DNA of 64,000 nucleotides from Blautia parvula (GTDB lineage: Bacteria > Bacillota > Clostridia > Lachnospirales > Lachnospiraceae). The stretch lies in contig NZ_CP084061.1 in the NCBI RefSeq assembly GCF_020215665.1, positions 1,364,001 to 1,428,000 of the forward strand, written 5' to 3'. The position numbers and the translations under genes are program-made. The notes beneath the pieces were generated by a model. That model made no database searches. It saw only the letters and a list, made by a program, of their open reading frames with translations, and was not told where the DNA came from. This document shows, piece after piece, positions 1 to 64,000 of the stretch (position 1 is its first letter; every line of letters begins with the position of its first letter).

Positions 1-1837
1 CCTGGAAGATCTCTGTAAAGATACCACCCATTCCCAGAAGGATCATTGGTCCCAGATTGGGGTCACAGGTAACACCGATTATCATTTCCAGACCTTCTTC
101 CAGCATCTCCTGAACCAGTATGCCATTGATTTTTGCATCCGGGCGCTCTTGTTCTGCACGTTCCATGATACCTTGAAAGGCATTTTTTATCTCTTGTTCT
201 CCCTGAATCCCAACACGTACTCCGCCTATTTCTGACTTGTGCAGGATATCATTGGATTCGATTTTCAAGACCACCTTTTTGCCCATTTCTGCCGCGCAGG
301 CCGCCGCTTCTTTCCAGGTAACCGTCAGTTTTTCTTTCGGACATGGAATCCCATAATCTATAAAAATCTGCTTTGACTGATGCTCGGACAGTGCGATTCT
401 GTCTTCCTCCTGTTTGTTCTGCAGTGCGGCAATTGTACCGGTACGGTTTTCAGCAGTTTTTAAAAATGCAGTGTAATCCATCAAATGCCGTATGACCCGG
501 TATCCGTAATGCGGCGGCGGCAGTATGGGAACACCGGCAGCTTTGAGTTTTTCAAGAACCTCTTTCTCTCTTCCGGATTCAATGAGCGGAACTACAGCGG
601 CCGGCTTTTCCGGATGTCGAATGCAGTAACGGATCAGACCTTCCAGGTAATCGTAAATTGTGATATCACTAATTTTCTCTGTTATCTGCAGAGAGGTTAC
701 CAGCATCTCTACCTGGGGATCTTCCATCACGATTTCTGCCACCTGTTCAAAGGTATTCCCATCACTTCCACCGGTTAAATCCATGGGATTCTGCGCTGTG
801 GCAAAGGGCGGCAGAACCTTTTTCAGCCGTTCTGTGGTCTCCTCGGAAAAATCAGGAAGTTCCAGACCGTACAGGGAACCTGCGTCCGCTGAGATTGTTG
901 TCTCCCCTCCTGATATATTTACAAATGCCAGACTGTTTTTTTCCGGCAGTTTTGGGAGCGTTACAATTGCAGCACAGACAGAAAGAAGTTCCTCCAAATC
1001 CTCCACCCGGATAACTCCAAACTTCTTAAACAGCGCATCCGTATGCTTATCACATCCACTGAGATTTCCGGTGTGTGAGGCGGCAGCTCTGCTGCCTTTC
1101 TGGGAGCGTCCCGCTTTTAGGATAACAACCGGTTTTCTCTTTTCCACTGCTCTGTGCAGTACCTGCGCGAACTTTTCCGGCTTTTTTATTCCTTCCATAT
1201 AAGCAGCTACAACTTCTGTATTCTCATCCTCCACCAGGAACTCCAGATAGTCCTCCATAGTCACAATTTTACTGTTTCCTGCGGATATCACATAGGAAAA
1301 GCTCCCCTTGGCACTCTCCATCAGCCCCATGCAGACTTGACCGCTCTGAGATACCAGGCCGATTTTTCCTGCACTCTCCCTGGCCTGGAACAGAAAACCA
1401 AAGGCAAAAACCCGGTCCACGAAATTTAAAAATCCCGCGCAGTTTGGTCCCATAACAGCAATATCCAAATCTTTTGCCTTTGCTGTCAATTCCTCCTCCA
1501 TCCTGACATCTTCCGGCAGCTTTGTCTCACCGTAGCCGCTCGCAAAAACAACTGCGCCTTTTGCTCCTTGTTCAGCGGCTTCTTCCAATAATGCCGGTAC
1601 TGTAGTTTTCGGTGTACAGATGACAGCAAGGTCTATTTTCCCCGGAATATCCGATATCTTCCGGTAGCAGGGAACGCCGAATACCCTGTCATTTTTCAAG
1701 CTCACAAGATACAGATCTTCCATCCGTTCCCTGCATTGTTCCAGAAACATTCTCGACGCGAAACCCGCCATCGTTTCTCTCTCCGTGGCTCCCACAATCA
1801 CTATTTTCTGTGGGCGCAGCAGCTTATTCAGTTCCAT
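1..1837 (-). CDS. ADP-forming acyl-CoA synthetase (partial)
   Basis: Converts an acyl-CoA plus ADP and phosphate into the free acid, CoA and ATP (substrate-level phosphorylation). The frame is open from an ATG at 1837 to the window edge, about 612 codons, so the C-terminus is missing. An N-terminal CoA-binding Rossmann domain starts MELNKLLRPQKIVIVGATER. A succinyl-CoA-ligase-like middle domain carries the phospho-histidine motif SHTGNLSG near residue 254. The beginning of a fused ATP-grasp domain (KVVLKIESNDILHKSEIGGV) follows. Last gene seen of the operon, 15 bp after the oxidoreductase gamma subunit, so it probably uses the acyl-CoA made by that enzyme. The family is clear; the acyl group is inferred only from neighbours. 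Confidence 0.9.
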   Translation of the reverse strand, partial: MELNKLLRPQKIVIVGATERETMAGFASRMFLEQCRERMEDLYLVSLKNDRVFGVPCYRKISDIPGKIDLAVICTPKTTVPALLEEAAEQGAKGAVVFASGYGETKLPEDVRMEEELTAKAKDLDIAVMGPNCAGFLNFVDRVFAFGFLFQARESAGKIGLVSQSGQVCMGLMESAKGSFSYVISAGNSKIVTMEDYLEFLVEDENTEVVAAYMEGIKKPEKFAQVLHRAVEKRKPVVILKAGRSQKGSRAAASHTGNLSGCDKHTDALFKKFGVIRVEDLEELLSVCAAIVTLPKLPEKNSLAFVNISGGETTISADAGSLYGLELPDFSEETTERLKKVLPPFATAQNPMDLTGGSDGNTFEQVAEIVMEDPQVEMLVTSLQITEKISDITIYDYLEGLIRYCIRHPEKPAAVVPLIESGREKEVLEKLKAAGVPILPPPHYGYRVIRHLMDYTAFLKTAENRTGTIAALQNKQEEDRIALSEHQSKQIFIDYGIPCPKEKLTVTWKEAAACAAEMGKKVVLKIESNDILHKSEIGGVRVGIQGEQEIKNAFQGIMERAEQERPDAKINGILVQEMLEEGLEMIIGVTCDPNLGPMILLGMGGIFTEIFQ

Positions 1838-1852
1838 TTCTTCCCCCGCTTT

Positions 1853-2395
1853 CTATGAATACAGTCTGTATCCTGCATCAAAAGCCGCTATATTGGCCGA
1901 CAGATATTTTCCTTTGCCCTTTTTGTCGAAATAGGCGGCAATCGCAGCGGCAAGCTCCTCTTTTCCGAACATCCCTGTGGCCTTTTCCAGAACTCCCAGC
2001 ATAACCAGATTGGCACCTTTGGAATTCTCTGCACCGGCAGATAATTCATTTGCCGGTACGGAAAGGGCCGTGATATCCTGCCGTGTAATTTTGTCTGCCT
2101 CCACCATATCTCTGTTATACAGCAAAATTCCTCCAGGCTTTATCATATGCTCAAACCGTTCCACGGAAGGGGCATTCATGGCAAGCAGAATGTCCAGTTC
2201 ATTGCAGTAAGGACTTCCAATCTCTTCATCCGACAGCTTCACATTGCAATTGGCTGTCCCGCCACGCATCTCAGAACCATAGGAGGGATACCACGTAAGA
2301 TTCTGCCCCTTCCGGAAGCCCGCTTCTGCGAGGATCAACCCAGCGGTCAATACACCCTGTCCTCCAAATCCGGCACAAATTATTTCCTTATTCAT
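1853..2395 (-). CDS. 2-oxoacid:ferredoxin oxidoreductase, gamma subunit
   Basis: 180 aa, the usual size for a separate gamma subunit of the pyruvate/2-ketoisovalerate/2-oxoglutarate ferredoxin oxidoreductase family. It begins with the family's glycine-rich GFGGQGVLTAG segment (residues 9-19) and carries the conserved SEMRGGTANC stretch. The subunit helps hold CoA and ties the complex together. Its ATG overlaps the stop of the beta-subunit gene (ATGA), implying coupled translation. With the genes at 2392-4437 it makes a complete four-subunit VorABCD/KorABCD-type enzyme. The subunit names cannot be settled from sequence alone, because Vor, Kor and Por gamma chains look alike. Confidence 0.93.
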   Translation of the reverse strand: MNKEIICAGFGGQGVLTAGLILAEAGFRKGQNLTWYPSYGSEMRGGTANCNVKLSDEEIGSPYCNELDILLAMNAPSVERFEHMIKPGGILLYNRDMVEADKITRQDITALSVPANELSAGAENSKGANLVMLGVLEKATGMFGKEELAAAIAAYFDKKGKGKYLSANIAAFDAGYRLYS

Positions 2396-3135
2396 AAGCT
2401 GGCATCCTCCTTCCCAATAAATTCTCCAACAGGAAATACGGGCATAATCGTATCTTTGATATATTTCGCTGCTTTCACCGGTTCCATTGCCCAGTTTGTG
2501 GGACAGGGAGAAAGCAGTTCCACAAGGCTGTATCCTGCTCCCTGCATTTGCTTTTCCAAAGCCCTTTTTATATACTTCTTTGCCTTTCTGATATTCGCCG
2601 CATCACAAAAGGAAGCCCTGGCCAGATAGGCGATATCCATTTTATTGAGAAGTGAAACCACATCCAGTGTGCCTCCTCCTTCTTCCATACTTTTTCCATG
2701 TATGGAAGAACTGGTTACCTGTCCCTGAAGTGAGGTGGGAGACATCTGGCCTCCGGTCATTCCAAACACACAGTTATTTAGGACAATTACAGTAATATTG
2801 TCATTTCTTCTTGCAGAATGGATTGTCTCGGCAATTCCAATAGAATAAGCAGCACCGTCTCCCAGATAGGCAATGACGGGATTTTGGGGCCTGGCAAACT
2901 TGACTCCCACTGCTGTGGGAACCGGTCTTCCATGTGCTGCCTCTATTGTGTCATATCTCCAGATATCAATGGGCATCCCTCCGCAGGCTACATCCAGTAC
3001 GGCGATTGCTTCTTCCTCCCGCCCTAACTCCTGGAGCACTTCTCCGATCAAACGGATGGCAATTCCATGGCCGCATCCCGGGCAAAAAGAATGTCCGTCC
3101 GTATATGTTATTCTTTCCGGCGCCTTTACCATCAT
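2392..3135 (-). CDS. 2-oxoacid:ferredoxin oxidoreductase, beta (TPP-binding) subunit
   Basis: 247 aa thiamine-pyrophosphate-binding subunit. It has the N-terminal CPGCGHG motif (about residues 18-24) typical of Vor/Kor beta chains and the TPP/Mg motif GDGAAYSIG followed by a VLNN pair about 25 residues later. It catalyses oxidative decarboxylation of the 2-oxoacid together with the alpha subunit. The gene starts directly after the alpha gene's stop codon, with GGGAGG inside the end of the alpha gene as its ribosome binding site. Its length fits a four-subunit rather than a fused enzyme. Confidence 0.94.
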   Translation of the reverse strand: MMVKAPERITYTDGHSFCPGCGHGIAIRLIGEVLQELGREEEAIAVLDVACGGMPIDIWRYDTIEAAHGRPVPTAVGVKFARPQNPVIAYLGDGAAYSIGIAETIHSARRNDNITVIVLNNCVFGMTGGQMSPTSLQGQVTSSSIHGKSMEEGGGTLDVVSLLNKMDIAYLARASFCDAANIRKAKKYIKRALEKQMQGAGYSLVELLSPCPTNWAMEPVKAAKYIKDTIMPVFPVGEFIGKEDASL

Positions 3136-4203
3136 TTAAAACACCTCCCTCTCCATCTTTCCTTCTAATATCTGTACCGCTTTTTCAACAATGTCCATAC
3201 TTCTCGGCACTTTTATTCCTGTCCCGTATGTATATACAGGGTATCGGCACTGCACAGACAGCTTTACATCCTCTGCCATCTGACCGGTAATACTCATCTC
3301 CACTGTCATAAACGCTCTGCAGTTTTCTCCCAAATCAGCAAATGCGTCCACAGGGTACGGAAAAATAGAAATAGGGCGGATGAGACCCAGACGGATTCCC
3401 TGTTTTCTTGCTTTTGAGACAGCTTCCTTACAGACTCTGGCACTGATTCCGTATGCTACTAGAATCAGCTCTGCGTCCTCAGTGAGAATACTCTCCCATC
3501 TCTGCTCATTCTTTTTCATTTCCTCATATTTCTCTCTCAGAAATGTATTGTAATCATCCATATAATAGAAAACATTTGTGATTTTCTTTGATTCCTGCCG
3601 GCCTTTGCATCCTTTTACAGTCCAGTCATCTCTGTCAATATCTACCTCTTCCTGCGGCGGCAGACACACAGGTTCTACCATCTGCCCGATTGCCGCGTCT
3701 GAAAGGATGATAACAGGGTGTCTGTATTTCTCAGCCAGAGGAAATGCCTGCATCATCAGATCCACACTCTCCTGAACAGATGCCGGGGCTAATACCAGAA
3801 GATGGGAATCTCCGTGTCCGTTTCCTCTTGTTACCAGCTTATAATCGCACTGTCCCTGGCTGATTTCTCCGATACCGCTTCCAAATCTGGCTACATCCAC
3901 GATCACAGCCGGAATATCTCCTGCGATCAGATAGGAAAGCCCTTCCTGCATCAGTGAAAAACCGGGGCCGGAAGAAGAAGTCATGGCTCTGGCGCCTGCC
4001 GCTGCTGCTCCTAATACCATATTAATGGCTGCCAGTTCTGATTCGGACTGTATAAAGGTTCCTCCTGCCTCCGGCATCCGCTGGCTTAAATATTCCAGTA
4101 TCTCATTCTGGGGCGTAATGGGATAGCCGCTGTAAAAACGGCACCCGCTGCGGATCATAGCTTCAGCCAGCGCTTCATTTCCCTTCATCAATACCTTTTC
4201 CAT
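3136..4203 (-). CDS. 2-oxoacid:ferredoxin oxidoreductase, alpha subunit (VorB/KorA-like)
   Basis: 355 aa, matching the separate alpha subunit of ketoisovalerate/2-oxoglutarate ferredoxin oxidoreductases. The start MKGNEALAEAMIRSGC and the FYSGYPITPQNEILEYLS motif are characteristic, and SSSGPGFSLMQEGLSYL follows. It binds the oxoacid with the beta chain and passes electrons to the ferredoxin subunit encoded just upstream. The ATG at 4203 is preceded by GAGGAGGGA. The N-terminal layout looks more Vor-like (branched-chain oxoacid) than Por-like, but I would not assign the substrate from this alone. Confidence 0.94.
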   Translation of the reverse strand: MEKVLMKGNEALAEAMIRSGCRFYSGYPITPQNEILEYLSQRMPEAGGTFIQSESELAAINMVLGAAAAGARAMTSSSGPGFSLMQEGLSYLIAGDIPAVIVDVARFGSGIGEISQGQCDYKLVTRGNGHGDSHLLVLAPASVQESVDLMMQAFPLAEKYRHPVIILSDAAIGQMVEPVCLPPQEEVDIDRDDWTVKGCKGRQESKKITNVFYYMDDYNTFLREKYEEMKKNEQRWESILTEDAELILVAYGISARVCKEAVSKARKQGIRLGLIRPISIFPYPVDAFADLGENCRAFMTVEMSITGQMAEDVKLSVQCRYPVYTYGTGIKVPRSMDIVEKAVQILEGKMEREVF

Positions 4204-4224
4204 AGACTTTTGTCCCTCCTCTTC

Positions 4225-4437
4225 TCACTGTACTTTCCCGGAACAGATTTCAAATACATAGTCCGGACATACCGTGTAACATGTGGCACAGGCTACACAC
4301 AGTTCCTGATTGACTTCCACGACTTCATACCCTTTTTTATTTGTTTTTCCAGATCTGCTGACTGCCCCTTTGGGACATTCCTCTATGCATCTTCCGCAGG
4401 CTTTGCAGCGGTGAAGATGAAGTATTACTTTCTCCAT
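4225..4437 (-). CDS. 2-oxoacid:ferredoxin oxidoreductase, delta subunit (2x[4Fe-4S])
   Basis: 70 aa ferredoxin-type protein with two complete Cx2Cx2Cx3CP clusters: C11/C14/C17/C21 and C47/C50/C53/C57. It moves electrons from the TPP site to soluble ferredoxin. It lies 21 bp upstream of the alpha-subunit gene in the same operon and starts behind AGGAGGAAATT. Having delta first, then alpha, beta and gamma, is a common order for Vor/Kor operons. Confidence 0.95.
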   Translation of the reverse strand: MEKVILHLHRCKACGRCIEECPKGAVSRSGKTNKKGYEVVEVNQELCVACATCYTVCPDYVFEICSGKVQ

Positions 4438-4452
4438 AATTTCCTCCTCTGT

Positions 4453-5427
4453 CTACAATAAATTCTGCACCTGGCCCATTTTCCCTTCACAGTAATATCT
4501 CGCATTGTACGCTCCGATTTCCAGTGATATCCGGTATGCCTCATCCGAATAAAAGGCTGTATGCGGTGTTAAAATTACATTGTCCCTGTGCAGAAGCGGA
4601 TTCTTAGTTAAATCCGGGGTTTCACTTTCCAGAACATCAAGCGCTGCACCTTTTACCAGCCCCAAATCCAGGGCCTGTACCAAATCTGCCTCTACGACAG
4701 CTCCGCCCCTGGCTACATTGATGAGAAACGGCTGTTTTTTCATCTTACGGAACATATCCATGTTCAAAAGCCCCTCATTATCTTCTGTCAGGTTCATATG
4801 TACACTGATGATATCCGAAATTTCCAGCAGTTCATCCAGCTCTGCCCGGTTCACATTCATATTGTCCATAACCTCTTTTGGCACATATGGATCATAGGCC
4901 ACGATCTTCATTCCGAAACTCCGGGCTCTTTGCGCAACCGCTTTACCGATTTTGCCAAATCCGATGATTCCCAGTGTTTGCCCCTCGATTCTGTGCACTC
5001 CCATTTTCTGAATAGTTTCCATTTCCCATGCGTAGTCTTCCTCAATTCTCCTTCTCAGATAAGGGAAACGACGCTCCAGAGAAAGAATCAGAGCCAAAGT
5101 GTGGTCAGCCACTTCCTGTGTACAGTAGCCTGATACATTTGTCACAGCGATTCCCCTGCTTTTTGCATATTCTACGTCCACAAAGTTAAAGCCTGTCGTT
5201 TCCAGTGCAATAATTTTACATTTCTGCATTCTGTCAATTGCTTCTTTTCTGATAGGCGCGAAGTCTGAAATCACTGCATCTGCCTGGCTTAAAATCTCAT
5301 AATAAGCATCTAAATGTTCCGGTTCATACACTGCCCTCAATATTTCCGCATCCGGGGGCAGGCAGTTGATCTCTGTCTGTAAATCTCTGTCTTTTGTTTC
5401 TGGAAATACTGTAAATACAACTTTCAT
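4453..5427 (-). CDS. D-isomer-specific 2-hydroxyacid dehydrogenase
   Basis: 324 aa NAD-dependent dehydrogenase that interconverts a D-2-hydroxyacid and its 2-oxoacid. It contains the dinucleotide-binding motif GIIGFGKIGKAVA, then AYDPY (the acidic residue favours NAD over NADP). The catalytic triad of the family is present: Arg in NVARGG, Glu in VLESETPDL and His in LTPHTAF. Its ATG overlaps the symporter stop codon, and it sits 15 bp before the ferredoxin-subunit gene. Beside a 2-oxoacid oxidoreductase it most simply supplies or drains that enzyme's oxoacid. Phosphoglycerate dehydrogenase is less likely because no ACT domain follows. Confidence 0.92.
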   Translation of the reverse strand: MKVVFTVFPETKDRDLQTEINCLPPDAEILRAVYEPEHLDAYYEILSQADAVISDFAPIRKEAIDRMQKCKIIALETTGFNFVDVEYAKSRGIAVTNVSGYCTQEVADHTLALILSLERRFPYLRRRIEEDYAWEMETIQKMGVHRIEGQTLGIIGFGKIGKAVAQRARSFGMKIVAYDPYVPKEVMDNMNVNRAELDELLEISDIISVHMNLTEDNEGLLNMDMFRKMKKQPFLINVARGGAVVEADLVQALDLGLVKGAALDVLESETPDLTKNPLLHRDNVILTPHTAFYSDEAYRISLEIGAYNARYYCEGKMGQVQNLL

Positions 5428-6884
5428 TCTTCTTTACCTCCTTGTTTTCCTGCTGATTGAAATACTTTCAGTTTTGCTTTCTCTTCCGGTGTCTGTCTGC
5501 CCCAAATACTGATCGGGAAAAAGAGCAGCGCTGACACCGCAAGCCCGGGCCAGAAACTGTCTGTCTCAAAAATTTTCCCCCACTTAAGGGCATTGCCCAA
5601 AAACCAAAATAGTACGACTGCCAAAGAACAGGCCGCCGAATAAAAAGCTGCGCTGCTGTTCGCTTTCTTCCAGCACACTCCGAGAACGGTTGGAAGAAAT
5701 AATCCGGCAGAATTAATCGTCAGTGCAATAAACAAAACATCAATAATATCCTGCCGGTACATTGCAAAAAGTAATGCCACAAATCCTATTCCAAAGGAAC
5801 AGCACGTACTTAAATGTCTTATTTTTTTATCCGTCACATCCCGGTTGATATATCTTTGATAGATATCCTTCGTTAGATTTGTAGATGCTGTCAGCATTAA
5901 AATATCTGCTGAAGACATTATGGCAGCTATAATTCCTACCACTACAATTCCCCGCAGTCCCTGGGGAAATATATGGATGATCAAATAAGACAGCGCATTT
6001 CTGCTATCCGGCAGATCAGGCATAATAACCTTTGTACTCAGTCCTAAAAAGGTGGCTGACACCGCAATGATGAAAATTCCCGCAGCAGCCAGCAGAGAGC
6101 CTCTTCTGGATGTCTTCACATCTTTTGCCGCTATACACCGGGTATATCCATCCATATTTGTATAGAAGGAAAACAAGGTCGTTAATCCCAGTGCGATGAT
6201 ACTTGGCCACCCCCATGCTCCGAGATTCATATAGGAATCCGGCAATGACTGAATCGCTGATATACCGCCGTCCATATGCATAATGCTGAGCGGAACCCCG
6301 AGGATCACAATACCCAGAAGTAAGATTACGGTCTGTACCCAATCCGTGTAGGTGACCGCAAGGAGACCCCCGAAAGCAGTATAAAATGTGATCACTGCTG
6401 CAACTACGATCAATGAAACCTTTGTGTCCCATCCTGTCAGCGCACTTAATGTACTCCCTCCTGCCAGAAACTGACTCGCCACAAACCCGATCATACCCAG
6501 AATTGTACAGATGGTTGCCACCATTCTCGTTTTGGAATCGTATCTGCTTTCAATAAAATCCGGATATGTCAGTAAGTTCAATTTTGTACTCAGCCTTTTT
6601 ATGGTTCCTGTAAACGTAAACGCAAAAATCACAAGACTGACTGCAATGACAACCACATACCAGACTGCCGTTATCCCCATGGAATACGCTCTCTCGGCAG
6701 TCCCCACAATAGAAGCACCTCCTATCCAGGAAGAAAGCCACAGACATGTAATGGAAAACACACCTGCTTTTCTGCCTGCCACAAAATAATCATCTGAATC
6801 CTGCTGTTTTTTACCGGAATATATACCTATAAAGAGCATACCTGCCATATAAAAAACAATAATACCGATATCCAAACCACTCAA
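5424..6884 (-). CDS. sodium:solute symporter family transporter
   Basis: 486 aa integral membrane protein of the SSS (solute:sodium symporter) family, with about 13 hydrophobic segments. The family motif DSDDYFVAGRK lies at residues 30-40, followed by WLSSWIGGASIVGTAERAY. The first gene of the operon, starting behind GGAGGT about 55 nt downstream of the promoter at 6947-6974. Given the downstream dehydrogenase and oxidoreductase, a monocarboxylate (hydroxy- or oxo-acid) is the likely cargo; proline, pantothenate and sugars are also carried by this family. The C-terminus is charged and cytoplasmic. Confidence 0.9.
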   Translation of the reverse strand: MSGLDIGIIVFYMAGMLFIGIYSGKKQQDSDDYFVAGRKAGVFSITCLWLSSWIGGASIVGTAERAYSMGITAVWYVVVIAVSLVIFAFTFTGTIKRLSTKLNLLTYPDFIESRYDSKTRMVATICTILGMIGFVASQFLAGGSTLSALTGWDTKVSLIVVAAVITFYTAFGGLLAVTYTDWVQTVILLLGIVILGVPLSIMHMDGGISAIQSLPDSYMNLGAWGWPSIIALGLTTLFSFYTNMDGYTRCIAAKDVKTSRRGSLLAAAGIFIIAVSATFLGLSTKVIMPDLPDSRNALSYLIIHIFPQGLRGIVVVGIIAAIMSSADILMLTASTNLTKDIYQRYINRDVTDKKIRHLSTCCSFGIGFVALLFAMYRQDIIDVLFIALTINSAGLFLPTVLGVCWKKANSSAAFYSAACSLAVVLFWFLGNALKWGKIFETDSFWPGLAVSALLFFPISIWGRQTPEEKAKLKVFQSAGKQGGKEE

Positions 6885-6920
6885 AGGAATACCTCCTTCC
6901 GTTCACCAGCCCCGCGCGCG

Positions 6921-6937
6921 AACTGGTCATACCAGTT
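6921..6937. promoter_or_regulatory. Operator 1, GntR/FadR-type palindrome
   Basis: A perfect 7+3+7 palindrome (AACTGGT-CAT-ACCAGTT) just downstream of the minus-strand -10 box, roughly +4 to +20. It shares the core CTGGT-N3-ACCAG with operator 2. This fits the TGGT-N3-ACCA class bound by FadR-subfamily GntR regulators, and a gene for one diverges at 7151. Confidence 0.85.
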
Positions 6938-6946
6938 ATTAAGTAC

Positions 6947-6974
6947 ATTATACACTGGTACGACCAGTTGTCAA
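6947..6974 (-). promoter_or_regulatory. Promoter of the symporter/oxidoreductase operon
   Basis: On the minus strand: TTGACA (6969-6974), a 16-bp spacer, and TATAAT (6947-6952), a full-consensus sigma-A promoter. The spacer is almost completely filled by operator 2, so a bound repressor would block RNA polymerase directly. Confidence 0.85.
6954..6968. promoter_or_regulatory. Operator 2, GntR/FadR-type palindrome
   Basis: A perfect 6+3+6 palindrome (ACTGGT-ACG-ACCAGT) inside the -35/-10 spacer. Its centre is 32 bp from the centre of operator 1, about three helical turns, so two dimers would bind the same face of the DNA. Confidence 0.85.
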
Positions 6975-7150
6975 TAATTTTCAGATATCATTTTCTCTAT
7001 TTGTAAAATATGCAGATTTTTGGCACGTATTTTTTGTATATTATTTACAATCCCTCCCACAACACCATTGATTTTTTTCTTATAAAATGATATTTTATTA
7101 GGTAAATGGTATTTCATGCCATCTTACGTTAAATGGTCGGAGGAAAACAA

Positions 7151-7834
7151 ATGGAAAAAGAATCAGAACCGAAAGGTTATCAGATAATTATCAGTGAATT
7201 ACAGAAAATGCTTGCAAACGGTGAATTAAAATGCGGGGATAAACTTCCCTCTGAACGAAATATGACCACTCTCTTTCATCTGAGCAGAACATCTGTCCGT
7301 GAAGCCCTTCGGGCAATGGAAATGATCGGGATTGTAGAGAAACGCCATGGGGAGGGAAATTATATTGTAAATAACGCGGAAAGTTCCCTGACAGATGTAC
7401 TTTCTATTATGCTCATATTGAATGATGGAGCTCTTGATGAATTCATGGAATTTCGTAAATGGATAGAACTTGGGGCAGTCAAAAGCGTGATCGCTTCCTC
7501 TTCCGAAGAGGAAATCCTTTCTCTGGATGAAAAATTATCTGCCTATGCCGATTCATCCTCTGTCCATGAAAGGACTTTAAAAGATATTGATTTTCATAAG
7601 GCTATCGTTTGTTTATCCGGAAATCCTTTTTTTATTTCCATTTTTAATGCCATCTCTGCTCTTGCCGTCAATCATCTGGAAACCATCATACAGAGGCTTA
7701 CGTCTAACGGAAAAGACAGTGCAAAGGTAGATTCTATTTATCAGGAACATGAAATGATTCTAAATGCCATAAAAAAAAGAGATTATACTATGGCGGAAAG
7801 ATTTCTGGATTATCACATCCAGACTTTCACATAA
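7151..7834 (+). CDS. GntR family transcriptional regulator, FadR subfamily
   Basis: 227 aa. The N-terminal winged helix includes LPSERNMTTLFHLSRTSVRE and a wing KRHGEGNYI. The C-terminal FCD ligand domain has the D-x3-H pattern in DIDFHKAI and a late His in LDYHIQTF, typical of metal-assisted acid binding. I chose the ATG at 7151 because GGAGG lies 7 nt before it; the upstream in-frame ATG at 7133 has no Shine-Dalgarno sequence. It diverges from the symporter operon, whose promoter carries two matching operators, so it is very likely that operon's repressor, released by an organic acid. No equally clear operator overlaps its own start. Confidence 0.92.
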   Translation: MEKESEPKGYQIIISELQKMLANGELKCGDKLPSERNMTTLFHLSRTSVREALRAMEMIGIVEKRHGEGNYIVNNAESSLTDVLSIMLILNDGALDEFMEFRKWIELGAVKSVIASSSEEEILSLDEKLSAYADSSSVHERTLKDIDFHKAIVCLSGNPFFISIFNAISALAVNHLETIIQRLTSNGKDSAKVDSIYQEHEMILNAIKKRDYTMAERFLDYHIQTFT

Positions 7835-7844
7835 AGAGTCTTCT

Positions 7845-7904
7845 CCGCTGTGTATCGCAGCGGCATAACTGTTCACAAGCTGCGATACACAGCATTGTGA
7901 ACAG
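7845..7904. repeat. Two adjacent hairpins with complementary loops
   Basis: Hairpin 1 (7845-7863): CCGCTG, 7-nt loop TGTATCG, CAGCGG. Hairpin 2 (7869-7904): a 10+4 bp stem (one bulged A at 7894) closing the 7-nt loop CGATACA. The two loops are exact reverse complements, and the wider sequence can also re-pair as 7847-7861 with 7879-7893 (15 bp). No T-run follows on either strand, so it is not a standard terminator. It lies 10 bp after the GntR stop and upstream of the csp promoter. Confidence 0.7.
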
Positions 7905-7970
7905 CGGCACCTGAAACCACATGGTATAAATACATGACGAAAATATTGGTAAAGACATTTCATTTTCTGC

Positions 7971-7999
7971 TTGACATTCCCCATTTTCTATGTTAATCT
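7971..7999 (+). promoter_or_regulatory. Promoter of the cold-shock gene
   Basis: TTGACA (7971-7976), 17-bp spacer, TAATCT (7994-7999). Transcription would start near 8006, leaving an untranslated leader of about 120 nt before the ATG at 8125. Long leaders are usual for csp genes, where they respond to temperature. Confidence 0.7.
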
Positions 8000-8124
8000 G
8001 TAACAAGTGTTTTGATAAAGCCTTGATTTCGCATATATCCGTAAGTCATTCTTTTATTCATGATTTACTGTTATATGCGTTTTTTGTTTTGTAAAATGCA
8101 TATAAAAATTAGGAGGTATCTTTC

Positions 8125-8325
8125 ATGAATAAAGGTACAGTAAAATGGTTTAACTCAGAAAAAGGTTTCGGATTTATTACAGGGGAAGACGGATCTGATG
8201 TGTTCGTACATTTCTCAGGAATTAATTGTGACGGTTACAAATCTCTTGAGGACGGCCAGGCCGTGACTTATGATTTGACCAGAGGAAACCGCGGCATGCA
8301 GGCCGTTAATGTGTGTGCTGCTTAA
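8125..8325 (+). CDS. cold-shock protein, CspA family
   Basis: 66 aa, a complete single cold-shock domain. It binds single-stranded nucleic acid and acts as an RNA chaperone. Both RNA-binding motifs are present: KGFGFI (RNP1, residues 14-19) and VFVHF (RNP2), after the usual start [13 protein letters not shown]. The ribosome binding site AGGAGGT lies 7 nt upstream of the ATG. It stands alone, with its own promoter and long leader. Csp paralogues are numerous, so no letter is given. Confidence 0.96.
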
Positions 8326-8647
8326 ACCAGAATATCACTGCACTGTCTTATGAATACCTGGCTGTGATCCACAACAGCAGGTATTCGTAATCTGTATATC
8401 AATTAGTCAGAGCTATGATTGATGTTACAGCTAAGTCGGCGGGGTTTATTTTGTATTCCTTGCTGGCTCAACCTAAATTAACTGAATTTCACGATTCATT
8501 TATATATAAATTTTCTGCTGACAAAATTCTTATTTTCCAAAACTCCCCCATCCGTATTTTCCATCCCCTATCCAAACTTTTATGCAATAACAATATCAAA
8601 CGATCTGCATATAATAAACCAACAAATAATGTTCAGGTACACATATT
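8326..8647. other. Intergenic stretch with one hairpin (8352-8386)
   Basis: 322 bp without a credible gene. It holds an imperfect hairpin at 8352-8386 (8-bp outer arm GAATACCT/AGGTATTC, one bulge, 5-bp inner arm GCTGT/ACAGC) shortly after the csp stop. No T-run follows, so it may be an RNA 3' end structure rather than a classical terminator. The rest is AT-rich and probably includes the promoter for the gene at 8648; I could not fix its -35 and -10 boxes. Confidence 0.5.
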
Positions 8648-9238
8648 ATGAACAATGACCCCCGCGGTACAATCATTCAGCAGGGCAATATTATGCGCAT
8701 AGATAATGCATTGATTGAAGAGGTATTCTGTTTTAATAATTCGATCGGTCATATCCTTATCTCCTATGCCGTTCCCGAGGCAAATCAGACCACTTCCATA
8801 CAGACCTTACGTCTGAATATAGGCAGAAACACTGTGATTCTGAATATGTTCGGACAGCGTGTTGACGCCTGTCAGCTTCGGCAGGGTATGTGGATAAATG
8901 CCGTATTTTCCTCACGGATGACGCGAAGTATCCCGCCCCAGGCCAATGCGTTTCTCCTTCTTGTCAGGAGAAATCCCCGCCCGCAGACCAATACCACGGA
9001 TGGACGGATTGCTTCCATTGACCTGAGAAACAGGTTCCTCTTTACGGGAAATCCCAATGATATCAACAGCCAGATCCGGTTCACAGTCACGGACGATACT
9101 GTTATTCTGAACCGGTTTGGAAATCCCATCAGCCTTCGGGCGCTCCGCCCCGGGCAGATGGTCAGGATCAACCATGCCAATTTCCAGACGGCCAGTATTC
9201 CGCCTCAGACCACTGCCTTCCGGATACAGGTGATATAG
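8648..9238 (+). CDS. unknown protein with a duplicated beta-rich domain
   Basis: 196 aa, family not recognised. It is built of two similar halves, about residues 15-105 and 118-196. Each half contains a TVILNxFG segment, then an LRxG-M turn, and ends in SIPPQ-x-x-AF followed by hydrophobic residues (residues 55-105 and 150-196). The spacing suggests a small beta-barrel repeated twice. No signal peptide or membrane segment is visible, and it is rich in Asn, Gln and Arg. The ribosome binding site before the ATG at 8648 is weak; a later ATG at 8693 is possible. It stands alone before a terminator, so context gives no function. Confidence 0.7.
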   Translation: MNNDPRGTIIQQGNIMRIDNALIEEVFCFNNSIGHILISYAVPEANQTTSIQTLRLNIGRNTVILNMFGQRVDACQLRQGMWINAVFSSRMTRSIPPQANAFLLLVRRNPRPQTNTTDGRIASIDLRNRFLFTGNPNDINSQIRFTVTDDTVILNRFGNPISLRALRPGQMVRINHANFQTASIPPQTTAFRIQVI

Positions 9239-9254
9239 GAAATCTTATGGACAC

Positions 9255-9294
9255 AAAAAAAGCTGGCATCTCATACAGAAATGTCAGCTTTTTA
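9255..9294. terminator. Bidirectional terminator
   Basis: An 8-bp stem (GCTGGCAT/ATGTCAGC, one G-T pair) flanked by A6-7 on the left and T5 on the right. It serves both the plus-strand gene ending at 9238 and the minus-strand gene ending at 9311. Confidence 0.85.
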
Positions 9295-9310
9295 CTGCTC
9301 GCCTTTTTCA

Positions 9311-10207
9311 TTATAATACAATTCCCAGCATCTCTATGAGAATCCCCCAGAACACACCTGTCCCATAAAGGATTCCAATGAGTCCCAGATTCTCTTTCAT
9401 TCCTTTGTTCGTTCTGCAAAGCACCAGAACGCCCACTCCGGCTCCCACCAGAAGTCCTGCCATCATCTGTCCTGCTCCCAGGATTCCTGTCAGGTAGAGC
9501 TGTGTGATGACCACAGAGGAGGCGCAGTTGGGAATAAGGCCCACCAGTGCAGCCAGTAACACACCGATCAGGGGTTTGCTGCTGATAAAGTAACCGATAT
9601 TATGGCTGCCCACCAGCTCCACGCAGAAACTGATCCCCAGGGAAACCAGGAATATGAAAACCGTGATCTGCAGGGTGTGGAGAAAAGCAGATTTGATGAT
9701 GCTGCCGTTCTCACAGTGGCAGTGTTCGGATTCACACAGATCATGGATCTCTTTTTCATGGTGGTCCCTGTGTATATGTCTGTATTCTTCCCGCTCTCTT
9801 CTCTTCCTGCCGCCGAACCGCCATAATATGTCAATGGCAAATCCCGAGACAGCTCCCAGTACGATCTTCAGTCCCAGAATACGCAGGATTGTGCCTGCAG
9901 CCACGGATTCGGAGATAAAGATGGGCAGCATCTCATCTGAAGTGGAGAGAAAGATAGCCAGCAGTGTTCCTGCGGATATAACCCCGCCGGAGTAAAGACT
10001 GGCAGCGGCAGCGGAAAATCCGCACTGGGGAAACGCCCCCACAATGCCGCCTATAAGGGGACCAAAATGTCCCGACTTTCGCATAATCTGTTTCGATTTA
10101 TTTTTTGTCTTATGTTCCAGGTATTCCATGACCAGATAAGTCAGGAAAAGGAAAGGAATCAGCTTCGCCGTATCCAGCAAAGCATCCAAGATCACGTCAA
10201 GTACCAT
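9311..10207 (-). CDS. putative metal/oxyanion exporter with a His/Cys-rich loop
   Basis: 298 aa with about eight hydrophobic segments in two related halves. The motifs GAFPQCGFSAAAASLYSGGVISAGTLLA and, in the second half, GLIPNCASSVVITQLYLTG form an inverted-repeat pattern seen in the putative arsenic-efflux/manganese transporter family (DUF2899-like). Between the halves lies a cytoplasmic-looking loop (about residues 134-166) with seven His and three Cys, fitting metal binding. It starts behind GGAAGGGA. I saw no manganese riboswitch upstream. Transport is likely; the substrate (Mn, As or another metal) is not established. Confidence 0.78.
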   Translation of the reverse strand: MVLDVILDALLDTAKLIPFLFLTYLVMEYLEHKTKNKSKQIMRKSGHFGPLIGGIVGAFPQCGFSAAAASLYSGGVISAGTLLAIFLSTSDEMLPIFISESVAAGTILRILGLKIVLGAVSGFAIDILWRFGGRKRREREEYRHIHRDHHEKEIHDLCESEHCHCENGSIIKSAFLHTLQITVFIFLVSLGISFCVELVGSHNIGYFISSKPLIGVLLAALVGLIPNCASSVVITQLYLTGILGAGQMMAGLLVGAGVGVLVLCRTNKGMKENLGLIGILYGTGVFWGILIEMLGIVL

Positions 10208-10311
10208 TCATACAGCTCCCTTCCGCATCAGAGTTCATCACTGTGCCAGTTTCTAATCATAGCATAAAACCGGGACAAACTCAACGCCGGATTACTATAT
10301 TTTACAGATAT

Positions 10312-10362
10312 ACCTAAAAACAGGCAGCGGCAGCAGAAATCCCGTGTCTTTCCGCTGCCGCT
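10312..10362 (-). terminator. Terminator of pflBA (first pair)
   Basis: Perfect 9-bp stem AGCGGCAGC/GCTGCCGCT (10326-10334 and 10354-10362) with a long loop. On the minus strand it is followed by GCCTGTTTTT. It starts just after the activase stop. A T5 run on the other side makes it potentially bidirectional. Confidence 0.75.
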
Positions 10363-10366
10363 CTTT

Positions 10367-11134
10367 TTATGCGTTTTGATAACCTGTATATTCACTTGTA
10401 TGAAGCAGTCTGTTTGCATTCTCCACCCGCTCTTTTGTGGGCGGTTCGATTCCCTGCAGGGGGTAGGGAATACGCATATCCTGCCATTTGAAAATCCCCA
10501 GTGTGTGATACGGCAGTACCTCAAAACGCTGTACATTGCCCAGGCTTTTAACAAACGCGTCCAGCCGTATCAGGTCTTCGTCATAATCGTTCCGCTCCGG
10601 CACAAGAACATGGCGAATCCATACAGGCTTCCGGATTTCTGCCAGATATCCGGCCATATCCAGGATATTTTCATTGCTGCATCCTGTCAGGATCTTATGC
10701 TTTTTGCTGTCGATCTCTTTTATGTCAAGAAGCAGTAAATCCGTGACTTCCATAAGGCGGTTGAATTTATGGAAAAACGGCTCGTGCCTGGAAAACGGAT
10801 TCCCGGATGTATCCAGAACCGTATGCACGCCATTCTCCTTTGCCTTGGTAAAAAGCTCCAGCAGGAAATCCATCTGCAGCAGCGGTTCCCCGCCGCTGAC
10901 AGTGATTCCGCCCTTGTCTCCCCAGTATGCTTTATAGCGCAGTGCCTGCCCTAAAAGCTCATCGGCTGACATCATATCCATGGAACTGGTGCTCCAGGTA
11001 TCCGGATTGTGGCAGAACTGGCAGCGCATTTTGCACCCCTGCAAAAAGATCACAAACCGGACACCCGGTCCATCCACGGAACCGAAGCTTTCTATGGAAT
11101 GGATGGAGCCTTTTCTCAAACTAAATGCGCTCAT
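10367..11134 (-). CDS. pflA: pyruvate formate-lyase activating enzyme (copy 1)
   Basis: 255 aa radical-SAM enzyme that installs the glycyl radical on pyruvate formate-lyase. The cluster motif Cx3Cx2C is C34/C38/C41 ([13 protein letters not shown]), preceded by [13 protein letters not shown], the standard PflA opening. Later [11 protein letters not shown] binds SAM. The ATG at 11134 overlaps the pflB stop by 14 bp; a TTG at 11149 is possible but gives an unusual N-terminus. It is co-transcribed with the lyase at 11121-13373. Its only oddity is a short N-terminal extension compared with copy 2 at 23341. Confidence 0.95.
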
Positions 11135-13373
11135 GTGCGGAGCGGGCAATCACATCAAGCTGCTGCTCGCGTGTCAGGTCAATGAATTTCACCGCATAGC
11201 CGGATACACGGATGGTAAAGTTGGCGTATTCCTCTTTTTCCGGATGTTCCATGGCATCCACCAGCTTCTCTATGCCAAACACATTTACATTTAAGTGGTG
11301 TGCGCCCTGGTCAAAGTATCCGTCCAGTATGTGGACCAGGTTGTTGATCCTCTCCTCCTCGGAATGTCCGATGGCACCCGGATTGATGGTCTGTGTGTTG
11401 GAAATTCCGTCAAGTGCCCACTCATACGGGAGCTTGGCAACGGAGTTTAAGGAAGCCAGAAGACCGTTTTTCTCAGCACCGTAGCTTGGATTAGCTCCCG
11501 GTGAAAGGGATTCTCCTGCTTTTCTGCCGTCCGGAAGAGCGCCTGTGGCCTTGCCGTAAACCACATTGGATGTGATGGTCAGGATTGAGGTTGTAGGCTC
11601 GGAATTGCGGTAGGTGGGGTATTTTTTCAGCTTCTCAAGGAATGTGTGAAGCAGCCAGACTGCAATATCATCCGCCCGGTCATCATCATTTCCGTAGCGC
11701 GGAAAGTCTCCTTCTGTCTCGAAATCCACAGCCACGCCTTCCTCATCGCGTATCACCTTCACCTTGGCATACTTTACAGCAGAAAGGGAATCCACCACAT
11801 GGGAAAATCCTGCGATTCCTGTTGCAAAGGTTCTGCGGACATCGGTATCGATCAGTGCCATCTCCGCTGCTTCATAGTAATACTTGTCATGCATGTACTG
11901 GATCAGGTTCAGAGTATTTACATAGAGTCCTGCCAGCCAGTCCATCATGATCTCATATTTACGGATCAGCTCATCATATTCCAGATATTCGGAGGTGATC
12001 GGTTTGTATTCCGGTCCAACCTGCACTCTTGACTTCTCATCCAAACCGCCGTTGACAGCGTATAAGAGGCATTTTGCCAGGTTTGCCCGGGCACCGAAGA
12101 ACTGCATCTCTTTTCCTGTCTGTGTAGCTGATACACAGCAGCAGATGGAGTAATCATCTCCCCATACAGGGCGCATCACATCATCATTCTCATACTGGAT
12201 GGAACTGGTCTCCACAGAGATATAAGCAGCATATTTCTTGAAGTTTTCAGGCAGCCTGGATGAGTAGAGGACCGTCAGGTTCGGTTCCGGCGCAGGTCCC
12301 ATATTCTCCAGTGTGTGAAGGATTCTGTAGTCCGTCTTTGTCACCATGGAACGGCCGTCCTGTCCCATACCTGCCACCTCCACGGTAGCCCAGACCGGGT
12401 CGCCGGAGAAGAGCTGGTTGTAAGAAGGAACGCGGGCAAATTTAACCATTCTCAGTTTCATGATAAAATGGTCAACCAGTTCCTGTGCCTCTTTCTCTGT
12501 CAGCATTCCATTTTCCAGATCCCTCTGAATATAGATATCCAGGAAGGTTCCCACACGGCCCACGCTCATGGCAGCGCCGTTCTGTGTCTTGATGGCTGCC
12601 AGATAGCCGAAATACAGCCACTGGACTGCTTCTTTGGCATTCTCGGCCGGTTTGGAGATATCGTATCCATAGCTTTGAGCCATTTTCTTCATATCGGCCA
12701 GAGCGCGGTACTGCATGGTGATTTCCTCTCTCTGACGGATGATCTCATCTGTCATGATACCGCAGCCGCAGTTATCGTAATCTTCTTTTTTCTTTTCCAT
12801 CAGGAAATCAATACCGTAAAGTGCCACTCTTCTGTAGTCACCTACAATACGGCCACGGCCGTAGGTATCCGGAAGTCCTGTGATAATCTTGTTATGACGG
12901 GCTTTTTTCATCTCCGGTGTGTACGCATCGAAAACACCCTGATTATGCGTTTTGTGATATTCTGTAAAGATTTTATGAAGTTCCGGAGCCGGTGTGTAGC
13001 CATTGGATGTGCAGGAATCTTCCGCCATTTTGATACCACCGTAAGGCATAAATGCCCTTTTCAGCGGTTTGTCGGTCTGCAGCCCCACTACCTTTTCCAG
13101 GTCTTTTAATTCTTCACTGATATAGCCCGGCCCATGGGAAGTCAGTGAGGATACGATTTCCGTATCCATATCCAGAACGCCGCCTTTTGCACGCTCCTCT
13201 TTCTGCAGTTTTGAAAGTGCAGACCAGAGTTTTTCCGTAGCTTCTGTGGGTCCTTCCAGGAAGTCCTGGTTTCCTTCATACGGCGCGTAGTTGTGCTGGA
13301 TAAAGTCACGTGTGTTGACTTCTTCCTTCCAGATTCTACCTTTAAATCCATCCCATTGTTTGAAGTTATTCAT
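11121..13373 (-). CDS. pflB: formate C-acetyltransferase (pyruvate formate-lyase, copy 1)
   Basis: 750 aa glycyl-radical enzyme converting pyruvate and CoA to acetyl-CoA and formate. The C-terminal radical motif RVSGYAV places the glycine at residue 725. The active-site cysteine pair lies near residue 412 in [40 protein letters not shown] and [10 protein letters not shown] are typical of true PflB rather than glycerol dehydratase or choline lyase. It starts behind AGGAGGA. Expression is governed by a ZTP riboswitch and terminator in the 5' leader (13442-13541), linking it to folate/purine status. A second PflB lies at 21096-23321. Confidence 0.97.
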
Positions 13374-13441
13374 CTTTGCAAGTCCTCCTTCTAAGACAAT
13401 AATTGTGTCGGAAACTGTACTGTAATGTGACCGGACTCATT

Positions 13442-13490
13442 AAAAAAAGCCGGTCCTATCCAGACAGCTTCTGCCCAGACGGTCGGCTAA
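13442..13490 (-). terminator. Riboswitch expression platform (terminator) before pflB
   Basis: On the minus strand, AGCCG pairs with CGGCT and is followed by T7 (13442-13448), directly after the last conserved part of the ZTP aptamer. A competing 6-bp pair GACCGG/CCGGTC spans the T-run and could serve as an alternative fold. Confidence 0.65.
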
Positions 13491-13541
13491 ATCAACGTTA
13501 TACTCCCTGTGGTTCATTCCACTTCCGCCAGTCATATAACA
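13473..13541 (-). promoter_or_regulatory. ZTP (pfl-motif) riboswitch aptamer
   Basis: Read on the minus strand it matches the known ZTP aptamer in order: TGACTGGCG, a GTGG/CCAC hairpin, CAGGGAG, then after a variable linker CCGTCTGGGCA (13472-13482). ZTP/ZMP accumulates when 10-formyl-tetrahydrofolate is scarce, and this class switches genes on then. Its position before pflB fits, since Pfl supplies formate for one-carbon metabolism and the motif was named for pfl genes. Confidence 0.88.
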
Positions 13542-13546
13542 CTTGT

Positions 13547-13576
13547 AGTATAAAGCATTTTTTTAAGAATTGTCAA
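13547..13576 (-). promoter_or_regulatory. Promoter of pflBA (first pair)
   Basis: Minus strand TTGACA (13571-13576), 18-bp spacer, TATACT (13547-13552). The transcript would begin right before the ZTP aptamer, as expected. Confidence 0.75.
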
Positions 13577-13636
13577 TAAAAGGAATAGAACTTTTATGTT
13601 CTTTTTAGTATACATTGCTGCAGAAAAGATTACTTA

Positions 13637-14446
13637 TTACCGGAATGGATAGCCATTTGCAAAAGGCGGTAATCTGTACATGTGGTTCAAAGGACCGCTG
13701 CCCGCACCCAGATCAAGTCCATCCTGCAGCGCACCGGTCAGATAATTTTTTGCGTTCTTAATTGCTCTTTCCAGGGCGTATCCAGCGGCAAGATTGCAGG
13801 CAATAGCCGAGGAAAGTGTACATCCTGTTCCGTGTGTATTTGGATTTTCTATCCTCTTTGAAGAGAACCAGATGTATTTTCCTTTCTCATACAGCAGGTC
13901 ATCAGCTCCATCTGCCAGATGTCCGCCTTTTAAAAGGACAGCGCCGGAACCGTAACACGCTATTTTTTCTGCTGCCCGCTCCATCTCACACGGTGTACTG
14001 ACAGAAAATCCGCAGAGTGCCTCCGCCTCCATAAGATTTGGTGTCACCACTGCTGCCAGAGGAAAAAGCTCTTCTTTCAGAGCTTCCTGCGCATCTTTGG
14101 ACATGAGTCTGCTGCCGCTTGTGGAAATCATGACCGGGTCTAAAACTACATCCTGTACCTGGTATGTTCTCAGCTTTTCTGCAATCACACGGATAATCTT
14201 TTCATTGGGTATCATACCGATTTTTACTGCATCCGGACGAATATCCGTAAAAACACAGTCCATCTGTTTTGCCACAAACTCCGCATCTGTTTCCCGGATG
14301 CCGTATACGCCTGTTGTATTCTGTGCCGTGAGAGCTGTGATCACACTCATGGCGTACATTTTGTGAACGGTTATTGTCTTAATATCCGCCTGTATCCCGG
14401 CTCCTCCGCTGCAGTCCGAACCGGCGATCGTCAATACCTTTTTCAT
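13637..14446 (-). CDS. thiD: hydroxymethylpyrimidine/phosphomethylpyrimidine kinase
   Basis: 269 aa. It phosphorylates hydroxymethylpyrimidine and its monophosphate to make the pyrimidine half of thiamine. The opening KKVLTIAGSDCSGGAGIQADIKT and the ATP/anion-hole segment NTHGTGCTLSSAIA are diagnostic of ThiD. The ATG at 14446 overlaps the stop of the HAD gene (ATGA), so I prefer it to the in-frame ATG at 14461. Last gene of the TPP-riboswitch operon. Confidence 0.95.
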   Translation of the reverse strand: MKKVLTIAGSDCSGGAGIQADIKTITVHKMYAMSVITALTAQNTTGVYGIRETDAEFVAKQMDCVFTDIRPDAVKIGMIPNEKIIRVIAEKLRTYQVQDVVLDPVMISTSGSRLMSKDAQEALKEELFPLAAVVTPNLMEAEALCGFSVSTPCEMERAAEKIACYGSGAVLLKGGHLADGADDLLYEKGKYIWFSSKRIENPNTHGTGCTLSSAIACNLAAGYALERAIKNAKNYLTGALQDGLDLGAGSGPLNHMYRLPPFANGYPFR

Positions 14447-15093
14447 CTGTTTTTTCCCCATTCTTCCCAGCTTTCAAGATAAATATCTGCCAGTTTCAAC
14501 AGTTTTTCTCTGTCCTTTTCCGAATAAAAATCGCGTATAACTGCCACTGTAAACCCGGATTTTTTTGCTGTCTCTGCGGCAAAATATGCATCTTCAAACA
14601 CCAGAGTTTCTTCTTTTTTTGTACCTAAAATCCCCATCGCCAGCTCATAAATGCGCGGATTTCTTTTGCCTGCTCCGGCCTCTGTACAGGTGAGAAGGCC
14701 GGTAAAATATCCATCAATCCCATTATTTTTAAGAGCTGCCTCGATCAGAGGTCTGTCCGTAGATGTGGCAATGCACATTCTGACATTACGGCTCTTTAAA
14801 TCCTCCAGTACCTGCAGAACGCCCGGTTTTATCCGAATCACTTTTTCATAACAGTCATATATCATCCTGTTGAATTCGTCAATGATCTCATCGCGTTCCA
14901 GGCGGATCCCGTAACTGCTGCGGAAATACTCTGCGGATTCCTCCATGGTCATGGTCTCCAGCTGCTCCTTCGTATCCTCCCCGGGTCTGATTCCTTTCCG
15001 CCTCAGATAGATTTCCCCTGCCCGGTCCCACAGCCCCATAGAGTCGAACAGCGTACCGTCCGCATCGAAGACAGCCCCTTTTATTTCTCTCAT
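14443..15093 (-). CDS. HAD-family phosphatase in the thiamine operon
   Basis: 216 aa HAD-superfamily hydrolase with a helical cap, beta-phosphoglucomutase-like. Motif I is DADGTLFDS (nucleophile D10, acid D12), motif II is the Thr/Ser in CIATSTDRP, and motif III/IV includes VFEDAYFAAETAKKSG. It is locked into the operon by ATGA overlaps on both sides, between thiE and thiD. No thiL is present here. A thiamine-phosphate phosphatase, or removal of misformed phosphates, is therefore a plausible role, but this is inference from context. HAD substrate cannot be read from sequence. Confidence 0.85.
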   Translation of the reverse strand: MREIKGAVFDADGTLFDSMGLWDRAGEIYLRRKGIRPGEDTKEQLETMTMEESAEYFRSSYGIRLERDEIIDEFNRMIYDCYEKVIRIKPGVLQVLEDLKSRNVRMCIATSTDRPLIEAALKNNGIDGYFTGLLTCTEAGAGKRNPRIYELAMGILGTKKEETLVFEDAYFAAETAKKSGFTVAVIRDFYSEKDREKLLKLADIYLESWEEWGKNR

Positions 15094-15749
15094 TTTTCTG
15101 TCATCTCCTTCGCCAGAGCCAGCAGCTCCTCACAGGCTTTTCTGATATCCGGCTGTCCGTAGATACCGGATATGACAGACACTCCGGCGGCACCGCTTCC
15201 GGCAAGCTGCATCAGATTCTCTTTCTTGATCCCTCCGATAGCCACAACGGGAATGGATACAGCCCGGCAGATTTCCTGCAGTGTTTCCCGGGATATCACA
15301 TCTGCATCCTCTTTTGTAGAGGTAGAAAATACCGCGCCGACTCCCAGATAATCCGCGCCCATTTTTTCAGCCTGCAAAGCCTGCTCCACGGTTCTTGCAG
15401 AGACGCCTATGATCTTGTCAGGGCCCAGTTTTTTCCTGGCGCTTCCCGCCTCCATATCGCTTTGTCCCACATGTACCCCGTCCGCGTCCACAGCCAGCGC
15501 AATACCCACATTGTCATTGATAATAAAGGGCACGCGGTAGCTGGCCGCCAGCGCCTTCATGTCCTTTGCCTCGCGCAGGAACTCATCATCCGGCATATCC
15601 TTTTCCCTGAGCTGCAGAAGCGTGATACCTCCGTCCAGGGACGCCTTAACCTGTTCGTAAAGTGTCATTTCCCCCACCCAGGACCGGTCCGTAATGGCAT
15701 ACAAAAGCAGGGCACGCCTCACCAACTCTCTCTTCTCAACGCAATTCAT
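15090..15749 (-). CDS. thiE: thiamine-phosphate synthase
   Basis: 219 aa TIM-barrel enzyme joining hydroxymethylpyrimidine diphosphate to thiazole phosphate. Family signatures are LLQLREKDM, the NDNVGIALAVDADGVHVGQ segment, GVSARTVEQA, DYLGVGAVFSTSTKED and VVAIGGI near the C-terminus. It overlaps thiM by 14 bp and the HAD gene by 4 bp and starts behind GAGGAGC. Its partner ThiM supplies thiazole phosphate and ThiD the pyrimidine. Confidence 0.95.
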   Translation of the reverse strand: MNCVEKRELVRRALLLYAITDRSWVGEMTLYEQVKASLDGGITLLQLREKDMPDDEFLREAKDMKALAASYRVPFIINDNVGIALAVDADGVHVGQSDMEAGSARKKLGPDKIIGVSARTVEQALQAEKMGADYLGVGAVFSTSTKEDADVISRETLQEICRAVSIPVVAIGGIKKENLMQLAGSGAAGVSVISGIYGQPDIRKACEELLALAKEMTEK

Positions 15750-16560
15750 ATTTTGCTCCTCTCTCCAGCTCCCGGCCGGTCAGTTTATATACTTCATCGA
15801 TCAGGTGATTCCTGCAGCCTGCGTTGCCGCTGTTCTCCTCTGCCATTTTCTCATATGCCTTCTCCCCGCACAGGCCCATGGTGATGACAGCAGCAGCCAC
15901 GGCCTCCAGCTTTCTGTCAGGATTAGCAGCCAGATAGGCTGCGGTGAGGGAGCTTAACATACATCCGCAGCCAGTGATCTTTGCCATGACGGGATGCCCG
16001 TTTCTGATTATGTATGTGTTTTTTGTATCTGTCACAATATCCACTGCGCCGCTTATGGCGATCACAGCTCCTGTCCTTCCTGAAAAGTCTCTGGCCAGCG
16101 CTATGGTCTTTTCCAGATTCTCCTCTGTCACAGCATCCGCTGCGTCGGCATCCACACCTTTGGAGCTGTTTCTGCCTCCGGAAATGGTCTTGATCTCAGA
16201 TATATTTCCCCGGATGGCAGTAAATGGAATCTCTCTGAGCAGCTCTTCTGCTGTCTCCCGGCGGTATGTGGATGCGCCGGCTCCCACAGGGTCAAGCACA
16301 ATGGGGCGGCCAAAACCCGCAGCACTTTTTCCGGCCAGAAGCATGGCTTTTACAGAGCGCGGATGGAGAGTTCCCATATTGATATTTAAGCCGTCGCAGA
16401 GACGCCCCATCTCCTCTGCTTCCTCCTCCCCGTCCGACATCGTCGGGGAAGCGCCGCAGGCCAATGTAATATTGGCGCAGTCATTTGCAGTTACATAATT
16501 GGTGATGTTCTGAATCAGAGGCGATCTTTCTCTGACATTTTCCAGTATTTCTCCCAGCAT
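15736..16560 (-). CDS. thiM: hydroxyethylthiazole kinase
   Basis: 274 aa. It phosphorylates salvaged hydroxyethylthiazole for ThiE. Signatures: SPLIQNITNYVTANDCAN near the N-terminus, GASPTMSDG, LDPVGAGAS and ITGCGCMLSS (ATP/anion hole). I place the start at the ATG at 16560 (MLGEILENVRERS), behind GAGGAGAA; the frame is open further upstream, but that part covers the riboswitch terminator. First gene of thiM-thiE-HAD-thiD. With no thiC or thiG in view the operon looks salvage-oriented. Confidence 0.95.
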   Translation of the reverse strand: MLGEILENVRERSPLIQNITNYVTANDCANITLACGASPTMSDGEEEAEEMGRLCDGLNINMGTLHPRSVKAMLLAGKSAAGFGRPIVLDPVGAGASTYRRETAEELLREIPFTAIRGNISEIKTISGGRNSSKGVDADAADAVTEENLEKTIALARDFSGRTGAVIAISGAVDIVTDTKNTYIIRNGHPVMAKITGCGCMLSSLTAAYLAANPDRKLEAVAAAVITMGLCGEKAYEKMAEENSGNAGCRNHLIDEVYKLTGRELERGAKYELR

Positions 16561-16601
16561 TTCTGTTCTCCTCTCTGCATCCTGACAGGGCCGCCGAACA
16601 C

Positions 16602-16628
16602 AAAAAGGGAGACGCCAACACGTCTCCC
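16602..16628 (-). terminator. TPP-riboswitch-controlled terminator
   Basis: Perfect 8-bp stem GGGAGACG/CGTCTCCC with a 6-nt loop, followed on the minus strand by TTTTTG. It lies between the TPP aptamer and thiM, so TPP binding should favour termination. Confidence 0.9.
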
Positions 16629-16640
16629 GGAATCGTCCTT

Positions 16641-16724
16641 CTCTCCCTACGCTGGCATTACCCATATCAGGTTAAAGGGTCGAAGTTGATTACTTCCTCT
16701 CAGCCTGCCGCTACAGGCTCCCCT
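16641..16724 (-). promoter_or_regulatory. TPP riboswitch (THI element)
   Basis: Minus strand shows the conserved CTGAGAGG after the first hairpin, then ACCCTTTAACCTGATATGGG and TAATGCCAGCGTAGGGA, the hallmark TPP aptamer elements in the right order. It controls the thiM operon by transcription termination. Confidence 0.95.
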
Positions 16725-16743
16725 GATGAATTAACTGACTATA

Positions 16744-16772
16744 AGAATACCACACCTGCCTGTATCTGTCAA
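16744..16772 (-). promoter_or_regulatory. Promoter of the thiamine salvage operon
   Basis: Minus strand TTGACA (16767-16772), 17-bp spacer, TATTCT (16744-16749), placed just upstream of the TPP aptamer. Confidence 0.8.
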
Positions 16773-16789
16773 ATACTCCCTGTCTATCC

Positions 16790-18319
16790 TCATTTCTTCT
16801 CCAGCCCTCTGTCTGTGAGTTCATAGATGGTATCGCACACCTCCTCCATATATTTCCTGTCATGGGAGATACTGATGACTGCCCCCTCAAAATCAGCCAG
16901 CAGTTTTCGGATGACCGGCCCGGAGAGCGGTGAAAAGTTTCTGGTCGGCTCATCCAGAAGGAGCACATTGCTGCCGTCCAGACTCATTTTCAGAAAGAAC
17001 AGCTTTGCCTTCTGTCCGCCGGAAAGCTGGGAGATGCAGTGGTCCATCTCATCCGCCGTGTATTTCATACTGCCCAGATAGGTGCGTATCCTGCTGATTT
17101 CTTCTTTGTCACCCGTCTTCTCAAGAAATTCCGGCGGAGTCCTGCTTTCGTCCATTTTTTCCTCATAGTTCTGCGGCATATAAGCGGCCCGGATATCGGT
17201 ACGCCCCTCCATGGTTGCAGCAATTTTTTTAAGAAGTGTTGTCTTTCCCGTACCGTTTGCCCCGGTAATGCAGATTTTTTCCGGTCCTTTTACAGTCAGA
17301 TGAATCTGTGTTGAGAGCAGCCTGTCTCCAACCGCGAGTCTGTCGAGAGAATACTCCAGCACTGTCTTACCGTTTGGAATGGAGGTGCCCTTTTGAAAAC
17401 GGATAAAAATAGCATCCTCTGTCTCGGGTATCTCCGTCCTATCCTCCGCCTCCCTCTGATACCGGCGTTCCATGGCTTTTACCGCACGCATTTTCTTTTT
17501 CAAAAGCTTGCCTCCGTGAGGATTCTGCCGGCTGATATTTCTCTGGTCACTCTCCACTTTCTGCTGGATCCTGCGGAACCGTTCCTCCTGTTTTTCAGCT
17601 TCCTCCCGCTCTTTTCTTGCGATGCGTTCCTGATTGGTGAGCCCTCTTGCCCTGTTTTCCATATACGTTTTGTAGTCCATCTTTGCCACCGTGTACCTGG
17701 GCTTTGTCTTTCTGTTGATCTGCTCCAGATGAATGATGACATTGGCTGTGCGCTCGATCAATGTCTCATCATGGGAGATATAGAGGATGGGAATATGACT
17801 GCTGTTCATAAACTGTTCCATCCACTCCAAAGTCCTGATATCAATGTCATTGGACGGCTCATCCAGCAGAAGGATATGGGGATTTCCCATGAGGATTCCC
17901 GCCATCTGCAGCTTGATTTTCTCTCCGCCGGAGAGCTCTCCCATCTTCTGCTGGGAATAGTAAATATCCGCCGGTATTCCAAGCTCCCTGCTTATCTTTG
18001 ACAGCTCTTTGGGGGACATATTATAAAAGTCTGATTCTTCCGTGAAAAACTCCCAGATGCTTTTCTCCCGGTTCCGCTCTTCCAGCTCCTGGGGCAGATA
18101 CCCTGCCTTTATGTGGTTTTTGACAATCTCCCCTGTATACTCTGCGTAGGAGTCCACCAGAGCCGGGTCATAAATAAGCTTTAAAAGGGTGGATTTTCCG
18201 TTTCCCTCCTCACCGATCATGACTGCCCTGTCCCCCTTGTTCAGTACAAAAGAAAAATCCTCCACCAGGGTTCTCATATCTTTTTTATGTGTAACAGTCA
18301 GATTCTTAATCTGCAGCAT
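16790..18319 (-). CDS. ABC-F type ATPase, probable ribosomal protection protein
   Basis: 509 aa with two ATPase domains and no membrane segments. Domain 1 has Walker A GEEGNGKST, signature LSGGEKIKL and Walker B LLLDEPSNDID. Domain 2 has GANGTGKTT, LSGGQKAKL and LLLDEPTRNFSP. A long basic helical linker (about residues 225-310) joins them; in antibiotic-resistance ABC-F proteins this reaches into the ribosome to displace drugs. DEPTRNFSPLS resembles lincosamide/pleuromutilin-type factors of Clostridia. I start it at 18319 (MLQIKNLTV). A structured leader with a terminator (18343-18380) suggests antibiotic-induced attenuation. A housekeeping translation role is the alternative. Confidence 0.88.
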   Translation of the reverse strand: MLQIKNLTVTHKKDMRTLVEDFSFVLNKGDRAVMIGEEGNGKSTLLKLIYDPALVDSYAEYTGEIVKNHIKAGYLPQELEERNREKSIWEFFTEESDFYNMSPKELSKISRELGIPADIYYSQQKMGELSGGEKIKLQMAGILMGNPHILLLDEPSNDIDIRTLEWMEQFMNSSHIPILYISHDETLIERTANVIIHLEQINRKTKPRYTVAKMDYKTYMENRARGLTNQERIARKEREEAEKQEERFRRIQQKVESDQRNISRQNPHGGKLLKKKMRAVKAMERRYQREAEDRTEIPETEDAIFIRFQKGTSIPNGKTVLEYSLDRLAVGDRLLSTQIHLTVKGPEKICITGANGTGKTTLLKKIAATMEGRTDIRAAYMPQNYEEKMDESRTPPEFLEKTGDKEEISRIRTYLGSMKYTADEMDHCISQLSGGQKAKLFFLKMSLDGSNVLLLDEPTRNFSPLSGPVIRKLLADFEGAVISISHDRKYMEEVCDTIYELTDRGLEKK

Positions 18320-18342
18320 TATGCATACCTTCTTTCCTGATA

Positions 18343-18380
18343 TAAAAAGAGCCTGCTTCTCCACCGGAAAAACAGACTCT
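18343..18380 (-). terminator. Attenuator terminator before the ABC-F gene
   Basis: Minus strand AGAGTCTG pairs with CAGGCTCT (one G-T pair, 17-nt loop) followed by TTTTTATA. It lies 24 nt upstream of the ATG at 18319, in a leader of about 250 nt. Confidence 0.78.
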
Positions 18381-18441
18381 TAAATACGCGCACCCATATC
18401 GGGTTCGCTGAAGATATCATCATAGGGATACCATTCTCCAG

Positions 18442-18528
18442 TCAGTCTACTCTCCGGCAACGAAAACAGACCTGCTGTGCAGGTAATGCTCTGTCTTCCA
18501 TGCTCCGAATCATAAACTACTGAATCAT
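18442..18528 (-). promoter_or_regulatory. Possible leader-peptide reading frames in the ABC-F leader
   Basis: Two candidates on the minus strand. The first is ATG-ATT-CAG-TAG (18517-18528), behind AGAGGGATAGG. The second is a 23-codon frame, 18442-18513, beginning MIRSMED and including VCFRCRRVD, with no good ribosome binding site. Stalling on either could change folding of the downstream terminator. Such short frames also arise by chance. Confidence 0.4.
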
Positions 18529-18579
18529 CCTATCCCTCTTTTCTTTTTCATTCTTTAAGCAGAATACTCTGCAGATTTC

Positions 18580-18608
18580 ATTCTATATTATGCAGTACGC
18601 CCTGTCAA
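18580..18608 (-). promoter_or_regulatory. Promoter of the ABC-F gene
   Basis: Minus strand TTGACA (18603-18608), 17-bp spacer, TAGAAT (18580-18585). The stop codon of the YbaK-GGDEF gene lies inside the -35 box. This gives the ABC-F transcript a leader of about 250 nt. Confidence 0.75.
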
Positions 18609-20452
18609 GTGTCATTTTCACTGTATACCCTGAAGGAGCGTTTTCCTGCCCGCTTTGCCTCATACAAGGCCTCATCGGCACGCCGGTACATCTCCTCATA
18701 GGAAAGCTTACTGCCGGTCTGGTAAGATACACCTGCGGACAGAGTCACATTGTACTGCTCCACGCTCTCGTCCTGCAGCGTGTATGTGACAAGCTGCTGC
18801 AGCCGTTTCAGACAGACGCCCTTATCCCTGACATCCTCCAAAAATACCATAAATTCATCTCCGCCGATACGGGCACAGATATCATTTTTCCGGAAAGTGG
18901 ACTGCAGGGCACAGGCTACCTGCAGAAGAATGTTGTCGCCAAAGGGATGCCCGTAGGTGTCATTAAGCATTTTAAATCCGTCCACATCCAGCATGATCAT
19001 CATACAGGAGGTGGTCTGTTCCATACTTTTCAGCCGCCGTTTGATAAGCCGCTCCCCTGACCTGCGGTTGTAAATACCGGTCAGACAGTCCTTTTCCGCT
19101 CCCTGTCGGTAGTAGATCTCCCGCATGGTCTGCTCATGGGTGTCCAGCATTCTGCCGATTTTTCTGTCAAAGCCGCCGTCCTTCCCCTTAAAATGTGCGA
19201 TCTGGCATCTGGTCCACAGGTTATTGCCTTCCCCGTCCACCATGACCACATCCTGCTCTTCCTTGTCAAAGCTCTGTTCCTCCATGGGATAACTGTGCAC
19301 AAAGAGCTTCACCTCTCCCTTTTTCTCACAGTTTTCACACATAAAAGGAATGAAATCCTTCTTCCTGGGCGGTCTTCCGAAGCGCTGCTCAAAGCAGCCA
19401 TAGACATCAATGGTACAGTCTTTGCAGTGTATGTCAAAATCCACATCATTTGCCAGCGTGGTGAGTACCCTCTGCAGATGATCCCTGCGGTTCACCAGCT
19501 TCCGCAGCCTGATTTTTTCTGTAGCGTCCACGAGAAAGACGTAAAAGTAATACTTTCCGTTCTCTTCCTCCACCAGGCGTCCGTAGTCCTCCACCCACAA
19601 AACCGTTCCGTCCTGGCAGCAGATTCTGTATTCCACATAATCGTATGTGTCTGACGCGATCTGCGCCATGATCTCGCTCTCCACCCGTTCCAGATCCCCG
19701 GGATGCACCATTCCCCGGAAGGAACCGCCTGTAAGCGCCTGGAAAGCCTCCATATCCCTGCACCGGAAAAGTTTTAATACGTTCTCATTGACATAGGTGA
19801 TCTTCTCGTCGCCATCAGCCTCATAGATAAAAAAGCCCCCCGGCATACGGGACAGATACTTTTTTGACGGTTCCGGCACTGACGGCGTATCTGGCACAGA
19901 TGGCATTTCCGGCACTGACGGCGTTTCTGACTCAGACGGCTTTTCCGGCACAAACGGCTTTTCCGGCACAAACGGCTTTTCCGGCTGCCATCCCCGGCAT
20001 ACATCGATCCATTCCCGGCTGCCGGCGTATTTTTCCAACTCGCCCGGTGTCAGCTCTATGGCGCTGCTGGCACTTCCGCAGGCCGGAAATACTGTCTTAA
20101 ATCTCTTCAGGGAAATATCTAAAAACACCTGTACATCAGCCGGAATCCCGAAGGGGCATACTCCGCCCACTGCATGTCCTGTCCTTGTTTCCACCTCATC
20201 GGGAGAAAGCATTTTGGCCTTTGTATGAAAATAATCCTTGAACTTTTTGTTGTCCACCCTGGCGTCCCCTGCCATCACCACAAGGACCGTCCTGCCGTCA
20301 ACCAAAAAGGACAGGGTTTTGGCAATGCGTTCCGGTTCGCATCCGGCAGCCTTTGCCGCCAGCTCCACGGTAGCTGAGGACTGGGAAAATTCCATGATCC
20401 GCTCCTCCATGCCAAAACCTCTGAAATACTCCTTTACTTTTTCAATTGCCAT
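18605..20452 (-). CDS. YbaK/ProX-like deacylase domain fused to PAS and GGDEF (diguanylate cyclase)
   Basis: 615 aa with an unusual order of domains. Residues 1-154: a full YbaK/aminoacyl-tRNA deacylase-like domain (KTLSFLVDGRTVLVVMAGD, GGVCPFGIP). Residues 155-196: a Pro-rich repeat linker. About 201-312: a PAS domain (FFIYEADGDEKITYVNEN). About 340-376: a cysteine cluster, C343/C346/C353 and C372/C375. About 455-612: a GGDEF domain with an intact active site GGDEF (530-534) and product-inhibition site RKND (521-524). It should make cyclic di-GMP. The YbaK part normally hydrolyses mischarged tRNA; here it may act as a sensor of uncharged or mischarged tRNA, or only as a ligand domain (inference). 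The frame is continuous and in frame at both joins. No membrane segment. It lies 15 bp after an ArsC/Spx-like gene. Confidence 0.9.
   Translation of the reverse strand: MAIEKVKEYFRGFGMEERIMEFSQSSATVELAAKAAGCEPERIAKTLSFLVDGRTVLVVMAGDARVDNKKFKDYFHTKAKMLSPDEVETRTGHAVGGVCPFGIPADVQVFLDISLKRFKTVFPACGSASSAIELTPGELEKYAGSREWIDVCRGWQPEKPFVPEKPFVPEKPSESETPSVPEMPSVPDTPSVPEPSKKYLSRMPGGFFIYEADGDEKITYVNENVLKLFRCRDMEAFQALTGGSFRGMVHPGDLERVESEIMAQIASDTYDYVEYRICCQDGTVLWVEDYGRLVEEENGKYYFYVFLVDATEKIRLRKLVNRRDHLQRVLTTLANDVDFDIHCKDCTIDVYGCFEQRFGRPPRKKDFIPFMCENCEKKGEVKLFVHSYPMEEQSFDKEEQDVVMVDGEGNNLWTRCQIAHFKGKDGGFDRKIGRMLDTHEQTMREIYYRQGAEKDCLTGIYNRRSGERLIKRRLKSMEQTTSCMMIMLDVDGFKMLNDTYGHPFGDNILLQVACALQSTFRKNDICARIGGDEFMVFLEDVRDKGVCLKRLQQLVTYTLQDESVEQYNVTLSAGVSYQTGSKLSYEEMYRRADEALYEAKRAGKRSFRVYSENDT
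19865..19990 (-). repeat. In-frame 18-bp tandem repeats coding a Pro-rich linker
   Basis: Residues 155-196 are built of six-residue units of the type PEKPFV, then the diverged PSVPEM, PSVPDT, PSVPEP. The underlying DNA repeats about every 18 bp, with two adjacent copies nearly identical (about 19947-19984). The linker length could therefore vary between strains by slippage without breaking the frame. Confidence 0.85.
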
Positions 20453-20467
20453 TTCCGCACCTCTTTT

Positions 20468-20821
20468 TTACAGACCGAGCTTTTCCATCCACTCTTTTTC
20501 CTTAAACCCCGTGACAACAAAAGATTCTCCCACCAGCACCGGACGCTTCACCAGCATACCATCCGTGGCAAGCAGGTCAAGCTGCTGCTCTTCGCTCATT
20601 TCCGGCAGCTTATCTTTCAGTTTCAGCTCCTTGTATTTCATACCGCTGGTATTAAAAAAACGTTTCAGGGGCAGACCGCTTGCGTGATACCAGGTCTCCA
20701 GCTCCTCCCTGGTGGGATTCTCTTCTATAATATGGCGGTCCTCAAACTCTATCCCCTTCTCTATAAGCCATTTCTTTGCCTTCTGGCAGGTGCTGCATTT
20801 TGGATACTCTATAAATAACAT
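20468..20821 (-). CDS. ArsC/Spx family protein (arsenate reductase-like)
   Basis: 117 aa thioredoxin-fold protein with a C9-S-T-C12 redox pair (IEYPKCSTCQKAK). Around residue 95 it reads LVKRPVLVGESFVVTGF, the family's Arg-Pro anion-binding region. Spx proteins bind RNA polymerase and sense disulfide stress; YffB/ArsC-like proteins act on thiols or arsenate. Without the Spx-specific contacts I cannot choose between them. It starts behind AAGGAGG and probably forms a short operon with the YbaK-GGDEF gene 15 bp downstream. Confidence 0.88.
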   Translation of the reverse strand: MLFIEYPKCSTCQKAKKWLIEKGIEFEDRHIIEENPTREELETWYHASGLPLKRFFNTSGMKYKELKLKDKLPEMSEEQQLDLLATDGMLVKRPVLVGESFVVTGFKEKEWMEKLGL

Positions 20822-20939
20822 ATGTGTAATGCCTCCTTTTTATGGTTCTAGTTTATCATTATACTTTCACGCTTTCAACTACAAAAAACCTTCTTTGCCT
20901 TCTCTCTTTGTATTTTATTCAATACTTTTTTAATCCAGA

Positions 20940-20969
20940 TTGACAACAGACTATTGGCTGTGCTATTTA
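20940..20969 (+). promoter_or_regulatory. Promoter of the second pflBA pair
   Basis: TTGACA (20940-20945), 18-bp spacer, TATTTA (20964-20969). It gives a leader of about 120 nt before the ATG at 21096. I find no ZTP-riboswitch elements in this leader. Confidence 0.65.
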
Positions 20970-20987
20970 TATAGCATAGGTTACATT

Positions 20988-21004
20988 TTGTATACAATAT
21001 ACAA
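20988..21004. promoter_or_regulatory. Palindromic operator before the second pflB
   Basis: Perfect 7+3+7 palindrome TTGTATA-CAA-TATACAA, about +12 to +28 of the predicted transcript. TTGTATA half-sites are typical of GntR-family regulators; the cognate protein is not evident in this window. Confidence 0.65.
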
Positions 21005-21095
21005 TTTGGAAATATCTGGTAACCTTTTTCTTCGAGGCTGCTGCACATAATTTTGTCAGCTTTGATTCATGATTACAGCAGGAGGTAAATACTTT

Positions 21096-23321
21096 ATGAG
21101 AACAGAATGGAAAAGCTTTACAGGCGGTGCCTGGGAAAAAGAGATCAATGTGCGGGATTTTATCCAGCAGAATTATACACCATATAAGGGAGACGGAAAG
21201 TTCCTTAAAGAGGCCACAGAGGACACCAAAGACCTGTGGCAGCAGGTTCTTGCCCTTATGAAAGAGGAGCGGGAAAAGGGCGGGGTTCTGGATATGGACA
21301 CCAAAACCGTCTCCACTATCACTTCCCATGGCCCCGGATACCTGGATAAAGACAAGGAAAAGATCGTGGGCCTGCAGACAGACAAGCCGCTGAAACGCTC
21401 CATGCAGCCATACGGCGGTATCCGTATGGCAGTCAAAGCCTGCGAGGACAATGGCTACCATGTGGACCCTGAGGTTGTGGAGTATTTCACCACTCACAGA
21501 AAGACGCACAATGCCGGTGTGTTTGACGCCTACACCCCTGAAATGCGCGCCTGCCGTTCCAATCATATTATCACCGGACTACCGGATGCCTACGGCAGAG
21601 GGCGTATCATCGGCGACTACAGAAGGGCTGCCCTCTACGGTGTGGACCGCCTGATCGAGGAGAAAGAGGAAGAAAAAGCCACCACACGCAGCATTATGTA
21701 TTCCGATGTTATCCGTGAGCGCGAAGAACTCTCCGAACAGATCCGCGCGCTGAAAATGTTAAAGGAACTGGCCCGCATTTACGGCTGCGACATCTCCAAA
21801 CCCGCTGAGAATATTCTGGAGGCCACACAGGCACTTTACTTTGCCTACCTGGCAGCCGTGAAGGAACAGAACGGGGCAGCCATGAGCCTTGGCCGCACTT
21901 CCACGTTCCTGGATATCTACGCAGAGAGGGATTTAAGAGAAGGGACCTTCACGGAATCCCAGATTCAGGAGATCATTGACCAGTTTATCATGAAGCTCCG
22001 CCTTGTCTGCTTTGCCCGCACCCCTGACTATAACCAGATCTTCGCGGGAGACCCTACCTGGGTGACAGAATCCATCGGCGGCATGGGACTGGACGGCCGT
22101 CCTCTGGTGACAAAAATGTCCTTCCGTTACCTTCATACCCTGGACAACCTGGGTGCTGCTCCGGAACCGAACCTGACTGTTTTGTGGTCCTCCGGGCTTC
22201 CGGAAAGCTTCAAGGAATACTGCGCCGAAATCTCCATCCGCCACTCTGCCATCCAGTATGAAAATGATGATATCATGCGCCCGGTACACGGGGATGACTA
22301 CGGCATTGCCTGCTGTGTATCCTCCATGCGCATCGGCAAAGAGATGCAGTTCTTCGGTGCCCGTGCCAACCTGGCAAAATGTCTGCTCTATGCCATCAAC
22401 GGCGGTGTAGATGAGGTTTCCGGACAGCAGGTAGGCCCAAAATTCCGCCCTGTCACATCTGAATATCTGGATTATGACGAGGTGATGGAAAAATACAGAG
22501 ACATGATGAAATGGCTGGCAGGTGTCTATGTGAACGCTCTGAACATCATCCATTACATGCATGACAAATACAGCTATGAACGCCTGCAGATGGCGCTCCA
22601 TGACAAGGAAGTACGCCGCTGGTTCGCCACCGGAATCGCCGGATTTTCCGTTGTGGCGGACTCTCTCTCCGCCATTAAGTATGCCAGAGTAAAGCCGGTC
22701 CGCAACGAACAGGGAATCGCTGTTGATTTTGAGATCGAAGGAGATTTCCCCAAATACGGAAACGATGATGACCGGGCAGATGAGATCGCCCAGGAGGTGC
22801 TTCATACCTTTATGCAGTATATCAAAGGCAACCATACGTACCGCGGAGGTGTCCCCACCACATCCATCCTGACGATCACCTCCAATGTGTCCTACGGCAA
22901 AAACACCGGCTCCACCCCGGACGGCAGAAAAGCCGGAGAAGCCTTCGCCCCGGGTGCCAATCCCATGCACGGACGTGATACCAACGGCGCGGTCGCATCC
23001 ATGGCCACGGTTGCCAAAATGCCGTTCATGGATGCCCAGGACGGTATCTCCAATACCTTCTCCATCGTACCGGATGCCCTGGGCAAAAACGGAAATGCAG
23101 AGAAAAATCTGGTGGCACTTTTGGATGGATATGCGGCAAAAGGCGGGCATCACCTGAACGTAAATGTATTCAACAGGGACACACTTCTGGACGCACAGAA
23201 ACACCCGGAAAAGTATCCGCAGCTCACCATCCGTGTATCCGGTTATGCTGTAAACTTTATCAAGCTGACCAAAGAACAGCAGGATGAAGTGATCTCCAGA
23301 ACCTTCCATCAGAATATATAA
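21096..23321 (+). CDS. pflB: formate C-acetyltransferase (pyruvate formate-lyase, copy 2)
   Basis: 741 aa glycyl-radical enzyme, paralogous to the protein at 11121-13373 over its whole length. The radical glycine is G716 (RVSGYAVNF), and the active-site Cys-Cys pair is in [21 protein letters not shown] start it at 21096, because AGGAGG lies 9 nt upstream of MRTEWKSF; the frame is open to 21069. It is followed 19 bp later by its own activase. A second complete pair suggests different control rather than different chemistry, although a 2-ketobutyrate formate-lyase (TdcE-like) activity is possible. Confidence 0.95.
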
Positions 23322-23340
23322 AGGAAAGGCAGGTGTCCAC

Positions 23341-24108
23341 ATGAAAGGATATATCCACTCTCTGGAAAGCTTCGGAACCGTGGACGGCCCGGGAGTCCGC
23401 TATGTGGTATTTTTCCAGGGCTGTCCCATGCGCTGTCTGTACTGCCACAATCCTGATACCTGGAACCCCGGGGAGGGCCGGCTCATGGACACAGAGGAGA
23501 TCATAGCCTCCGTGAACCGGAACCGTGCCTTCTATTCCACGGGCGGTCTTACCGCCACAGGGGGAGAGCCGCTTCTGCAGCTTTCCTTCCTGACAGAGCT
23601 GTTTGAAAAGGCAAAGGCACAGGGTATCCACACCTGCCTGGACACCTCCGATGTTACCTTCCGGGGCGGCAGTTCAAAGTACCTTGGGAAGTTAGACCGG
23701 CTCCTAAAGTCCACGGATCTGGTCATGCTGGACATTAAACATATCCACGATGAAACCCACAAAAACCTGACTGGGCATTCCAACAAAGATATCCTTCAGT
23801 TCGCCGGATATCTGGACGCGCACCGGATTCCCCTCTGGGTCCGCCATGTGGCGGTTCCCGGCATTACCTGTGACCGGGAATCCCTCCGTTCCCTTGGAAA
23901 ATTTCTCGGTACCCTTAAGAATCTGAAGGCCGTGGAGGTTCTTCCTTATCACTCCATGGGGAAAATCAAGTACGAGAATCTGGGACTTAAATATCCTATG
24001 GGCGATACAGAAGAGGCAACAAAAGAGGATGCCAAAAAAGCATACGAAATCATTCTGGACGGAATGGAGAGCGTGACCCATACCAGGTTCGTCTCCCATT
24101 TCACCTGA
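23341..24108 (+). CDS. pflA: pyruvate formate-lyase activating enzyme (copy 2)
   Basis: 255 aa radical-SAM activase. Cluster cysteines are C28/C32/C35 (QGCPMRCLYCHNP), after ESFGTVDGPGVRY. LTATGGEPLLQ contributes to SAM binding, and VEVLPYHSMGKIKYE near the end is usual for PflA. It starts behind AAAGGAAAGGCAGG and follows pflB copy 2 in a two-gene operon closed by the terminator at 24117-24149. Confidence 0.95.
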   Translation: MKGYIHSLESFGTVDGPGVRYVVFFQGCPMRCLYCHNPDTWNPGEGRLMDTEEIIASVNRNRAFYSTGGLTATGGEPLLQLSFLTELFEKAKAQGIHTCLDTSDVTFRGGSSKYLGKLDRLLKSTDLVMLDIKHIHDETHKNLTGHSNKDILQFAGYLDAHRIPLWVRHVAVPGITCDRESLRSLGKFLGTLKNLKAVEVLPYHSMGKIKYENLGLKYPMGDTEEATKEDAKKAYEIILDGMESVTHTRFVSHFT

Positions 24109-24116
24109 CACTTTGA

Positions 24117-24149
24117 CCCGCCGGATTTTCCTTCTCCGGCGGGTTTTTT
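24117..24149 (+). terminator. Terminator of the second pflBA pair
   Basis: Perfect 9-bp stem CCCGCCGGA/TCCGGCGGG with a 9-nt loop, followed by TTTTTT. Confidence 0.93.
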
Positions 24150-24233
24150 GCCGCTTTCTCTGCCGACACCTCTCGACTTTTTCTGCAGATTGTATTATAC
24201 TTTGATATAAAGCTGCATATCAGCATAACCTGC

Positions 24234-24245
24234 TTATGCAGAACA
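24234..24245 (+). promoter_or_regulatory. TTATGCAGAACA motif before the PucR gene
   Basis: Copy of a motif also found three times before the MFS gene (25793-25934). Here it is the right arm of an inverted repeat CTGCATA/TATGCAG (24213-24241) just upstream of the PucR start at 24260. It may be an autoregulatory site for the PucR protein. Confidence 0.5.
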
Positions 24246-24259
24246 GGGGGATTTTTATT

Positions 24260-25693
24260 ATGAAACTGAGTATGTGGATGATAGCCAACAGGCTCAAACC
24301 GCTGAATCCTGAGTTCCAGATCAGCGATGGTTCGCCTGCTGTTTTAAAGAGTGCCCGGCGTGCCTATGCCACCAACTGCGTTTATGTGTTTCCCAGCGGA
24401 AACGACGTTATCTGCCAATGGGAAAACGACACCATCAGACTGAAAGATATACAATTTGACGAAGCCTTTGAAATCATTCAGGGCATCTTTGATTTTTATG
24501 AGGACTGGGATGCCGCCATCGTCTCAGCCGCGGAACAGGGGGATTACCAGAAGATCCTGGATGAAAGCTGGCACTGTTTCCACAATCCCATGGTCCTGCT
24601 GGACGCCAACTGCAATGTTCTTGCATACAGCCAGCAGTATAAAGAGGTTTATGTGGACGAGGAGTGGGCACACCTGATGGAATACGGCTGCAGCTCCATT
24701 GACAGCATCCGTTTTATGAGACGTGACTGCACAGACCAGAACTTTTTTAATGTGGGAGCCACCAAATATCATTTTGACAGGAAAGCACTCTCTGACTGCC
24801 TCTCATCATTTATCTATTATGACCGTGCCCAGTGCGGACGGATCACCCTGGTGGAACGAAACCGAAAGCTCAATACCGGGGACTGCCAGCTTCTGGACCA
24901 TATCACACGGCTTCTTGCTGTTTCCATGGGAAAAGCAGGGCCTGCCGCGCCTCCGGATGGTGACCATTACAGTGTATTCCGAGATTTGATCAAGGGGGTT
25001 TCCGTCAGTGACAGAGAGCTTGGACGGCAGTTGGAAGTCAATGACTGGTCCACAGAGGATACCTACGGCCTCTGGGTGTTTCACGGGGAAAACGGGGTTC
25101 TGGAGGAACAGGTGCTTCTTCTGGCTGCCCACATGATATCCCAGCAGCTGCCCCACTGTGAGATCTTCTGCCTGGATGGCAGCGTGGTGCTTCTCTATAA
25201 TGAAAAACGGGAGACCTCTGACACTTTAAAACACCGCCTGAGCCGCCTTGTGCGCCATAACCATATGCGAGCCGGCATCAGCCTTCCGTCCTGTTTCCTA
25301 AAAGACATTCAATATCACTACAAACAGGCACTTTTTGCCCTGGAGGAAAAGCTGCCGGACAAACATTACTATGATTTTTATCCCAGGGCCATTGACTACA
25401 TAATCAAAAACAGTGCCCCTGATGTCCTTCTGGCGGCCTGCCATCCGGACATCATCCGGTTTCACCGACTGGATTTGAATCAGCCCACAGAACGGGTGCG
25501 CACCATGGCGGCTTATCTGAACAATGAGCGCTCTCTTCTTCACACTTCCGAAGAACTGTTTGTCCACAGGAATACACTGGTGTACCGAATCAAAAAAATA
25601 ACGGAGGAGCTTAGCTGCAATCTGGAGGAAGGTTATACCCGTGATTATATGAAGCTCTCCATCCGTATCCTGAAACTTTTCGGCTGTATTTAA
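24260..25693 (+). CDS. PucR/CdaR-type transcriptional regulator
   Basis: 477 aa. The C-terminus is the PucR-type helix-turn-helix: AAYLNNERSLLHTSEELFVHRNTLVYRIKKI (about residues 411-441), followed by LKLSIRILKLF-like packing. The N-terminal two thirds look like a sensor or GAF-like region (NPMVLLDANCNVLAYSQQYK at about 110-130) and not a PucR purine-catabolism domain. Start chosen at 24260 (MKLSMWMIANRL), since AGGGGGA lies before it. It is followed by an MFS transporter and a URO-D-family gene whose promoter region repeats the TGCAGAAC motif found at its own promoter, so it probably activates that pair. The inducer is unknown. Confidence 0.85.
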   Translation: MKLSMWMIANRLKPLNPEFQISDGSPAVLKSARRAYATNCVYVFPSGNDVICQWENDTIRLKDIQFDEAFEIIQGIFDFYEDWDAAIVSAAEQGDYQKILDESWHCFHNPMVLLDANCNVLAYSQQYKEVYVDEEWAHLMEYGCSSIDSIRFMRRDCTDQNFFNVGATKYHFDRKALSDCLSSFIYYDRAQCGRITLVERNRKLNTGDCQLLDHITRLLAVSMGKAGPAAPPDGDHYSVFRDLIKGVSVSDRELGRQLEVNDWSTEDTYGLWVFHGENGVLEEQVLLLAAHMISQQLPHCEIFCLDGSVVLLYNEKRETSDTLKHRLSRLVRHNHMRAGISLPSCFLKDIQYHYKQALFALEEKLPDKHYYDFYPRAIDYIIKNSAPDVLLAACHPDIIRFHRLDLNQPTERVRTMAAYLNNERSLLHTSEELFVHRNTLVYRIKKITEELSCNLEEGYTRDYMKLSIRILKLFGCI

Positions 25694-25792
25694 TGCCGCA
25701 CATCTGCCGGCTGTCATCGCAGGAGTCTGTTCCCTAGACGTGTACAGACTTCTGCAATTTTTTTAGTTTTCTGCACATCTCTGCCATTTTTC

Positions 25793-25934
25793 TTATGCAG
25801 TACGAATAATCACCTGTTTTTCCATAAAATTTCGTATTTCCCAACTGTAGTTTTTATATCTCCTTTTTCTTATAATCTAAGTATAGTAGTTGTTCGGTAA
25901 TTCTGCAGAACATTCAAACAATATATGCAGAACA
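25793..25934 (+). promoter_or_regulatory. Three TGCAG-type motifs and -10 box before the MFS gene
   Basis: The 327-bp gap before the MFS gene contains TTATGCAGTAC (25793-25803), the palindrome TTCTGCAGAA extended to CA (25901-25912) and ATATGCAGAACA (25923-25934). A TATAAT -10 box lies at 25871-25876; its -35 is weak, as expected for an activated promoter. The rest of the gap shows nothing I can name. Confidence 0.55.
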
Positions 25935-26020
25935 CTGATTTTGCTGTTATTTCCGGAAAATGCGAAACCAACTGACCGCAGCACAAAAAGAGAGAATGAA
26001 AAGAAAAAGGAGGCTTTCGT

Positions 26021-27196
26021 ATGAGCACTACGAAAAATAAGGTTGGTCTGAAAGAGACCATAGCCATACTATCTCTATATTTTGTATCCATGGGATTTAC
26101 TGTTGTGACGCCTGCTATGGCGAAACTGGCAGCAGCTTTTCCTGACAACAACTTTTCCCTGATATCCACCCTTCCCACCCTCTTCGTGGTATTTGCCACT
26201 CTATGGGCAGGTACTGTGGCAGGGAAAAAGGTAAAATACCGCACCCTGGCCCTGACCGGCTGTATTATTTTCACTGTATCCGGCACACTTCCCGCCATCG
26301 TGGGCGGTTCCTTTGCCTTTATCCTGGTGACACGCGCACTGGTAGGTATCGGCCTGGGCCTCATGGCTCCTCTTGGAAACGCACTGATCATCGGTCTGTA
26401 TGAAGGCCAGAAACAGGCAGCTTACCTGGGATACGGCACACTGCTTATGAACGGCGGCGGTATTATTCTCCAGATGCTTGGCGGCGCTCTGGCTGATATC
26501 GGCTGGAAGACCACCTTCTTCGGACATCTTCTGGGCGTCATCTCCATCGTATGTCTGATCTTCCTGCCGGAACCGGAAAAAGCTCCTGTACAGCAGGAAA
26601 CCGGCGGCAAACCGGCAGCAAAAGACAAAATATCACCTTTTGTATACACCATTGCCATTTTGTTTCTGCTGTTTAATGTATTGAACTACCCTGTTATGCT
26701 GAACATGTCCCTGATGTTTGAAATGAAGGGTGCCGGCGGTGCGACCATGGCTGCAACAGCTCTGTCCCTTTACACAGTTGCCGGATGTGTGGCAGGTTTC
26801 CTGTTCGGTACGATCTTCAAGATAATGAAACGTTTCTGTCTTCCCATTGCCTTCTTCCTCTGGGCAATCGGCGCTTACTGCATTTACATAGGCAAAACCA
26901 TGGTGGTCATGTCAGCAGGTACTATTTTGATCGGATTCGCATTCTCCGTGATCATGCCTGCAGCCTTCACACTGGTTGGTATGCGTACCCCGCCTTCCAC
27001 AGTGGCGATCGGAACTTCCATTGTCATGGCACTTATGAACCTGGGCGGCTTCCTCAGCAGCTTCTGGCTGTCTCTGCTGAAAGCGATCTGCGGTGAAAAT
27101 ATTTACTCTCCGCTGCTGGTGGAAACTGTGATCATTGCGGTACTGGGCGTTGTATTTTTGATCTACAACCCTTTCCCAAAACAGGCTGAGCAGTAA
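26021..27196 (+). CDS. MFS transporter
   Basis: 391 aa with about 12 membrane segments in two halves. It includes the loop-2/3 pattern LWAGTVAGKKVKYRTLALTG and a charged central loop (about residues 185-210, PEPEKAPVQQETGGKPAAKDK). It starts behind AAAGGAGG. The gene lies 27 bp before the URO-D-family gene and after a PucR regulator, so it likely imports the substrate of that enzyme. MFS sequences do not reveal the substrate here. Confidence 0.9.
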   Translation: MSTTKNKVGLKETIAILSLYFVSMGFTVVTPAMAKLAAAFPDNNFSLISTLPTLFVVFATLWAGTVAGKKVKYRTLALTGCIIFTVSGTLPAIVGGSFAFILVTRALVGIGLGLMAPLGNALIIGLYEGQKQAAYLGYGTLLMNGGGIILQMLGGALADIGWKTTFFGHLLGVISIVCLIFLPEPEKAPVQQETGGKPAAKDKISPFVYTIAILFLLFNVLNYPVMLNMSLMFEMKGAGGATMAATALSLYTVAGCVAGFLFGTIFKIMKRFCLPIAFFLWAIGAYCIYIGKTMVVMSAGTILIGFAFSVIMPAAFTLVGMRTPPSTVAIGTSIVMALMNLGGFLSSFWLSLLKAICGENIYSPLLVETVIIAVLGVVFLIYNPFPKQAEQ

Positions 27197-27223
27197 AAGC
27201 ACCCCTTTACAGGAGGAAACTAT

Positions 27224-28213
27224 ATGCTGACGAAAAGAGAAAATTTCCTGGAAACCATCCGGGGCGGCAGACCTGACCGTTTTGTCAACCAATATGAAGC
27301 TTTCCGGATACTTTACAATCCCGTTATGATGCACAGCCCAATGCCCGGCCCCGGGGATCTATATGTGGTGAATGACTGGGGAATCGTAAATTCATGGCCG
27401 GCCGGAACACCGGGACCTTTCCCGGTACACAAGCCGGAAACCATTGTCATCAAGGATATTACCCACTGGAGAGATTATGTCCATGCCCCCGCCACCAAAT
27501 ATTCGGAGGCGGAGTGGGAGCCGTTTATCAAACAGGCGGAAGAGGTGGACCGGAAAGAATATTTTGCTACCCCCTTCGTGGCGCCGGGGCTTTTTGAACA
27601 GTGCCACCACCTGGGTGAGATTCAGAACACCCTCATCAACTTCTATGAGGAGCCTGAATACATGCACGAGCTGATCGACTATCTGACGGAATACGAGCTG
27701 TCCCTTGCGGAGGAAATCTGTACGCATTTAAAACCGGATGCCCTGTTCCACCACGACGACTGGGGAAGCCAGACTTCCACCTTCATCTCACCGGAAATGT
27801 TTGAGGAATTCTACCTTCCGTCCTATAAGAAGATTTACGGGATGTACAAATCCATGGGTGTGGAAGTGATCATACATCACTCTGATTCCTATGCGGCAAC
27901 CCTGGTTCCCTACATGGTTGAGATGGGTATTGATGTATGGCAGGGAGTCATGTGCTCCAACAATATCCCGGATCTGATCGCAAAATACGGCGGGAAACTT
28001 TCTTTTATGGGCGGCATAGACAGTGCAAAAGTGGATTATGAAGGCTGGACAAGAGAAGTGATCGCAAAAGAAGTACGGCGTGCCTGCGAGGAAAACGGCA
28101 GATTGTATTTCATCCCCAACACTTCTCAGGGACTTCCCATGAGTACCTTCCCCGGTGTCTATGAGACAGTGACCGAGGAAATAGATAAATACAGCAAAGT
28201 GGTTTTTGGTTAA
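27224..28213 (+). CDS. uroporphyrinogen decarboxylase-family protein (methyltransferase-like)
   Basis: 329 aa TIM-barrel protein of the URO-D superfamily. It opens LTKRENFLETIRGGRPDRF and has the C-terminal pattern FMGGIDSAKVDYEG and NGRLYFIPNTSQGLPMSTF. True HemE has an N-terminal Arg-rich substrate site that I do not see, and the gene is not near heme genes. The MFS/PucR setting fits the corrinoid-linked methyltransferase branch (MtaA/CmuA/O-demethylase-like). HH-DD at HHDDWGSQ and HHSDSYA are possible metal ligands. No corrinoid protein gene is adjacent, which weakens that idea. It starts behind AGGAGGA and ends at a strong terminator. Confidence 0.82.
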   Translation: MLTKRENFLETIRGGRPDRFVNQYEAFRILYNPVMMHSPMPGPGDLYVVNDWGIVNSWPAGTPGPFPVHKPETIVIKDITHWRDYVHAPATKYSEAEWEPFIKQAEEVDRKEYFATPFVAPGLFEQCHHLGEIQNTLINFYEEPEYMHELIDYLTEYELSLAEEICTHLKPDALFHHDDWGSQTSTFISPEMFEEFYLPSYKKIYGMYKSMGVEVIIHHSDSYAATLVPYMVEMGIDVWQGVMCSNNIPDLIAKYGGKLSFMGGIDSAKVDYEGWTREVIAKEVRRACEENGRLYFIPNTSQGLPMSTFPGVYETVTEEIDKYSKVVFG

Positions 28214-28223
28214 TACCCTTTAA

Positions 28224-28267
28224 AAGGGCGCCCTGCAGTTCCCGCTGCAAAGGCGCCCTTCCTTTTA
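28224..28267. terminator. Terminator between convergent genes
   Basis: 9-bp stem AAGGGCGCC/GGCGCCCTT with an inner TGCAG/CTGCA hairpin, followed by CCTTTTATT. It closes the URO-D gene and lies at the end of the convergent DUF362 gene. Confidence 0.85.
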
Positions 28268-29365
28268 TTCCTGTTTTTCAATATAATCTTTTAAAAATTC
28301 ATAGATCTGATTCTCCGTTGGCGGACATCCCTTCAGGGAGTGCCGGAAGCATCTGGTACAATTACCGATTCCAAGCTCCCCGGATTTTTTCTGAAATCCC
28401 TGTCCGATGCAGATCTTTGTCTTCAGCTCTTTGAAAAGCCCTTCCTCCTTCAGTTGGTCCAGAGCAGGGATCAGATATCCATAACAGGCACTGCAGGATT
28501 CCACCTCCTCCACAGCGTCCTGAAGCTCCACGATTTTTCTCTTGACAGGCACATGAACGGAATGCTCCTGTTCATTGCAGGCGCGAAGCACGGCTTTTGA
28601 AAAATCAGCGCTTCCCACTCCCAGCTTCTCCGCTATTTTTATATATGGCACCTCCTCTGTTTCATAATTCAGAAGATGGCATACATAGGTGTCACAGAGC
28701 ACCGGGTCGGCTGCCGCTAAAATCCTGTCCATCACCACCGGATTGCCCCCGTCCTCAAAGTCCAGGTCCCCGCAGATGTTGTCCACCACAATGAAATCCT
28801 GGCGCAATACTGTGTTCAGATGAGCAATCGGCTTGTGCAGCCCCATGGCGTGAAAATGTCTCTTCTCTTTATTGGGTATCAGCCCCTTCATGTTTTTCAG
28901 GGCACAGGTGACCTTTGTCTGGCAGTGTCCCTTCAGCACAGGCACATTGATCAGAAAATCAAGGGCCAGGGCACTGTCACAGATCTGCAGCTGCATTCCC
29001 GCACAGTCACAGGATGTGGTGCTGTCCTTCTGGGTATCCACAAGTTCTACCCCGTATTGCTTTGCCAGACTGTCATATCCGCACACCTGAAAAGCCTCCG
29101 CAGTCCGGTCTCCCACCCAGGAGCCCTCCAGGATCACCAGGTTTTCATAGTTTCTCTCCTGCAGATATTCCAGAATCCCGGCAATGATCTCCGGGTGTGT
29201 GGTAGCCCCGTAGGAAGCCTCTGTGGGGGATACCAGATTGGGCTTAATGCCGATGCGGCATCTTCTGTCAGGTATCCGTGTGTCCAGTTCTGCCTCTCTT
29301 AAAAGGCGCTTTGTCATCTCTTTGTAGTCTTTTCCGTGTATCATCAGAATTTCGTTTTTTTCCAT
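28265..29365 (-). CDS. DUF362 domain-containing protein
   Basis: 366 aa. It matches the DUF362 pattern: IGIKPNLVSP near residue 38, LVILEGSWVGDRT, INVPVLKGHCQTKVTCALKNMKG and VVDNICGDLDFEDGGNP with the aspartates of a metal site. The C-terminal third has several Cys (ESCSACYGYLIPAL, GIGNCTRCFRHSLKGCPP) that could hold an iron-sulfur cluster, although not as a standard ferredoxin pair. The family's role is poorly known; members are linked to redox or menaquinone-like chemistry. It stands alone between a convergent gene and a divergent one. Confidence 0.85.
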   Translation of the reverse strand: MEKNEILMIHGKDYKEMTKRLLREAELDTRIPDRRCRIGIKPNLVSPTEASYGATTHPEIIAGILEYLQERNYENLVILEGSWVGDRTAEAFQVCGYDSLAKQYGVELVDTQKDSTTSCDCAGMQLQICDSALALDFLINVPVLKGHCQTKVTCALKNMKGLIPNKEKRHFHAMGLHKPIAHLNTVLRQDFIVVDNICGDLDFEDGGNPVVMDRILAAADPVLCDTYVCHLLNYETEEVPYIKIAEKLGVGSADFSKAVLRACNEQEHSVHVPVKRKIVELQDAVEEVESCSACYGYLIPALDQLKEEGLFKELKTKICIGQGFQKKSGELGIGNCTRCFRHSLKGCPPTENQIYEFLKDYIEKQE

Positions 29366-29545
29366 TTCTCTGCCGGCTCCTTTATCGCCTCTTTTCTCTG
29401 GAAAACAGGCATTTTTTTCATTTTACTGTCACCAAAATAGTATCATAATTCCCCTGTATATGCTATACTTGTTTTATGGATTTTCCGCTGTCAAAAGCCT
29501 GCGGCAGCGGTACGTAAATACAAAAAGAGAAAAGGATTTATTACT

Positions 29546-30334
29546 ATGTACGAAGAATTGTATGAACCCATTCCCCAGACAAAACCCTATCTGAAACGTC
29601 TGGGACTTACCGCTGTGCCGGCGGCTGACAAGGAGAATCTGGACCGGCTCATCTACGCCCACCAGCTCCATGTCCCCTTCGAGGATCTGGATGTGTGTGA
29701 ATTCAAGAGAACCGCATCCCTGTCCATCTCCTCTCTGTATGAAAAGATCGTGTTGAAAAAACGGGGCGGATACTGTTATGAACTGAATGCACTTTTTGCC
29801 TCCCTGCTCACTGCCTGTGGGTATGAAGTCACACCCTGTATGGCCAGAATCATCCGGGACTGCGATGACGAGTTCATCCCCCCGATTTCCCACCGGATCA
29901 ACCTTGTGCGGATAGACGGGCAGCAGCATTTCTGTGACGTGGGATACGGCGGTCCCATGCCCGCTGCCTCCATGCCCCTTGTGGACGGCTTAGAGGAATG
30001 CATCAAAGGCCAGACCTTCCGTCTTGACCAGACAGATGCTTTCTGGTGGAAGCTTTCCTACTGCTCCAAAGATACGTTTTCCACTGTCATGAGCTTTTCC
30101 CCTGTTCCCTGTGAACCGGTGGATTTTGTGGCTTTGAACGCCTTTGCCTCCACCCACGAACATTCTGTCTTTCCGCGTCTGCGCATGGTGAATCTGCGGA
30201 CGCCGGGAGGAAGTGTGTCCCTGATGGGAGACATTTTCACCTGTTCGGAAAACGGTGAAAAGACCGTCCGGCAGATAACGGAGGAGGAATTCCTCCCTGT
30301 GCTGGAACAGTATTTTCATCTGCATATCTCCTGA
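29546..30334 (+). CDS. arylamine N-acetyltransferase
   Basis: 262 aa, the usual NAT length. It transfers acetyl from acetyl-CoA to arylamines and hydrazines. The catalytic triad is complete: C77 (RGGYCYELN), H116 (PISHRINLV) and D131 (FCDVGYGGP). VPFEDLDV near residue 43 is also conserved. In gut bacteria such enzymes modify drugs like 5-aminosalicylate. It starts behind AAAAGGA. A single-gene unit; its 3' end overlaps the end of the convergent gene at 30316. Confidence 0.93.
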   Translation: MYEELYEPIPQTKPYLKRLGLTAVPAADKENLDRLIYAHQLHVPFEDLDVCEFKRTASLSISSLYEKIVLKKRGGYCYELNALFASLLTACGYEVTPCMARIIRDCDDEFIPPISHRINLVRIDGQQHFCDVGYGGPMPAASMPLVDGLEECIKGQTFRLDQTDAFWWKLSYCSKDTFSTVMSFSPVPCEPVDFVALNAFASTHEHSVFPRLRMVNLRTPGGSVSLMGDIFTCSENGEKTVRQITEEEFLPVLEQYFHLHIS

Positions 30335-30687
30335 TCTTCGGTACAAATCACCCCGTCTGCCGGCTGAGCAGACGGGGCATTCTTTATCATTGCCCAGCGG
30401 TGTTCCTCCAGAAAAAAGATGAGTTTTATCTCTGTCTCATATCCCTCTTCTTCTATTTTACAGACATATTCCAGTGTGGGAATGCCATTGTAGTGTTTTT
30501 CCTCCCTGCAAAGGACCCGGATGCTGCGGACCGTGTGGATCTGTCCTTCCTCATCCTGGTATTTTAAAAGCTGCAGGCTGGTATCCCCTTTGCTGGTAAA
30601 CCAGCAGCCCACGGCAATGCTCTTTTGTTCTCCCCGGATACTGCCTGCATCCGCTTTCTCCATATGGATATCTGTGCCGAATGCCAT
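30316..30687 (-). CDS. small unknown protein downstream of the Y-family polymerase
   Basis: 123 aa, family not recognised. It begins MAFGTDIHMEKADAGSIRGEQ, then a beta-rich core (SIAVGCWFTSKGDTSLQLLKYQ, IRVLCREEKHYNGIPTLEYVCKI, TEIKLIFFLEEHRWAMIKN). No signal or membrane segment. It starts behind GAGAGGAGAG, 14 bp after the polymerase gene, so the two are co-transcribed under the LexA box at 31993. A YolD-like accessory role for the polymerase is possible: YolD-type partners of UvrX-class polymerases have a similar size and position. The sequence match is not clear to me. Confidence 0.7.
   Translation of the reverse strand: MAFGTDIHMEKADAGSIRGEQKSIAVGCWFTSKGDTSLQLLKYQDEEGQIHTVRSIRVLCREEKHYNGIPTLEYVCKIEEEGYETEIKLIFFLEEHRWAMIKNAPSAQPADGVICTEDQEICR
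30351..30377 (+). terminator. Hairpin after the N-acetyltransferase gene
   Basis: Perfect 10-bp stem CCCCGTCTGC/GCAGACGGGG with a 7-nt loop, followed by CATTCTTTA. It lies inside the coding end of the convergent gene at 30316-30687 and probably ends the NAT transcript; the T-run is weak. Confidence 0.55.
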
Positions 30688-30701
30688 AATTCTCTCTCCT
30701 C

Positions 30702-31949
30702 TCAGTGTTCACAGCGGTAACGTTTCTCCCTGGACATCCCGCCGCTCATATGGTCAATGGGGGATTCCAGGAACACGGCCCGCTTTACCGCATCCATACC
30801 ATACCGCCTCCGTATGGTGTCCACGGCCCGGTCCAGCCGCTCCAGTTTCCCGTAATCCCTTGTGTCAAAAAGTTCCATCTGCCGCATGGCATTTTCATCC
30901 TGTATCCTGCCTGTGTGTATGCCCAGATGCCGGATGGGAAGCCCGTCCCAGAGTTTCAGAAAGAGACTGCAGGCATGGCGGTGCAGCTCCTCTGTAATGT
31001 TCGTGGGAGCCGGAAGCCGGCACTGATGAGAGGCAGTCTGAAAAAGATAATCCTTGATACTCACAGACAGCACTTCTGCCTTCTTTCCGTCCTTTCTAAG
31101 CCTGGCTCCCACCGTTTCCGCCAGAGCCAGAAGCACCAGGGATGCCTGAGACGCAGATGTCACATCCACCGGAATGGTGGTGGAATTTCCATATCCCTTG
31201 TTGGGCGGCGGCACAGCCTCCACCAGGGAAAAGTCTCTTCCGTTGGCAAAATTCCAGATAAGTTCCCCCTGCTTCTTCATGTGCCGTTTCAGTATCTCCA
31301 CATCAGTCCGCGCCAGATCCCCTATGGTATAGATACCCAGATTACAGAGCTTTTTTGCCGAAGCCCTCCCCACAAAAAACAGCTCACTTACAGGAAGGGG
31401 CCACAGCTTCAGCGGAATCTCCTGCGCAAAAAGGGTGTGCGTCCTGTCAGGCTTCCTGAAATCAGAAGCCATCTTTGCCAGCAGCTTGTTCTCAGAGATA
31501 CCGATATTGACGGTAAATCCCAGCTCTTCCCGGATTCTTTCACGGATACGGTCAGCCGCCTGTTCCGGGGATCCGAAAAGTTTTTGCGTGCCGCTCATAT
31601 CCACGTATGCCTCGTCAATAGAATACTGCTCCACATCCGGGGAATATTCCCTCAAAAGAGTCAGCAGGGCATGGGAACTCCTGTCATAGAGGCTGTAATC
31701 GGGAGGTACAATGGTAAGGGGGCCGTACTTCTGCCTGGCCTCCCAGATCGAGTCACCGGTACGGATTCCATATGCTTTTGCCGGCATGGATTTCGCCAGA
31801 ATGATTCCATGCCTCTGGTTTACATCCCCTCCCACCGCGGAAGGAATATCCCGCAGATCCAGAACTTCTCCCCTGTATTTCCTTCTGTATACCGCCTCCC
31901 AGGACAGATAGGCGCTGTTGACATCCACATGAAAAATGACCTTCTCCAT
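30702..31949 (-). CDS. Y-family DNA polymerase (DinB/UvrX-like)
   Basis: 415 aa translesion polymerase. It has the metal-binding start FHVDVNSAYLSWEAV (D9 with E16-type residues), the finger segment GIILAKSMPAKAYGI and the catalytic YSIDEAYVDMSG. The thumb (VGRASAKKLCNLGIYTIGDLA) and little finger (LRKDGKKAEVLSVSIKDY) follow. The GTG at 31958 is too close to the ribosome binding site GAGGTG, so I prefer the ATG at 31949. It is directly preceded by a perfect LexA box, so it belongs to the SOS response. A small unknown gene follows in the same transcript. Confidence 0.92.
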   Translation of the reverse strand: MEKVIFHVDVNSAYLSWEAVYRRKYRGEVLDLRDIPSAVGGDVNQRHGIILAKSMPAKAYGIRTGDSIWEARQKYGPLTIVPPDYSLYDRSSHALLTLLREYSPDVEQYSIDEAYVDMSGTQKLFGSPEQAADRIRERIREELGFTVNIGISENKLLAKMASDFRKPDRTHTLFAQEIPLKLWPLPVSELFFVGRASAKKLCNLGIYTIGDLARTDVEILKRHMKKQGELIWNFANGRDFSLVEAVPPPNKGYGNSTTIPVDVTSASQASLVLLALAETVGARLRKDGKKAEVLSVSIKDYLFQTASHQCRLPAPTNITEELHRHACSLFLKLWDGLPIRHLGIHTGRIQDENAMRQMELFDTRDYGKLERLDRAVDTIRRRYGMDAVKRAVFLESPIDHMSGGMSREKRYRCEH

Positions 31950-31992
31950 TTTCATCACCTCATTACATTCTATTCATGTAAGAATTATATCA

Positions 31993-32004
31993 GAACATAT
32001 GTTC
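31993..32004 (-). promoter_or_regulatory. LexA (SOS) box
   Basis: GAACATATGTTC, a perfect GAAC-N4-GTTC palindrome as used by Gram-positive LexA (flanked C-A and T-G to give a 16-bp palindrome). It is 44 bp upstream of the polymerase start. Confidence 0.9.
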
Positions 32005-32039
32005 TGTTTTAAATAGGTGATTCATGGAAAAAGGACCCG

Positions 32040-32627
32040 CTACTGCAGGTCCAGTGTCTGTTGCTCATATTCTGTACTATTATAAAGCATGACCGGTGTC
32101 TGCCCAAGCAGGTCTTCCGCCTTCTGTCTGCTGAAGATCCAGTCCTTAACCTGCCGTTCCTCCAGGATCAGGGGCATCCTGTCATGAATCCGGCGCATGG
32201 AGTCATTGGCCTGCGTGGTCAGGATCACAAACCGTTCTTCCTCTCCATACCGGTTATAAATGCCGGCAAAAAATAAAATTCTGCCGTCAGGTCTTGTAAA
32301 TGTGTACTTTTCTTTCTTTTTATCCCACTCATAGAAATTTTTGGCCGGAATCACGCATCTCCGAAGAAGAAGGCTGTCACGAAATGTTCTCTTTTCCAGT
32401 GCTGTCTCCTGCCTTGCGTTAAAGATCACCCGGCTTTTTTCAAATCCGGGAAATCCCCACATAAGCTCCTCCCCGCACAGCTCTCCCTCTCTTCCCGTGA
32501 CCACAGGTGCACTCTGGGAGGGAAATACATCCCGGCTCTTTTCTTCCAGCAGTTTTTTATCAATCTGGCGTACCAATTTTTCCATTTCCCTGATGGTATC
32601 ATCATCAATATAATATCTGCCGCACAT
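32040..32627 (-). CDS. SOS-response-associated peptidase (SRAP/YedK-HMCES)
   Basis: 195 aa. SRAP proteins crosslink to abasic sites in single-stranded DNA through Cys2 and protect them. MCGRYY at the start gives C2 after Met removal. NARQET (Asn, about residue 76), AKNFYEW (Glu) and the His in RIHDRMPLIL complete the active site. I place the start at 32627, behind AGGAGGG; the upstream in-frame extension has no such site. It lies next to the LexA-controlled polymerase, but the LexA box is downstream of this gene, so SOS control of it is not shown. Confidence 0.93.
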   Translation of the reverse strand: MCGRYYIDDDTIREMEKLVRQIDKKLLEEKSRDVFPSQSAPVVTGREGELCGEELMWGFPGFEKSRVIFNARQETALEKRTFRDSLLLRRCVIPAKNFYEWDKKKEKYTFTRPDGRILFFAGIYNRYGEEERFVILTTQANDSMRRIHDRMPLILEERQVKDWIFSRQKAEDLLGQTPVMLYNSTEYEQQTLDLQ

Positions 32628-32693
32628 AAGCCCTCCTTTTTTCTTTCCTATCTGTAAGGATGCGCATCTGTATTTCTCTTTATTCTCCGTGTG

Positions 32694-32721
32694 AAAAGGA
32701 GATGCGAAAAATCGCATCTCC
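32694..32721 (-). terminator. Terminator after the small gene at 32729
   Basis: Perfect 10-bp stem GGAGATGCGA/TCGCATCTCC with a 4-nt loop, followed on the minus strand by TTTTCAC. It ends the transcript of the 72-aa gene before the SRAP gene. Confidence 0.9.
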
Positions 32722-32728
32722 CCTGTTC

Positions 32729-32947
32729 TCACGCCTCTGTAAAGGTATACCTCTCTTTTACGCCGTTGGTCACAACTTCGTACACAACGGAACCGTCCTC
32801 ACGCTCTGTCTTCTCACAGGTGGAAACTTTGCTGGTCAAACCCTTCATGTAAGTGTCCAGATCATCAGTATCCACTTCTTTGATCTGGGAATCCGGATGT
32901 CCGTCACACAGATTATAAATCTCATGAATCAGTTCATAATGTTTCAT
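32729..32947 (-). CDS. small unknown acidic protein
   Basis: 72 aa, family not recognised. It begins MKHYELIHEIYNLCDGHPDSQ and ends in two beta-like stretches (SVVYEVVTNGVKERYTFTEA). Mostly charged and soluble; one Cys. It starts at the ATG at 32947, because AGGAGG lies 9 nt upstream. A strong terminator follows directly, so it is expressed as its own transcript. Codon use looks like its neighbours. Confidence 0.75.
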   Translation of the reverse strand: MKHYELIHEIYNLCDGHPDSQIKEVDTDDLDTYMKGLTSKVSTCEKTEREDGSVVYEVVTNGVKERYTFTEA

Positions 32948-33110
32948 ACACAATTACCTCCTTGTATTCATGGTTTCTATACATAACTGCTCTTATACAC
33001 GGTCAGCGCAGTCAATGCGCAGATCTGACGGGACAGTTACTTTATACTTCTATTATAAACGAATTTCCTGATTTTTACAAAGCTTCTTTTTGATTTTTCA
33101 GTTTTTTCTT

Positions 33111-34436
33111 CTATTCTTCGGAATGTTCTCTCTTCCACTGCAGAACAGACTCCAAACGCGCTTTGACGATTTTTTCCTCCCCCTGTTCTGTGGGGTGGTA
33201 ATAGCGTCTGTCCTTTAGAGAATCCGGCATACACTGCATGGTGCTCAGTTTCTCCTGTGTATCATGGGCATAGACATATCCCTGTCCGTAGTCCAGCTCC
33301 TTCATAAGCTTTGTGGGCGCGTTGCGCAGCTGGAGGGGAACCGGTTCTGCTCTTTTATTCTTCACATCCTCCTTGCAGTGCTCGCAGGCAGCATACAGGG
33401 CATTGGATTTCGGCGCCATGGCAAGATATGTAACTGCATGTGTCAGATGCACATCGCACTCCGGCATTCCCAGAAAATGACAGGCCTGGTATGCTGCCAC
33501 TGCCACCTGCAGGGCATTGCTGTCCGCCATCCCCACATCCTCACTGGCAAAGCGTATCAGCCTCCTGGCAATATAGAGAGGATTTTCCCCGCCCTCCAGC
33601 ATCCGGCACATCCAATAGATAGCCGCGTCCGGGTCACTGTTCCGCATGGATTTATGCAGGGCGGATATCAGGTTATAATGCTCCTCCCCGGTCTTGTCAT
33701 ACAGCAGGGATTTCCTGCTGATGCACTGCTCCATCCCTTCCCGGGTCACGGTAATGCCCTCTGCCGTGATTTCTCCGTTTAAGACCGCCATCTCCAAGGT
33801 GTTGAGGGCAGTTCTGGCATCTCCGTTTGCAAAAACAGCTATGGCCGTAAGCTGTTCCTCTGTGATACGGACATTCTGCCCGCCAAACCCTGCCGGGTTT
33901 ACCAGGGCATGTTCCAAAAGCTTCACCAGATCCTTTTCCTCCAGTGCCTTCAGCACAAATACCTTACACCGTGACAAAAGAGCCGCGTTGATCTCAAAGG
34001 AAGGATTCTCCGTGGTGGCCCCGATGAGCGTAATGCTGCCCTTCTCCACATACGGGAGAAAAGCATCCTGCTGGGCTTTGTTAAAGCGGTGGATCTCGTC
34101 CACAAAAAGAACCGTGCGGATTCCCATTCTCCGGCTGGTCTCCGCATGGCTCATCACATCTTTGATCTCTTTGATGCCGCTGGTCACCGCGCTGAAATTA
34201 ATAAAATCAGCTTTTGTCCTTCCCGCAATGATACTGGCCAGCGTGGTTTTCCCCACTCCGGGCGGCCCCCAGAAGATCATGGAAGAGATCTGGTCCCGCT
34301 CTATGAGCTGACGCAACATCTTCCCTCTTCCGAGCAGATGCTCCTGCCCTACAAAATCCTCCAGACGCTCCGGCCTCAGGCGGCTTGCAAGGGGAGCCGT
34401 CTGCCCTCTGTCGTCAAATAATGTCATCTGTTCCAT
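33111..34436 (-). CDS. rarA: replication-associated recombination protein A (AAA ATPase)
   Basis: 441 aa clamp-loader-like ATPase acting at stalled replication forks. Walker A is GPPGVGKT (57-64), Walker B LFVDEIHRFN, and sensor 1 GATTENPSFEIN. The C-terminal half carries the family segments LYIARRLIRFASEDVGMAD and AVTYLAMAPKSNALY. YHPTEQGEEKI near the end is usual in Firmicutes. Length and all motifs are intact. Single gene, divergent from the sigma factor at 34605. Confidence 0.96.
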   Translation of the reverse strand: MEQMTLFDDRGQTAPLASRLRPERLEDFVGQEHLLGRGKMLRQLIERDQISSMIFWGPPGVGKTTLASIIAGRTKADFINFSAVTSGIKEIKDVMSHAETSRRMGIRTVLFVDEIHRFNKAQQDAFLPYVEKGSITLIGATTENPSFEINAALLSRCKVFVLKALEEKDLVKLLEHALVNPAGFGGQNVRITEEQLTAIAVFANGDARTALNTLEMAVLNGEITAEGITVTREGMEQCISRKSLLYDKTGEEHYNLISALHKSMRNSDPDAAIYWMCRMLEGGENPLYIARRLIRFASEDVGMADSNALQVAVAAYQACHFLGMPECDVHLTHAVTYLAMAPKSNALYAACEHCKEDVKNKRAEPVPLQLRNAPTKLMKELDYGQGYVYAHDTQEKLSTMQCMPDSLKDRRYYHPTEQGEEKIVKARLESVLQWKREHSEE

Positions 34437-34525
34437 ATCACCTGTACCTCCGTAAACGAACCGTCTTAACTCATCATTACTATCTTACCAAACATTCGTT
34501 CGTACAGCAATATTTCTTTTTTTAT

Positions 34526-34553
34526 TGTAACCATTTATGTTATATTAAAGTCT
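34526..34553 (+). promoter_or_regulatory. Candidate ECF-type promoter
   Basis: TGTAAC (34526-34531) and GTCT (34550-34553) separated by 18 bp resemble the AAC/CGTC boxes of ECF sigma factors, about 55 bp before the sigma gene. Autoregulation is common in this class. The spacing is slightly long. A TATAAT at 34560-34565 could instead belong to a sigma-A promoter. Confidence 0.4.
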
Positions 34554-34604
34554 AATCAGTATAATCATCATGCATGAATGAAAACTGACGTGGGAGGAAA
34601 ATGT

Positions 34605-35135
34605 GTGGACAAAGAAAAAATGGCGAAAAAAGCCATGCGCGGAGATACAAAAGCCTATGGAGAGCTGATTCATCTATATCAGGAATATTTATACAGTGTC
34701 GCCTTTCTGCATGTAAAAAATGAACAGACTGCACTGGACATGGTTTCCGAATGTATCATAAAAGGCTACGAAAACATAGGCCGTCTGCGGGAACCGAAAT
34801 ACTTCCGAACCTGGATGACAAGAATCCTGTTAAATGCCATAAACGACTATTACAGGAAAAACCCAGTATGCGCCGTATATGAAGACGCCTGTCTGGCAAT
34901 AACAGAAAGCCCGAATGCGGGCATATCACCGGAGGAAAAAATAGATTTATACCAGGCAGTGGACGCTCTTCCGCCGCGTTACAAAACGATCATTATCCTG
35001 CAGTATTTTGAGAACCTGAAAATAAGTGAGATTGCCTTTGCCCTGGACATCCCGGAAGGCTCCGTAAAAGCTTATTCCCACAGGGCTAAGGAAAAGCTCA
35101 GACAATATCTGAAGGAGGACTACCTGTATGTATGA
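34605..35135 (+). CDS. ECF-type RNA polymerase sigma factor
   Basis: 176 aa with sigma region 2 (DTKAYGELIHLYQEYLYSVAFLHVKNEQTALDMVSE) and region 4 (LPPRYKTIIILQYFENLKISEIAFALDIPEGSVKAYSHRAKEKLR). I choose a GTG start at 34605, because GGGAGG lies 7 nt upstream; the in-frame ATG at 34578 has none. It overlaps the next gene, a DUF4179 membrane protein, by 8 bp, the usual arrangement for an ECF factor and its anti-sigma factor. Target genes are unknown. Confidence 0.92.
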   Translation: MDKEKMAKKAMRGDTKAYGELIHLYQEYLYSVAFLHVKNEQTALDMVSECIIKGYENIGRLREPKYFRTWMTRILLNAINDYYRKNPVCAVYEDACLAITESPNAGISPEEKIDLYQAVDALPPRYKTIIILQYFENLKISEIAFALDIPEGSVKAYSHRAKEKLRQYLKEDYLYV

Positions 35136-36327
35136 AGATAACAGAATAAAAATACCGGAAGAACTGGGGCAGGTTGTTGAAAACAGTCTCCGGAAAGTCA
35201 AGAAAATTCACAGGCGAAAGGTATTCTGCAAAGTCTGTCTCACCGCCGGTGCCTGTGCCGCTGCCATTACGCTTCTGCTTGTATGGGGGTTCAAAAATCC
35301 TGTAATGGCCAGTAAGCTGCCTGCCATCGGACATTTGTTCTCCCAAATCGAAAAGGACGTCAGCTACAAAGGAAATTTCAGCTCCAAGGCCAATATTCTG
35401 CTGCCGGAGGATAAAGGCAGCCGGACAGACTCCCCTTATATACAGGAATCTAATGGAATCACCATCTCCGTCACTGAGACATACTGCAATAATCTGGCCG
35501 TCTACCTGGCTGTGGAGATTTATAATGAAGAAGCATTTCCCGATGACTTTATGGCTACAAAATATGATGAAAACTATATTGACGGATATGATGTACTTCG
35601 TATGGACAGCATTGACACCTTCAGTTTCGACAGTCCCAAAAGTTCTTATGAACCGTTTCAGATACAGGGGAATTATAAGGATGCGCATACCTTTATAGGA
35701 ATCATACGTGCAGAGACCGGAGCTGCCAATTTCCGCCTGGAACAGGATACTGAGGTGCCTGAAACCTTCCAGTATGAACTGAATATCAGCAGTTTATCTG
35801 GCTATATTTACAGTGGCTGGGTCGAGGATACCTACATCGATCCCGTGACAGGGGAGGAAGGGATCTGCAGACACTTAGACGGACAGGAATCCAAAGTTTA
35901 CAAGGGTAACTGGAACTTCAAATTTGATCTTAAAATCGACCCGGCACAGATACAGACAGTCACTTTAAATGACGTGAATGACAAAGGAGTCGGCATTAAG
36001 GAGGTTGTTAAAACGCCCTTCGAGATAACTGCCACTTACGTTCATCCGGAAGGTACGAAAGCATACGACTATGCTCTTGTCATCTGTGACGCCAACGGCG
36101 ATTTCCTGGATTTCCAGGGAGAAAATACAAGAAATACATACCAGACTTATGAGCGGAATACGGATACGGTCTCGATTTTTCTCTTTGAAAACGAACAATT
36201 CTGGTCAGGGCTGGTGCAGTATTATTGGGCTGAGGACTACGAAACAAAACGGAAAACGAAAACTTTTGCGGAATATTTAGAGGAACATGCCCTTTACAGC
36301 ACGCATGTGGATTTCACAGATAAGTAG
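35128..36327 (+). CDS. DUF4179 membrane protein, probable anti-sigma factor
   Basis: 399 aa. A short basic cytoplasmic N-terminus (1-35) precedes one membrane helix (about 36-54, VCLTAGACAAAITLLLVWG). The large extracellular part begins with the DUF4179 segment (NPVMASKLPAIGHLFSQIEKDV) and then reads as beta-rich with ITISVTETYCNNLAVYLAVEI. Its start overlaps the sigma gene by 8 bp. The topology fits an anti-sigma factor that senses the outside; binding to the sigma factor is inferred from family and context. Confidence 0.85.
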   Translation: MYEDNRIKIPEELGQVVENSLRKVKKIHRRKVFCKVCLTAGACAAAITLLLVWGFKNPVMASKLPAIGHLFSQIEKDVSYKGNFSSKANILLPEDKGSRTDSPYIQESNGITISVTETYCNNLAVYLAVEIYNEEAFPDDFMATKYDENYIDGYDVLRMDSIDTFSFDSPKSSYEPFQIQGNYKDAHTFIGIIRAETGAANFRLEQDTEVPETFQYELNISSLSGYIYSGWVEDTYIDPVTGEEGICRHLDGQESKVYKGNWNFKFDLKIDPAQIQTVTLNDVNDKGVGIKEVVKTPFEITATYVHPEGTKAYDYALVICDANGDFLDFQGENTRNTYQTYERNTDTVSIFLFENEQFWSGLVQYYWAEDYETKRKTKTFAEYLEEHALYSTHVDFTDK

Positions 36328-36352
36328 GAACGGCTGTCCGCAGACGAAAACA

Positions 36353-36405
36353 GAAGCATGTCAGGATTCCTGTATCATCAGGTATTTCCCGGCATGCTTC
36401 TTCTT
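36353..36405 (+). terminator. Terminator after the DUF4179 gene
   Basis: 8-bp stem GAAGCATG/CATGCTTC with a long loop, followed by TTCTT. It lies 25 bp after the stop at 36327. The stretch to 36526 shows nothing else. Confidence 0.6.
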
Positions 36406-36526
36406 AATAGAAAAATCTTCTTATCCCTGCAGCAAATCTCTTGCTTCCGACTCATCATGGGCAACATCCCTGAGACCATAATGTTCCGGTGTTGCTCTTG
36501 CAGGAACCACCATACTGTCCTGCCAG

Positions 36527-37360
36527 CTATATACCGACATTCCCGCTGTTTCTTCCCAACCCTGTATTCTCTGTGGGAAGCCATTCCATGGCACGTTTGA
36601 TATAAGTATCCCAGAAATCCCATTCATGAGCTCCTGCACCGCTTTCATATACTGCATTCACCCCGTTTTCTTTCAGAAAATGATACATATCCAGATTAAC
36701 GTCTCTCAGGCCGTCCTGTTCTCCGCATGCTATGTACACTTCAGGAAATTCTGCGTGCTCTTCTTTTATTCGTCTGACGAGATATTTGGGGTTATTCTCA
36801 CTTTCAGCCACTTGATCAAGATTTCCCCAGATGCTCTCTGCGTAATCTCTTCTTTCAAGCACATTTACGGTATCGTTTGTCCTGTGGGGCAGCTCCTCTA
36901 TCAGGAACGCTCCGGAAAGAGACACAATATATCCGAATGTCTCATGATACTTCAGCCCGTTTAGCAAAGCTCCGGCTCCGCCCATTGACAGGCCGCCGAT
37001 AAAGGTATCTTCCTTTTTTCTTGAAAGAGGAAACATTTTCCGGGTCAACTCCACTAACTCTTTTCCCACAAACTTCCCGTAATTGTTCATGGCTTCCGGG
37101 TGATCCACATAAAAAGAATTATCTCCTGAAGGCATGACCACCGCCAGATCGTGCTCTTCCGCATACCGCATGATCTTAGTCCCTGTCACCCAATCCATAT
37201 AGTTTCCGAAGATTCCGTGGAGCAGGTAAAGCGTTTTGTATGGTTTCTCCTCTCTGGCCGGCATTCCCGGCATCTGCTGCTTGTCTGCCGGCAGGATCAC
37301 ATTCACCGGAACTGTACGCATTAAATTTTGTGATAATAAATTCATTTGGATAAAAGCCAT
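36527..37360 (-). CDS. esterase family alpha/beta hydrolase
   Basis: 277 aa, of the esterase-D/FrmB-like family. The nucleophile is in GGLSMGG (Ser near residue 144), an oxyanion-type YLLHGIFGNYMDW lies near residue 50, and the likely His is in GAHEWDFWD near the C-terminus. No signal peptide, so cytoplasmic. Such proteins cleave acetyl or feruloyl esters from plant sugars or detoxify S-formyl thiols. Single gene, so substrate is open. Confidence 0.9.
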   Translation of the reverse strand: MAFIQMNLLSQNLMRTVPVNVILPADKQQMPGMPAREEKPYKTLYLLHGIFGNYMDWVTGTKIMRYAEEHDLAVVMPSGDNSFYVDHPEAMNNYGKFVGKELVELTRKMFPLSRKKEDTFIGGLSMGGAGALLNGLKYHETFGYIVSLSGAFLIEELPHRTNDTVNVLERRDYAESIWGNLDQVAESENNPKYLVRRIKEEHAEFPEVYIACGEQDGLRDVNLDMYHFLKENGVNAVYESGAGAHEWDFWDTYIKRAMEWLPTENTGLGRNSGNVGI

Positions 37361-37471
37361 GATCTGTTTTCTCCTTTTGTTAAATTTGATGTGCGGGTAC
37401 TGGAACTCCTTAAATTATATCTAATTGTACCTCAAAAGTTCCCGTATGGCATTTGGGATCAGCAGAACCCC

Positions 37472-37822
37472 TCATGTTCTTAATATTTTATCCATTGCCT
37501 TTCCTCTTGCAAGTTCATCGATCAGTTTATCAAGGTATCTGATTTCCTGCATAAGGGGTTCCTCAATCTCCTCCACTCTGATACCGCATACGGTTCCTTT
37601 GATCAATTTTCTGTTCGGATTCATATTCGGCGCATTTTCAAAAAAGGCGGCATAAGTTATGGGATTCTCAGTCATCGCATCGATTTCGTCATGACTGTAT
37701 CCTGTGAGCCAGCAGATGATTTCATCCACTTCTTCTTTCTGCCGTCCTTTTTTCAGTGCTTTATTGACCAGAAGCGAATAAATCTTTGAAAAACTCATCT
37801 GATATACTTTATCGTTATTCAT
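37472..37822 (-). CDS. DUF2200 family protein
   Basis: 116 aa, whole length matching the DUF2200 pattern: [82 protein letters not shown]. Function unknown in the family. All-helical appearance with a conserved central Asn-Pro-Asn-Arg. It starts behind GGAGGACACG. No operon partner. Confidence 0.88.
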
Positions 37823-37912
37823 TGGCGTGTCCTCCGCATTTATGATTCCCTGATTTCAGGATTTTCTGCTTCTTCCGGAGCGTGTTTAAAAAATCGCTTT
37901 CGGCAGGCTGTA

Positions 37913-38224
37913 TCAGTCCAGATGGAACAGAGGTTTTAAGTCCACGGAAACCGGGCTGTTGTCAGGATTTGTCTCCATAATATCCGCCATAAAATCCCAC
38001 CATTTCCGATTGATCACAGTGTCTGCCCCTTTTGCCCATAGTTCTTCATTATCAATTTCTATGTACCCAAATAAGGTAAGGGTCTCACGGTCCAGAAAAA
38101 TAGAGTAATTCTTACCTCCATGGGTGTGGATCATCTCTCTCATTTCAGGCCAGAGTTCATTATGGCGTCTCTCATATTCCTCCTCAAAGCCGGGATATAG
38201 TTTCATTTTAAATGCTTTATACAT
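37913..38224 (-). CDS. rhaM: L-rhamnose mutarotase
   Basis: 103 aa. It converts alpha- and beta-L-rhamnose. The catalytic His lies in RRHNELWPEM (about residue 18), with YSIFLD and the KWWDFMADIMETNPDNSP segment binding the sugar. The start is set at 38224, where the family usually begins (MYKAFKMKLYPG). There are no other rhamnose genes nearby; the FGGY kinase at 63.6 kb is distant. It diverges from the aldo/keto reductase gene. Confidence 0.92.
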   Translation of the reverse strand: MYKAFKMKLYPGFEEEYERRHNELWPEMREMIHTHGGKNYSIFLDRETLTLFGYIEIDNEELWAKGADTVINRKWWDFMADIMETNPDNSPVSVDLKPLFHLD

Positions 38225-38463
38225 GTTTTTTCCTCCCAATCATCACTGAAACTTTTTATCAGTTGTAAACAGGATTTCCGTAAAACAGCCCTGCAGCTGA
38301 CTATCTCCATTATACTTTTCTTTCACCGGAAAAGCCATACCCATTGACAGGACTTCAGGAAATTTTTATAATAACGTTACTGTTTACACTGTGCCCGGCA
38401 ATACGCTCCCCGATGCACAGATATAACAATACGCTGCTTCACACAGCGGGAAAGAAGGAAAAT

Positions 38464-39456
38464 ATGAAGACACTCTCTATTGGAAAATCAGATATATGCT
38501 CTCCATACATCGCCATGGGAACCTGGGCCATCGGCGGCGGTACCTGGTGGGGTGAAAACGATGATGCCCTCTCCATCCGTACCATTTCGGAGGCCATGGA
38601 GCATGGGATTCTCTGGTTTGATACAGCTCCGGTCTACGGCATCGGCCACAGCGAGGAGGTTGTGGGAAAAGCCCTGAAGGGAAAACGTGACAAAGTTCTG
38701 CTCTCTACCAAATGCGGACTGGAATGGGATTATGAAACACCCTGTTTCCACAAAGTCATGGAAGGCCGTAAGGTATACCGGGACCTGTCCCCCAAAGGCA
38801 TCCGCAAAAATCTGGAGGACAGCCTGCGCCGCCTGCAGACAGATTATATTGATATCTACTACACCCACTGGCAGTCTCCGGACTTCGCCCTCTATCCTCT
38901 GGAAGAGACCGTAGGCGTACTGATGGATTTGAAAAAAGAAGGGAAAATCCGTGCCATCGGAGCTTCCAATGTAAACGCGGATATCGTCCGCCAATACTGC
39001 CGTTTTGGGCAGCTTGATGTGATTCAGGAAAAATACAGCATTGTGGATACCCGCATTGCCTCGGAACTGGTCCCTGTATGTGAAGAAAACCAGGTGTCCA
39101 TCCAGGCCTACTCTCCTCTGGAACAGGGACTGCTGACCGGTAAGGTGACTATGGATACAGTGCTCTCTTCCACGGATGTGAGAAATAAAAACCGTTTCTG
39201 GAAACCTGAAAACAGAAAGCTCATTCTTGATATGATGGAGAAATGGACGCCCCTTACGGAAAAATACGGCTGTTCCCCGGCAAACCTGGTCATTCGTTAT
39301 ACCGCTTCTGCTATAAATAACCTGAACATCCTGTGCGGCGCCCGGAAACCGGAACAGATTCTTGATAATGCCAAAGCCCTGGAACTGCAGTTACAGGAGG
39401 ATGATATTCGCCGGATGACAACAATGCTCGATGAAGTCCGCAGTCATCTTATCTGA
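38464..39456 (+). CDS. aldo/keto reductase
   Basis: 330 aa NADPH-dependent TIM-barrel reductase. The tetrad is present: D in FDTAPVYG, Y in the same motif, K in STKCGL and H in YYTHWQSPD. The C-terminal cofactor-binding part includes CGARKPEQILDNAKAL. I start it at 38464, behind GAAGGA; the longer frame from 38344 overlaps the promoter region. It is close to sugar-modifying AKRs. Divergent from rhaM, so a role with a deoxysugar is possible but not shown. Confidence 0.93.
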   Translation: MKTLSIGKSDICSPYIAMGTWAIGGGTWWGENDDALSIRTISEAMEHGILWFDTAPVYGIGHSEEVVGKALKGKRDKVLLSTKCGLEWDYETPCFHKVMEGRKVYRDLSPKGIRKNLEDSLRRLQTDYIDIYYTHWQSPDFALYPLEETVGVLMDLKKEGKIRAIGASNVNADIVRQYCRFGQLDVIQEKYSIVDTRIASELVPVCEENQVSIQAYSPLEQGLLTGKVTMDTVLSSTDVRNKNRFWKPENRKLILDMMEKWTPLTEKYGCSPANLVIRYTASAINNLNILCGARKPEQILDNAKALELQLQEDDIRRMTTMLDEVRSHLI

Positions 39457-39465
39457 CTTTCTTAC

Positions 39466-39492
39466 AAAAGGGGATGTGCACCGCACATCCCC
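39466..39492 (-). terminator. Terminator of the ABC exporter operon
   Basis: Perfect 10-bp stem GGGGATGTGC/GCACATCCCC with a 3-nt loop; on the minus strand it is followed by TTTTGTAAG. Confidence 0.88.
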
Positions 39493-39547
39493 TATCCGTC
39501 TGTTAGCAAAGACAGATACGTCAAATGCTGCCCCTTCTATCTATTCT

Positions 39548-41479
39548 TTATGCCGTCTCCTCCGCAAAATTCCCTGTGTACAACTGATAATACTTCCCTT
39601 TCTCCTCCATGAGCTGGTCATGGGTTCCTCTCTCGATGATCCTTCCCTGTTCCAGGACCATAATACAGTCAGAATTCCGCACCGTTGACAGCCTGTGGGC
39701 GATGACAAAGGTAGTTCTGCCTTTCATCAGCCGGTCCATACCCTGCTGCACCAGTGTCTCCGTCCTGGTATCAATGGAGGAAGTTGCCTCATCCAGTATA
39801 AGCACAGGCGGGTCAGCCACAGCGGCCCGCGCGATCGCCAGAAGCTGCCTCTGGCCCTGGCTTAAATTGGAGCCGTCCCCGGTGAGCATGGTGTCATATC
39901 CATCCGGCAGACGTCGGATGAAACCATCTGCGTTTGCCAGTTTTGCCGCTGCCCTGCACTCCTCATCCGAAGCCTTCAGGCGGCCATAGCGGATATTTTC
40001 CATTACGGTTCCTGTGAACAGGTGGGTATCCTGAAGCACCATGCCGAGAGAACGCCGCAGGTCGGATTTTCTGATCTTATTGATGTTGATATTGTCATAT
40101 CTTATCTTTCCATCCTGTATATCATAGAAACGGTTGATCAGGTTGGTGATCGTCGTCTTACCTGCACCGGTGCTTCCCACAAATGCAATCTTCTGTCCCG
40201 GTGTGGCAAAAAGTTTGATATTGTGCAGCACGATCTTATCGTCATTATATCCGAAATCCACATCATTGAAGGTGACATCCCCCTCAAGCCTCTGATAGGT
40301 CACGGTCCCCTCCGCCTTGTGCGGATGCCTCCATGCCCATATACCGGTCCGCTTTTCGCTCTCTGTAAGGCTGCCGTCCGGCTGTTCTTCTGCGTTGACC
40401 AGCTCCACATAACCGTTATCCACCTCCGGCTCTGCGTCTAAAAGCCTGAAGACACGGTCCGCGCCTGCCATGGCCATAACGATACTGTTCATCTGCTGGC
40501 TGATCTGTGTGACAGGCTGTGTAAAGTTCTTATTCAGTGACAGGAAGGATACCAGGGTTCCAAGCGTCAGCCCGGTAAATCCCTTCAGGGCCAGGACCGC
40601 GCCCAGTACGGCACAGAGCACATAGCTGATGTTGCCCAGGTTGCTGTTCACCGGCATCATGATATTGGCAAATGTGTTGGCCTTATCTGCACTGTCACGA
40701 AGCTCCTCGTTCAGCTTTCTGAAGTCCTTTACACTCTTCTCCTCATGGCAGAACACTTTTACTACCTTCTGGCCCTCCATCATTTCCTCAATATAACCAT
40801 TTACCCGGCCCAGGTTCCTCTGCTGCTCACCGAAATATTTGCCGGATTTGCCGCTTAACTTTTTCGTGGTGACCATCATGATCCCGACCATCACCAGTGT
40901 CAAGAGGGTCATGGGGATATCCAACACGATCATGCTGGTAAATGTGATCACGATCGTCACCGCTGAGTTGACCACCTGGGGAATACTCTGGCTGATCAGC
41001 TGGCGGAGGGTATCCACGTCATTGGTATAGACAGACATAATATCCCCGTGGGCATGGGTATCAAAAAACTTGATGGGCAGAGACTCCATATGTGTAAACA
41101 GATCCACACGCAGGTGTCTCAAAGTTCCCTGGCTGATGTATACCATGATCCGGTTGTAGGCAAATGCACACAGCACCCCCACCGCGTAGATCCCGATCAG
41201 CGTAAGAAGCGCCTTTTTCAGCGGCCCGAAATCAGGATTCGATGCTTTGGTCATGGGAATGATATATTCATCGATCAATTTCTGCATAAACAGGGTTCCG
41301 CTCAGGGTAGCCAGCGCTGTAGCTACAATACAGACCACTACCACAGCGAAAAGCCATTTATAATTTTTCATCATATATCCCAGCGTCCGCTTCAGGATCT
41401 TTCCCGCATTGTCCACCTTGGGTCTGGGACCGCGGACGTTCATGCCCGGGCCTTTTACTGCCTTTACATTTTCTGCCAT
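39548..41479 (-). CDS. ABC exporter half-transporter with canonical ATPase site
   Basis: 643 aa: six membrane segments (about 40-360) then an ATPase domain. Walker A is GSTGAGKTT, the signature LSQGQRQLL, and Walker B VLILDEATSSID with the catalytic Glu. An unusual insertion of about 50 residues (NAEEQPDGSLTESEKRTGIWAWRHP) sits just before the ATPase domain. It overlaps the start of its partner's stop by one base at 41479. It pairs with the 587-aa protein to form a heterodimer. Multidrug or lipid/peptide export is the usual role under MarR control. Confidence 0.93.
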   Translation of the reverse strand: MAENVKAVKGPGMNVRGPRPKVDNAGKILKRTLGYMMKNYKWLFAVVVVCIVATALATLSGTLFMQKLIDEYIIPMTKASNPDFGPLKKALLTLIGIYAVGVLCAFAYNRIMVYISQGTLRHLRVDLFTHMESLPIKFFDTHAHGDIMSVYTNDVDTLRQLISQSIPQVVNSAVTIVITFTSMIVLDIPMTLLTLVMVGIMMVTTKKLSGKSGKYFGEQQRNLGRVNGYIEEMMEGQKVVKVFCHEEKSVKDFRKLNEELRDSADKANTFANIMMPVNSNLGNISYVLCAVLGAVLALKGFTGLTLGTLVSFLSLNKNFTQPVTQISQQMNSIVMAMAGADRVFRLLDAEPEVDNGYVELVNAEEQPDGSLTESEKRTGIWAWRHPHKAEGTVTYQRLEGDVTFNDVDFGYNDDKIVLHNIKLFATPGQKIAFVGSTGAGKTTITNLINRFYDIQDGKIRYDNININKIRKSDLRRSLGMVLQDTHLFTGTVMENIRYGRLKASDEECRAAAKLANADGFIRRLPDGYDTMLTGDGSNLSQGQRQLLAIARAAVADPPVLILDEATSSIDTRTETLVQQGMDRLMKGRTTFVIAHRLSTVRNSDCIMVLEQGRIIERGTHDQLMEEKGKYYQLYTGNFAEETA

Positions 41480-43242
41480 TATGCTGCACCTCCTGTCTTC
41501 TTTCCGGCCTGGTCAAAGTCTCCGCCGCCTTTGATCTGTGTCTCATAAATCTCCTTATAAATATTGTTATTGGCCAGCAGATTCTCGTGTGTATCGAATC
41601 CGTTTACCCTTCCGTCATCCAGGACCAGGATTCTGTCCGCGTCCTGCACACTGGAAATCCTCTGGGCAATGATCAGCTTGGTGGTTCCCGGAATTGCCTT
41701 GGCAAAAGCATCTCTGATCTTCGCGTCTGTGGCAGTGTCCACGGCGCTGGTGGAATCATCCAGGATCAGTACCTTTGGTTTTTTCAGCAGCGCCCTGGCA
41801 ATACAGAGCCTCTGTTTCTGGCCGCCGGACACGTTGGTCCCTCCTTGTTCGATGTAGGTCTCGTATTTGTCAGGGAACTGCTCAATAAATTCATCTGCAC
41901 AGGCCTGGCGGCATGCTTCCACGCATTCCTCCTCAGTGGCCTGTTCATTTCCCCATCTCAGGTTATCCAGTATGGTGCCTGAGAAGAGGACATTCTTCTG
42001 AAGCACCACAGCCACCTGATTTCTCAGCTCCTCCATGTCATAGCTCCTCACATCCTTGCCGCCTACGGATACAGTCCCTCCCGTCACGTCGTAGAGACGG
42101 CTTATGAGATTCACAAGACTTGATTTTCCGCATCCGGTTCCGCCGATGATTCCCACGGTCTCCCCTGCTTTGATATGCAGGTCAATGTCTGTCAGTGTCT
42201 CTTTGCCGCTGCCGTGTTTGTAGGAAAAATTCACATGGTCAAAATCAATTCTGCCGTCCGGTATCACAGGATCAGGATTCTCCGGATTGACCAGATCCGC
42301 CTGATCATTCAGGACTTCGGCGATACGTCTGCCGCTTGCCGCACTCATAGTCACCATGACGAATATCATGGAGAGCATCATAAGGGACATGAGGATTCCC
42401 ATAATATAACTGAACATGGAAGTCAGCTCACCTGTTGTCAGATCCCCCACAACAATGAATTTTGCTCCGAACCAGGAAAGCGCAATGATACAGAAATAGA
42501 TGACAAACATCATCACCGGACCGTTCAGAGAAAGGAATTTCTCAGCTTTTACAAAGAGACGGTACAGATTGTCTGCAGCTTTTGTAAATTTTTCATTCTC
42601 ATATTCTTCCCGCACATAGGCTTTCACCACACGGATCGCAGAGACATTTTCCTGTACACTGGCATTTAATGCATCGTATTTTTTAAATACCACATCAAAT
42701 ATCTTTGTTGTCCTGCTCATGACAAAGATAAGGACTGCAGCCAGAATCACAATAGCCACCACAAAGATCAGGCTCAGCCTTACATTAATGAAAAAACACA
42801 TGAACATACTGCAGATCAGGGTAAAGGGAGCGCGCACCGCGATTCTCAGGATCATCTGGTACGCGTTCTGCACATTAGTCACGTCTGTTGTCATACGGGT
42901 GACCAGACCTGCTGTACTGTATTTGTCAATATTGGAAAAAGAAAAGGTCTGTATATTGTCATACATGGCTTCTCTCAGATTACAGGCCAGACCTGAGGAA
43001 GCGCTTGCCGCATAGCGGCCTGCCAGAACTCCGAAGAGCAGACTGAGCATGGCAAACACCAGCATGAGTGCACCGTACTGATACACCTTGGCAATGCTGC
43101 CGGCCTCAATCCCCTTATCAATGATTGCCGCTGTGATAAATGGTATCAGAACCTCCATCACCACTTCCAGGGCGGCATAAAGCGGTGTCAGCAGGGAAGC
43201 CTTCTTATACTGCTTCACCTGCGCAAGTAATGTCTTGATCAT
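41479..43242 (-). CDS. ABC exporter half-transporter with degenerate ATPase site
   Basis: 587 aa: six membrane segments, then an ATPase domain. Walker A is GGTGCGKSS and the signature VSGGQKQRL. Walker B ends LILDDSTSAVD, where the catalytic Glu is replaced by Asp. That is typical of the non-hydrolysing site in heterodimeric exporters (BmrC/D, TM287/288 type). First transporter gene after the MarR gene (13-bp gap), followed directly by its partner. The MarR protein probably represses both in response to the exported compound. Confidence 0.93.
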   Translation of the reverse strand: MIKTLLAQVKQYKKASLLTPLYAALEVVMEVLIPFITAAIIDKGIEAGSIAKVYQYGALMLVFAMLSLLFGVLAGRYAASASSGLACNLREAMYDNIQTFSFSNIDKYSTAGLVTRMTTDVTNVQNAYQMILRIAVRAPFTLICSMFMCFFINVRLSLIFVVAIVILAAVLIFVMSRTTKIFDVVFKKYDALNASVQENVSAIRVVKAYVREEYENEKFTKAADNLYRLFVKAEKFLSLNGPVMMFVIYFCIIALSWFGAKFIVVGDLTTGELTSMFSYIMGILMSLMMLSMIFVMVTMSAASGRRIAEVLNDQADLVNPENPDPVIPDGRIDFDHVNFSYKHGSGKETLTDIDLHIKAGETVGIIGGTGCGKSSLVNLISRLYDVTGGTVSVGGKDVRSYDMEELRNQVAVVLQKNVLFSGTILDNLRWGNEQATEEECVEACRQACADEFIEQFPDKYETYIEQGGTNVSGGQKQRLCIARALLKKPKVLILDDSTSAVDTATDAKIRDAFAKAIPGTTKLIIAQRISSVQDADRILVLDDGRVNGFDTHENLLANNNIYKEIYETQIKGGGDFDQAGKKTGGAA

Positions 43243-43255
43243 GTTGTAAGCCTCC

Positions 43256-43690
43256 TTATTGCTTTAAATTACTCAGCATTCGTTCCAGCAGTTCCGTCAA
43301 AAGCTGTTTTTCTCCCTCTGTAAAACCCCGGTACATACATTCCTCCAGGTCACGAAACCCCTGATCGATCTCTCCTTTCAGTTCATCTGCCCTCTCTGTA
43401 AGACGGATATGTTTCAGTCTCTCATCCGCAGGGTCCGGCACAAAACCTATGTATCCGGCATTTTTCAGCTTTTTCAGGAGAGATGACACGCTGGCTTTTG
43501 ACAGCCCCAGGGAGATATGAAGATCCCTGGCGCAGATATCCTGGTCCGCATGGTCTGTCAGGTAGCACAGCACATTGCACTGAGCCGCCGACATCCCGTG
43601 CCTGACCATCATGGAATTACCTATGGACTCCATCGTCAGATTCAGCTTTTTCAGCAGACGCATCACATTTTCGTCCTTTACCTTCTGCAT
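43256..43690 (-). CDS. MarR family transcriptional regulator
   Basis: 144 aa winged-helix regulator. The recognition region reads QDICARDLHISLGLSKASVSSLLKKLKNAGYI and the wing DPADERLKHIRLT, both typical MarR. The start at 43690 (MQKVKDENVM) has AAGGAG just upstream. It heads the operon with the two ABC exporter genes 13 bp downstream, so it likely represses exporter and self. A candidate operator, AAACTAGTTT, lies about 50 bp before its start. Confidence 0.93.
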   Translation of the reverse strand: MQKVKDENVMRLLKKLNLTMESIGNSMMVRHGMSAAQCNVLCYLTDHADQDICARDLHISLGLSKASVSSLLKKLKNAGYIGFVPDPADERLKHIRLTERADELKGEIDQGFRDLEECMYRGFTEGEKQLLTELLERMLSNLKQ

Positions 43691-43739
43691 ATTTTGTCTC
43701 CTTATCTGAAACAAGTTCGCTTGCTGACTGTTTCCTTAC

Positions 43740-43749
43740 AAACTAGTTT
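43740..43749. promoter_or_regulatory. Candidate MarR operator
   Basis: AAACTAGTTT, a 10-bp palindrome in the divergent region of the MarR and LysR genes. Nearby AGTTT/AAACA half-sites add to it. Short AT-rich palindromes are expected MarR targets, but chance is possible. Confidence 0.4.
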
Positions 43750-43921
43750 TACACCATTTTTCCTTGTATGTGAATTAGAAAAATGTTATCATTAATAAAG
43801 TATATTAATTAATATATCTGGGTTCTTTTTATTATAAGAAGCACAGCCCGCCGGACCGGTACACGCAGACACATCTGTCCGGTCTGTAACACGGGAAATA
43901 TCTGCAGAGAAAGGAATTTTT

Positions 43922-44812
43922 ATGAATACCGTACAATTAGAATGCTATATGGCAGTGGCGGAGAACCTGAACTTTGCCAGAGCCGCCGAACAGCTTCATA
44001 TAACACAGCCCGCCGTAACCCATCAGATCAATTCTTTGGAAACCGAACTGGATGTCAAACTGTTCAAGCGGACCACCAGGACAGTGGAGCTCACGTCCCC
44101 GGGATGGGTTTTTCTCGGATACGCCAGGGATATCCTGGCAAAGACAGCCCAGGCCAAAAACAGACTTGCCGGACATTTTGAAGATCAGATACAGCCTTTT
44201 ATCATAGGATGCCACAGCTCTTTTGAACTGACTATGCTCCCGGAGGCGCTGCGGCGGCTGACCAAGGCATATCCCCAGGTGCATCCTGACATTAAGATGG
44301 TCCCCTCTCAGGCCCTGCGAAACCTTCTGCAGGAGGAAACCCTGGATGTGATGCTGGGCTTCGGGGAGGATAAAGAAAAGAAAAAAACAGGCACTTATGT
44401 GGAACTGATCAAAGCGCCTGTGGTGTGCGTGACAGCAGGTGACCACGCCCTGGCAAAAAAAGACGCGGTCACCCTGGACGAACTGCACGAAGGCCGCCTG
44501 GTTCTCTGCGATCCTCACAAATCCTCCCCCGTGATCACGGAAATGCAGGGAAGCCTCATCAGCACACGGCCTCCCTCCCAGATGTTTTTCTGTGAAAATA
44601 TAGAGTGTGCCCTGGCTTTTGTAAAGGCCGGCCTGGGCTTTACCATTCTGCCGGATATGCCTCTCATGCGAAGTGATGATCTCTGCTATATTCCCGTAAA
44701 AAATGCAGCACCGGCTTCCTTTGGGCTTTATTACAAAACCCTCCAGAATAATCCGGTGCTGCGCAGTTTTATACGCATTATGAAAGAATGCTCACAGGTA
44801 CAGAAGCTTTAA
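43922..44812 (+). CDS. LysR family transcriptional regulator
   Basis: 296 aa. The N-terminal helix-turn-helix is standard: LECYMAVAENLNFARAAEQLHITQPAVTHQINSLETELDVKLF. An effector domain follows (about 90-290), with AFVKAGLGFTILPDMP near the end. It starts behind AAAGGAATTTTT. It diverges from the MarR-exporter operon and converges on the hydantoinase gene, overlapping its end by 4 bp. LysR regulators usually control divergent genes, so the exporter operon is one possible target. Confidence 0.93.
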   Translation: MNTVQLECYMAVAENLNFARAAEQLHITQPAVTHQINSLETELDVKLFKRTTRTVELTSPGWVFLGYARDILAKTAQAKNRLAGHFEDQIQPFIIGCHSSFELTMLPEALRRLTKAYPQVHPDIKMVPSQALRNLLQEETLDVMLGFGEDKEKKKTGTYVELIKAPVVCVTAGDHALAKKDAVTLDELHEGRLVLCDPHKSSPVITEMQGSLISTRPPSQMFFCENIECALAFVKAGLGFTILPDMPLMRSDDLCYIPVKNAAPASFGLYYKTLQNNPVLRSFIRIMKECSQVQKL

Positions 44813-46359
44813 CCCAGATCTCCTGCCGCCTTTATTTTCACCCGGTTGGTATTTCCCGGATAGTAGGCAAGAGGGACATCCTCCACATCAATGATCTCCA
44901 CAGTCTCCTCCACAGCGCCCGCATCCACAGCCATGGCTATGGCCTCTTTCCTGGCCTGTGCAAGCGCCTCCTCTCTGGGAACCACATCAAAGTCCAGAAG
45001 CTTTTCATAGGTTCCGCTCACTTTAGAGATGGCAGAGCCGATGGCATTGGCTGTCTGGGCATGTTCCGGGTTTACACTGCGGCTGGTTCCCTCCAGCTCC
45101 TTTGGAAGAATGATGGAGCCGCCGCCAACCATGATGACCTCCACATCCTGACTGGATACCTTCATGGCATCAATGCCTTCCTCCACCATTTCTTTGATGA
45201 CATCCATAGCTTTTTTCGCAAAATCCGGGTCAATATGGGATACCTTCTCCCTGTCTCCGATCTCGGCCATTCCAAGCCGCACGGCAATATCCGTGGCTGT
45301 CATCACATCACCGCCGAACACAAGGGCCTTTTCCGTAATGCGGTACCCCACACTGTCAGGCCCTACCGTCACCGTGCCGTCCTCTTTCTCATGTACGACA
45401 GAACCGCCGCCAAGGCCGATGGAAAATACATCCGGCATACGGAAGTTGGTCCGCACGCCTCCGATAGTCACGGCAACACTGGATTCCCGCGGAAATCCGT
45501 TCTGGATAACGCCTAAATCCGTGGTCGTACCGCCCACATCGATCACCACCGCATTCTGGATCCGGCTCAAATAACTGGCGCCCCGGATGGAGTTGGTGGG
45601 TCCGCAGGCCACTGTGAGGATCGGATACTTTTTGGCATATTCCATGGTCATCAGGGTACCGTCGTTCTGGGACAGATAGAGTGCCGCGCCTGTCACGCCC
45701 TCCTCCTTCAGACTTCTGGCAAACCCATCGGTAAACCGCTCCGCCACCCTGCAGAGCGCCGCGTTTAAGATCGTGGCATTTTCCCTCTCAATAAGGCCCA
45801 TGGAACCGATCTCGCTGGATATGGAAATGCGGACATCAGGCCCCATGATCTCCCTGCAGATCTGCGCCGCCCGCAGTTCATGGTCATTGCGCACAGTGGA
45901 AAATACGCAGGAAATGGCTACAGACTCCACTTTTCCCTTTATCTTTCGGAAAAATTCTGCTGCTGCCTCCTCATCAAAAGGAGCCAGTTCCTTTCCGTCA
46001 TACTCAAATCCGCCGCCTATAACTGCCACGGACTTAGCAATGGCCCTGATATCCTCTGCCCAGTCCACCATAGGGGGAATCCCCAGTGTGGCCGGCGCTC
46101 CGATTCGCAGAATGCCGATAGGCGCCAGATGCTTTCTCTCCACAATGGCATTGGTACACTGGGTAGTTCCCAGCATAGCCATGGTAATCTCTTCTTTATT
46201 CACACCGGAGACCTGTAAAATTTCACGCACGGCACACACAATGCCGTCGTAGATATCCTCCGAAGTGGGATGCTTGATCTCTGCCTTTACCTGTAAATCC
46301 TCATTGATCAGAACCGCATCCGTATTGGTTCCGCCCACATCTATTCCCAGCTTATACAT
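44809..46359 (-). CDS. hydantoinase/oxoprolinase family protein (HyuA-type)
   Basis: 516 aa. N-terminal ATPase motifs of the hydantoinase A family: KLGIDVGGTNTDAVLI and, in the middle, VIDVGGTTTDLGVI, with GGVRTNFRMPDVFSIGLGGGS. It is the single-chain N-terminal type, without the HyuB half. I start it at 46359 (MYKLGIDVGG), 8 bp inside the end of the DUF917 gene. Together with DUF917 it is a recurring pair linked to cyclic amide or ring-opening reactions; substrate unknown. Confidence 0.9.
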   Translation of the reverse strand: MYKLGIDVGGTNTDAVLINEDLQVKAEIKHPTSEDIYDGIVCAVREILQVSGVNKEEITMAMLGTTQCTNAIVERKHLAPIGILRIGAPATLGIPPMVDWAEDIRAIAKSVAVIGGGFEYDGKELAPFDEEAAAEFFRKIKGKVESVAISCVFSTVRNDHELRAAQICREIMGPDVRISISSEIGSMGLIERENATILNAALCRVAERFTDGFARSLKEEGVTGAALYLSQNDGTLMTMEYAKKYPILTVACGPTNSIRGASYLSRIQNAVVIDVGGTTTDLGVIQNGFPRESSVAVTIGGVRTNFRMPDVFSIGLGGGSVVHEKEDGTVTVGPDSVGYRITEKALVFGGDVMTATDIAVRLGMAEIGDREKVSHIDPDFAKKAMDVIKEMVEEGIDAMKVSSQDVEVIMVGGGSIILPKELEGTSRSVNPEHAQTANAIGSAISKVSGTYEKLLDFDVVPREEALAQARKEAIAMAVDAGAVEETVEIIDVEDVPLAYYPGNTNRVKIKAAGDLG

Positions 46360-47452
46360 CTGTGCATCCTCCTTTGCAGCGTTCTTCCAGTGGAATATAA
46401 TCCGTATCGCAGCCGAAATACCGCGGTCCCACCAGCTCCAGTCCGGCCTGGCTTCTCCACATTTCAAAGCATTTCAGCCCCACCAGCATGACTCTCTTGC
46501 CGTATTTCAGCGCATCTGTGGTGACCGGAGCAAAAGTTTCCGTGTCCACAAGGCAGATAAGGTCCGGCACGGTAGCCAGGATTTCCCCGTCCACCACTGC
46601 TGTCAGGTTCTCATTCTGGAATTCCACATAGGCCTGTCTGCCTCTGTATTCCCCAATCCCTTCCAGGCACACCTTTCCGAAGTTGAATGCCCCCCTGGTC
46701 TCCCGGAGCACATCGCCGATCTTTCCTTTAAAAAGTTTGAAGCCCTCTGAAAACCGCAGGAAATTTTCCTCCGGAGTCCCCTGCTCCATATCTTTTACGC
46801 AGCGGATCGCCTCCCCCAGCCTCTGGCTTCTGGTGACGATATGCTTCACAGCATATTTTTTAAGCTCCGCGCCGCTCATACAGTACAGGGCCACAGAAAC
46901 AGAACCGCCGCAGCTCATGGTCACTGACCGGGCCAGTTCTTCTGTCCATTTGTTGGTGATCGTATTGAAAATGGCGGAATTTCCTTTCTCATCTGTGAGA
47001 GCCATAGGGCTGGCGCTCATACCGCCCATGGTAAATGTCACCATCTGCAGTTCCGGAAAAGCCCGTCCCATACCGTCCGCATCCACCATGGGAAGCCCCA
47101 TTCTGGCGGAGGCCGCGATGGGAAGCATACTGTTCACACCGCCTGCCTCGATAGGCATAAAGGCATAGACTTCTTTTCCGAAGAACTTGGAAACCATATC
47201 ATAGAGCACCCGGTACTCTTTGCCGCCGATTCCCTTTTCCCCCAGAATGGTGGGGGCTCCCATCATGGCAATGGGCACGACCAGCGCGTCATCCGGCACC
47301 TCCCCGGGGTCTAACAGTGTGACCGGGCCGCATTCCCTCACCGCACCCATAGCCACCAGCTTGCCTATATAGGGGTCTCCGCCGCCGCCCGCGCCTAAAA
47401 GGGCAGCACCCATGGCGATATCCTCAATCTCTTCCAATCCTATTTTTCTCAA
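46352..47452 (-). CDS. DUF917 family protein
   Basis: 366 aa, full DUF917 pattern: GAALLGAGGGGDPYIGKLVA near the N-terminus, VVPIAMMGAPTILGEKG, IEAGGVNSMLPIAASARMGLPMVDADGMGRAFPELQM. The start is a TTG at 47452, behind GGAG, where the family normally begins (MRKIGLEEI). It overlaps the hydantoinase gene by 8 bp. The two probably form a complex or act in sequence. Function of DUF917 is not established. Confidence 0.9.
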   Translation of the reverse strand: MRKIGLEEIEDIAMGAALLGAGGGGDPYIGKLVAMGAVRECGPVTLLDPGEVPDDALVVPIAMMGAPTILGEKGIGGKEYRVLYDMVSKFFGKEVYAFMPIEAGGVNSMLPIAASARMGLPMVDADGMGRAFPELQMVTFTMGGMSASPMALTDEKGNSAIFNTITNKWTEELARSVTMSCGGSVSVALYCMSGAELKKYAVKHIVTRSQRLGEAIRCVKDMEQGTPEENFLRFSEGFKLFKGKIGDVLRETRGAFNFGKVCLEGIGEYRGRQAYVEFQNENLTAVVDGEILATVPDLICLVDTETFAPVTTDALKYGKRVMLVGLKCFEMWRSQAGLELVGPRYFGCDTDYIPLEERCKGGCTDV

Positions 47453-47550
47453 AATCCCATCTCCAATCCAGCGGCACAGGTATCTCCTGCCGCGCGTTTT
47501 GTTTTTTTCTATTATAAACGCTTTTTCCGCCGTTGTAATTATGGATTGGG

Positions 47551-49170
47551 TTAAACTTCCCCGCTCTCTTTTGTCCTTTTGGACAAAGAAGCGTCACGAA
47601 ACAGGCGCAGAACTGCCGCTGCCTCATAGAGACGCCCCGCTTCCGGCATTTTCTGTATTCGGAAGCGGAAGAACTCGTGGAGCTTTCCCACCCGGTATTT
47701 GATGGTATTTTTATGTACATATAACAGGTCAGCCGTGCGGGCAATATTGCTGTCTGCATCCAGAAGAAAAGTTTCCAGTGTCTTATAAAGCTCCTCGTCC
47801 TGCTCTTCCAGCCCTTTCAGACAGGCGGTCTTCTCCAGTATTGCTTTCTCCCCTGCGTCCAGAATCTGCCTGCAGGCGCCTGCAAACTCCAGCTCACTCC
47901 CCGTCAGAATATGGCGGCAGGGAAAGATGCAGCCCGCCTCCTCCGCGTATTCTGTGCACAGAAGAAAAGCGCTGCGCACCTGTGCCGTATTTTCAAGCCC
48001 GGGGCAGCTTATGAGGCGTATCTCTTTGTCCCCCTCCTCATAGAAAGCCTCCAGAATCTGTTCCTGCTCCATTTTGGTGCGCTCCTGTCCCGTAAAGACA
48101 ACTCCCCTTCCCTGATGGATGCCCGCTATGCAGATATCATAATACTGTTCCAGAAATGTGCTTGCGTGCCTCACTTCCTTTTCCAGATTCCGCTCCGCCT
48201 TCTTTTTCCTGGGCAGGAGGAGAAGCATGTGGTGAATGGATTTCACATCAATCCGGAAGATTTCCGCCAGCCTGCGCATCTTCACCGGTTCGTCATTTAA
48301 AATAGCTTTCAAAAGTTCTCCAGTTCCCACATTGCCGTAACCTCTGCTCCAGACACCGATGAACAGCCTTACCGCCTCAGCGGCCTGCAGGCAGAGCTGG
48401 GCATGCAGTTTTTTGTCCTCACGGACAAGGAAAAGAGTAAGCCCCGCATTGTCAGCGTCTTTCACCGGCGCGCAGAACACCCAGCGCCCGGAGGGAAGCC
48501 GCTCCATCTCCTTTGACGCGCCCGGTGCCTCCCCGCCGTAAAACTGCTCCAGCTCCTCCATAGAGGATTCTCCCGCCTGAGGCCACACAGCCAGATTCAC
48601 AGGGCGGAAGCGGCTGTCAACTAAAAAGAGGGAACAGCGCAGCCTGTCACTCAGCATCCTGACCACAGATTCCACGGTTCTCTGGCTCTCGGGAAGATAA
48701 CCGAACCGCTCTAACATCTCCCCCACAAGATAGGTATCCCGCTTCTGCTCACTGATGATGGCGTGCATAACCTCTGTGATCACCTCACTGTAGCGCAGGT
48801 CCATGCGGTTTTTCGGCATACAGATAAGGACAAAGCCCAGTTCGTCCGCAAGTGCCGCAACCTCAGGAGCAATGTCCTTTAAGAAAATTCCCACATAGTA
48901 TAAGATCAGCCCCACTTCCCCGCCCTCATATAGCCTCCGTATGGTGGCAAGCTGCAGCGGGACATCCTCCCTTGCGTTGATAAATCCCGTAATGGCAATC
49001 TCACCGCCGTAAAAATCGCCGGGGAACAGGTCATCATTCAGCATCTGGGGATTGGCGTATTCCAGGACAGAAATGGATGTGACCACTTTTTTAAGTCCTG
49101 ACTTCCCCGCTGCCACCCTGGCACCTCCAAGGGAGGGCAGCTTTAACAGGTCTTCCACCGTAACACTCAT
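47551..49170 (-). CDS. PucR family transcriptional regulator
   Basis: 539 aa. It has the N-terminal PucR purine-catabolism-type domain (SVTVEDLLKLPSLGGARVAAGKSGLKKVV and IAITGFINAREDVPLQLATIRRL), a middle region, and the C-terminal helix-turn-helix DADSNIARTADLLYVHKNTIKYRVGKLHEFF. The ATG overlaps the stop of the RluA gene. It lies 98 bp upstream of the DUF917-hydantoinase pair, on the same strand, so it is the likely activator of these genes. The inducer may be a cyclic nitrogen compound (inference). Confidence 0.93.
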   Translation of the reverse strand: MSVTVEDLLKLPSLGGARVAAGKSGLKKVVTSISVLEYANPQMLNDDLFPGDFYGGEIAITGFINAREDVPLQLATIRRLYEGGEVGLILYYVGIFLKDIAPEVAALADELGFVLICMPKNRMDLRYSEVITEVMHAIISEQKRDTYLVGEMLERFGYLPESQRTVESVVRMLSDRLRCSLFLVDSRFRPVNLAVWPQAGESSMEELEQFYGGEAPGASKEMERLPSGRWVFCAPVKDADNAGLTLFLVREDKKLHAQLCLQAAEAVRLFIGVWSRGYGNVGTGELLKAILNDEPVKMRRLAEIFRIDVKSIHHMLLLLPRKKKAERNLEKEVRHASTFLEQYYDICIAGIHQGRGVVFTGQERTKMEQEQILEAFYEEGDKEIRLISCPGLENTAQVRSAFLLCTEYAEEAGCIFPCRHILTGSELEFAGACRQILDAGEKAILEKTACLKGLEEQDEELYKTLETFLLDADSNIARTADLLYVHKNTIKYRVGKLHEFFRFRIQKMPEAGRLYEAAAVLRLFRDASLSKRTKESGEV

Positions 49171-50069
49171 TTTATCTCACTCCTCTTTGCCTCAAGGCAC
49201 TTCTGCATATCGTCGGGAAAGGCAGCCTGTATCCGTATCTCCTCTTCGGTAAAGGGCTGGATAAGTGTCACCCGGAAGGCATGCAGGGCAGCCCGCTTCA
49301 TGTGCTCCGTATTTCCTCCGTACAGACGGTCCCCCAAAAGGGGATGCCCCATCCAGGCCATATGCACCCGGATCTGGTGCGTGCGCCCTGTTGCAAGGCA
49401 GAGATGTACCAGAGCACAGTCCCTCATTTTTTCCACAACGCGGTATCTGGTCACCGCGGTCTTTCCCTGAGGGGAGACACACATGCGCATCAGTTCTCCC
49501 TCCGCTTTGTCTATCTTCTCCGTAATGATCCCCTCATCCATTTTGGGAACGCCCTCCACAAGGGCCAGATACTCTTTTTCAAATGCCCCCTGCTGTTTCT
49601 GCTTTGCCAGTCTCCCTGCTGCCGCCTGGTTTAAGGCAAACACCACAATGCCTGAGGTGTCCTTGTCAAGCCGCCCCACGCTTCTGACCCTGGCCTGCAC
49701 TCCTTTTTCCCGGAAATAAAAGGCCAGCATATTGGAAAGGGAATCCGCGTAATGCCCATGGGAGGGGTGCACCACAAGACCTGCCGGTTTGTTCACACAG
49801 AGCAGATCCTCATCCTCATACAAAATATCCGGTATTCCCTTTCCCGGCACCAGTTGGGAGGAGCCTGTGTGCGCCTCCTCCAGCTTTACTTCCACTTTAT
49901 CCCCGGCTTTCAGTTCATGGGTAACTCTCGCCCTGTTACTATTTACCCGGATTCCGTCCTTCCTGAACTTTGCCTGTTTTATCTGCCGCTTTGTAAGTTC
50001 CATATCATGAAGCAGAAAGTCTGACAGACTGCAGTCCCTCTCTGCCGTTTTACTCCATATCTTTTCCAT
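49167..50069 (-). CDS. RluA family pseudouridine synthase
   Basis: 300 aa. An S4-like RNA-binding start (LTKRQIKQAKFRKDGIRVN) is followed by the catalytic motif SVGRLDKDTSGIVVFA (Asp in RLDKDTSG) and LATGRTHQIRVHMAWMGHPLLGDRLYG. Acts on rRNA or tRNA uridines. I take the ATG at 50069; an in-frame ATG at 50087 also exists. It overlaps the PucR gene (ATGA), a likely chance operon rather than a functional link. Confidence 0.94.
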   Translation of the reverse strand: MEKIWSKTAERDCSLSDFLLHDMELTKRQIKQAKFRKDGIRVNSNRARVTHELKAGDKVEVKLEEAHTGSSQLVPGKGIPDILYEDEDLLCVNKPAGLVVHPSHGHYADSLSNMLAFYFREKGVQARVRSVGRLDKDTSGIVVFALNQAAAGRLAKQKQQGAFEKEYLALVEGVPKMDEGIITEKIDKAEGELMRMCVSPQGKTAVTRYRVVEKMRDCALVHLCLATGRTHQIRVHMAWMGHPLLGDRLYGGNTEHMKRAALHAFRVTLIQPFTEEEIRIQAAFPDDMQKCLEAKRSEIK

Positions 50070-50229
50070 TTGCTCATCCCTGTGCATGCTCGTGCTTTCC
50101 TCTATCTGTCTTTTTTTATTCTAGCAGAGTCCGGCAAATGCGTAAAGGAAATAAAAGAAAACCTCTTTCAGAACCCCTCCTCCCGTGATAGAATGGATTT
50201 ATAGCAATAGAGAGACGGGCAGATGCACA

Positions 50230-50253
50230 CAAAATGCAATAAATTGCATTTTG
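50230..50253. promoter_or_regulatory. 24-bp palindrome upstream of the OLD-like gene
   Basis: CAAAATGCAAT-AA-ATTGCATTTTG, two perfect 11-bp arms. It is 105 bp before the ATG at 50358. A CCCC-TT-GGGG hairpin (about 50293-50302) lies between. It could be an operator or part of an interspersed repeat. Confidence 0.6.
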
Positions 50254-50357
50254 GCGCTGGCTAACTCGGGATTTTGCTTCGCATCGCGCAGCATCCCCTT
50301 GGGGAAAACACCTCCCGTGACATTGGCCGTGAACAGTAACCAAAAGGAGACTTTATT

Positions 50358-52217
50358 ATGCAGATCAGCAGCCTTCACATCAGGAATTTTAAATACATAC
50401 GGGATATGGAGATTCGGAACATTGAAAACGCCCTGATTCTGGTGGGGAAGAACAATACGGGAAAAACCTCCGTTCTGGATGCTGTCCGGGCGGTGAGCGG
50501 CTCTTACCGGATACGTGAATGTGACTTTAATGAAAAAAAGCAGAGGATAGAGATTACCATGACTCTGTCCATCTCCAGGGAAGACCTGCAGATGCTGCAC
50601 CACCACGGACGCGTGAGCGTGTACCGCAGATATACTGCCTGGTATGAGGATTTCTGCAAAAAGCTCCCCTCCTACCAAAACGGAAGTCTGACCTTTACCT
50701 ACACAGTCAATGTGCTGGGACAGGAACGCCTGAGCGACGGCCGCGAAAAGCACAACAAATATATCCGTCAGGTACTGCCCCAGATTTACTACATCGGAAC
50801 CGACAGACGGCTGGAGCAGCTTCAGAAAGATCTGCTGGCCTTTGAGGAGGATGAACAGTTAAAGAGAATGCGCCTTGATGTCTGCCTGTTCGAGAGCAGC
50901 AAGCACTGCAGCCGCTGTTTCCAGTGCATCGGCCTGATCAACCAGAAACGCCCGGAGGATCTGACCGCCTTTGAGACCGCAAAGCTTCTGGAATACAAAC
51001 TCTGTCAGATGAATCTGACGGACTTTGCAAGGCGTGTCAATACCAGTTTCCACAGAAACGGCGGATTTGATGAGATCCGCTACACCATGCGCTGCAACAT
51101 CGACGAAATGTGCTCCGTTACGGCAGAAGCCTACAACACCAAGCGCAGCACATACACCCCGGTGGAACATATGGGAGAAGGTATGCGCAGCATCTATATG
51201 CTCTCTCTTCTGGAGGCTTACACCCAGGACAACAACAGGATTCCCAGTGTGATCCTGGTCAAGGACCCTGAGACGTTCCTTCACCCGGAACTGCAGAAAA
51301 AAGCCGGGGAAATTTTGTACCGTCTGTCCAAAAAGAATCAGATCCTGTTCTCCACCCACTCGCCGGACATGATCTTTAACTTCAGCAGCCACCAGATACG
51401 GCAGGTTGTGCTGGACGAACAGTATTATACCATTTTACGGGAGCGGACTGATATGAACCGGATACTGGATAATCTGGGTTTCAATGCCAGCGACCTTATG
51501 AATGTCAGCTTTGTCTTCATTGTGGAAGGCAAACAGGATAAAAGCCGACTCCCCCTGCTTCTCCGGAAATATTACTCGGAGATCACCACCCCGGACGGCA
51601 GACTGTCCAGAATCGCCATCATCACCACCAATAGCTGCACCAACATCAAGACATATGCCAACCTGAAATATATGAACCAGATCTATCTCCGTGACCAGTT
51701 CCTCATGATACGCGACGGAGACGGCAAAAACAGGACAGAGCTGGCTGCACAGCTCTGCCGCTACTATGAGGCCAGGAATCTGGAGGATGTGGACCATCTC
51801 CCGAGAGTCACCCCGAAAAATGTGCTGATCCTCAAATACTATTCTTTTGAGAACTATTTTCTCAACCCCGCTGTCATGGTTCAGATCGGCGTGCTGGAAA
51901 AGGAAGAAGATTTTTACAGAATCCTCCTGGAAAAATGGAAAGCCTATCTCTATAAAATAAAGAGCGGGCGCCATCTGACAGAGGAGCTCGGATTTGAGAT
52001 ACAGACAGAAGAAGACCTGAAAAACCATATGGAGGAATTTAAGATCTATATGCGGGGCCATAATCTCTTTGACATCTTCTACGGACCTTACAAAGAGAAG
52101 GAACAGGAACTTCTGAAACGCTATATAGATCTGGCTCCCAGGGAGGACTTCAGGGATATCCTGGATGCTGTCGACCATTTTATCTATTTTGACAGCAGGA
52201 AAAAGCAGGAAAGTTAA
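50358..52217 (+). CDS. OLD-like AAA ATPase with TOPRIM domain
   Basis: 619 aa. The N-terminal ABC-type ATPase has Walker A GKNNTGKTS (about 30-38) and a switch His in FSTHSPDM (about 330-337). Walker B is atypical: VILVKDPETFLHPE (about 298-311) has Lys-Asp where acidic pairs (EE/DE) are usual. A TOPRIM domain follows, with the Glu in VFIVEGKQDK (about 385) and DxD in MIRDGDGKNR (about 448). About 120 residues of unknown C-terminus end the protein. OLD-family nucleases act in phage defence or DNA repair, often with a partner helicase (GajB). No partner is next to it here. It starts behind AAAAGGAG. Confidence 0.85.
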   Translation: MQISSLHIRNFKYIRDMEIRNIENALILVGKNNTGKTSVLDAVRAVSGSYRIRECDFNEKKQRIEITMTLSISREDLQMLHHHGRVSVYRRYTAWYEDFCKKLPSYQNGSLTFTYTVNVLGQERLSDGREKHNKYIRQVLPQIYYIGTDRRLEQLQKDLLAFEEDEQLKRMRLDVCLFESSKHCSRCFQCIGLINQKRPEDLTAFETAKLLEYKLCQMNLTDFARRVNTSFHRNGGFDEIRYTMRCNIDEMCSVTAEAYNTKRSTYTPVEHMGEGMRSIYMLSLLEAYTQDNNRIPSVILVKDPETFLHPELQKKAGEILYRLSKKNQILFSTHSPDMIFNFSSHQIRQVVLDEQYYTILRERTDMNRILDNLGFNASDLMNVSFVFIVEGKQDKSRLPLLLRKYYSEITTPDGRLSRIAIITTNSCTNIKTYANLKYMNQIYLRDQFLMIRDGDGKNRTELAAQLCRYYEARNLEDVDHLPRVTPKNVLILKYYSFENYFLNPAVMVQIGVLEKEEDFYRILLEKWKAYLYKIKSGRHLTEELGFEIQTEEDLKNHMEEFKIYMRGHNLFDIFYGPYKEKEQELLKRYIDLAPREDFRDILDAVDHFIYFDSRKKQES

Positions 52218-52220
52218 AAC

Positions 52221-52259
52221 ACAGGCGCCGCAGATAGGATGTGAATCTGCGGCGCCTGT
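52221..52259. terminator. Bidirectional terminator
   Basis: Perfect 14-bp stem (ACAGGCGCCGCAGA at 52221-52234 with 52246-52259), 11-nt loop, between the convergent OLD-like and diguanylate cyclase genes. T-runs are short on both sides. Confidence 0.85.
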
Positions 52260-52260
52260 A

Positions 52261-54162
52261 TTATTCTTTCTCTTCTGTTTCAGGGGCATAGAGGGCATAT
52301 CCGCCCTTTCCGCTCCGTTTTGCTTTGTAGAGAGCCGTATCCGCCCTGCGGTACAGCTCGTGGAAATTCTCGCTGCCATTAGTCATGACAGCTCCGATGC
52401 TGCCGTGTACCGGATAGTCATCCTTTTCCCCTGTATAGAGGGAATCCCACTTCTTTACAATGGCATCCAGGATGAGGATGAGCTGATGGCTGCTCTGCAC
52501 ATTGATGAGAAAGACCATAAATTCATCTCCGCCGATTCTGCCCACAATATCCGTGGAACGGAATGTCCTCTGCAGAGCATCCGCAAAGCGGACGATCGCC
52601 CTGTCCCCCTGGGTATGCCCCAGCGTGTCATTGATACGTTTTAAATTGTCCATATCCACAATAAGGAGCGCACAGACACTGCCTTTGTATTTTCTGAGGG
52701 CATGGGTGACAAGTTCCTCTGTGGCCATTTTGTTATAAAGTCCTGTCATGGAATCTGTCTCGGCACGCAGCCTGAGTGCCTCTTTTTCCCTCATATTTTC
52801 ATCTATGTTCATCATTTTGCCCAGAATGCGCACAACTCTTCCCCTGTCATCCGCAAAGATACTGGTGAGCACTGAAAACCAGATATAGACGCCTGCAAAG
52901 TTACAGAAACGAATGTTCCGCGTCATAACCCCTTTTTTGCTGCTGAACTGAGGCAGTATCCTGGAAAAGGCGGTGACATCATCCGGATACACCCATTTCC
53001 CGTCCAGAAATGACTGGTAATCCGGCTTTATGCCGAGTATCTTTTCAAAATTTTCGTTGAACTCCAGTGTATGGTCCAAATTGTTGAGTTCAAATACCAG
53101 CACATCGGAATCCCTGGCCAAAAGCCGGAATCTCTCCTCCGAGACTTCCAGCTTTTCCTTCTCCTCCAGAAGCTTCTGTGTCTGTGCCCGCAAAGCCTTC
53201 CGCTCTGTTCTGAAGAGATAAAAGATCAGCAGAAAACCAAGCAGAAAAGAGACTGCGAAGGCAATATTGAGCCTCGCTGCATAAGTCCTGACAAAGGCAT
53301 AGGAGGAATCCACCTCCCCCCGCTTCATGGCAGATAAAAGTGTCCATCCGTTATATCCGAAGGGTGTCTGTGTCACATAATACTCCTGTTCCCCTTCCTG
53401 TATAAGGGATACCAGTTTCTCTTGGTTCTTGGCTGCCTGCTGCATATCCTCCACGGAATGACCGTCCAGAAAGGCTTCGTTCTTTGTCTTTTCATATATG
53501 TTTTCCAGGCTCTTATCCCCTACCACCATCTCCTCATCTTTGGAGGCCACTATGACGTCTCCCTGTCCGTTGATGAGAACACTGGCATCATTTCGCTCGA
53601 AATTGTCATGCAGGAACAGGGTCCCGAACTGTTCTGCCGTATAAGAGCCGCAGAGCACGCCTGTGATCTCCCCCTGAGGATTTTTGATGGGAACAGCCAG
53701 CAGAACACAGAGGTATCCGTCTTCGATACTGGAGATAAACGGCTCTGAGATCGTCTGTTCCCCTTTCACAGCCGCCTGGAACTCTTTCAGATTTTTGATG
53801 TTCCTCTGTATTCCCTCATTGGTCATTCCGTTTCCATTCAAATCCGCCATGGTAATGCGATAAAACTCCTGGGTCTGCCGGATGGCATCGGCTGCGTTCA
53901 GGAAGGTCTCTGTATCCTCCATCCCTGCCTGCCCCAGATAACTGGCAAAGGCGCCCAGGGAATCAAACTGGCCGGAAAGTACAGTTCTCACATGATCCGC
54001 CTGCTGCTGCGCATAACTTTCCAGGGTCGCGTGAATCTCTTCGTTCACCCTGCGGCTTGTCTTCTGATTATAATTCAGCACTGCCACTGCAAGAAAAACT
54101 GCCAATACCGCAAACACCCACAGTGTCTGCTCTGCCCGTGTATGTTTCCTTTTTTTCGTCAT
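52261..54162 (-). CDS. membrane-bound diguanylate cyclase (Cache-PAS-GGDEF)
   Basis: 633 aa. Membrane helix 1 (about 13-30), an extracellular dCache-type sensor (about 35-290), helix 2 (about 298-317), a coiled coil, a PAS domain (about 340-455) and GGDEF (about 465-625). The active site GGDEF (544-548) and inhibition site RSTD (535-538) are intact, so it should make cyclic di-GMP in response to an external ligand. It is a single gene. Together with the YbaK-GGDEF fusion it is the second cyclase in this window; no EAL or HD-GYP phosphodiesterase was seen. Confidence 0.94.
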   Translation of the reverse strand: MTKKRKHTRAEQTLWVFAVLAVFLAVAVLNYNQKTSRRVNEEIHATLESYAQQQADHVRTVLSGQFDSLGAFASYLGQAGMEDTETFLNAADAIRQTQEFYRITMADLNGNGMTNEGIQRNIKNLKEFQAAVKGEQTISEPFISSIEDGYLCVLLAVPIKNPQGEITGVLCGSYTAEQFGTLFLHDNFERNDASVLINGQGDVIVASKDEEMVVGDKSLENIYEKTKNEAFLDGHSVEDMQQAAKNQEKLVSLIQEGEQEYYVTQTPFGYNGWTLLSAMKRGEVDSSYAFVRTYAARLNIAFAVSFLLGFLLIFYLFRTERKALRAQTQKLLEEKEKLEVSEERFRLLARDSDVLVFELNNLDHTLEFNENFEKILGIKPDYQSFLDGKWVYPDDVTAFSRILPQFSSKKGVMTRNIRFCNFAGVYIWFSVLTSIFADDRGRVVRILGKMMNIDENMREKEALRLRAETDSMTGLYNKMATEELVTHALRKYKGSVCALLIVDMDNLKRINDTLGHTQGDRAIVRFADALQRTFRSTDIVGRIGGDEFMVFLINVQSSHQLILILDAIVKKWDSLYTGEKDDYPVHGSIGAVMTNGSENFHELYRRADTALYKAKRSGKGGYALYAPETEEKE

Positions 54163-54241
54163 ACATGTACCATACTCTTTCCTCCGCTCATATTTCCTTG
54201 TACAACTAGGCGTATTTCACATTTTTCTTTTGTTTATTCTG

Positions 54242-54631
54242 TCAGAAACGGTTCTGCTCCATGTTTTCCATTTTTTCCTTTGTGAGAAGAAAAATCTTAA
54301 CCTCTGCCTCGTGACCGTCCAGTTCCTCCTCTGTCATTCTGCTCAAAGCGGCCACTCTGCTTTTTCCATCCCGAATCTCCCACATGGCATCTTCAAAAAA
54401 CAGGTCTTCCCCCTCTGTCGTCCGGCCCGTATCCGGCATGGCGCGAAGCGTAACGGTAAAGGAAGATATGCCATGCTCCATACTGCGTCTGTGTATGGCA
54501 GCCTTCTCCAGTGTCTCCTCCTCAAAAGGATATTCCCTGAAAAGCTCTGCCAGGTCTGCCATGCGGACAAACCCTCTGAAATAATACTCATTTTCCTGTA
54601 TCGCCTGCTGCAGTCTCAATTTCATAGTCAT
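54242..54631 (-). CDS. unknown protein after the dihydrouridine synthase gene
   Basis: 129 aa, family not recognised. It starts MTMKLRLQQAIQENEYYFRG, with a helical first half and a beta-rich middle (SSFTVTLRAMPDTGR, EDAMWEIRDGKSRVAALSRM). Acidic, soluble. The ATG at 54631 overlaps the Dus stop (ATGA); a second ATG at 54625 has better spacing to GAGGG. It is co-transcribed with dus and possibly with the FliB-like gene before it. No function can be inferred. Confidence 0.7.
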   Translation of the reverse strand: MTMKLRLQQAIQENEYYFRGFVRMADLAELFREYPFEEETLEKAAIHRRSMEHGISSFTVTLRAMPDTGRTTEGEDLFFEDAMWEIRDGKSRVAALSRMTEEELDGHEAEVKIFLLTKEKMENMEQNRF

Positions 54632-55584
54632 CCCTCATTTCCGCCCGGCATCCGCAGTTCTCTGTCGCAAAAGAGGGCATCCACTGCTGCCCTGTATTCA
54701 TTCAGATGCTGGGCCTTTTTTATTTTCTTTGCGTATTTCGCGCTGTCGGGAAACATATGTATCATGTAGAACCAGAGTTCTTTCATCTTAAACAGCACAT
54801 TTCTGTCTCCTGACATGACTTTCTCATATTCAGTACAGAGGATGTCGTGAAATTCCCGAAATTTCTCTTTATCCGGCAGTGTGCCCTTCGTAATATGTCC
54901 CGCAAGGTCCGGGTCTGTGAGCATTCCCCTGCCAAGCATCACTGTCTCCACCTGGGGAAACCGTGCTGTAAATGCCTCATAGTCTTTCTTCGTAAAAATA
55001 TCCCCGTTATAGCAGACCCTGTTCCTGCTCAGGGACAGGGCATCTGCAAAAACATCCAGATTCGGTTTGTTTTTATAATAATCTGTCTGCAGTCTCGGGT
55101 GAATGATCAGCTCCTCCATGGGATATTTGTTGTAAATCTCTATCAGCTCGTAAAACTCTTCTGCATCCTCCATACCGATTCTCGTCTTAACGGAAAGCTT
55201 CAGATCCAGTGTATCAAAAATCTCATCAAGAAATTTTTCCAGCAGCTTCTGCTCTCCCAGGAATCCCGCGCCTCTCATTTTCGTCACAACGGTCCGGGAA
55301 GGACATCCCAGATTCAGATTGACCTCCTCGTATCCCATACTCTGCAGTTCCAGAGCTGTCTTCACAAAATCCTCTGCGTTGTTTGAAAGAATCTGGGGCA
55401 CTGTGTACATTCCCCGGTTATTTTCCGGCAGGACATCCTTTAACTCCCTGGAATTAAAACAGCGGTTCCGGTTCGGCATGATAAACGGGGTAAAATATTT
55501 ATCTATGTTATTATAACATGAATACAGGGCATTGCGGTAGATATATCCTGTAATTCCTTCCATTGGCGCAAGATAAAATCTCAT
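54628..55584 (-). CDS. tRNA-dihydrouridine synthase
   Basis: 318 aa flavin enzyme reducing uridines in tRNA. The start FYLAPMEGITGYIYRNAL binds FMN. NLGCPSRTVVTKMRGAGFL carries the catalytic Cys, LSVKTRIGMED and IIHPRLQTDYYKNKP are conserved, and VMLGRGMLTDPDLAGHI ends the barrel. I prefer the ATG at 55584 (MRFYLAPMEG) to a TTG at 55617. It follows the FliB-like gene closely. The branch (DusB or DusC-like) is uncertain. Confidence 0.93.
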   Translation of the reverse strand: MRFYLAPMEGITGYIYRNALYSCYNNIDKYFTPFIMPNRNRCFNSRELKDVLPENNRGMYTVPQILSNNAEDFVKTALELQSMGYEEVNLNLGCPSRTVVTKMRGAGFLGEQKLLEKFLDEIFDTLDLKLSVKTRIGMEDAEEFYELIEIYNKYPMEELIIHPRLQTDYYKNKPNLDVFADALSLSRNRVCYNGDIFTKKDYEAFTARFPQVETVMLGRGMLTDPDLAGHITKGTLPDKEKFREFHDILCTEYEKVMSGDRNVLFKMKELWFYMIHMFPDSAKYAKKIKKAQHLNEYRAAVDALFCDRELRMPGGNEG

Positions 55585-55613
55585 AGTATTTTCTGTCTTC
55601 CTCCCGGTCTTAT

Positions 55614-56714
55614 TCAAGTCTTATGTTCCTCCAGCCATCTCTCCAGCACTTCCAGATTCATGTCAGAGTGTTCCACCTCCCTGGCATATCGGTACGCAGT
55701 CTCCACCACATCCTGAAATTCCAGCTTTTTCCCCTTTTTCAGCCATACCAGCATAACAAATTCCTGAATCCATTCCGTGGAAAATACAGCCAGAGCCATC
55801 TTGGAATAGACAGCATCATCGTACACCGCACCGCAGAAATAGGTATATACAAAGAACACCATAAGCTGTTCTCCCATCCGTTCCCACTCCCCGCGTACGC
55901 TGCTCTCATACCCAAAGCTGCGTTCAAATTCCCCGCACAGTTCCAGATAATGCTCCTCCCCGTTTTCATAGAGATTCTTCCAGGCATCCGAAAGCAGGGT
56001 GCCCCACTCGCTCCTAAGCCGCTCCAATTTCCGGAACACGGAAAATTCCTGCTTTCTTCTGGCGTACCGCCCTTCCTTTTCTATCTCTGCACCGGTGGGA
56101 TGGCGGTATTTTTCAATCACCTGATCTATGGCGAAAAATTCTTCCCGGTCTATGCATGCCTGAAAATCCTCCGCAAGAAAAAGCACCTCCCGCATCCGGA
56201 TCCGCAGGTCCTTTTCCCTGTCTGTAAGGATTTGAAATATCACATCCCTGGCATCCGAAAGCAGGGTAAAAAGGAAAAAATCAAAGTCCTCAAACTCATC
56301 TTCCTCCTCTGTCTCCCAGGTGATAAATTCCGCCTTCTCCCTGCAGGAAAGAATCATTCTGGCAGCTTCGGGACAGGACAGCGTAAGGGAAAGTTCCCGC
56401 AGATCCTCAAATTCCTCCACATGCCTGGGATACATGCTGCAGGTGGCACATAGCCCCTTCGGGCCCAGTTCCCTGTAAAGGTCACAGAGGTTTTCCTCGT
56501 TTAAAAACGCACAGCGCCTGTCATACTGATAAAAGCATCCCTCCATCCAGTCAATGGAATTTCTGAGCCTTCTGCCAAACTCTCCCTGCACATTTCCATA
56601 GGTCTGCAGTGACTCCTCATCAATGACGATCTGCCATCCGGCGCAGCAGGTAGCCGGACAAGCTCCGGCAATACAGACAAAATCATCATAATAGCCGGGT
56701 TTTATATATCTCAT
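55614..56714 (-). CDS. flagellin lysine-N-methylase-like protein (FliB family)
   Basis: 366 aa. FliB-family pattern: RYIKPGYYDDFVCIAGACPATCCAGWQIVID at the start, then CAFLNEENLCDLYRELGPKGLCATCSMYPRHVEEF, with about eight Cys that could bind a cluster, and LSLTLSCPEAARMIL. FliB methylates lysines on flagellin. No flagellar gene is in the window, so it may act elsewhere or on another protein. It starts behind AAGGAGACG. Its cysteine-cluster style is shared with the YkgJ-like protein at 58963. Confidence 0.85.
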   Translation of the reverse strand: MRYIKPGYYDDFVCIAGACPATCCAGWQIVIDEESLQTYGNVQGEFGRRLRNSIDWMEGCFYQYDRRCAFLNEENLCDLYRELGPKGLCATCSMYPRHVEEFEDLRELSLTLSCPEAARMILSCREKAEFITWETEEEDEFEDFDFFLFTLLSDARDVIFQILTDREKDLRIRMREVLFLAEDFQACIDREEFFAIDQVIEKYRHPTGAEIEKEGRYARRKQEFSVFRKLERLRSEWGTLLSDAWKNLYENGEEHYLELCGEFERSFGYESSVRGEWERMGEQLMVFFVYTYFCGAVYDDAVYSKMALAVFSTEWIQEFVMLVWLKKGKKLEFQDVVETAYRYAREVEHSDMNLEVLERWLEEHKT

Positions 56715-56725
56715 ATTGCGTCTCC

Positions 56726-58828
56726 TTATTGATTTCTTTCGTAAACCGAACAGAACTCACACCCGGTCAGGACTATGACACTCCTGGGGCCGGCAAGTAT
56801 ACTGTCATTGTCCAGACGGACAGGCTGTTTTTTCCACTCCGAACCGATCTCTCCGGTATTCACGGATACATGCCACAGCAGGGGCCGCGGAAGCTCAGGC
56901 AGTCTGACTGAAACAGGTTCCCAGAAGGCATTCACCAGGAGATAGACAATGTCATCCCTGCCGTTATTCTCATCATAGCCTGTGAACATCACTGCCGTAA
57001 CCTTTGCCTCCTGCCCGAAATTCTCCACCCAGGGATTTTCCCCGTGGAAGCTGATCTCCGGAAGGCCGAAGCGGTTGCTGCCCAGATTGCCGCTGATGCT
57101 CTTATGGCTCTTCCTGAAATGTATCATGAACCGGAAGAATTCATACACATCTCTGTGTGTCTCAAGCCTGCTCCAGTCAATCCAGGATATCTCGTTGTCC
57201 TGGCAGTAGGCATTGTTATTCCCATACTGGGTGTTGCAGAATTCATCCCCTGCATAGAACATAGGCGTCCCTCTGCTGCACATGAGGACTGCGCAGGCAT
57301 TCTTGATCAGACGCATTCTCAGCGCATTGACCTGAGGGTCATCTGTCTCTCCCTCTTCCCCGCAGTTCCAGCTCCTGTTGTCATCGGAACCGTCCCGGTT
57401 TTCCCATCCGTTGGCCTCATTGTGTTTCCAGTTATAGGAATACAGGTCATAGAGTGTAAAGCCGTCATGACAAGTCAGGAAATTAACGGAAGCATTTTTC
57501 CCCCGTATCTTGGGCTTGTAAATGTCCGTAGAACCTGCGATGCGCATGGCAGCCGCCTGGGCTGACCAGAGTCCGCCCTTCAGATACTCCCGCAGGTCAT
57601 CCCTGTACTTTCCGTTCCACTCTGACCAGCGGCAGAAGGCCGGAAACTGCCCCACCTGGTATAGTCCCCCTGCATCCCATGCCTCCGCAATCAGCCTGGT
57701 GCCGCTTAACAGAGAATCATAGGCCAGAGACTCCACAAGAGGCGGCCGTTCCATGGGTGAACCGTCTTCGTTCCGCCCCAGAATCGATGCCAGGTCAAAC
57801 CGGAAACCGTCAATATGGTAATCGGAAACCCAGTATCTGAGGCATTCCTGAATCATTCTCCTCACCACCGGGTGATTGCAGTTCAGTGTATTGCCGCAGC
57901 CGCTGAAATTATAATAATGGCCGTCCGGCGTCAAAAGATAGTAAATGTTGTTGTCAAATCCTTTAAACGATATAAAAGGCCCCTCCTCGTTTCCTTCAGC
58001 CGTGTGGTTAAACACCACATCCAGAATGACCTCTATTCCGTTTTCATGGAGCGCCAGCACCAGGTCCTTTAACTCCATTCCCTCCCGGTTGTACTCTTTT
58101 GAGGCCGCATAACTGGTGTTGGGGGCAAAAAATGCCACGGTATTATAGCCCCAGTAATTGATGACCTGCCGGTCATTCACCATTCTCCGCTCCCGCAGCT
58201 CATCAAACTCAAAGATGGGCATAAGCTCCACTGCATTAACTCCCAAATCCTTCAGATAGGGGATTTTCTCCTTAATGCCTGCAAATGTCCCCGGGTGCTC
58301 AACATCTTCTGCCATCTTCGTAAATCCGCGGACGTGCATCTCATAAATGATCAGCTCATCCATGGGAACCTTTGGCTGCCGCTCTTTTCCCCAGAAAAAA
58401 TCATTTCTCACAACTCTGGCCCGATATCCTTTTTCATTCACTTTTTTGCCCCATACACTCTGGCCTGTCACTGCCTTTGCATAGGGGTCAAGGAGTATGT
58501 GGTTCTCATCAAAGAGAAGGCCCTGTTCCCTGTCCCAGACACCGCCCAGCCGGTAAGCATACTCAAATTCTCCGATGTCCAGACCGAACACCATCATGGA
58601 GTACACGTCACCGATCTTAAAATGCTCCGGAAACCTGAGAACTGCATACGGTTCCTCCTCTGTCCTGTGAAAAAGCAGCAGCTCACAGAACGCCGCACCC
58701 TTTGAATGCACGGTAAAATTAACGGCAGTCTGTAAAACTGTGGCACCGTAGTTGCCGTACAGCCCCGGGCATACCTGAAAACCTGCCACCTCGTCTGTTG
58801 GTATCCATTTTTGAAGCTCATCATTCAT
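56726..58828 (-). CDS. glgX: glycogen debranching protein (GlgX/isoamylase family)
   Basis: 700 aa GH13 enzyme cleaving alpha-1,6 branches. A CBM48-like N-terminus (about 10-120) precedes the barrel. Catalytic residues: nucleophile Asp in DGFRFDLASIL, acid Glu in RLIAEAWDAGG, and the stabilising Asp in FLTCHDGFTL. NTSYAA and the long IILDVVFNHTAEGNEEGPFISF-type region match the isoamylase family. It starts behind GGGAGGGA. It probably acts on storage glycogen; no glg operon is adjacent. Note the phosphoglucomutase gene at 62.2 kb. Confidence 0.93.
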   Translation of the reverse strand: MNDELQKWIPTDEVAGFQVCPGLYGNYGATVLQTAVNFTVHSKGAAFCELLLFHRTEEEPYAVLRFPEHFKIGDVYSMMVFGLDIGEFEYAYRLGGVWDREQGLLFDENHILLDPYAKAVTGQSVWGKKVNEKGYRARVVRNDFFWGKERQPKVPMDELIIYEMHVRGFTKMAEDVEHPGTFAGIKEKIPYLKDLGVNAVELMPIFEFDELRERRMVNDRQVINYWGYNTVAFFAPNTSYAASKEYNREGMELKDLVLALHENGIEVILDVVFNHTAEGNEEGPFISFKGFDNNIYYLLTPDGHYYNFSGCGNTLNCNHPVVRRMIQECLRYWVSDYHIDGFRFDLASILGRNEDGSPMERPPLVESLAYDSLLSGTRLIAEAWDAGGLYQVGQFPAFCRWSEWNGKYRDDLREYLKGGLWSAQAAAMRIAGSTDIYKPKIRGKNASVNFLTCHDGFTLYDLYSYNWKHNEANGWENRDGSDDNRSWNCGEEGETDDPQVNALRMRLIKNACAVLMCSRGTPMFYAGDEFCNTQYGNNNAYCQDNEISWIDWSRLETHRDVYEFFRFMIHFRKSHKSISGNLGSNRFGLPEISFHGENPWVENFGQEAKVTAVMFTGYDENNGRDDIVYLLVNAFWEPVSVRLPELPRPLLWHVSVNTGEIGSEWKKQPVRLDNDSILAGPRSVIVLTGCEFCSVYERNQ

Positions 58829-58895
58829 GCTGACATCCCTCCCTGAATTTTATGCGATCACGGTTTTCGGTTCTCTTACTTTGCGGGAGAGTCGG

Positions 58896-58918
58896 AAAAA
58901 GCCCGGCAGCAGCCAGGC
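58896..58918 (-). terminator. Terminator after the YkgJ-like gene
   Basis: 7-bp stem GCCTGGC/GCCGGGC (one G-T pair), 4-nt loop, followed on the minus strand by TTTTTCC. Confidence 0.8.
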
Positions 58919-58962
58919 TCCGGGAGCTCCCATACGGTACACAGCATTTCTTCCGGGAGGCA

Positions 58963-59634
58963 TCAGTCCTGCCTGAGCACTGACAGCAGCTTCCTCATCT
59001 GTCCCAGGCGCTCCTCAAACTGTACATAGAAGTCTCTTCCGCTTTCAAACGGCTGTGTATAAAAAAGATTCAGGACATACATGTTCAGATCTTTCGTGAG
59101 CTGCTCTTCCTCTTTTTCTTCCAGAAGATTCCGGATGTCTTTTAAAAGAAAATGCCATTTGGCAGCAAAATCTTCATAGTTTTTCAAATCCGGCACATCC
59201 AGCCATTTGCTCACTTTTATTTTAGTCTTATTTTTCTTCGGGCATTCCTGATTCTGCAGGTAATAGAAAAAACCTTTTTCCTCATAATATCTCCCCAGGG
59301 GAAATAACCGGCAGAGCCCCGGGCGGAAGGCATGGACCTTACATCTTCCATTTTCATCTAAGAAGGTACACTTTTCTTTTGCTCCTGTCATCCGCAGATT
59401 CGGCAGAATACTGCCCTCTGCCACATGCAGTTCTATGTGGCTGTTCATCAGGTCTTCAAAAGTGAGGCCCAGGTTTGTCTCCAGCCTGTAGACATCAAGG
59501 GGGTCCAGTTTAATGGAGTCCCCCATGCCCCGGCAGCACTCGGAACATCCCTGGCAGCCTCCGCAGTCAGCCTTCACCATATCTCCCGCTTTATATAATT
59601 TCTTTAAGTCCTCTGCAAGAACTTCTCTCTCCAT
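58963..59634 (-). CDS. YkgJ family cysteine-cluster protein
   Basis: 223 aa. The cluster motif is CGGCQGCSECCRGMG (about residues 24-38), followed by KCTFLDENGRCKVHAFRPGLCRLFPLGR, the YkgJ/putative zinc- or iron-chelating domain. A helical C-terminus of about 90 residues follows, longer than in the small family members. Function unknown; related proteins are thought to bind Fe-S or Zn. Single gene with its own terminator. Confidence 0.88.
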   Translation of the reverse strand: MEREVLAEDLKKLYKAGDMVKADCGGCQGCSECCRGMGDSIKLDPLDVYRLETNLGLTFEDLMNSHIELHVAEGSILPNLRMTGAKEKCTFLDENGRCKVHAFRPGLCRLFPLGRYYEEKGFFYYLQNQECPKKNKTKIKVSKWLDVPDLKNYEDFAAKWHFLLKDIRNLLEEKEEEQLTKDLNMYVLNLFYTQPFESGRDFYVQFEERLGQMRKLLSVLRQD

Positions 59635-59675
59635 GTATAAAACCTCTCTGTCTTATGTATTTCTGTTTATGGACT

Positions 59676-60404
59676 TTACAGAATGTGTTTGAAAATTTCT
59701 TTGGCCGGCTGTACGTCACACTCTGTGGGAGATTTTCCCCCATAAGCCAAAAGTCGGGAAATCCCTCTTACCACGCGTCCCTCCGGATCATCAAAATGAC
59801 CGCCCGGATTACTCTCACAGATAACCGGACAAAATTTCCCCCAGTGGGCAGCCAGACGTTCTGTGCACACTTTTACGGAAGCCATTCTCACATTGCGGAC
59901 TTTATGCTCCCTGCTGCCAAGAGATATATAGATCAATGGATTTTCGGCTTTCATACTGTGGGACATGGCATAATCTGCCCAGCCGTCAAACCAGAGGGAA
60001 CCGGACATGGTGCCGATTCTGTTGAACTTGTCCGAATGGTACATGGCATACACGGCGAATAATCCGGCCATGGAATATCCCACGATTCCCCTGTCCTTCA
60101 CTTCAAATGAAAGATTCTGTTCCGCCCGGGGAAGAAGCTCCTGCTCAAAATACCGCAGATATTCCCCGGCTCCGCCTGTAAAATCCGTGCTCTTTGCAAA
60201 AGCCTTCTCTGCCTTCCAGGGAGAAAAATCACCGTTCCAGTCTCTTCCCGAAACGCCCGCAAGGACACACGGCCTCGTGATCTGCTGCCATATCTTCTCC
60301 CCTTCCTCCCGGGAAAAAATGTGGCACCAGATAACAGGAACCGGTTCTTTTATCTCCTCTCCCCAAAGGTAGATTTCACATTTCTCTTCTTTAAAACTTT
60401 TCAT
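59676..60404 (-). CDS. alpha/beta hydrolase, esterase-like
   Basis: 242 aa. The nucleophile is in VGYSMAGLFAVYAMY (Ser near residue 112) and a likely His in NPGGHFDD (about 206). IYISLGSREHKVRN and TMSGSLWFDGW resemble the Fes/IroE/esterase-D branch of alpha/beta hydrolases that includes siderophore esterases. No siderophore or iron transport genes are close, so the substrate is open. No signal peptide. It is followed by nothing on its strand and preceded by the long non-coding stretch. Confidence 0.82.
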   Translation of the reverse strand: MKSFKEEKCEIYLWGEEIKEPVPVIWCHIFSREEGEKIWQQITRPCVLAGVSGRDWNGDFSPWKAEKAFAKSTDFTGGAGEYLRYFEQELLPRAEQNLSFEVKDRGIVGYSMAGLFAVYAMYHSDKFNRIGTMSGSLWFDGWADYAMSHSMKAENPLIYISLGSREHKVRNVRMASVKVCTERLAAHWGKFCPVICESNPGGHFDDPEGRVVRGISRLLAYGGKSPTECDVQPAKEIFKHIL

Positions 60405-60669
60405 GGCAGCAATAAGACCTTTCTGTGTGCAGTCAGTATTTTTACTGGTGTTGCCGCTGATTTATACAAGTTCAGCACGGTAAATGTACAGATACGGCTG
60501 AACGGTTAGCAATTTATTTTCTTCTTTTTTATTATAAGGGACGGGGTAGAAAACCGCAATGTTTTTATTCGCAGGGACGGGAAAATGGGGACGGGAAAAT
60601 GGCCGTAGGCGGGGCTGCATGATAGCATGACATGGGAGGGGCAGCTGCGAGGGATGACTCTGATCTTCC
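60405..60669. other. Start of the 1.2-kb gap, with a 14-bp tandem duplication
   Basis: No credible gene. It holds the esterase promoter region and two adjacent copies of GGACGGGAAAATGG (60575-60588 and 60589-60602) in a G-rich segment. Nothing else stands out before the array. Confidence 0.6.
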
Positions 60670-61452
60670 TTGCTCTATAGACAAATTGAAAGAAATCTAA
60701 ATCTCTTATTTTCGTAGATAGTCTTAAGCGCCTGGCAGCAAGTTCTCCCCACTTTACGGCTAATTTTAGAGAAATCTCTGGTTTTCGTAGGTGATTTTAG
60801 GGCATCTGACAATACTTTCTTCTTGTTTTACAGATAATTTATTTTTATAGGTAATCTTAGGACTCCTGGCAATAGTTTCCGCCTGTTTTACAGATAATTT
60901 GAAGGATATCTTTAGCTTTCGTAGGTAATCTTAGGGCGCCCGACAATGATTTCTTCTTATTTTGCAGATAATTCATTAAAAAGCTTTAGTTTTTATAGGT
61001 AATCTTAGGACTCCTGGCAATGGTTTCTGTCTGTTTTACAAATAATTTGAAGGATATCTTTAGCTTTCGTAGGTAATCTTAGGGCGCCCGACAATGATTT
61101 CTTCTTGTTCTGCAGATAATTCATTAAAAAGCTTTAGTTTTTATAGGTAATCTTAGGACTCCTGGCAATGGTTTCCGCCTGTTTTACAGATAATTCGAAG
61201 GATGTCTTTAGCTTTCGTGGGTAATCTTAGGGCGCCCGACAATGATTTCTTCTTGTTCTGCAGATAATTCATTAAAAAACTTTAGTTTTTATAGGTAATC
61301 TTCAAGAACCAGACCATGTCTTCTGCTTGTTTTACAGATAATTTGAAAGACAGCCATATAATCTATAGGTAAATCCGGAAATTCGACATGTGTCCTTACT
61401 TTCCAGGTAATTCAGAACTCTGATATCTAACAGATGATGTGCGATGGGTAAT
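60670..61452 (+). repeat. 74-bp tandem array with helically spaced AGRTAAT cores
   Basis: Five regular units start at 60911, 60985, 61059, 61133 and 61207, each exactly 74 bp, with degenerate units on both sides (a shortened one about 60775-60836, and 60837, 61281, about 61355). Types A and B alternate, giving a 148-bp higher period. A and B (61059 versus 61133) agree at 53 of 74 bases, while A versus A (61059 versus 61207) differ at 2. Every unit has two AGRTAAT cores, 43 then 31 bp apart. A small palindrome occupies the same place in each: GGGCGCCC in A, AGGACTCCT in B. Not coding: 74 is not a multiple of 3 and stop codons recur. Confidence 0.9.
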
Positions 61453-61526
61453 ATATAAATACAACAAGGGTATTTATAAAGTGAGACAGCAATGACCCGG
61501 TATGGCGTATGGAATCTATATATAGC

Positions 61527-61554
61527 TTGCAGGCTGCAGGAAATGTAGTATAAT
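61527..61554 (+). promoter_or_regulatory. Promoter of the gene at 61624
   Basis: TTGCAG (61527-61532), 16-bp spacer, TATAAT (61549-61554), about 80 bp after the last array motif and 64 bp before GGGAGG. Confidence 0.7.
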
Positions 61555-61623
61555 AGTGTCTGGCTGTCCGGATGATCTCCATGCCGGACTGTATCATAAA
61601 ACTGCACGGGAGGTCTTGTGAAA

Positions 61624-62166
61624 ATGAATCTGATATTCCGGAAAAATTTTAAAAATGCAGTGGAACGTGTGCTTCATGTTCCCCATAACTATACAGGCGG
61701 TATTCTGGAAATGACCTTTGTGTTGGATTATGCGCTTTCCAAAGAATGTGCCGTATCCATGACAAAAGAGATTGCCGCTGTGCTCCGCTCTCACAGCCAG
61801 GTCTTCCAGAATGTCCGGCTCAACCTTCTGCACTGGAAGGAGAACGAGGTGCTTGTAAACCAGGTGGTGCCAATTTCCATGCTGCAGCTTGGGAGAGGGT
61901 TGGAAAACTATGAATCCCTGCCCGGAAATAAATCCCTGGACACCCTTACAGATACCCTGAAACGCTTCCACGCCAGGTCTAAGCTGGTAATCTGCCTGCT
62001 CGGTACAGGATCTGCCGCAGGCGCGGTGGTGCTGGATGAGGAGAGGACAAAAAAGAATCTGCAGCCATTTCTTGGGCGGAAGAGTATATTCTTATGTGTG
62101 CAGGAGGACGGGGAATGCGTTAGTCCGGAGATTGTGATGGGGGCTGAAATACTTTCCAAAATATAA
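61624..62166 (+). CDS. unknown protein, possible VWA-like fold
   Basis: 180 aa, family not recognised. It begins MNLIFRKNFKNAVERVLHVPHNY. A pattern of buried strands (MTFVLDYALSKE, VRLNLLHWKEN, KLVICLLGTGSAAGAVVL, RKSIFLCVQEDGE) with helices between fits a von Willebrand A-like alpha/beta fold, but the metal-site DxSxS motif is absent (DYALS stands in its place). Soluble, no signal peptide. The ATG at 61624 is 10 nt after GGGAGG; a GTG at 61618 is only 4 nt away. It has its own promoter and terminator and lies directly behind the 74-bp array. Confidence 0.72.
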   Translation: MNLIFRKNFKNAVERVLHVPHNYTGGILEMTFVLDYALSKECAVSMTKEIAAVLRSHSQVFQNVRLNLLHWKENEVLVNQVVPISMLQLGRGLENYESLPGNKSLDTLTDTLKRFHARSKLVICLLGTGSAAGAVVLDEERTKKNLQPFLGRKSIFLCVQEDGECVSPEIVMGAEILSKI

Positions 62167-62173
62167 GGACACA

Positions 62174-62236
62174 AAAAACGGAGACTGCATTGCCGGGGAA
62201 TATATCCATATTCCCCGGCAGCATAGTCTCCTTTTT
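62174..62236. terminator. Long hairpin terminator
   Basis: Arms of about 24 bp (GGAGACT with AGTCTCC, inner GCCGGGGAATAT with ATATTCCCCGGC), followed by TTTTTCC on the plus strand and preceded by A6, so it ends transcription from both convergent genes. Confidence 0.93.
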
Positions 62237-62245
62237 CCGTTTTCC

Positions 62246-63601
62246 TTATCCCTTTGCCAGATTCAGCAGAGATTCCTTTAACTCCGGCACTGCCGCCTTC
62301 ACAATTCCTCTTATCCGCTCAAAAGCCTCCGCATCTGCCGCCTCAATCCGGTACGTCATGGCCTGTTCCGTTACAGATTTTCTGAGCAGGAACCAGCCGT
62401 CTGCAAATTCAATACGCACACCGTCCATTCTGCTCACAGGATAGCATTCTCCCATCTCTGCCGCCTTATCCAGCCATTTTTCCTGTTCCTCATAGGGGCA
62501 GAAGACCCTCAGATCCGGTGTGATGATGGAATCCGGAAACTCTTCTGCCATCTCTGCCAGGCTCCTGCCTTCCTCCTCCAGGATTTCGCACATTTTCAGT
62601 GTTGCGTAAAGGCCGTCATCTCTGCCGATTTCCCGGAAGAAAAAATGTCCGCTGATCTCCCCTGCTGCCAGTGCCCGTTCCTTTAAAAAACGCTGCTTGA
62701 TGAATCCGTATCCGCTCCGCTCCATAACAGGCATCCCACCGTAAGCCAATATGGTATTCTTCACCAGGGAGGCGCTTTTCTGATCATATACAAATGAACC
62801 CGGGCCTCCTTTCAAATACTGACGGATAAAAACGGCAAAGCTTTTCTCACTGGTCAGATAATGCCCCCTGTTGTCAATAAAGACAACTCTGTCCCCGTCT
62901 CCGTCATAAGCGGCTCCCAAATCTGCCCCTGTTTCCAGAACTTTCTTACAGACATCTGCAAGGCAGTTATACTCTGCAGGATTGGGGTTCCTGTTCGGAA
63001 AATTTCCGTCGTATCCGCAGTAAAGCCGGCTCACCTCATACCCCATTGTTTCCATGATCTGTGGTACAATTTTACTGGTGGCGCCATCACAGCAGTCCAG
63101 GACTATCTTCAGACTTCCCTTTCTGCAGTTTCTTTCTATGAAAGCCGCGTAGTTTTTCTCCACATTTCTTGTTTCATATGAGCCGTTCCCTGTTAAGAAG
63201 TCTCTCAGGTGCACCAGATTCTCCACCTTTTTGATTTCTTCCGACGTCACCGGGAAATTCCCGAACATCATTTTAAATCCATTATACCGTGCCGGGTTAT
63301 GGGATGCTGTGACCATGATTCCTCCCTGCGGCGCTTCGGTTCCAAATTCCGCTGCGTCCAGAGCGTAATAAAACATAGGTGTGGTCACACAGCCTACATC
63401 TATCACATGGATGCCCGTTTCCATCAGTCCCCGCATAAGAGAGGCCTTCAAAACCGGTGTTGACAGGCGGATATCCCCTCCCACCGCCAGCCGCTTTCCC
63501 CTCTGCAGGGTCCCGACTGCTTTGCCGATGAGGTAAGCATCCTTTTCATCAAATTCCTCTCCGTATATCCCCCGTATATCGCAGTCTTTATAAATACTCA
63601 T
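62246..63601 (-). CDS. phosphoglucomutase/phosphomannomutase
   Basis: 451 aa. It shifts phosphate between C1 and C6 of hexose phosphates. The phospho-serine is S100 in MVTASHNPARYNG, the Mg site is DGDGDR (233-238), the sugar-binding loop AAGEISGHFFF, and the phosphate-binding loop MDGVRIEFADGWFLLRKS near the C-terminus. The length and order match the ManB/AlgC-type family rather than PGM of the larger type. It starts 18 bp after the stop of the kinase gene, so the two may be an operon. Confidence 0.94.
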   Translation of the reverse strand: MSIYKDCDIRGIYGEEFDEKDAYLIGKAVGTLQRGKRLAVGGDIRLSTPVLKASLMRGLMETGIHVIDVGCVTTPMFYYALDAAEFGTEAPQGGIMVTASHNPARYNGFKMMFGNFPVTSEEIKKVENLVHLRDFLTGNGSYETRNVEKNYAAFIERNCRKGSLKIVLDCCDGATSKIVPQIMETMGYEVSRLYCGYDGNFPNRNPNPAEYNCLADVCKKVLETGADLGAAYDGDGDRVVFIDNRGHYLTSEKSFAVFIRQYLKGGPGSFVYDQKSASLVKNTILAYGGMPVMERSGYGFIKQRFLKERALAAGEISGHFFFREIGRDDGLYATLKMCEILEEEGRSLAEMAEEFPDSIITPDLRVFCPYEEQEKWLDKAAEMGECYPVSRMDGVRIEFADGWFLLRKSVTEQAMTYRIEAADAEAFERIRGIVKAAVPELKESLLNLAKG

Positions 63602-63619
63602 GTAACACTCCTTCGCTGT

Positions 63620-64000
63620 TCATCCTTTTCCAAGCTGATATCTCTCTTGATACGCCTCAAATGCACACTGATAAAGCTCATCATATAGAGAGGTAAGCCC
63701 GTACACCGGCTCAATGATGTCCCGGTAAGAAATCATGTGCCCTGCTGCCTCCGGTAAATCATGGTAGCAGGAAGCCGATGCCGCTAAAATCGCACATCCC
63801 ATAGCCGCCCCCGTATTCTCCGGCACTTTCAGCATCCTGTCCAGTACACTTGCCCGTATACGCAGCCACTCCGATGATCTGCAGGCCCCGCCTGTTGTAA
63901 AGATCTCCTGTCCCACACAGGCGCCGCACTCCTGCATATGTTCAAAGGCCAGCCGTTCAGCGTAGGCCACACCTTCCATGAGCGCAGCATAATGAATCTG
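63620..64000 (-). CDS. FGGY family carbohydrate kinase (C-terminal part)
   Basis: The frame is open through the window edge; 126 codons are visible and the N-terminal three quarters are missing. The visible end reads MEGVAYAERLAFEHMQECGACV, TTGGACRSSEWLRIRASVLDRMLKVPENTGAAMGCAILA, the FGGY C-terminal domain with its ATP-binding glycines (TTGGACRS). Kinases of this family use xylulose, glycerol, rhamnulose, ribulose or similar; the specificity cannot be read from this part. Confidence 0.85.
   Translation of the reverse strand, partial: QIHYAALMEGVAYAERLAFEHMQECGACVGQEIFTTGGACRSSEWLRIRASVLDRMLKVPENTGAAMGCAILAASASCYHDLPEAAGHMISYRDIIEPVYGLTSLYDELYQCAFEAYQERYQLGKG

What the first reader, a model, noticed from the sequence alone, without database searches (positions are those of the whole stretch)
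60670..61452. Tandem 74-bp array with motif spacing of 31 and 43 bp, i.e. about 3 and 4 helical turns
Seen: the core AGRTAAT (or one-base variants) occurs at 60716, 60758, 60789, 60832, 60849, 60892, 60923, 60966, 60997, 61040, 61071, 61114, 61145, 61188, 61219, 61262, 61293, 61336, 61367, 61405 and 61446. From 60849 to 61367 the gaps alternate 43, 31, 43, 31 without exception (sum 74). One full unit is about 7 turns of B-DNA, so all cores face the same side. Alternating A and B units differ at 21 of 74 positions, yet each keeps a palindrome at the same offset (GGGCGCCC or AGGACTCCT). Cores are kept while intervening bases drift, which suggests selection on the cores. Inference: a cooperative protein-binding array, an RNA with repeated hairpins, or a partition or anchoring site. 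It lies upstream of the promoter (61527-61554) of an unknown gene.
Basis: partly seen in the sequence, partly recalled or inferred. Interest (0 to 1): 0.78.

Follow-up and report, generated by a model that had tools for sequence, protein, structure and literature searches.

The report
Helically phased inverted-site arrays, scattered genome-wide
The array is one of about fourteen tandem DNA arrays scattered between genes of this bacterium, in which short inverted sites stay about 3 and 4 turns of the DNA helix apart while the DNA between them drifts; a few other bacteria carry the same design, but which protein (if any) binds it is unknown.

Summary
The array is real: 15 cores alternate 43/31 bp without a break (0 of 2000 shuffles). 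It is not a lone site. The same genome (G000) holds 13 more arrays (one weak) at unrelated intergenic places, with the same two half-sites 31 bp apart and a 74-bp period, while the rest has diverged. Relatives show the half-sites to be inverted, not direct: TTACATATA-N23-TATATGTAA, 41 bp + 33 bp = 74. A rabbit Lachnospiraceae MAG has about 220 such elements, a Eubacterium MAG about 20. In the MAG the arrays sit in MITE/BOX-like elements with terminal inverted repeats and a hairpin. At 6 of 6 testable places the close relative G008 lacks the array. Best reading: a dispersed, probably mobile intergenic repeat whose unit is a phased pair of inverted protein-binding half-sites. The geometry is shown; the protein, the function and mobility in G000 are inferred. 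RNA hairpins, or a role tied to the next gene, fit poorly. New variant of a known kind (modular interspersed repeats).

The parts
60571..61524 (.). Segment present in G000 and missing at the same intergenic place in two relatives (954 bp between aligned flanks, 16 bp in G008; with slightly different flank ends 970 bp against 42 bp in G009)
   Evidence: blastn of window 59001-63000 against L212/L213; junctions
60700..60885 (+). Degenerate first part of the array, with one shortened unit (gap 10 instead of 24 between half-sites at 60830-60854)
60838..61347 (+). Regular array, 74-bp units in two alternating types (148-bp super-period)
   Evidence: TRF (period 148, 3.5 copies, 92% matches; period 74, 6.8 copies, 72% matches)
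60887..60897 (+). Half-site A (TTTACAGATAA); variants of it at +74, +148, +222, +296, +370, +444
60921..60929 (+). Half-site B (GTAGGTAAT, inverted relative to A), 31 bp after A; variants every 74 bp
61330..61380 (+). Last unit, with the ending TCTATAGGTAAATC; similar endings at 1.913 Mb (TCTATATGTAAATC) and 1.937 Mb (TCCATACGTAAATC), less so in others
61527..61554 (+). Sigma-A-like promoter (TTGCAG / TATAAT, by eye) of the next gene; the TATAAT part is conserved in G008 and G009, which lack the array
61618..62166 (+). 182-aa ORF of unknown function downstream (no Pfam family above its cut-off)

Best explanation
The array belongs to a dispersed family of intergenic repeats. Its 74-bp unit consists of two inverted half-sites of a sequence-specific DNA-binding protein: TTAC-type arms at the ends of a 41-bp element, then a 33-bp filler. 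Half-sites then alternate about 3 and 4 helical turns apart, all on one face of the helix, so that protein bound along the array could touch, bridge or wrap the DNA into a defined nucleoprotein rod. Such arrays spread between intergenic sites as MITE/BOX-like elements (supported by their structure in one relative, inferred for G000) and grow or shrink by tandem duplication. Shown: the geometry, its conservation against drifting filler, dispersal, rarity in the samples, absence at orthologous sites of a close relative. Inferred: that a protein binds, that the phasing serves cooperative binding, and any effect (architectural, insulating or regulatory) on nearby genes.
For: Dispersal: BLAST with the window array finds six more arrays below E=1e-3 in its genome; the core pattern finds further ones, 38+9 matches against 2+1 for the reversed control. 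Spacing not fixed beforehand: with the A-to-B gap free from 9 to 39, 22 of 30 matches in G000 have gap 24; of the other 8, four lie in arrays and four elsewhere. Sites picked only by their half-sites are 74 bp apart in 37 of 41 intervals in 10 loci (others 134, 102, 73, 147). Conservation: in 39 plain BLAST pieces between the window array and six other arrays, half-site columns agree in 2030 of 2456 (83%) and the rest in 3430 of 5228 (66%); the contrast is lost when the phase is slid, except by 2 bases. Relatives: with the gap free from 8 to 38, 44 of the 50 listed (of 148) exact G438 elements are 41 bp long, 4 are 40 and 2 are 42; all 11 of G439: 7, 3 and 1. In fetched G438 loci arms are 41 bp apart in 145 of 163 pairs of 40-43 bp, the gap to the next is 33 in 130 of 140 below 60 bp. 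Geometry kept while arms change: in G439 (L124) four TTACATATA elements are followed by four TTACACGYA elements, 40-41 bp long and 75, 75 and 73 bp apart, which no search pattern had selected. L091 has two ATACCGACTAAA elements 74 bp apart, likewise not selected.
Against: No binding protein is known or even suspected by name. The arms are inverted repeats in the relatives, so hairpins in DNA or RNA remain possible there (mean z -1.6/-2.5 in 25 of 87 G438 units). The orientation relative to genes differs between G000 and G438, so no common regulatory logic is visible. Part of the spacing evidence is ascertained: several arrays and the relatives were found with fixed-spacing patterns. In G439 the gap to the next element is 33 in only 10 of 18 and 34 in 5. 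G336 keeps the period but has arms only 31 bp apart. Conserved half-sites would also follow if they served only the element's own mobility. No terminal inverted repeats or target duplications were seen in G000.
Confidence: 0.5

Rival explanations
1. A selfish MITE/BOX-like minisatellite without a host function. The half-sites are needed only for mobilisation (for instance transposase binding) or are what is left of a common ancestor, and tandem growth is slippage or unequal recombination.
For: G438 elements have 16-bp terminal inverted repeats: perfect at both ends in L145/L162; at least 12 of 16 letters at the 5' end in 17 of 39 rows and at the 3' end in 10 of 39, against 2% in shuffled flanks. 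A 5' hairpin and fixed first and last modules surround a variable number of units. They lie mostly 3' of genes, and only 1 of 30 with both neighbours lies between divergent genes, as tolerated insertions do. Arrays are missing at 6 of 6 testable orthologous sites in G008.
Against: Internal units, far from the ends, keep half-sites and spacing although units of some arrays share only 41-54% of all positions; mobilisation alone does not obviously require that. No transposase copy with these ends was noticed in what I fetched, but I made no dedicated search for one.
Confidence: 0.3
2. The arrays act as transcribed RNA with repeated hairpins.
For: Arms are inverted repeats in the relatives; 25 G438 units fold somewhat more stably than shuffles (mean z -1.6 and -2.5 on the two strands).
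Against: In G000 the arms are no longer complementary much beyond TTAC/GTAA, and mean z values of the A-B element (up to 5 units each, 13 arrays) run from -2.4 to +0.8. Exact 41/33 spacing is a demand of duplex DNA rather than of RNA hairpins. No Rfam family at gathering score in the window array or in 8 related loci.
Confidence: 0.1
3. A cis-regulatory array for the downstream 182-aa gene, or a partition/anchoring site of this chromosome.
For: Position upstream of a promoter; the architecture recalls the F-plasmid centromere (twelve 43-bp repeats each with an inverted repeat; passages of PMC9178275).
Against: G008 and G009 keep gene and promoter without the array; about 14 loci in G000 and dozens in G438, with unrelated neighbours.
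Confidence: 0.07

Closest known systems
Pneumococcal BOX elements (boxA-boxB(n)-boxC); passages of PMC3049150 seen
   Same: Interspersed repeat with fixed end modules and a variable number of tandem internal modules; suspected MITE origin; enriched between convergent genes. G438 elements match this plan.
   Different: BOX is described through RNA secondary structure; here the unit is a 41+33 bp pair of inverted half-sites with fixed helical spacing, and in G000 no end modules were found. No sequence comparison with BOX was made.
BrickBuilt and MITE464/PgRS of Porphyromonas gingivalis; passages of PMC4596501 seen
   Same: A minisatellite inside a MITE with leader, tail and terminal inverted repeats; 19 BrickBuilt copies in strain ATCC 33277; intergenic.
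   Different: Direct repeats of 23 nt (41 nt in MITE464/PgRS); nothing in the passages seen about paired inverted half-sites with alternating spacing.
parS/sopC centromere of the F plasmid; passages of PMC9178275 seen
   Same: Tandem repeats (12 x 43 bp) each carrying an inverted repeat bound by a protein dimer.
   Different: A single site beside its partition genes and a compact 16-bp inverted repeat; here many arrays, no cognate gene seen beside them, arms 23 bp apart.
BIME/REP arrays (recalled, not tested)
   Same: Alternating inverted elements with two spacer lengths.
   Different: REP elements are hairpins tied to a RAYT transposase (recalled); neither was looked for here beyond folding.

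Membership tests
MITE (as defined in the passages of PMC4596501 and PMC3049150) | Terminal inverted repeats | tested here: met
   G438 only: GGGACTGTAAAAAAGT, 16 of 16 letters at both ends in L162; at least 12 of 16 at either end in 22 of 39 rows, at both ends in 5 (shuffled flanks about 2% per end). Not found in G000.
MITE | Target site duplication | tested here: inconclusive
   By eye no consistent duplication at the few G438 elements with both ends nor at G000 junctions.
MITE | Many short copies without a transposase gene inside | tested here: met
   34 arrays of 3 or more units among the fetched G438 loci; the intact element of L145 is 502 bp.
BOX element | Fixed 5' and 3' modules around tandem middle modules | tested here: met
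   As an architecture in G438; in G000 only a similar last unit in some arrays.
BOX element | Sequence homology to boxA/B/C | not tested
   No BOX sequence was aligned; named only as 'works like'.
Plasmid-type centromere (sopC) | Cognate partition genes adjacent | tested here: inconclusive
   No ParA/ParB noticed by eye among flanking ORFs; only four window ORFs were scanned against Pfam.
CRISPR array | Near-identical repeats separated by unrelated spacers | tested here: not met
   All parts of the unit are related between neighbouring units of an array, and no part is constant over a repeat length.
Structured RNA (Rfam) | Match to a curated family | tested here: not met
   No match at gathering score in the window array or in 8 related loci.

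The most novel reading that the evidence does not exclude
Lachnospiraceae and some relatives carry an unrecognised chromosome-architecture system: a dedicated DNA-binding protein family reads TTAC-type inverted half-sites set 3 and 4 helical turns apart, in mobile 74-bp arrays that seed defined nucleoprotein rods (anchors, insulators or bridging points) at dozens of intergenic places, with arm sequence and protein coevolving from lineage to lineage while the geometry stays.
Probability: 0.22. Interest if true: 0.88.

Novelty: new variant of a known kind. Interest (0 to 1): 0.6.

Why it matters
If half-sites on one face of the helix at 3 and 4 turns are selected in dozens of loci, there should be a protein that reads them, and the arrays are ready-made baits to find it. 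It would show that modular interspersed repeats of the BOX/MITE type can carry precise DNA architecture and not only hairpins, and it gives a testable case of how a genome gains many new binding arrays within the divergence of two close species.

Tried and rejected
RNA families: Rfam at gathering score over the window and 8 related loci gave nothing in the arrays. Viral origin: of four viral-contig scans three found nothing and one gave two contigs, each with a single inverted repeat. Plasmids: no match for the window array; the G438 element gave one 40-base match inside a gene. Origin of replication: the 4.736-Mb array lies near DnaA-box-like sites, but by eye no dnaA-like gene is among the ORFs around it, so I dropped the idea; polarity with replication was therefore not pursued. 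Dedicated neighbour gene: none recurrent by eye. Role for the 182-aa gene: two relatives lack the array. L094 (Moraxellaceae) looked like a chance match without further repeats. A 60-bp short unit and the first, degenerate units of the window array break the rule. Literature: (full-text searches, listings only) showed no description of such arrays; the library holds open-licence papers only, so this is no proof of absence.

Ascertainment: arrays at 2.90, 3.14, 3.22, 4.84, 5.15, 5.54 and 6.03 Mb were found or made convincing with a pattern of fixed half-site spacing. Units used for (half-site columns 89% against 58% identical between 7 arrays; 63 of 242 against 385 of 572 variable columns within 11) were picked by a half-site score and chained at 73-75 bp, which favours the half-sites; so does the count of 42 of 44 intervals. 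I rely instead. G336 was found with a fixed 74-bp pattern. Dropped before counts: G438 rows with fewer than 3 units, arrays with fewer than 3 chained units, the 6.03-Mb array.

Full report
OBSERVATION. The sequence at 60670-61452 is as described. Twenty of 21 listed cores match AGRTAAT with at most one mismatch, one (60758) has two. Fifteen cores from 60849 to 61367 alternate 43 and 31 bp; in 2000 mononucleotide shuffles the longest chain is 2, as it is elsewhere in the window. TRF calls periods 74 and 148. Neighbouring units differ at 20-26 positions.

THE SAME GENOME. The window lies in a 6.25-Mb single-contig genome (G000). A BLAST of the array finds other places below E=1e-3 at 1.913, 1.937, 4.554, 4.621, 4.736 and 5.487 Mb. 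The core pattern ACAGATAA-N24-TANGTAA with up to one mismatch gives 38+9 matches, the reversed control 2+1. It adds 2.90, 3.14, 3.22, 4.84, 5.15, 5.54 and a weak array at 6.03 Mb: 14 loci with the window's. Sites picked only by their half-sites are 74 bp apart in 37 of 41 intervals in 10 loci; the others are 134, 102, 73 and 147. The flanks are unrelated apart from a short repeat module beside a few. The arrays lie mainly between genes, often upstream of gene starts. By my own reading of unannotated ORFs, 6 of 7 in tandem gene contexts have one orientation (p=0.125, not significant).

SPACING AND CONSERVATION. To avoid choosing the spacing beforehand I let the A-to-B gap run from 9 to 39: 22 of 30 matches have gap 24. 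Of the other eight, four are in arrays (two because the true B site has a mismatch, one 1-bp deletion, one short unit in the window) and four elsewhere. In 39 plain BLAST pieces between the window array and the six BLAST-found arrays, half-site columns agree in 2030 of 2456 (83%) and the others in 3430 of 5228 (66%). This holds in each of the six loci (79-90% against 60-69%) and vanishes when the phase is slid in steps of 6, apart from the slide by 72, i.e. by -2. Earlier figures from units picked by a half-site score (89% against 58% between 7 arrays; 82% and 75% for A and B against 48% and 39% over 13 arrays; 63 of 242 against 385 of 572 variable columns within 11 arrays) point the same way but are biased towards half-sites. 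Some arrays are internally diverged: the units of the 5.487- and 1.913-Mb arrays are on average 41% and 53% identical.

RELATIVES WITH ARRAYS. One scan of genome contigs with a two-unit, fixed-spacing pattern gave seven loci: three contigs of one rabbit Lachnospiraceae MAG (Lapin-012 bin37; G438), one of a Eubacterium MAG (G439), one of a Clostridiales MAG, Butyrivibrio sp. Su6, and a Moraxellaceae contig that looks like chance. In the two MAGs the half-sites are clearly inverted: TTACATATA-N23-TATATGTAA. G438 has 219+217 matches with up to one mismatch (control 1+2), G439 20+19 (control 1+0); the two strands largely show the same elements, so about 220 and 20. With the gap free from 8 to 38, exact matches are 148+148 (control 0+0) and 11+11 (control 1+1); of the 50 elements listed for G438, 44 are 41 bp, 4 are 40 and 2 are 42; of all 11 in G439, 7, 3 and 1. 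In fetched G438 loci arm pairs of 40-43 bp have lengths 40:12, 41:145, 42:5, 43:1, and the gap to the next element is 33 in 130 of 140 pairs below 60 bp. In fetched G439 loci lengths are 40:3, 41:21, 42:1 and gaps 23:2, 33:10, 34:5, 63:1. One G439 locus (L124) has four TTACATATA elements followed by four TTACACGYA elements, 40-41 bp long and 75, 75 and 73 bp apart; no pattern of mine selected the second set. The Clostridiales contig has, besides the TTACAGATAA array, two ATACCGACTAAA elements 74 bp apart. The Butyrivibrio array has TACGGATAA arms at intervals of 75, 75, 75 and 74. A further family member, G336, has two arrays with TTACTTT arms at intervals of 74, 74, 73, 73 and 74, 74, 74, found by a fixed-period pattern; its arms lie closer together (31 bp), so it fits the period but not the 41/33 division.

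DISTRIBUTION. In the genus only G000 of 20 genomes has arrays of this core; the others show 0-4 matches, their controls 0-5. In overlapping samples of the family 1 of 397 with one pattern and 2 of 299 with a looser one, in the class 2 of 291, G000 and G657. These counts are for TTAC-type or TACNNATA arms; arrays with other arms would be missed.

ELEMENT STRUCTURE. In G438 most arrays have a fixed beginning and end: a 5' terminal repeat GGGACTGTAAAAAAGT, a terminator-like hairpin, a conserved first unit, n units, a last lone half-site, and the inverted terminal repeat. L145/L162 has both ends perfect. Of 39 rows, 17 have at least 12 of 16 letters at the 5' end, 10 at the 3' end, 22 at either and 5 at both; shuffled flanks reach that in about 2% per end. 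Among 34 arrays of at least three units, 29 have the left gene reading towards the hairpin (+|+ 14, +|- 11, +|. 4, -|- 4, -|+ 1; ORF-based; +|+ against -|- p=0.03). This is the plan of BOX elements and BrickBuilt MITEs (passages of PMC3049150 and PMC4596501). G000 shows no such ends.

GAIN OR LOSS. The gene after the window array has orthologues in G008 and G009 (82% and 78% identity); with G000 itself 3 of 20 genus genomes have it. Both keep the neighbours and the promoter, but between aligned flanks G000 has 954 bp and G008 16 bp (G009: 970 against 42). At five more places where both flanks align, G000 has 488, 951, 735, 786 and 828 bp and G008 160, 23, 33, 107 and 601 bp; the last holds an unrelated 148-bp tandem repeat. 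So 6 of 6 testable loci lack the array in G008. The loci at 4.74, 5.49 and 5.54 Mb aligned on one side or in part only, and the other five were not found in the 800 kb that I fetched. Gains in G000 are the simpler reading; losses in G008 are possible. Filler of different arrays is less alike (66% in the BLAST pieces, which are chosen for likeness) than the flanks are between species (about 77-91%), so the arrays were probably already diverged when they reached these places (inference).

MECHANISM. Distances of 31-32 and 42-43 bp are close to 3 and 4 turns of B-DNA, and 74 bp to 7 turns; all half-sites then lie on one face (geometry, no experiment). RNA hairpins do not explain G000: mean folding z of the A-B element in 13 arrays (up to 5 units each, both strands) lies between -2.4 and +0.8. 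I therefore favour duplex DNA bound by a protein with inverted, dimer-like recognition. Which protein, and what for, is open. A purely selfish element remains the main rival.

LIMITS. Gene contexts rest on ORFs, mostly without annotation. That G000 belongs to the family of Butyrivibrio follows from G657, labelled same family, carrying the array seen in strain Su6; that this family is Lachnospiraceae is recalled.

Noticed in passing
L244-L253 taken together, about G008:C1:5795094-5795502: At the place of the G000 4.62-Mb array the relative G008 has a different tandem repeat of period 148 (2 x 74) with GTTACTAT...ATAGTAAC inverted repeats; coincidence, or another form of the same theme.
   Followed up: partly
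L024, about 4087-4307: A nearly palindromic, GC-rich sequence of about 220 bp lies close behind the 1.937-Mb array, inside the stretch that G008 lacks.
   Followed up: no
L108 (G000 6.026-6.033 Mb), both sides of the weak array: Two related inverted-repeat sequences of about 190 bp flank the degenerate array at 6.03 Mb (82% identical to each other over 203 columns).
   Followed up: no
window 16627-16734 and 13466-13545, minus strand: TPP riboswitch and ZMP/ZTP riboswitch by Rfam.
   Followed up: no
window 19871-19985: 18/36-bp tandem repeat; the period is a multiple of 3, so it may be coding.
   Followed up: no
L106, L024, L023, L022 (G000): Another dispersed intergenic module (CATTCTGCTCCATACC... 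/ ...TTTTCATGCCTTCGGCCTGAAAA) recurs near some of the arrays.
   Followed up: partly
L198 (G336, reverse strand), units at 1352-1680: Units contain AATGATGAG and CTGA, which resemble box C and box D motifs (recalled); not tested.
   Followed up: no
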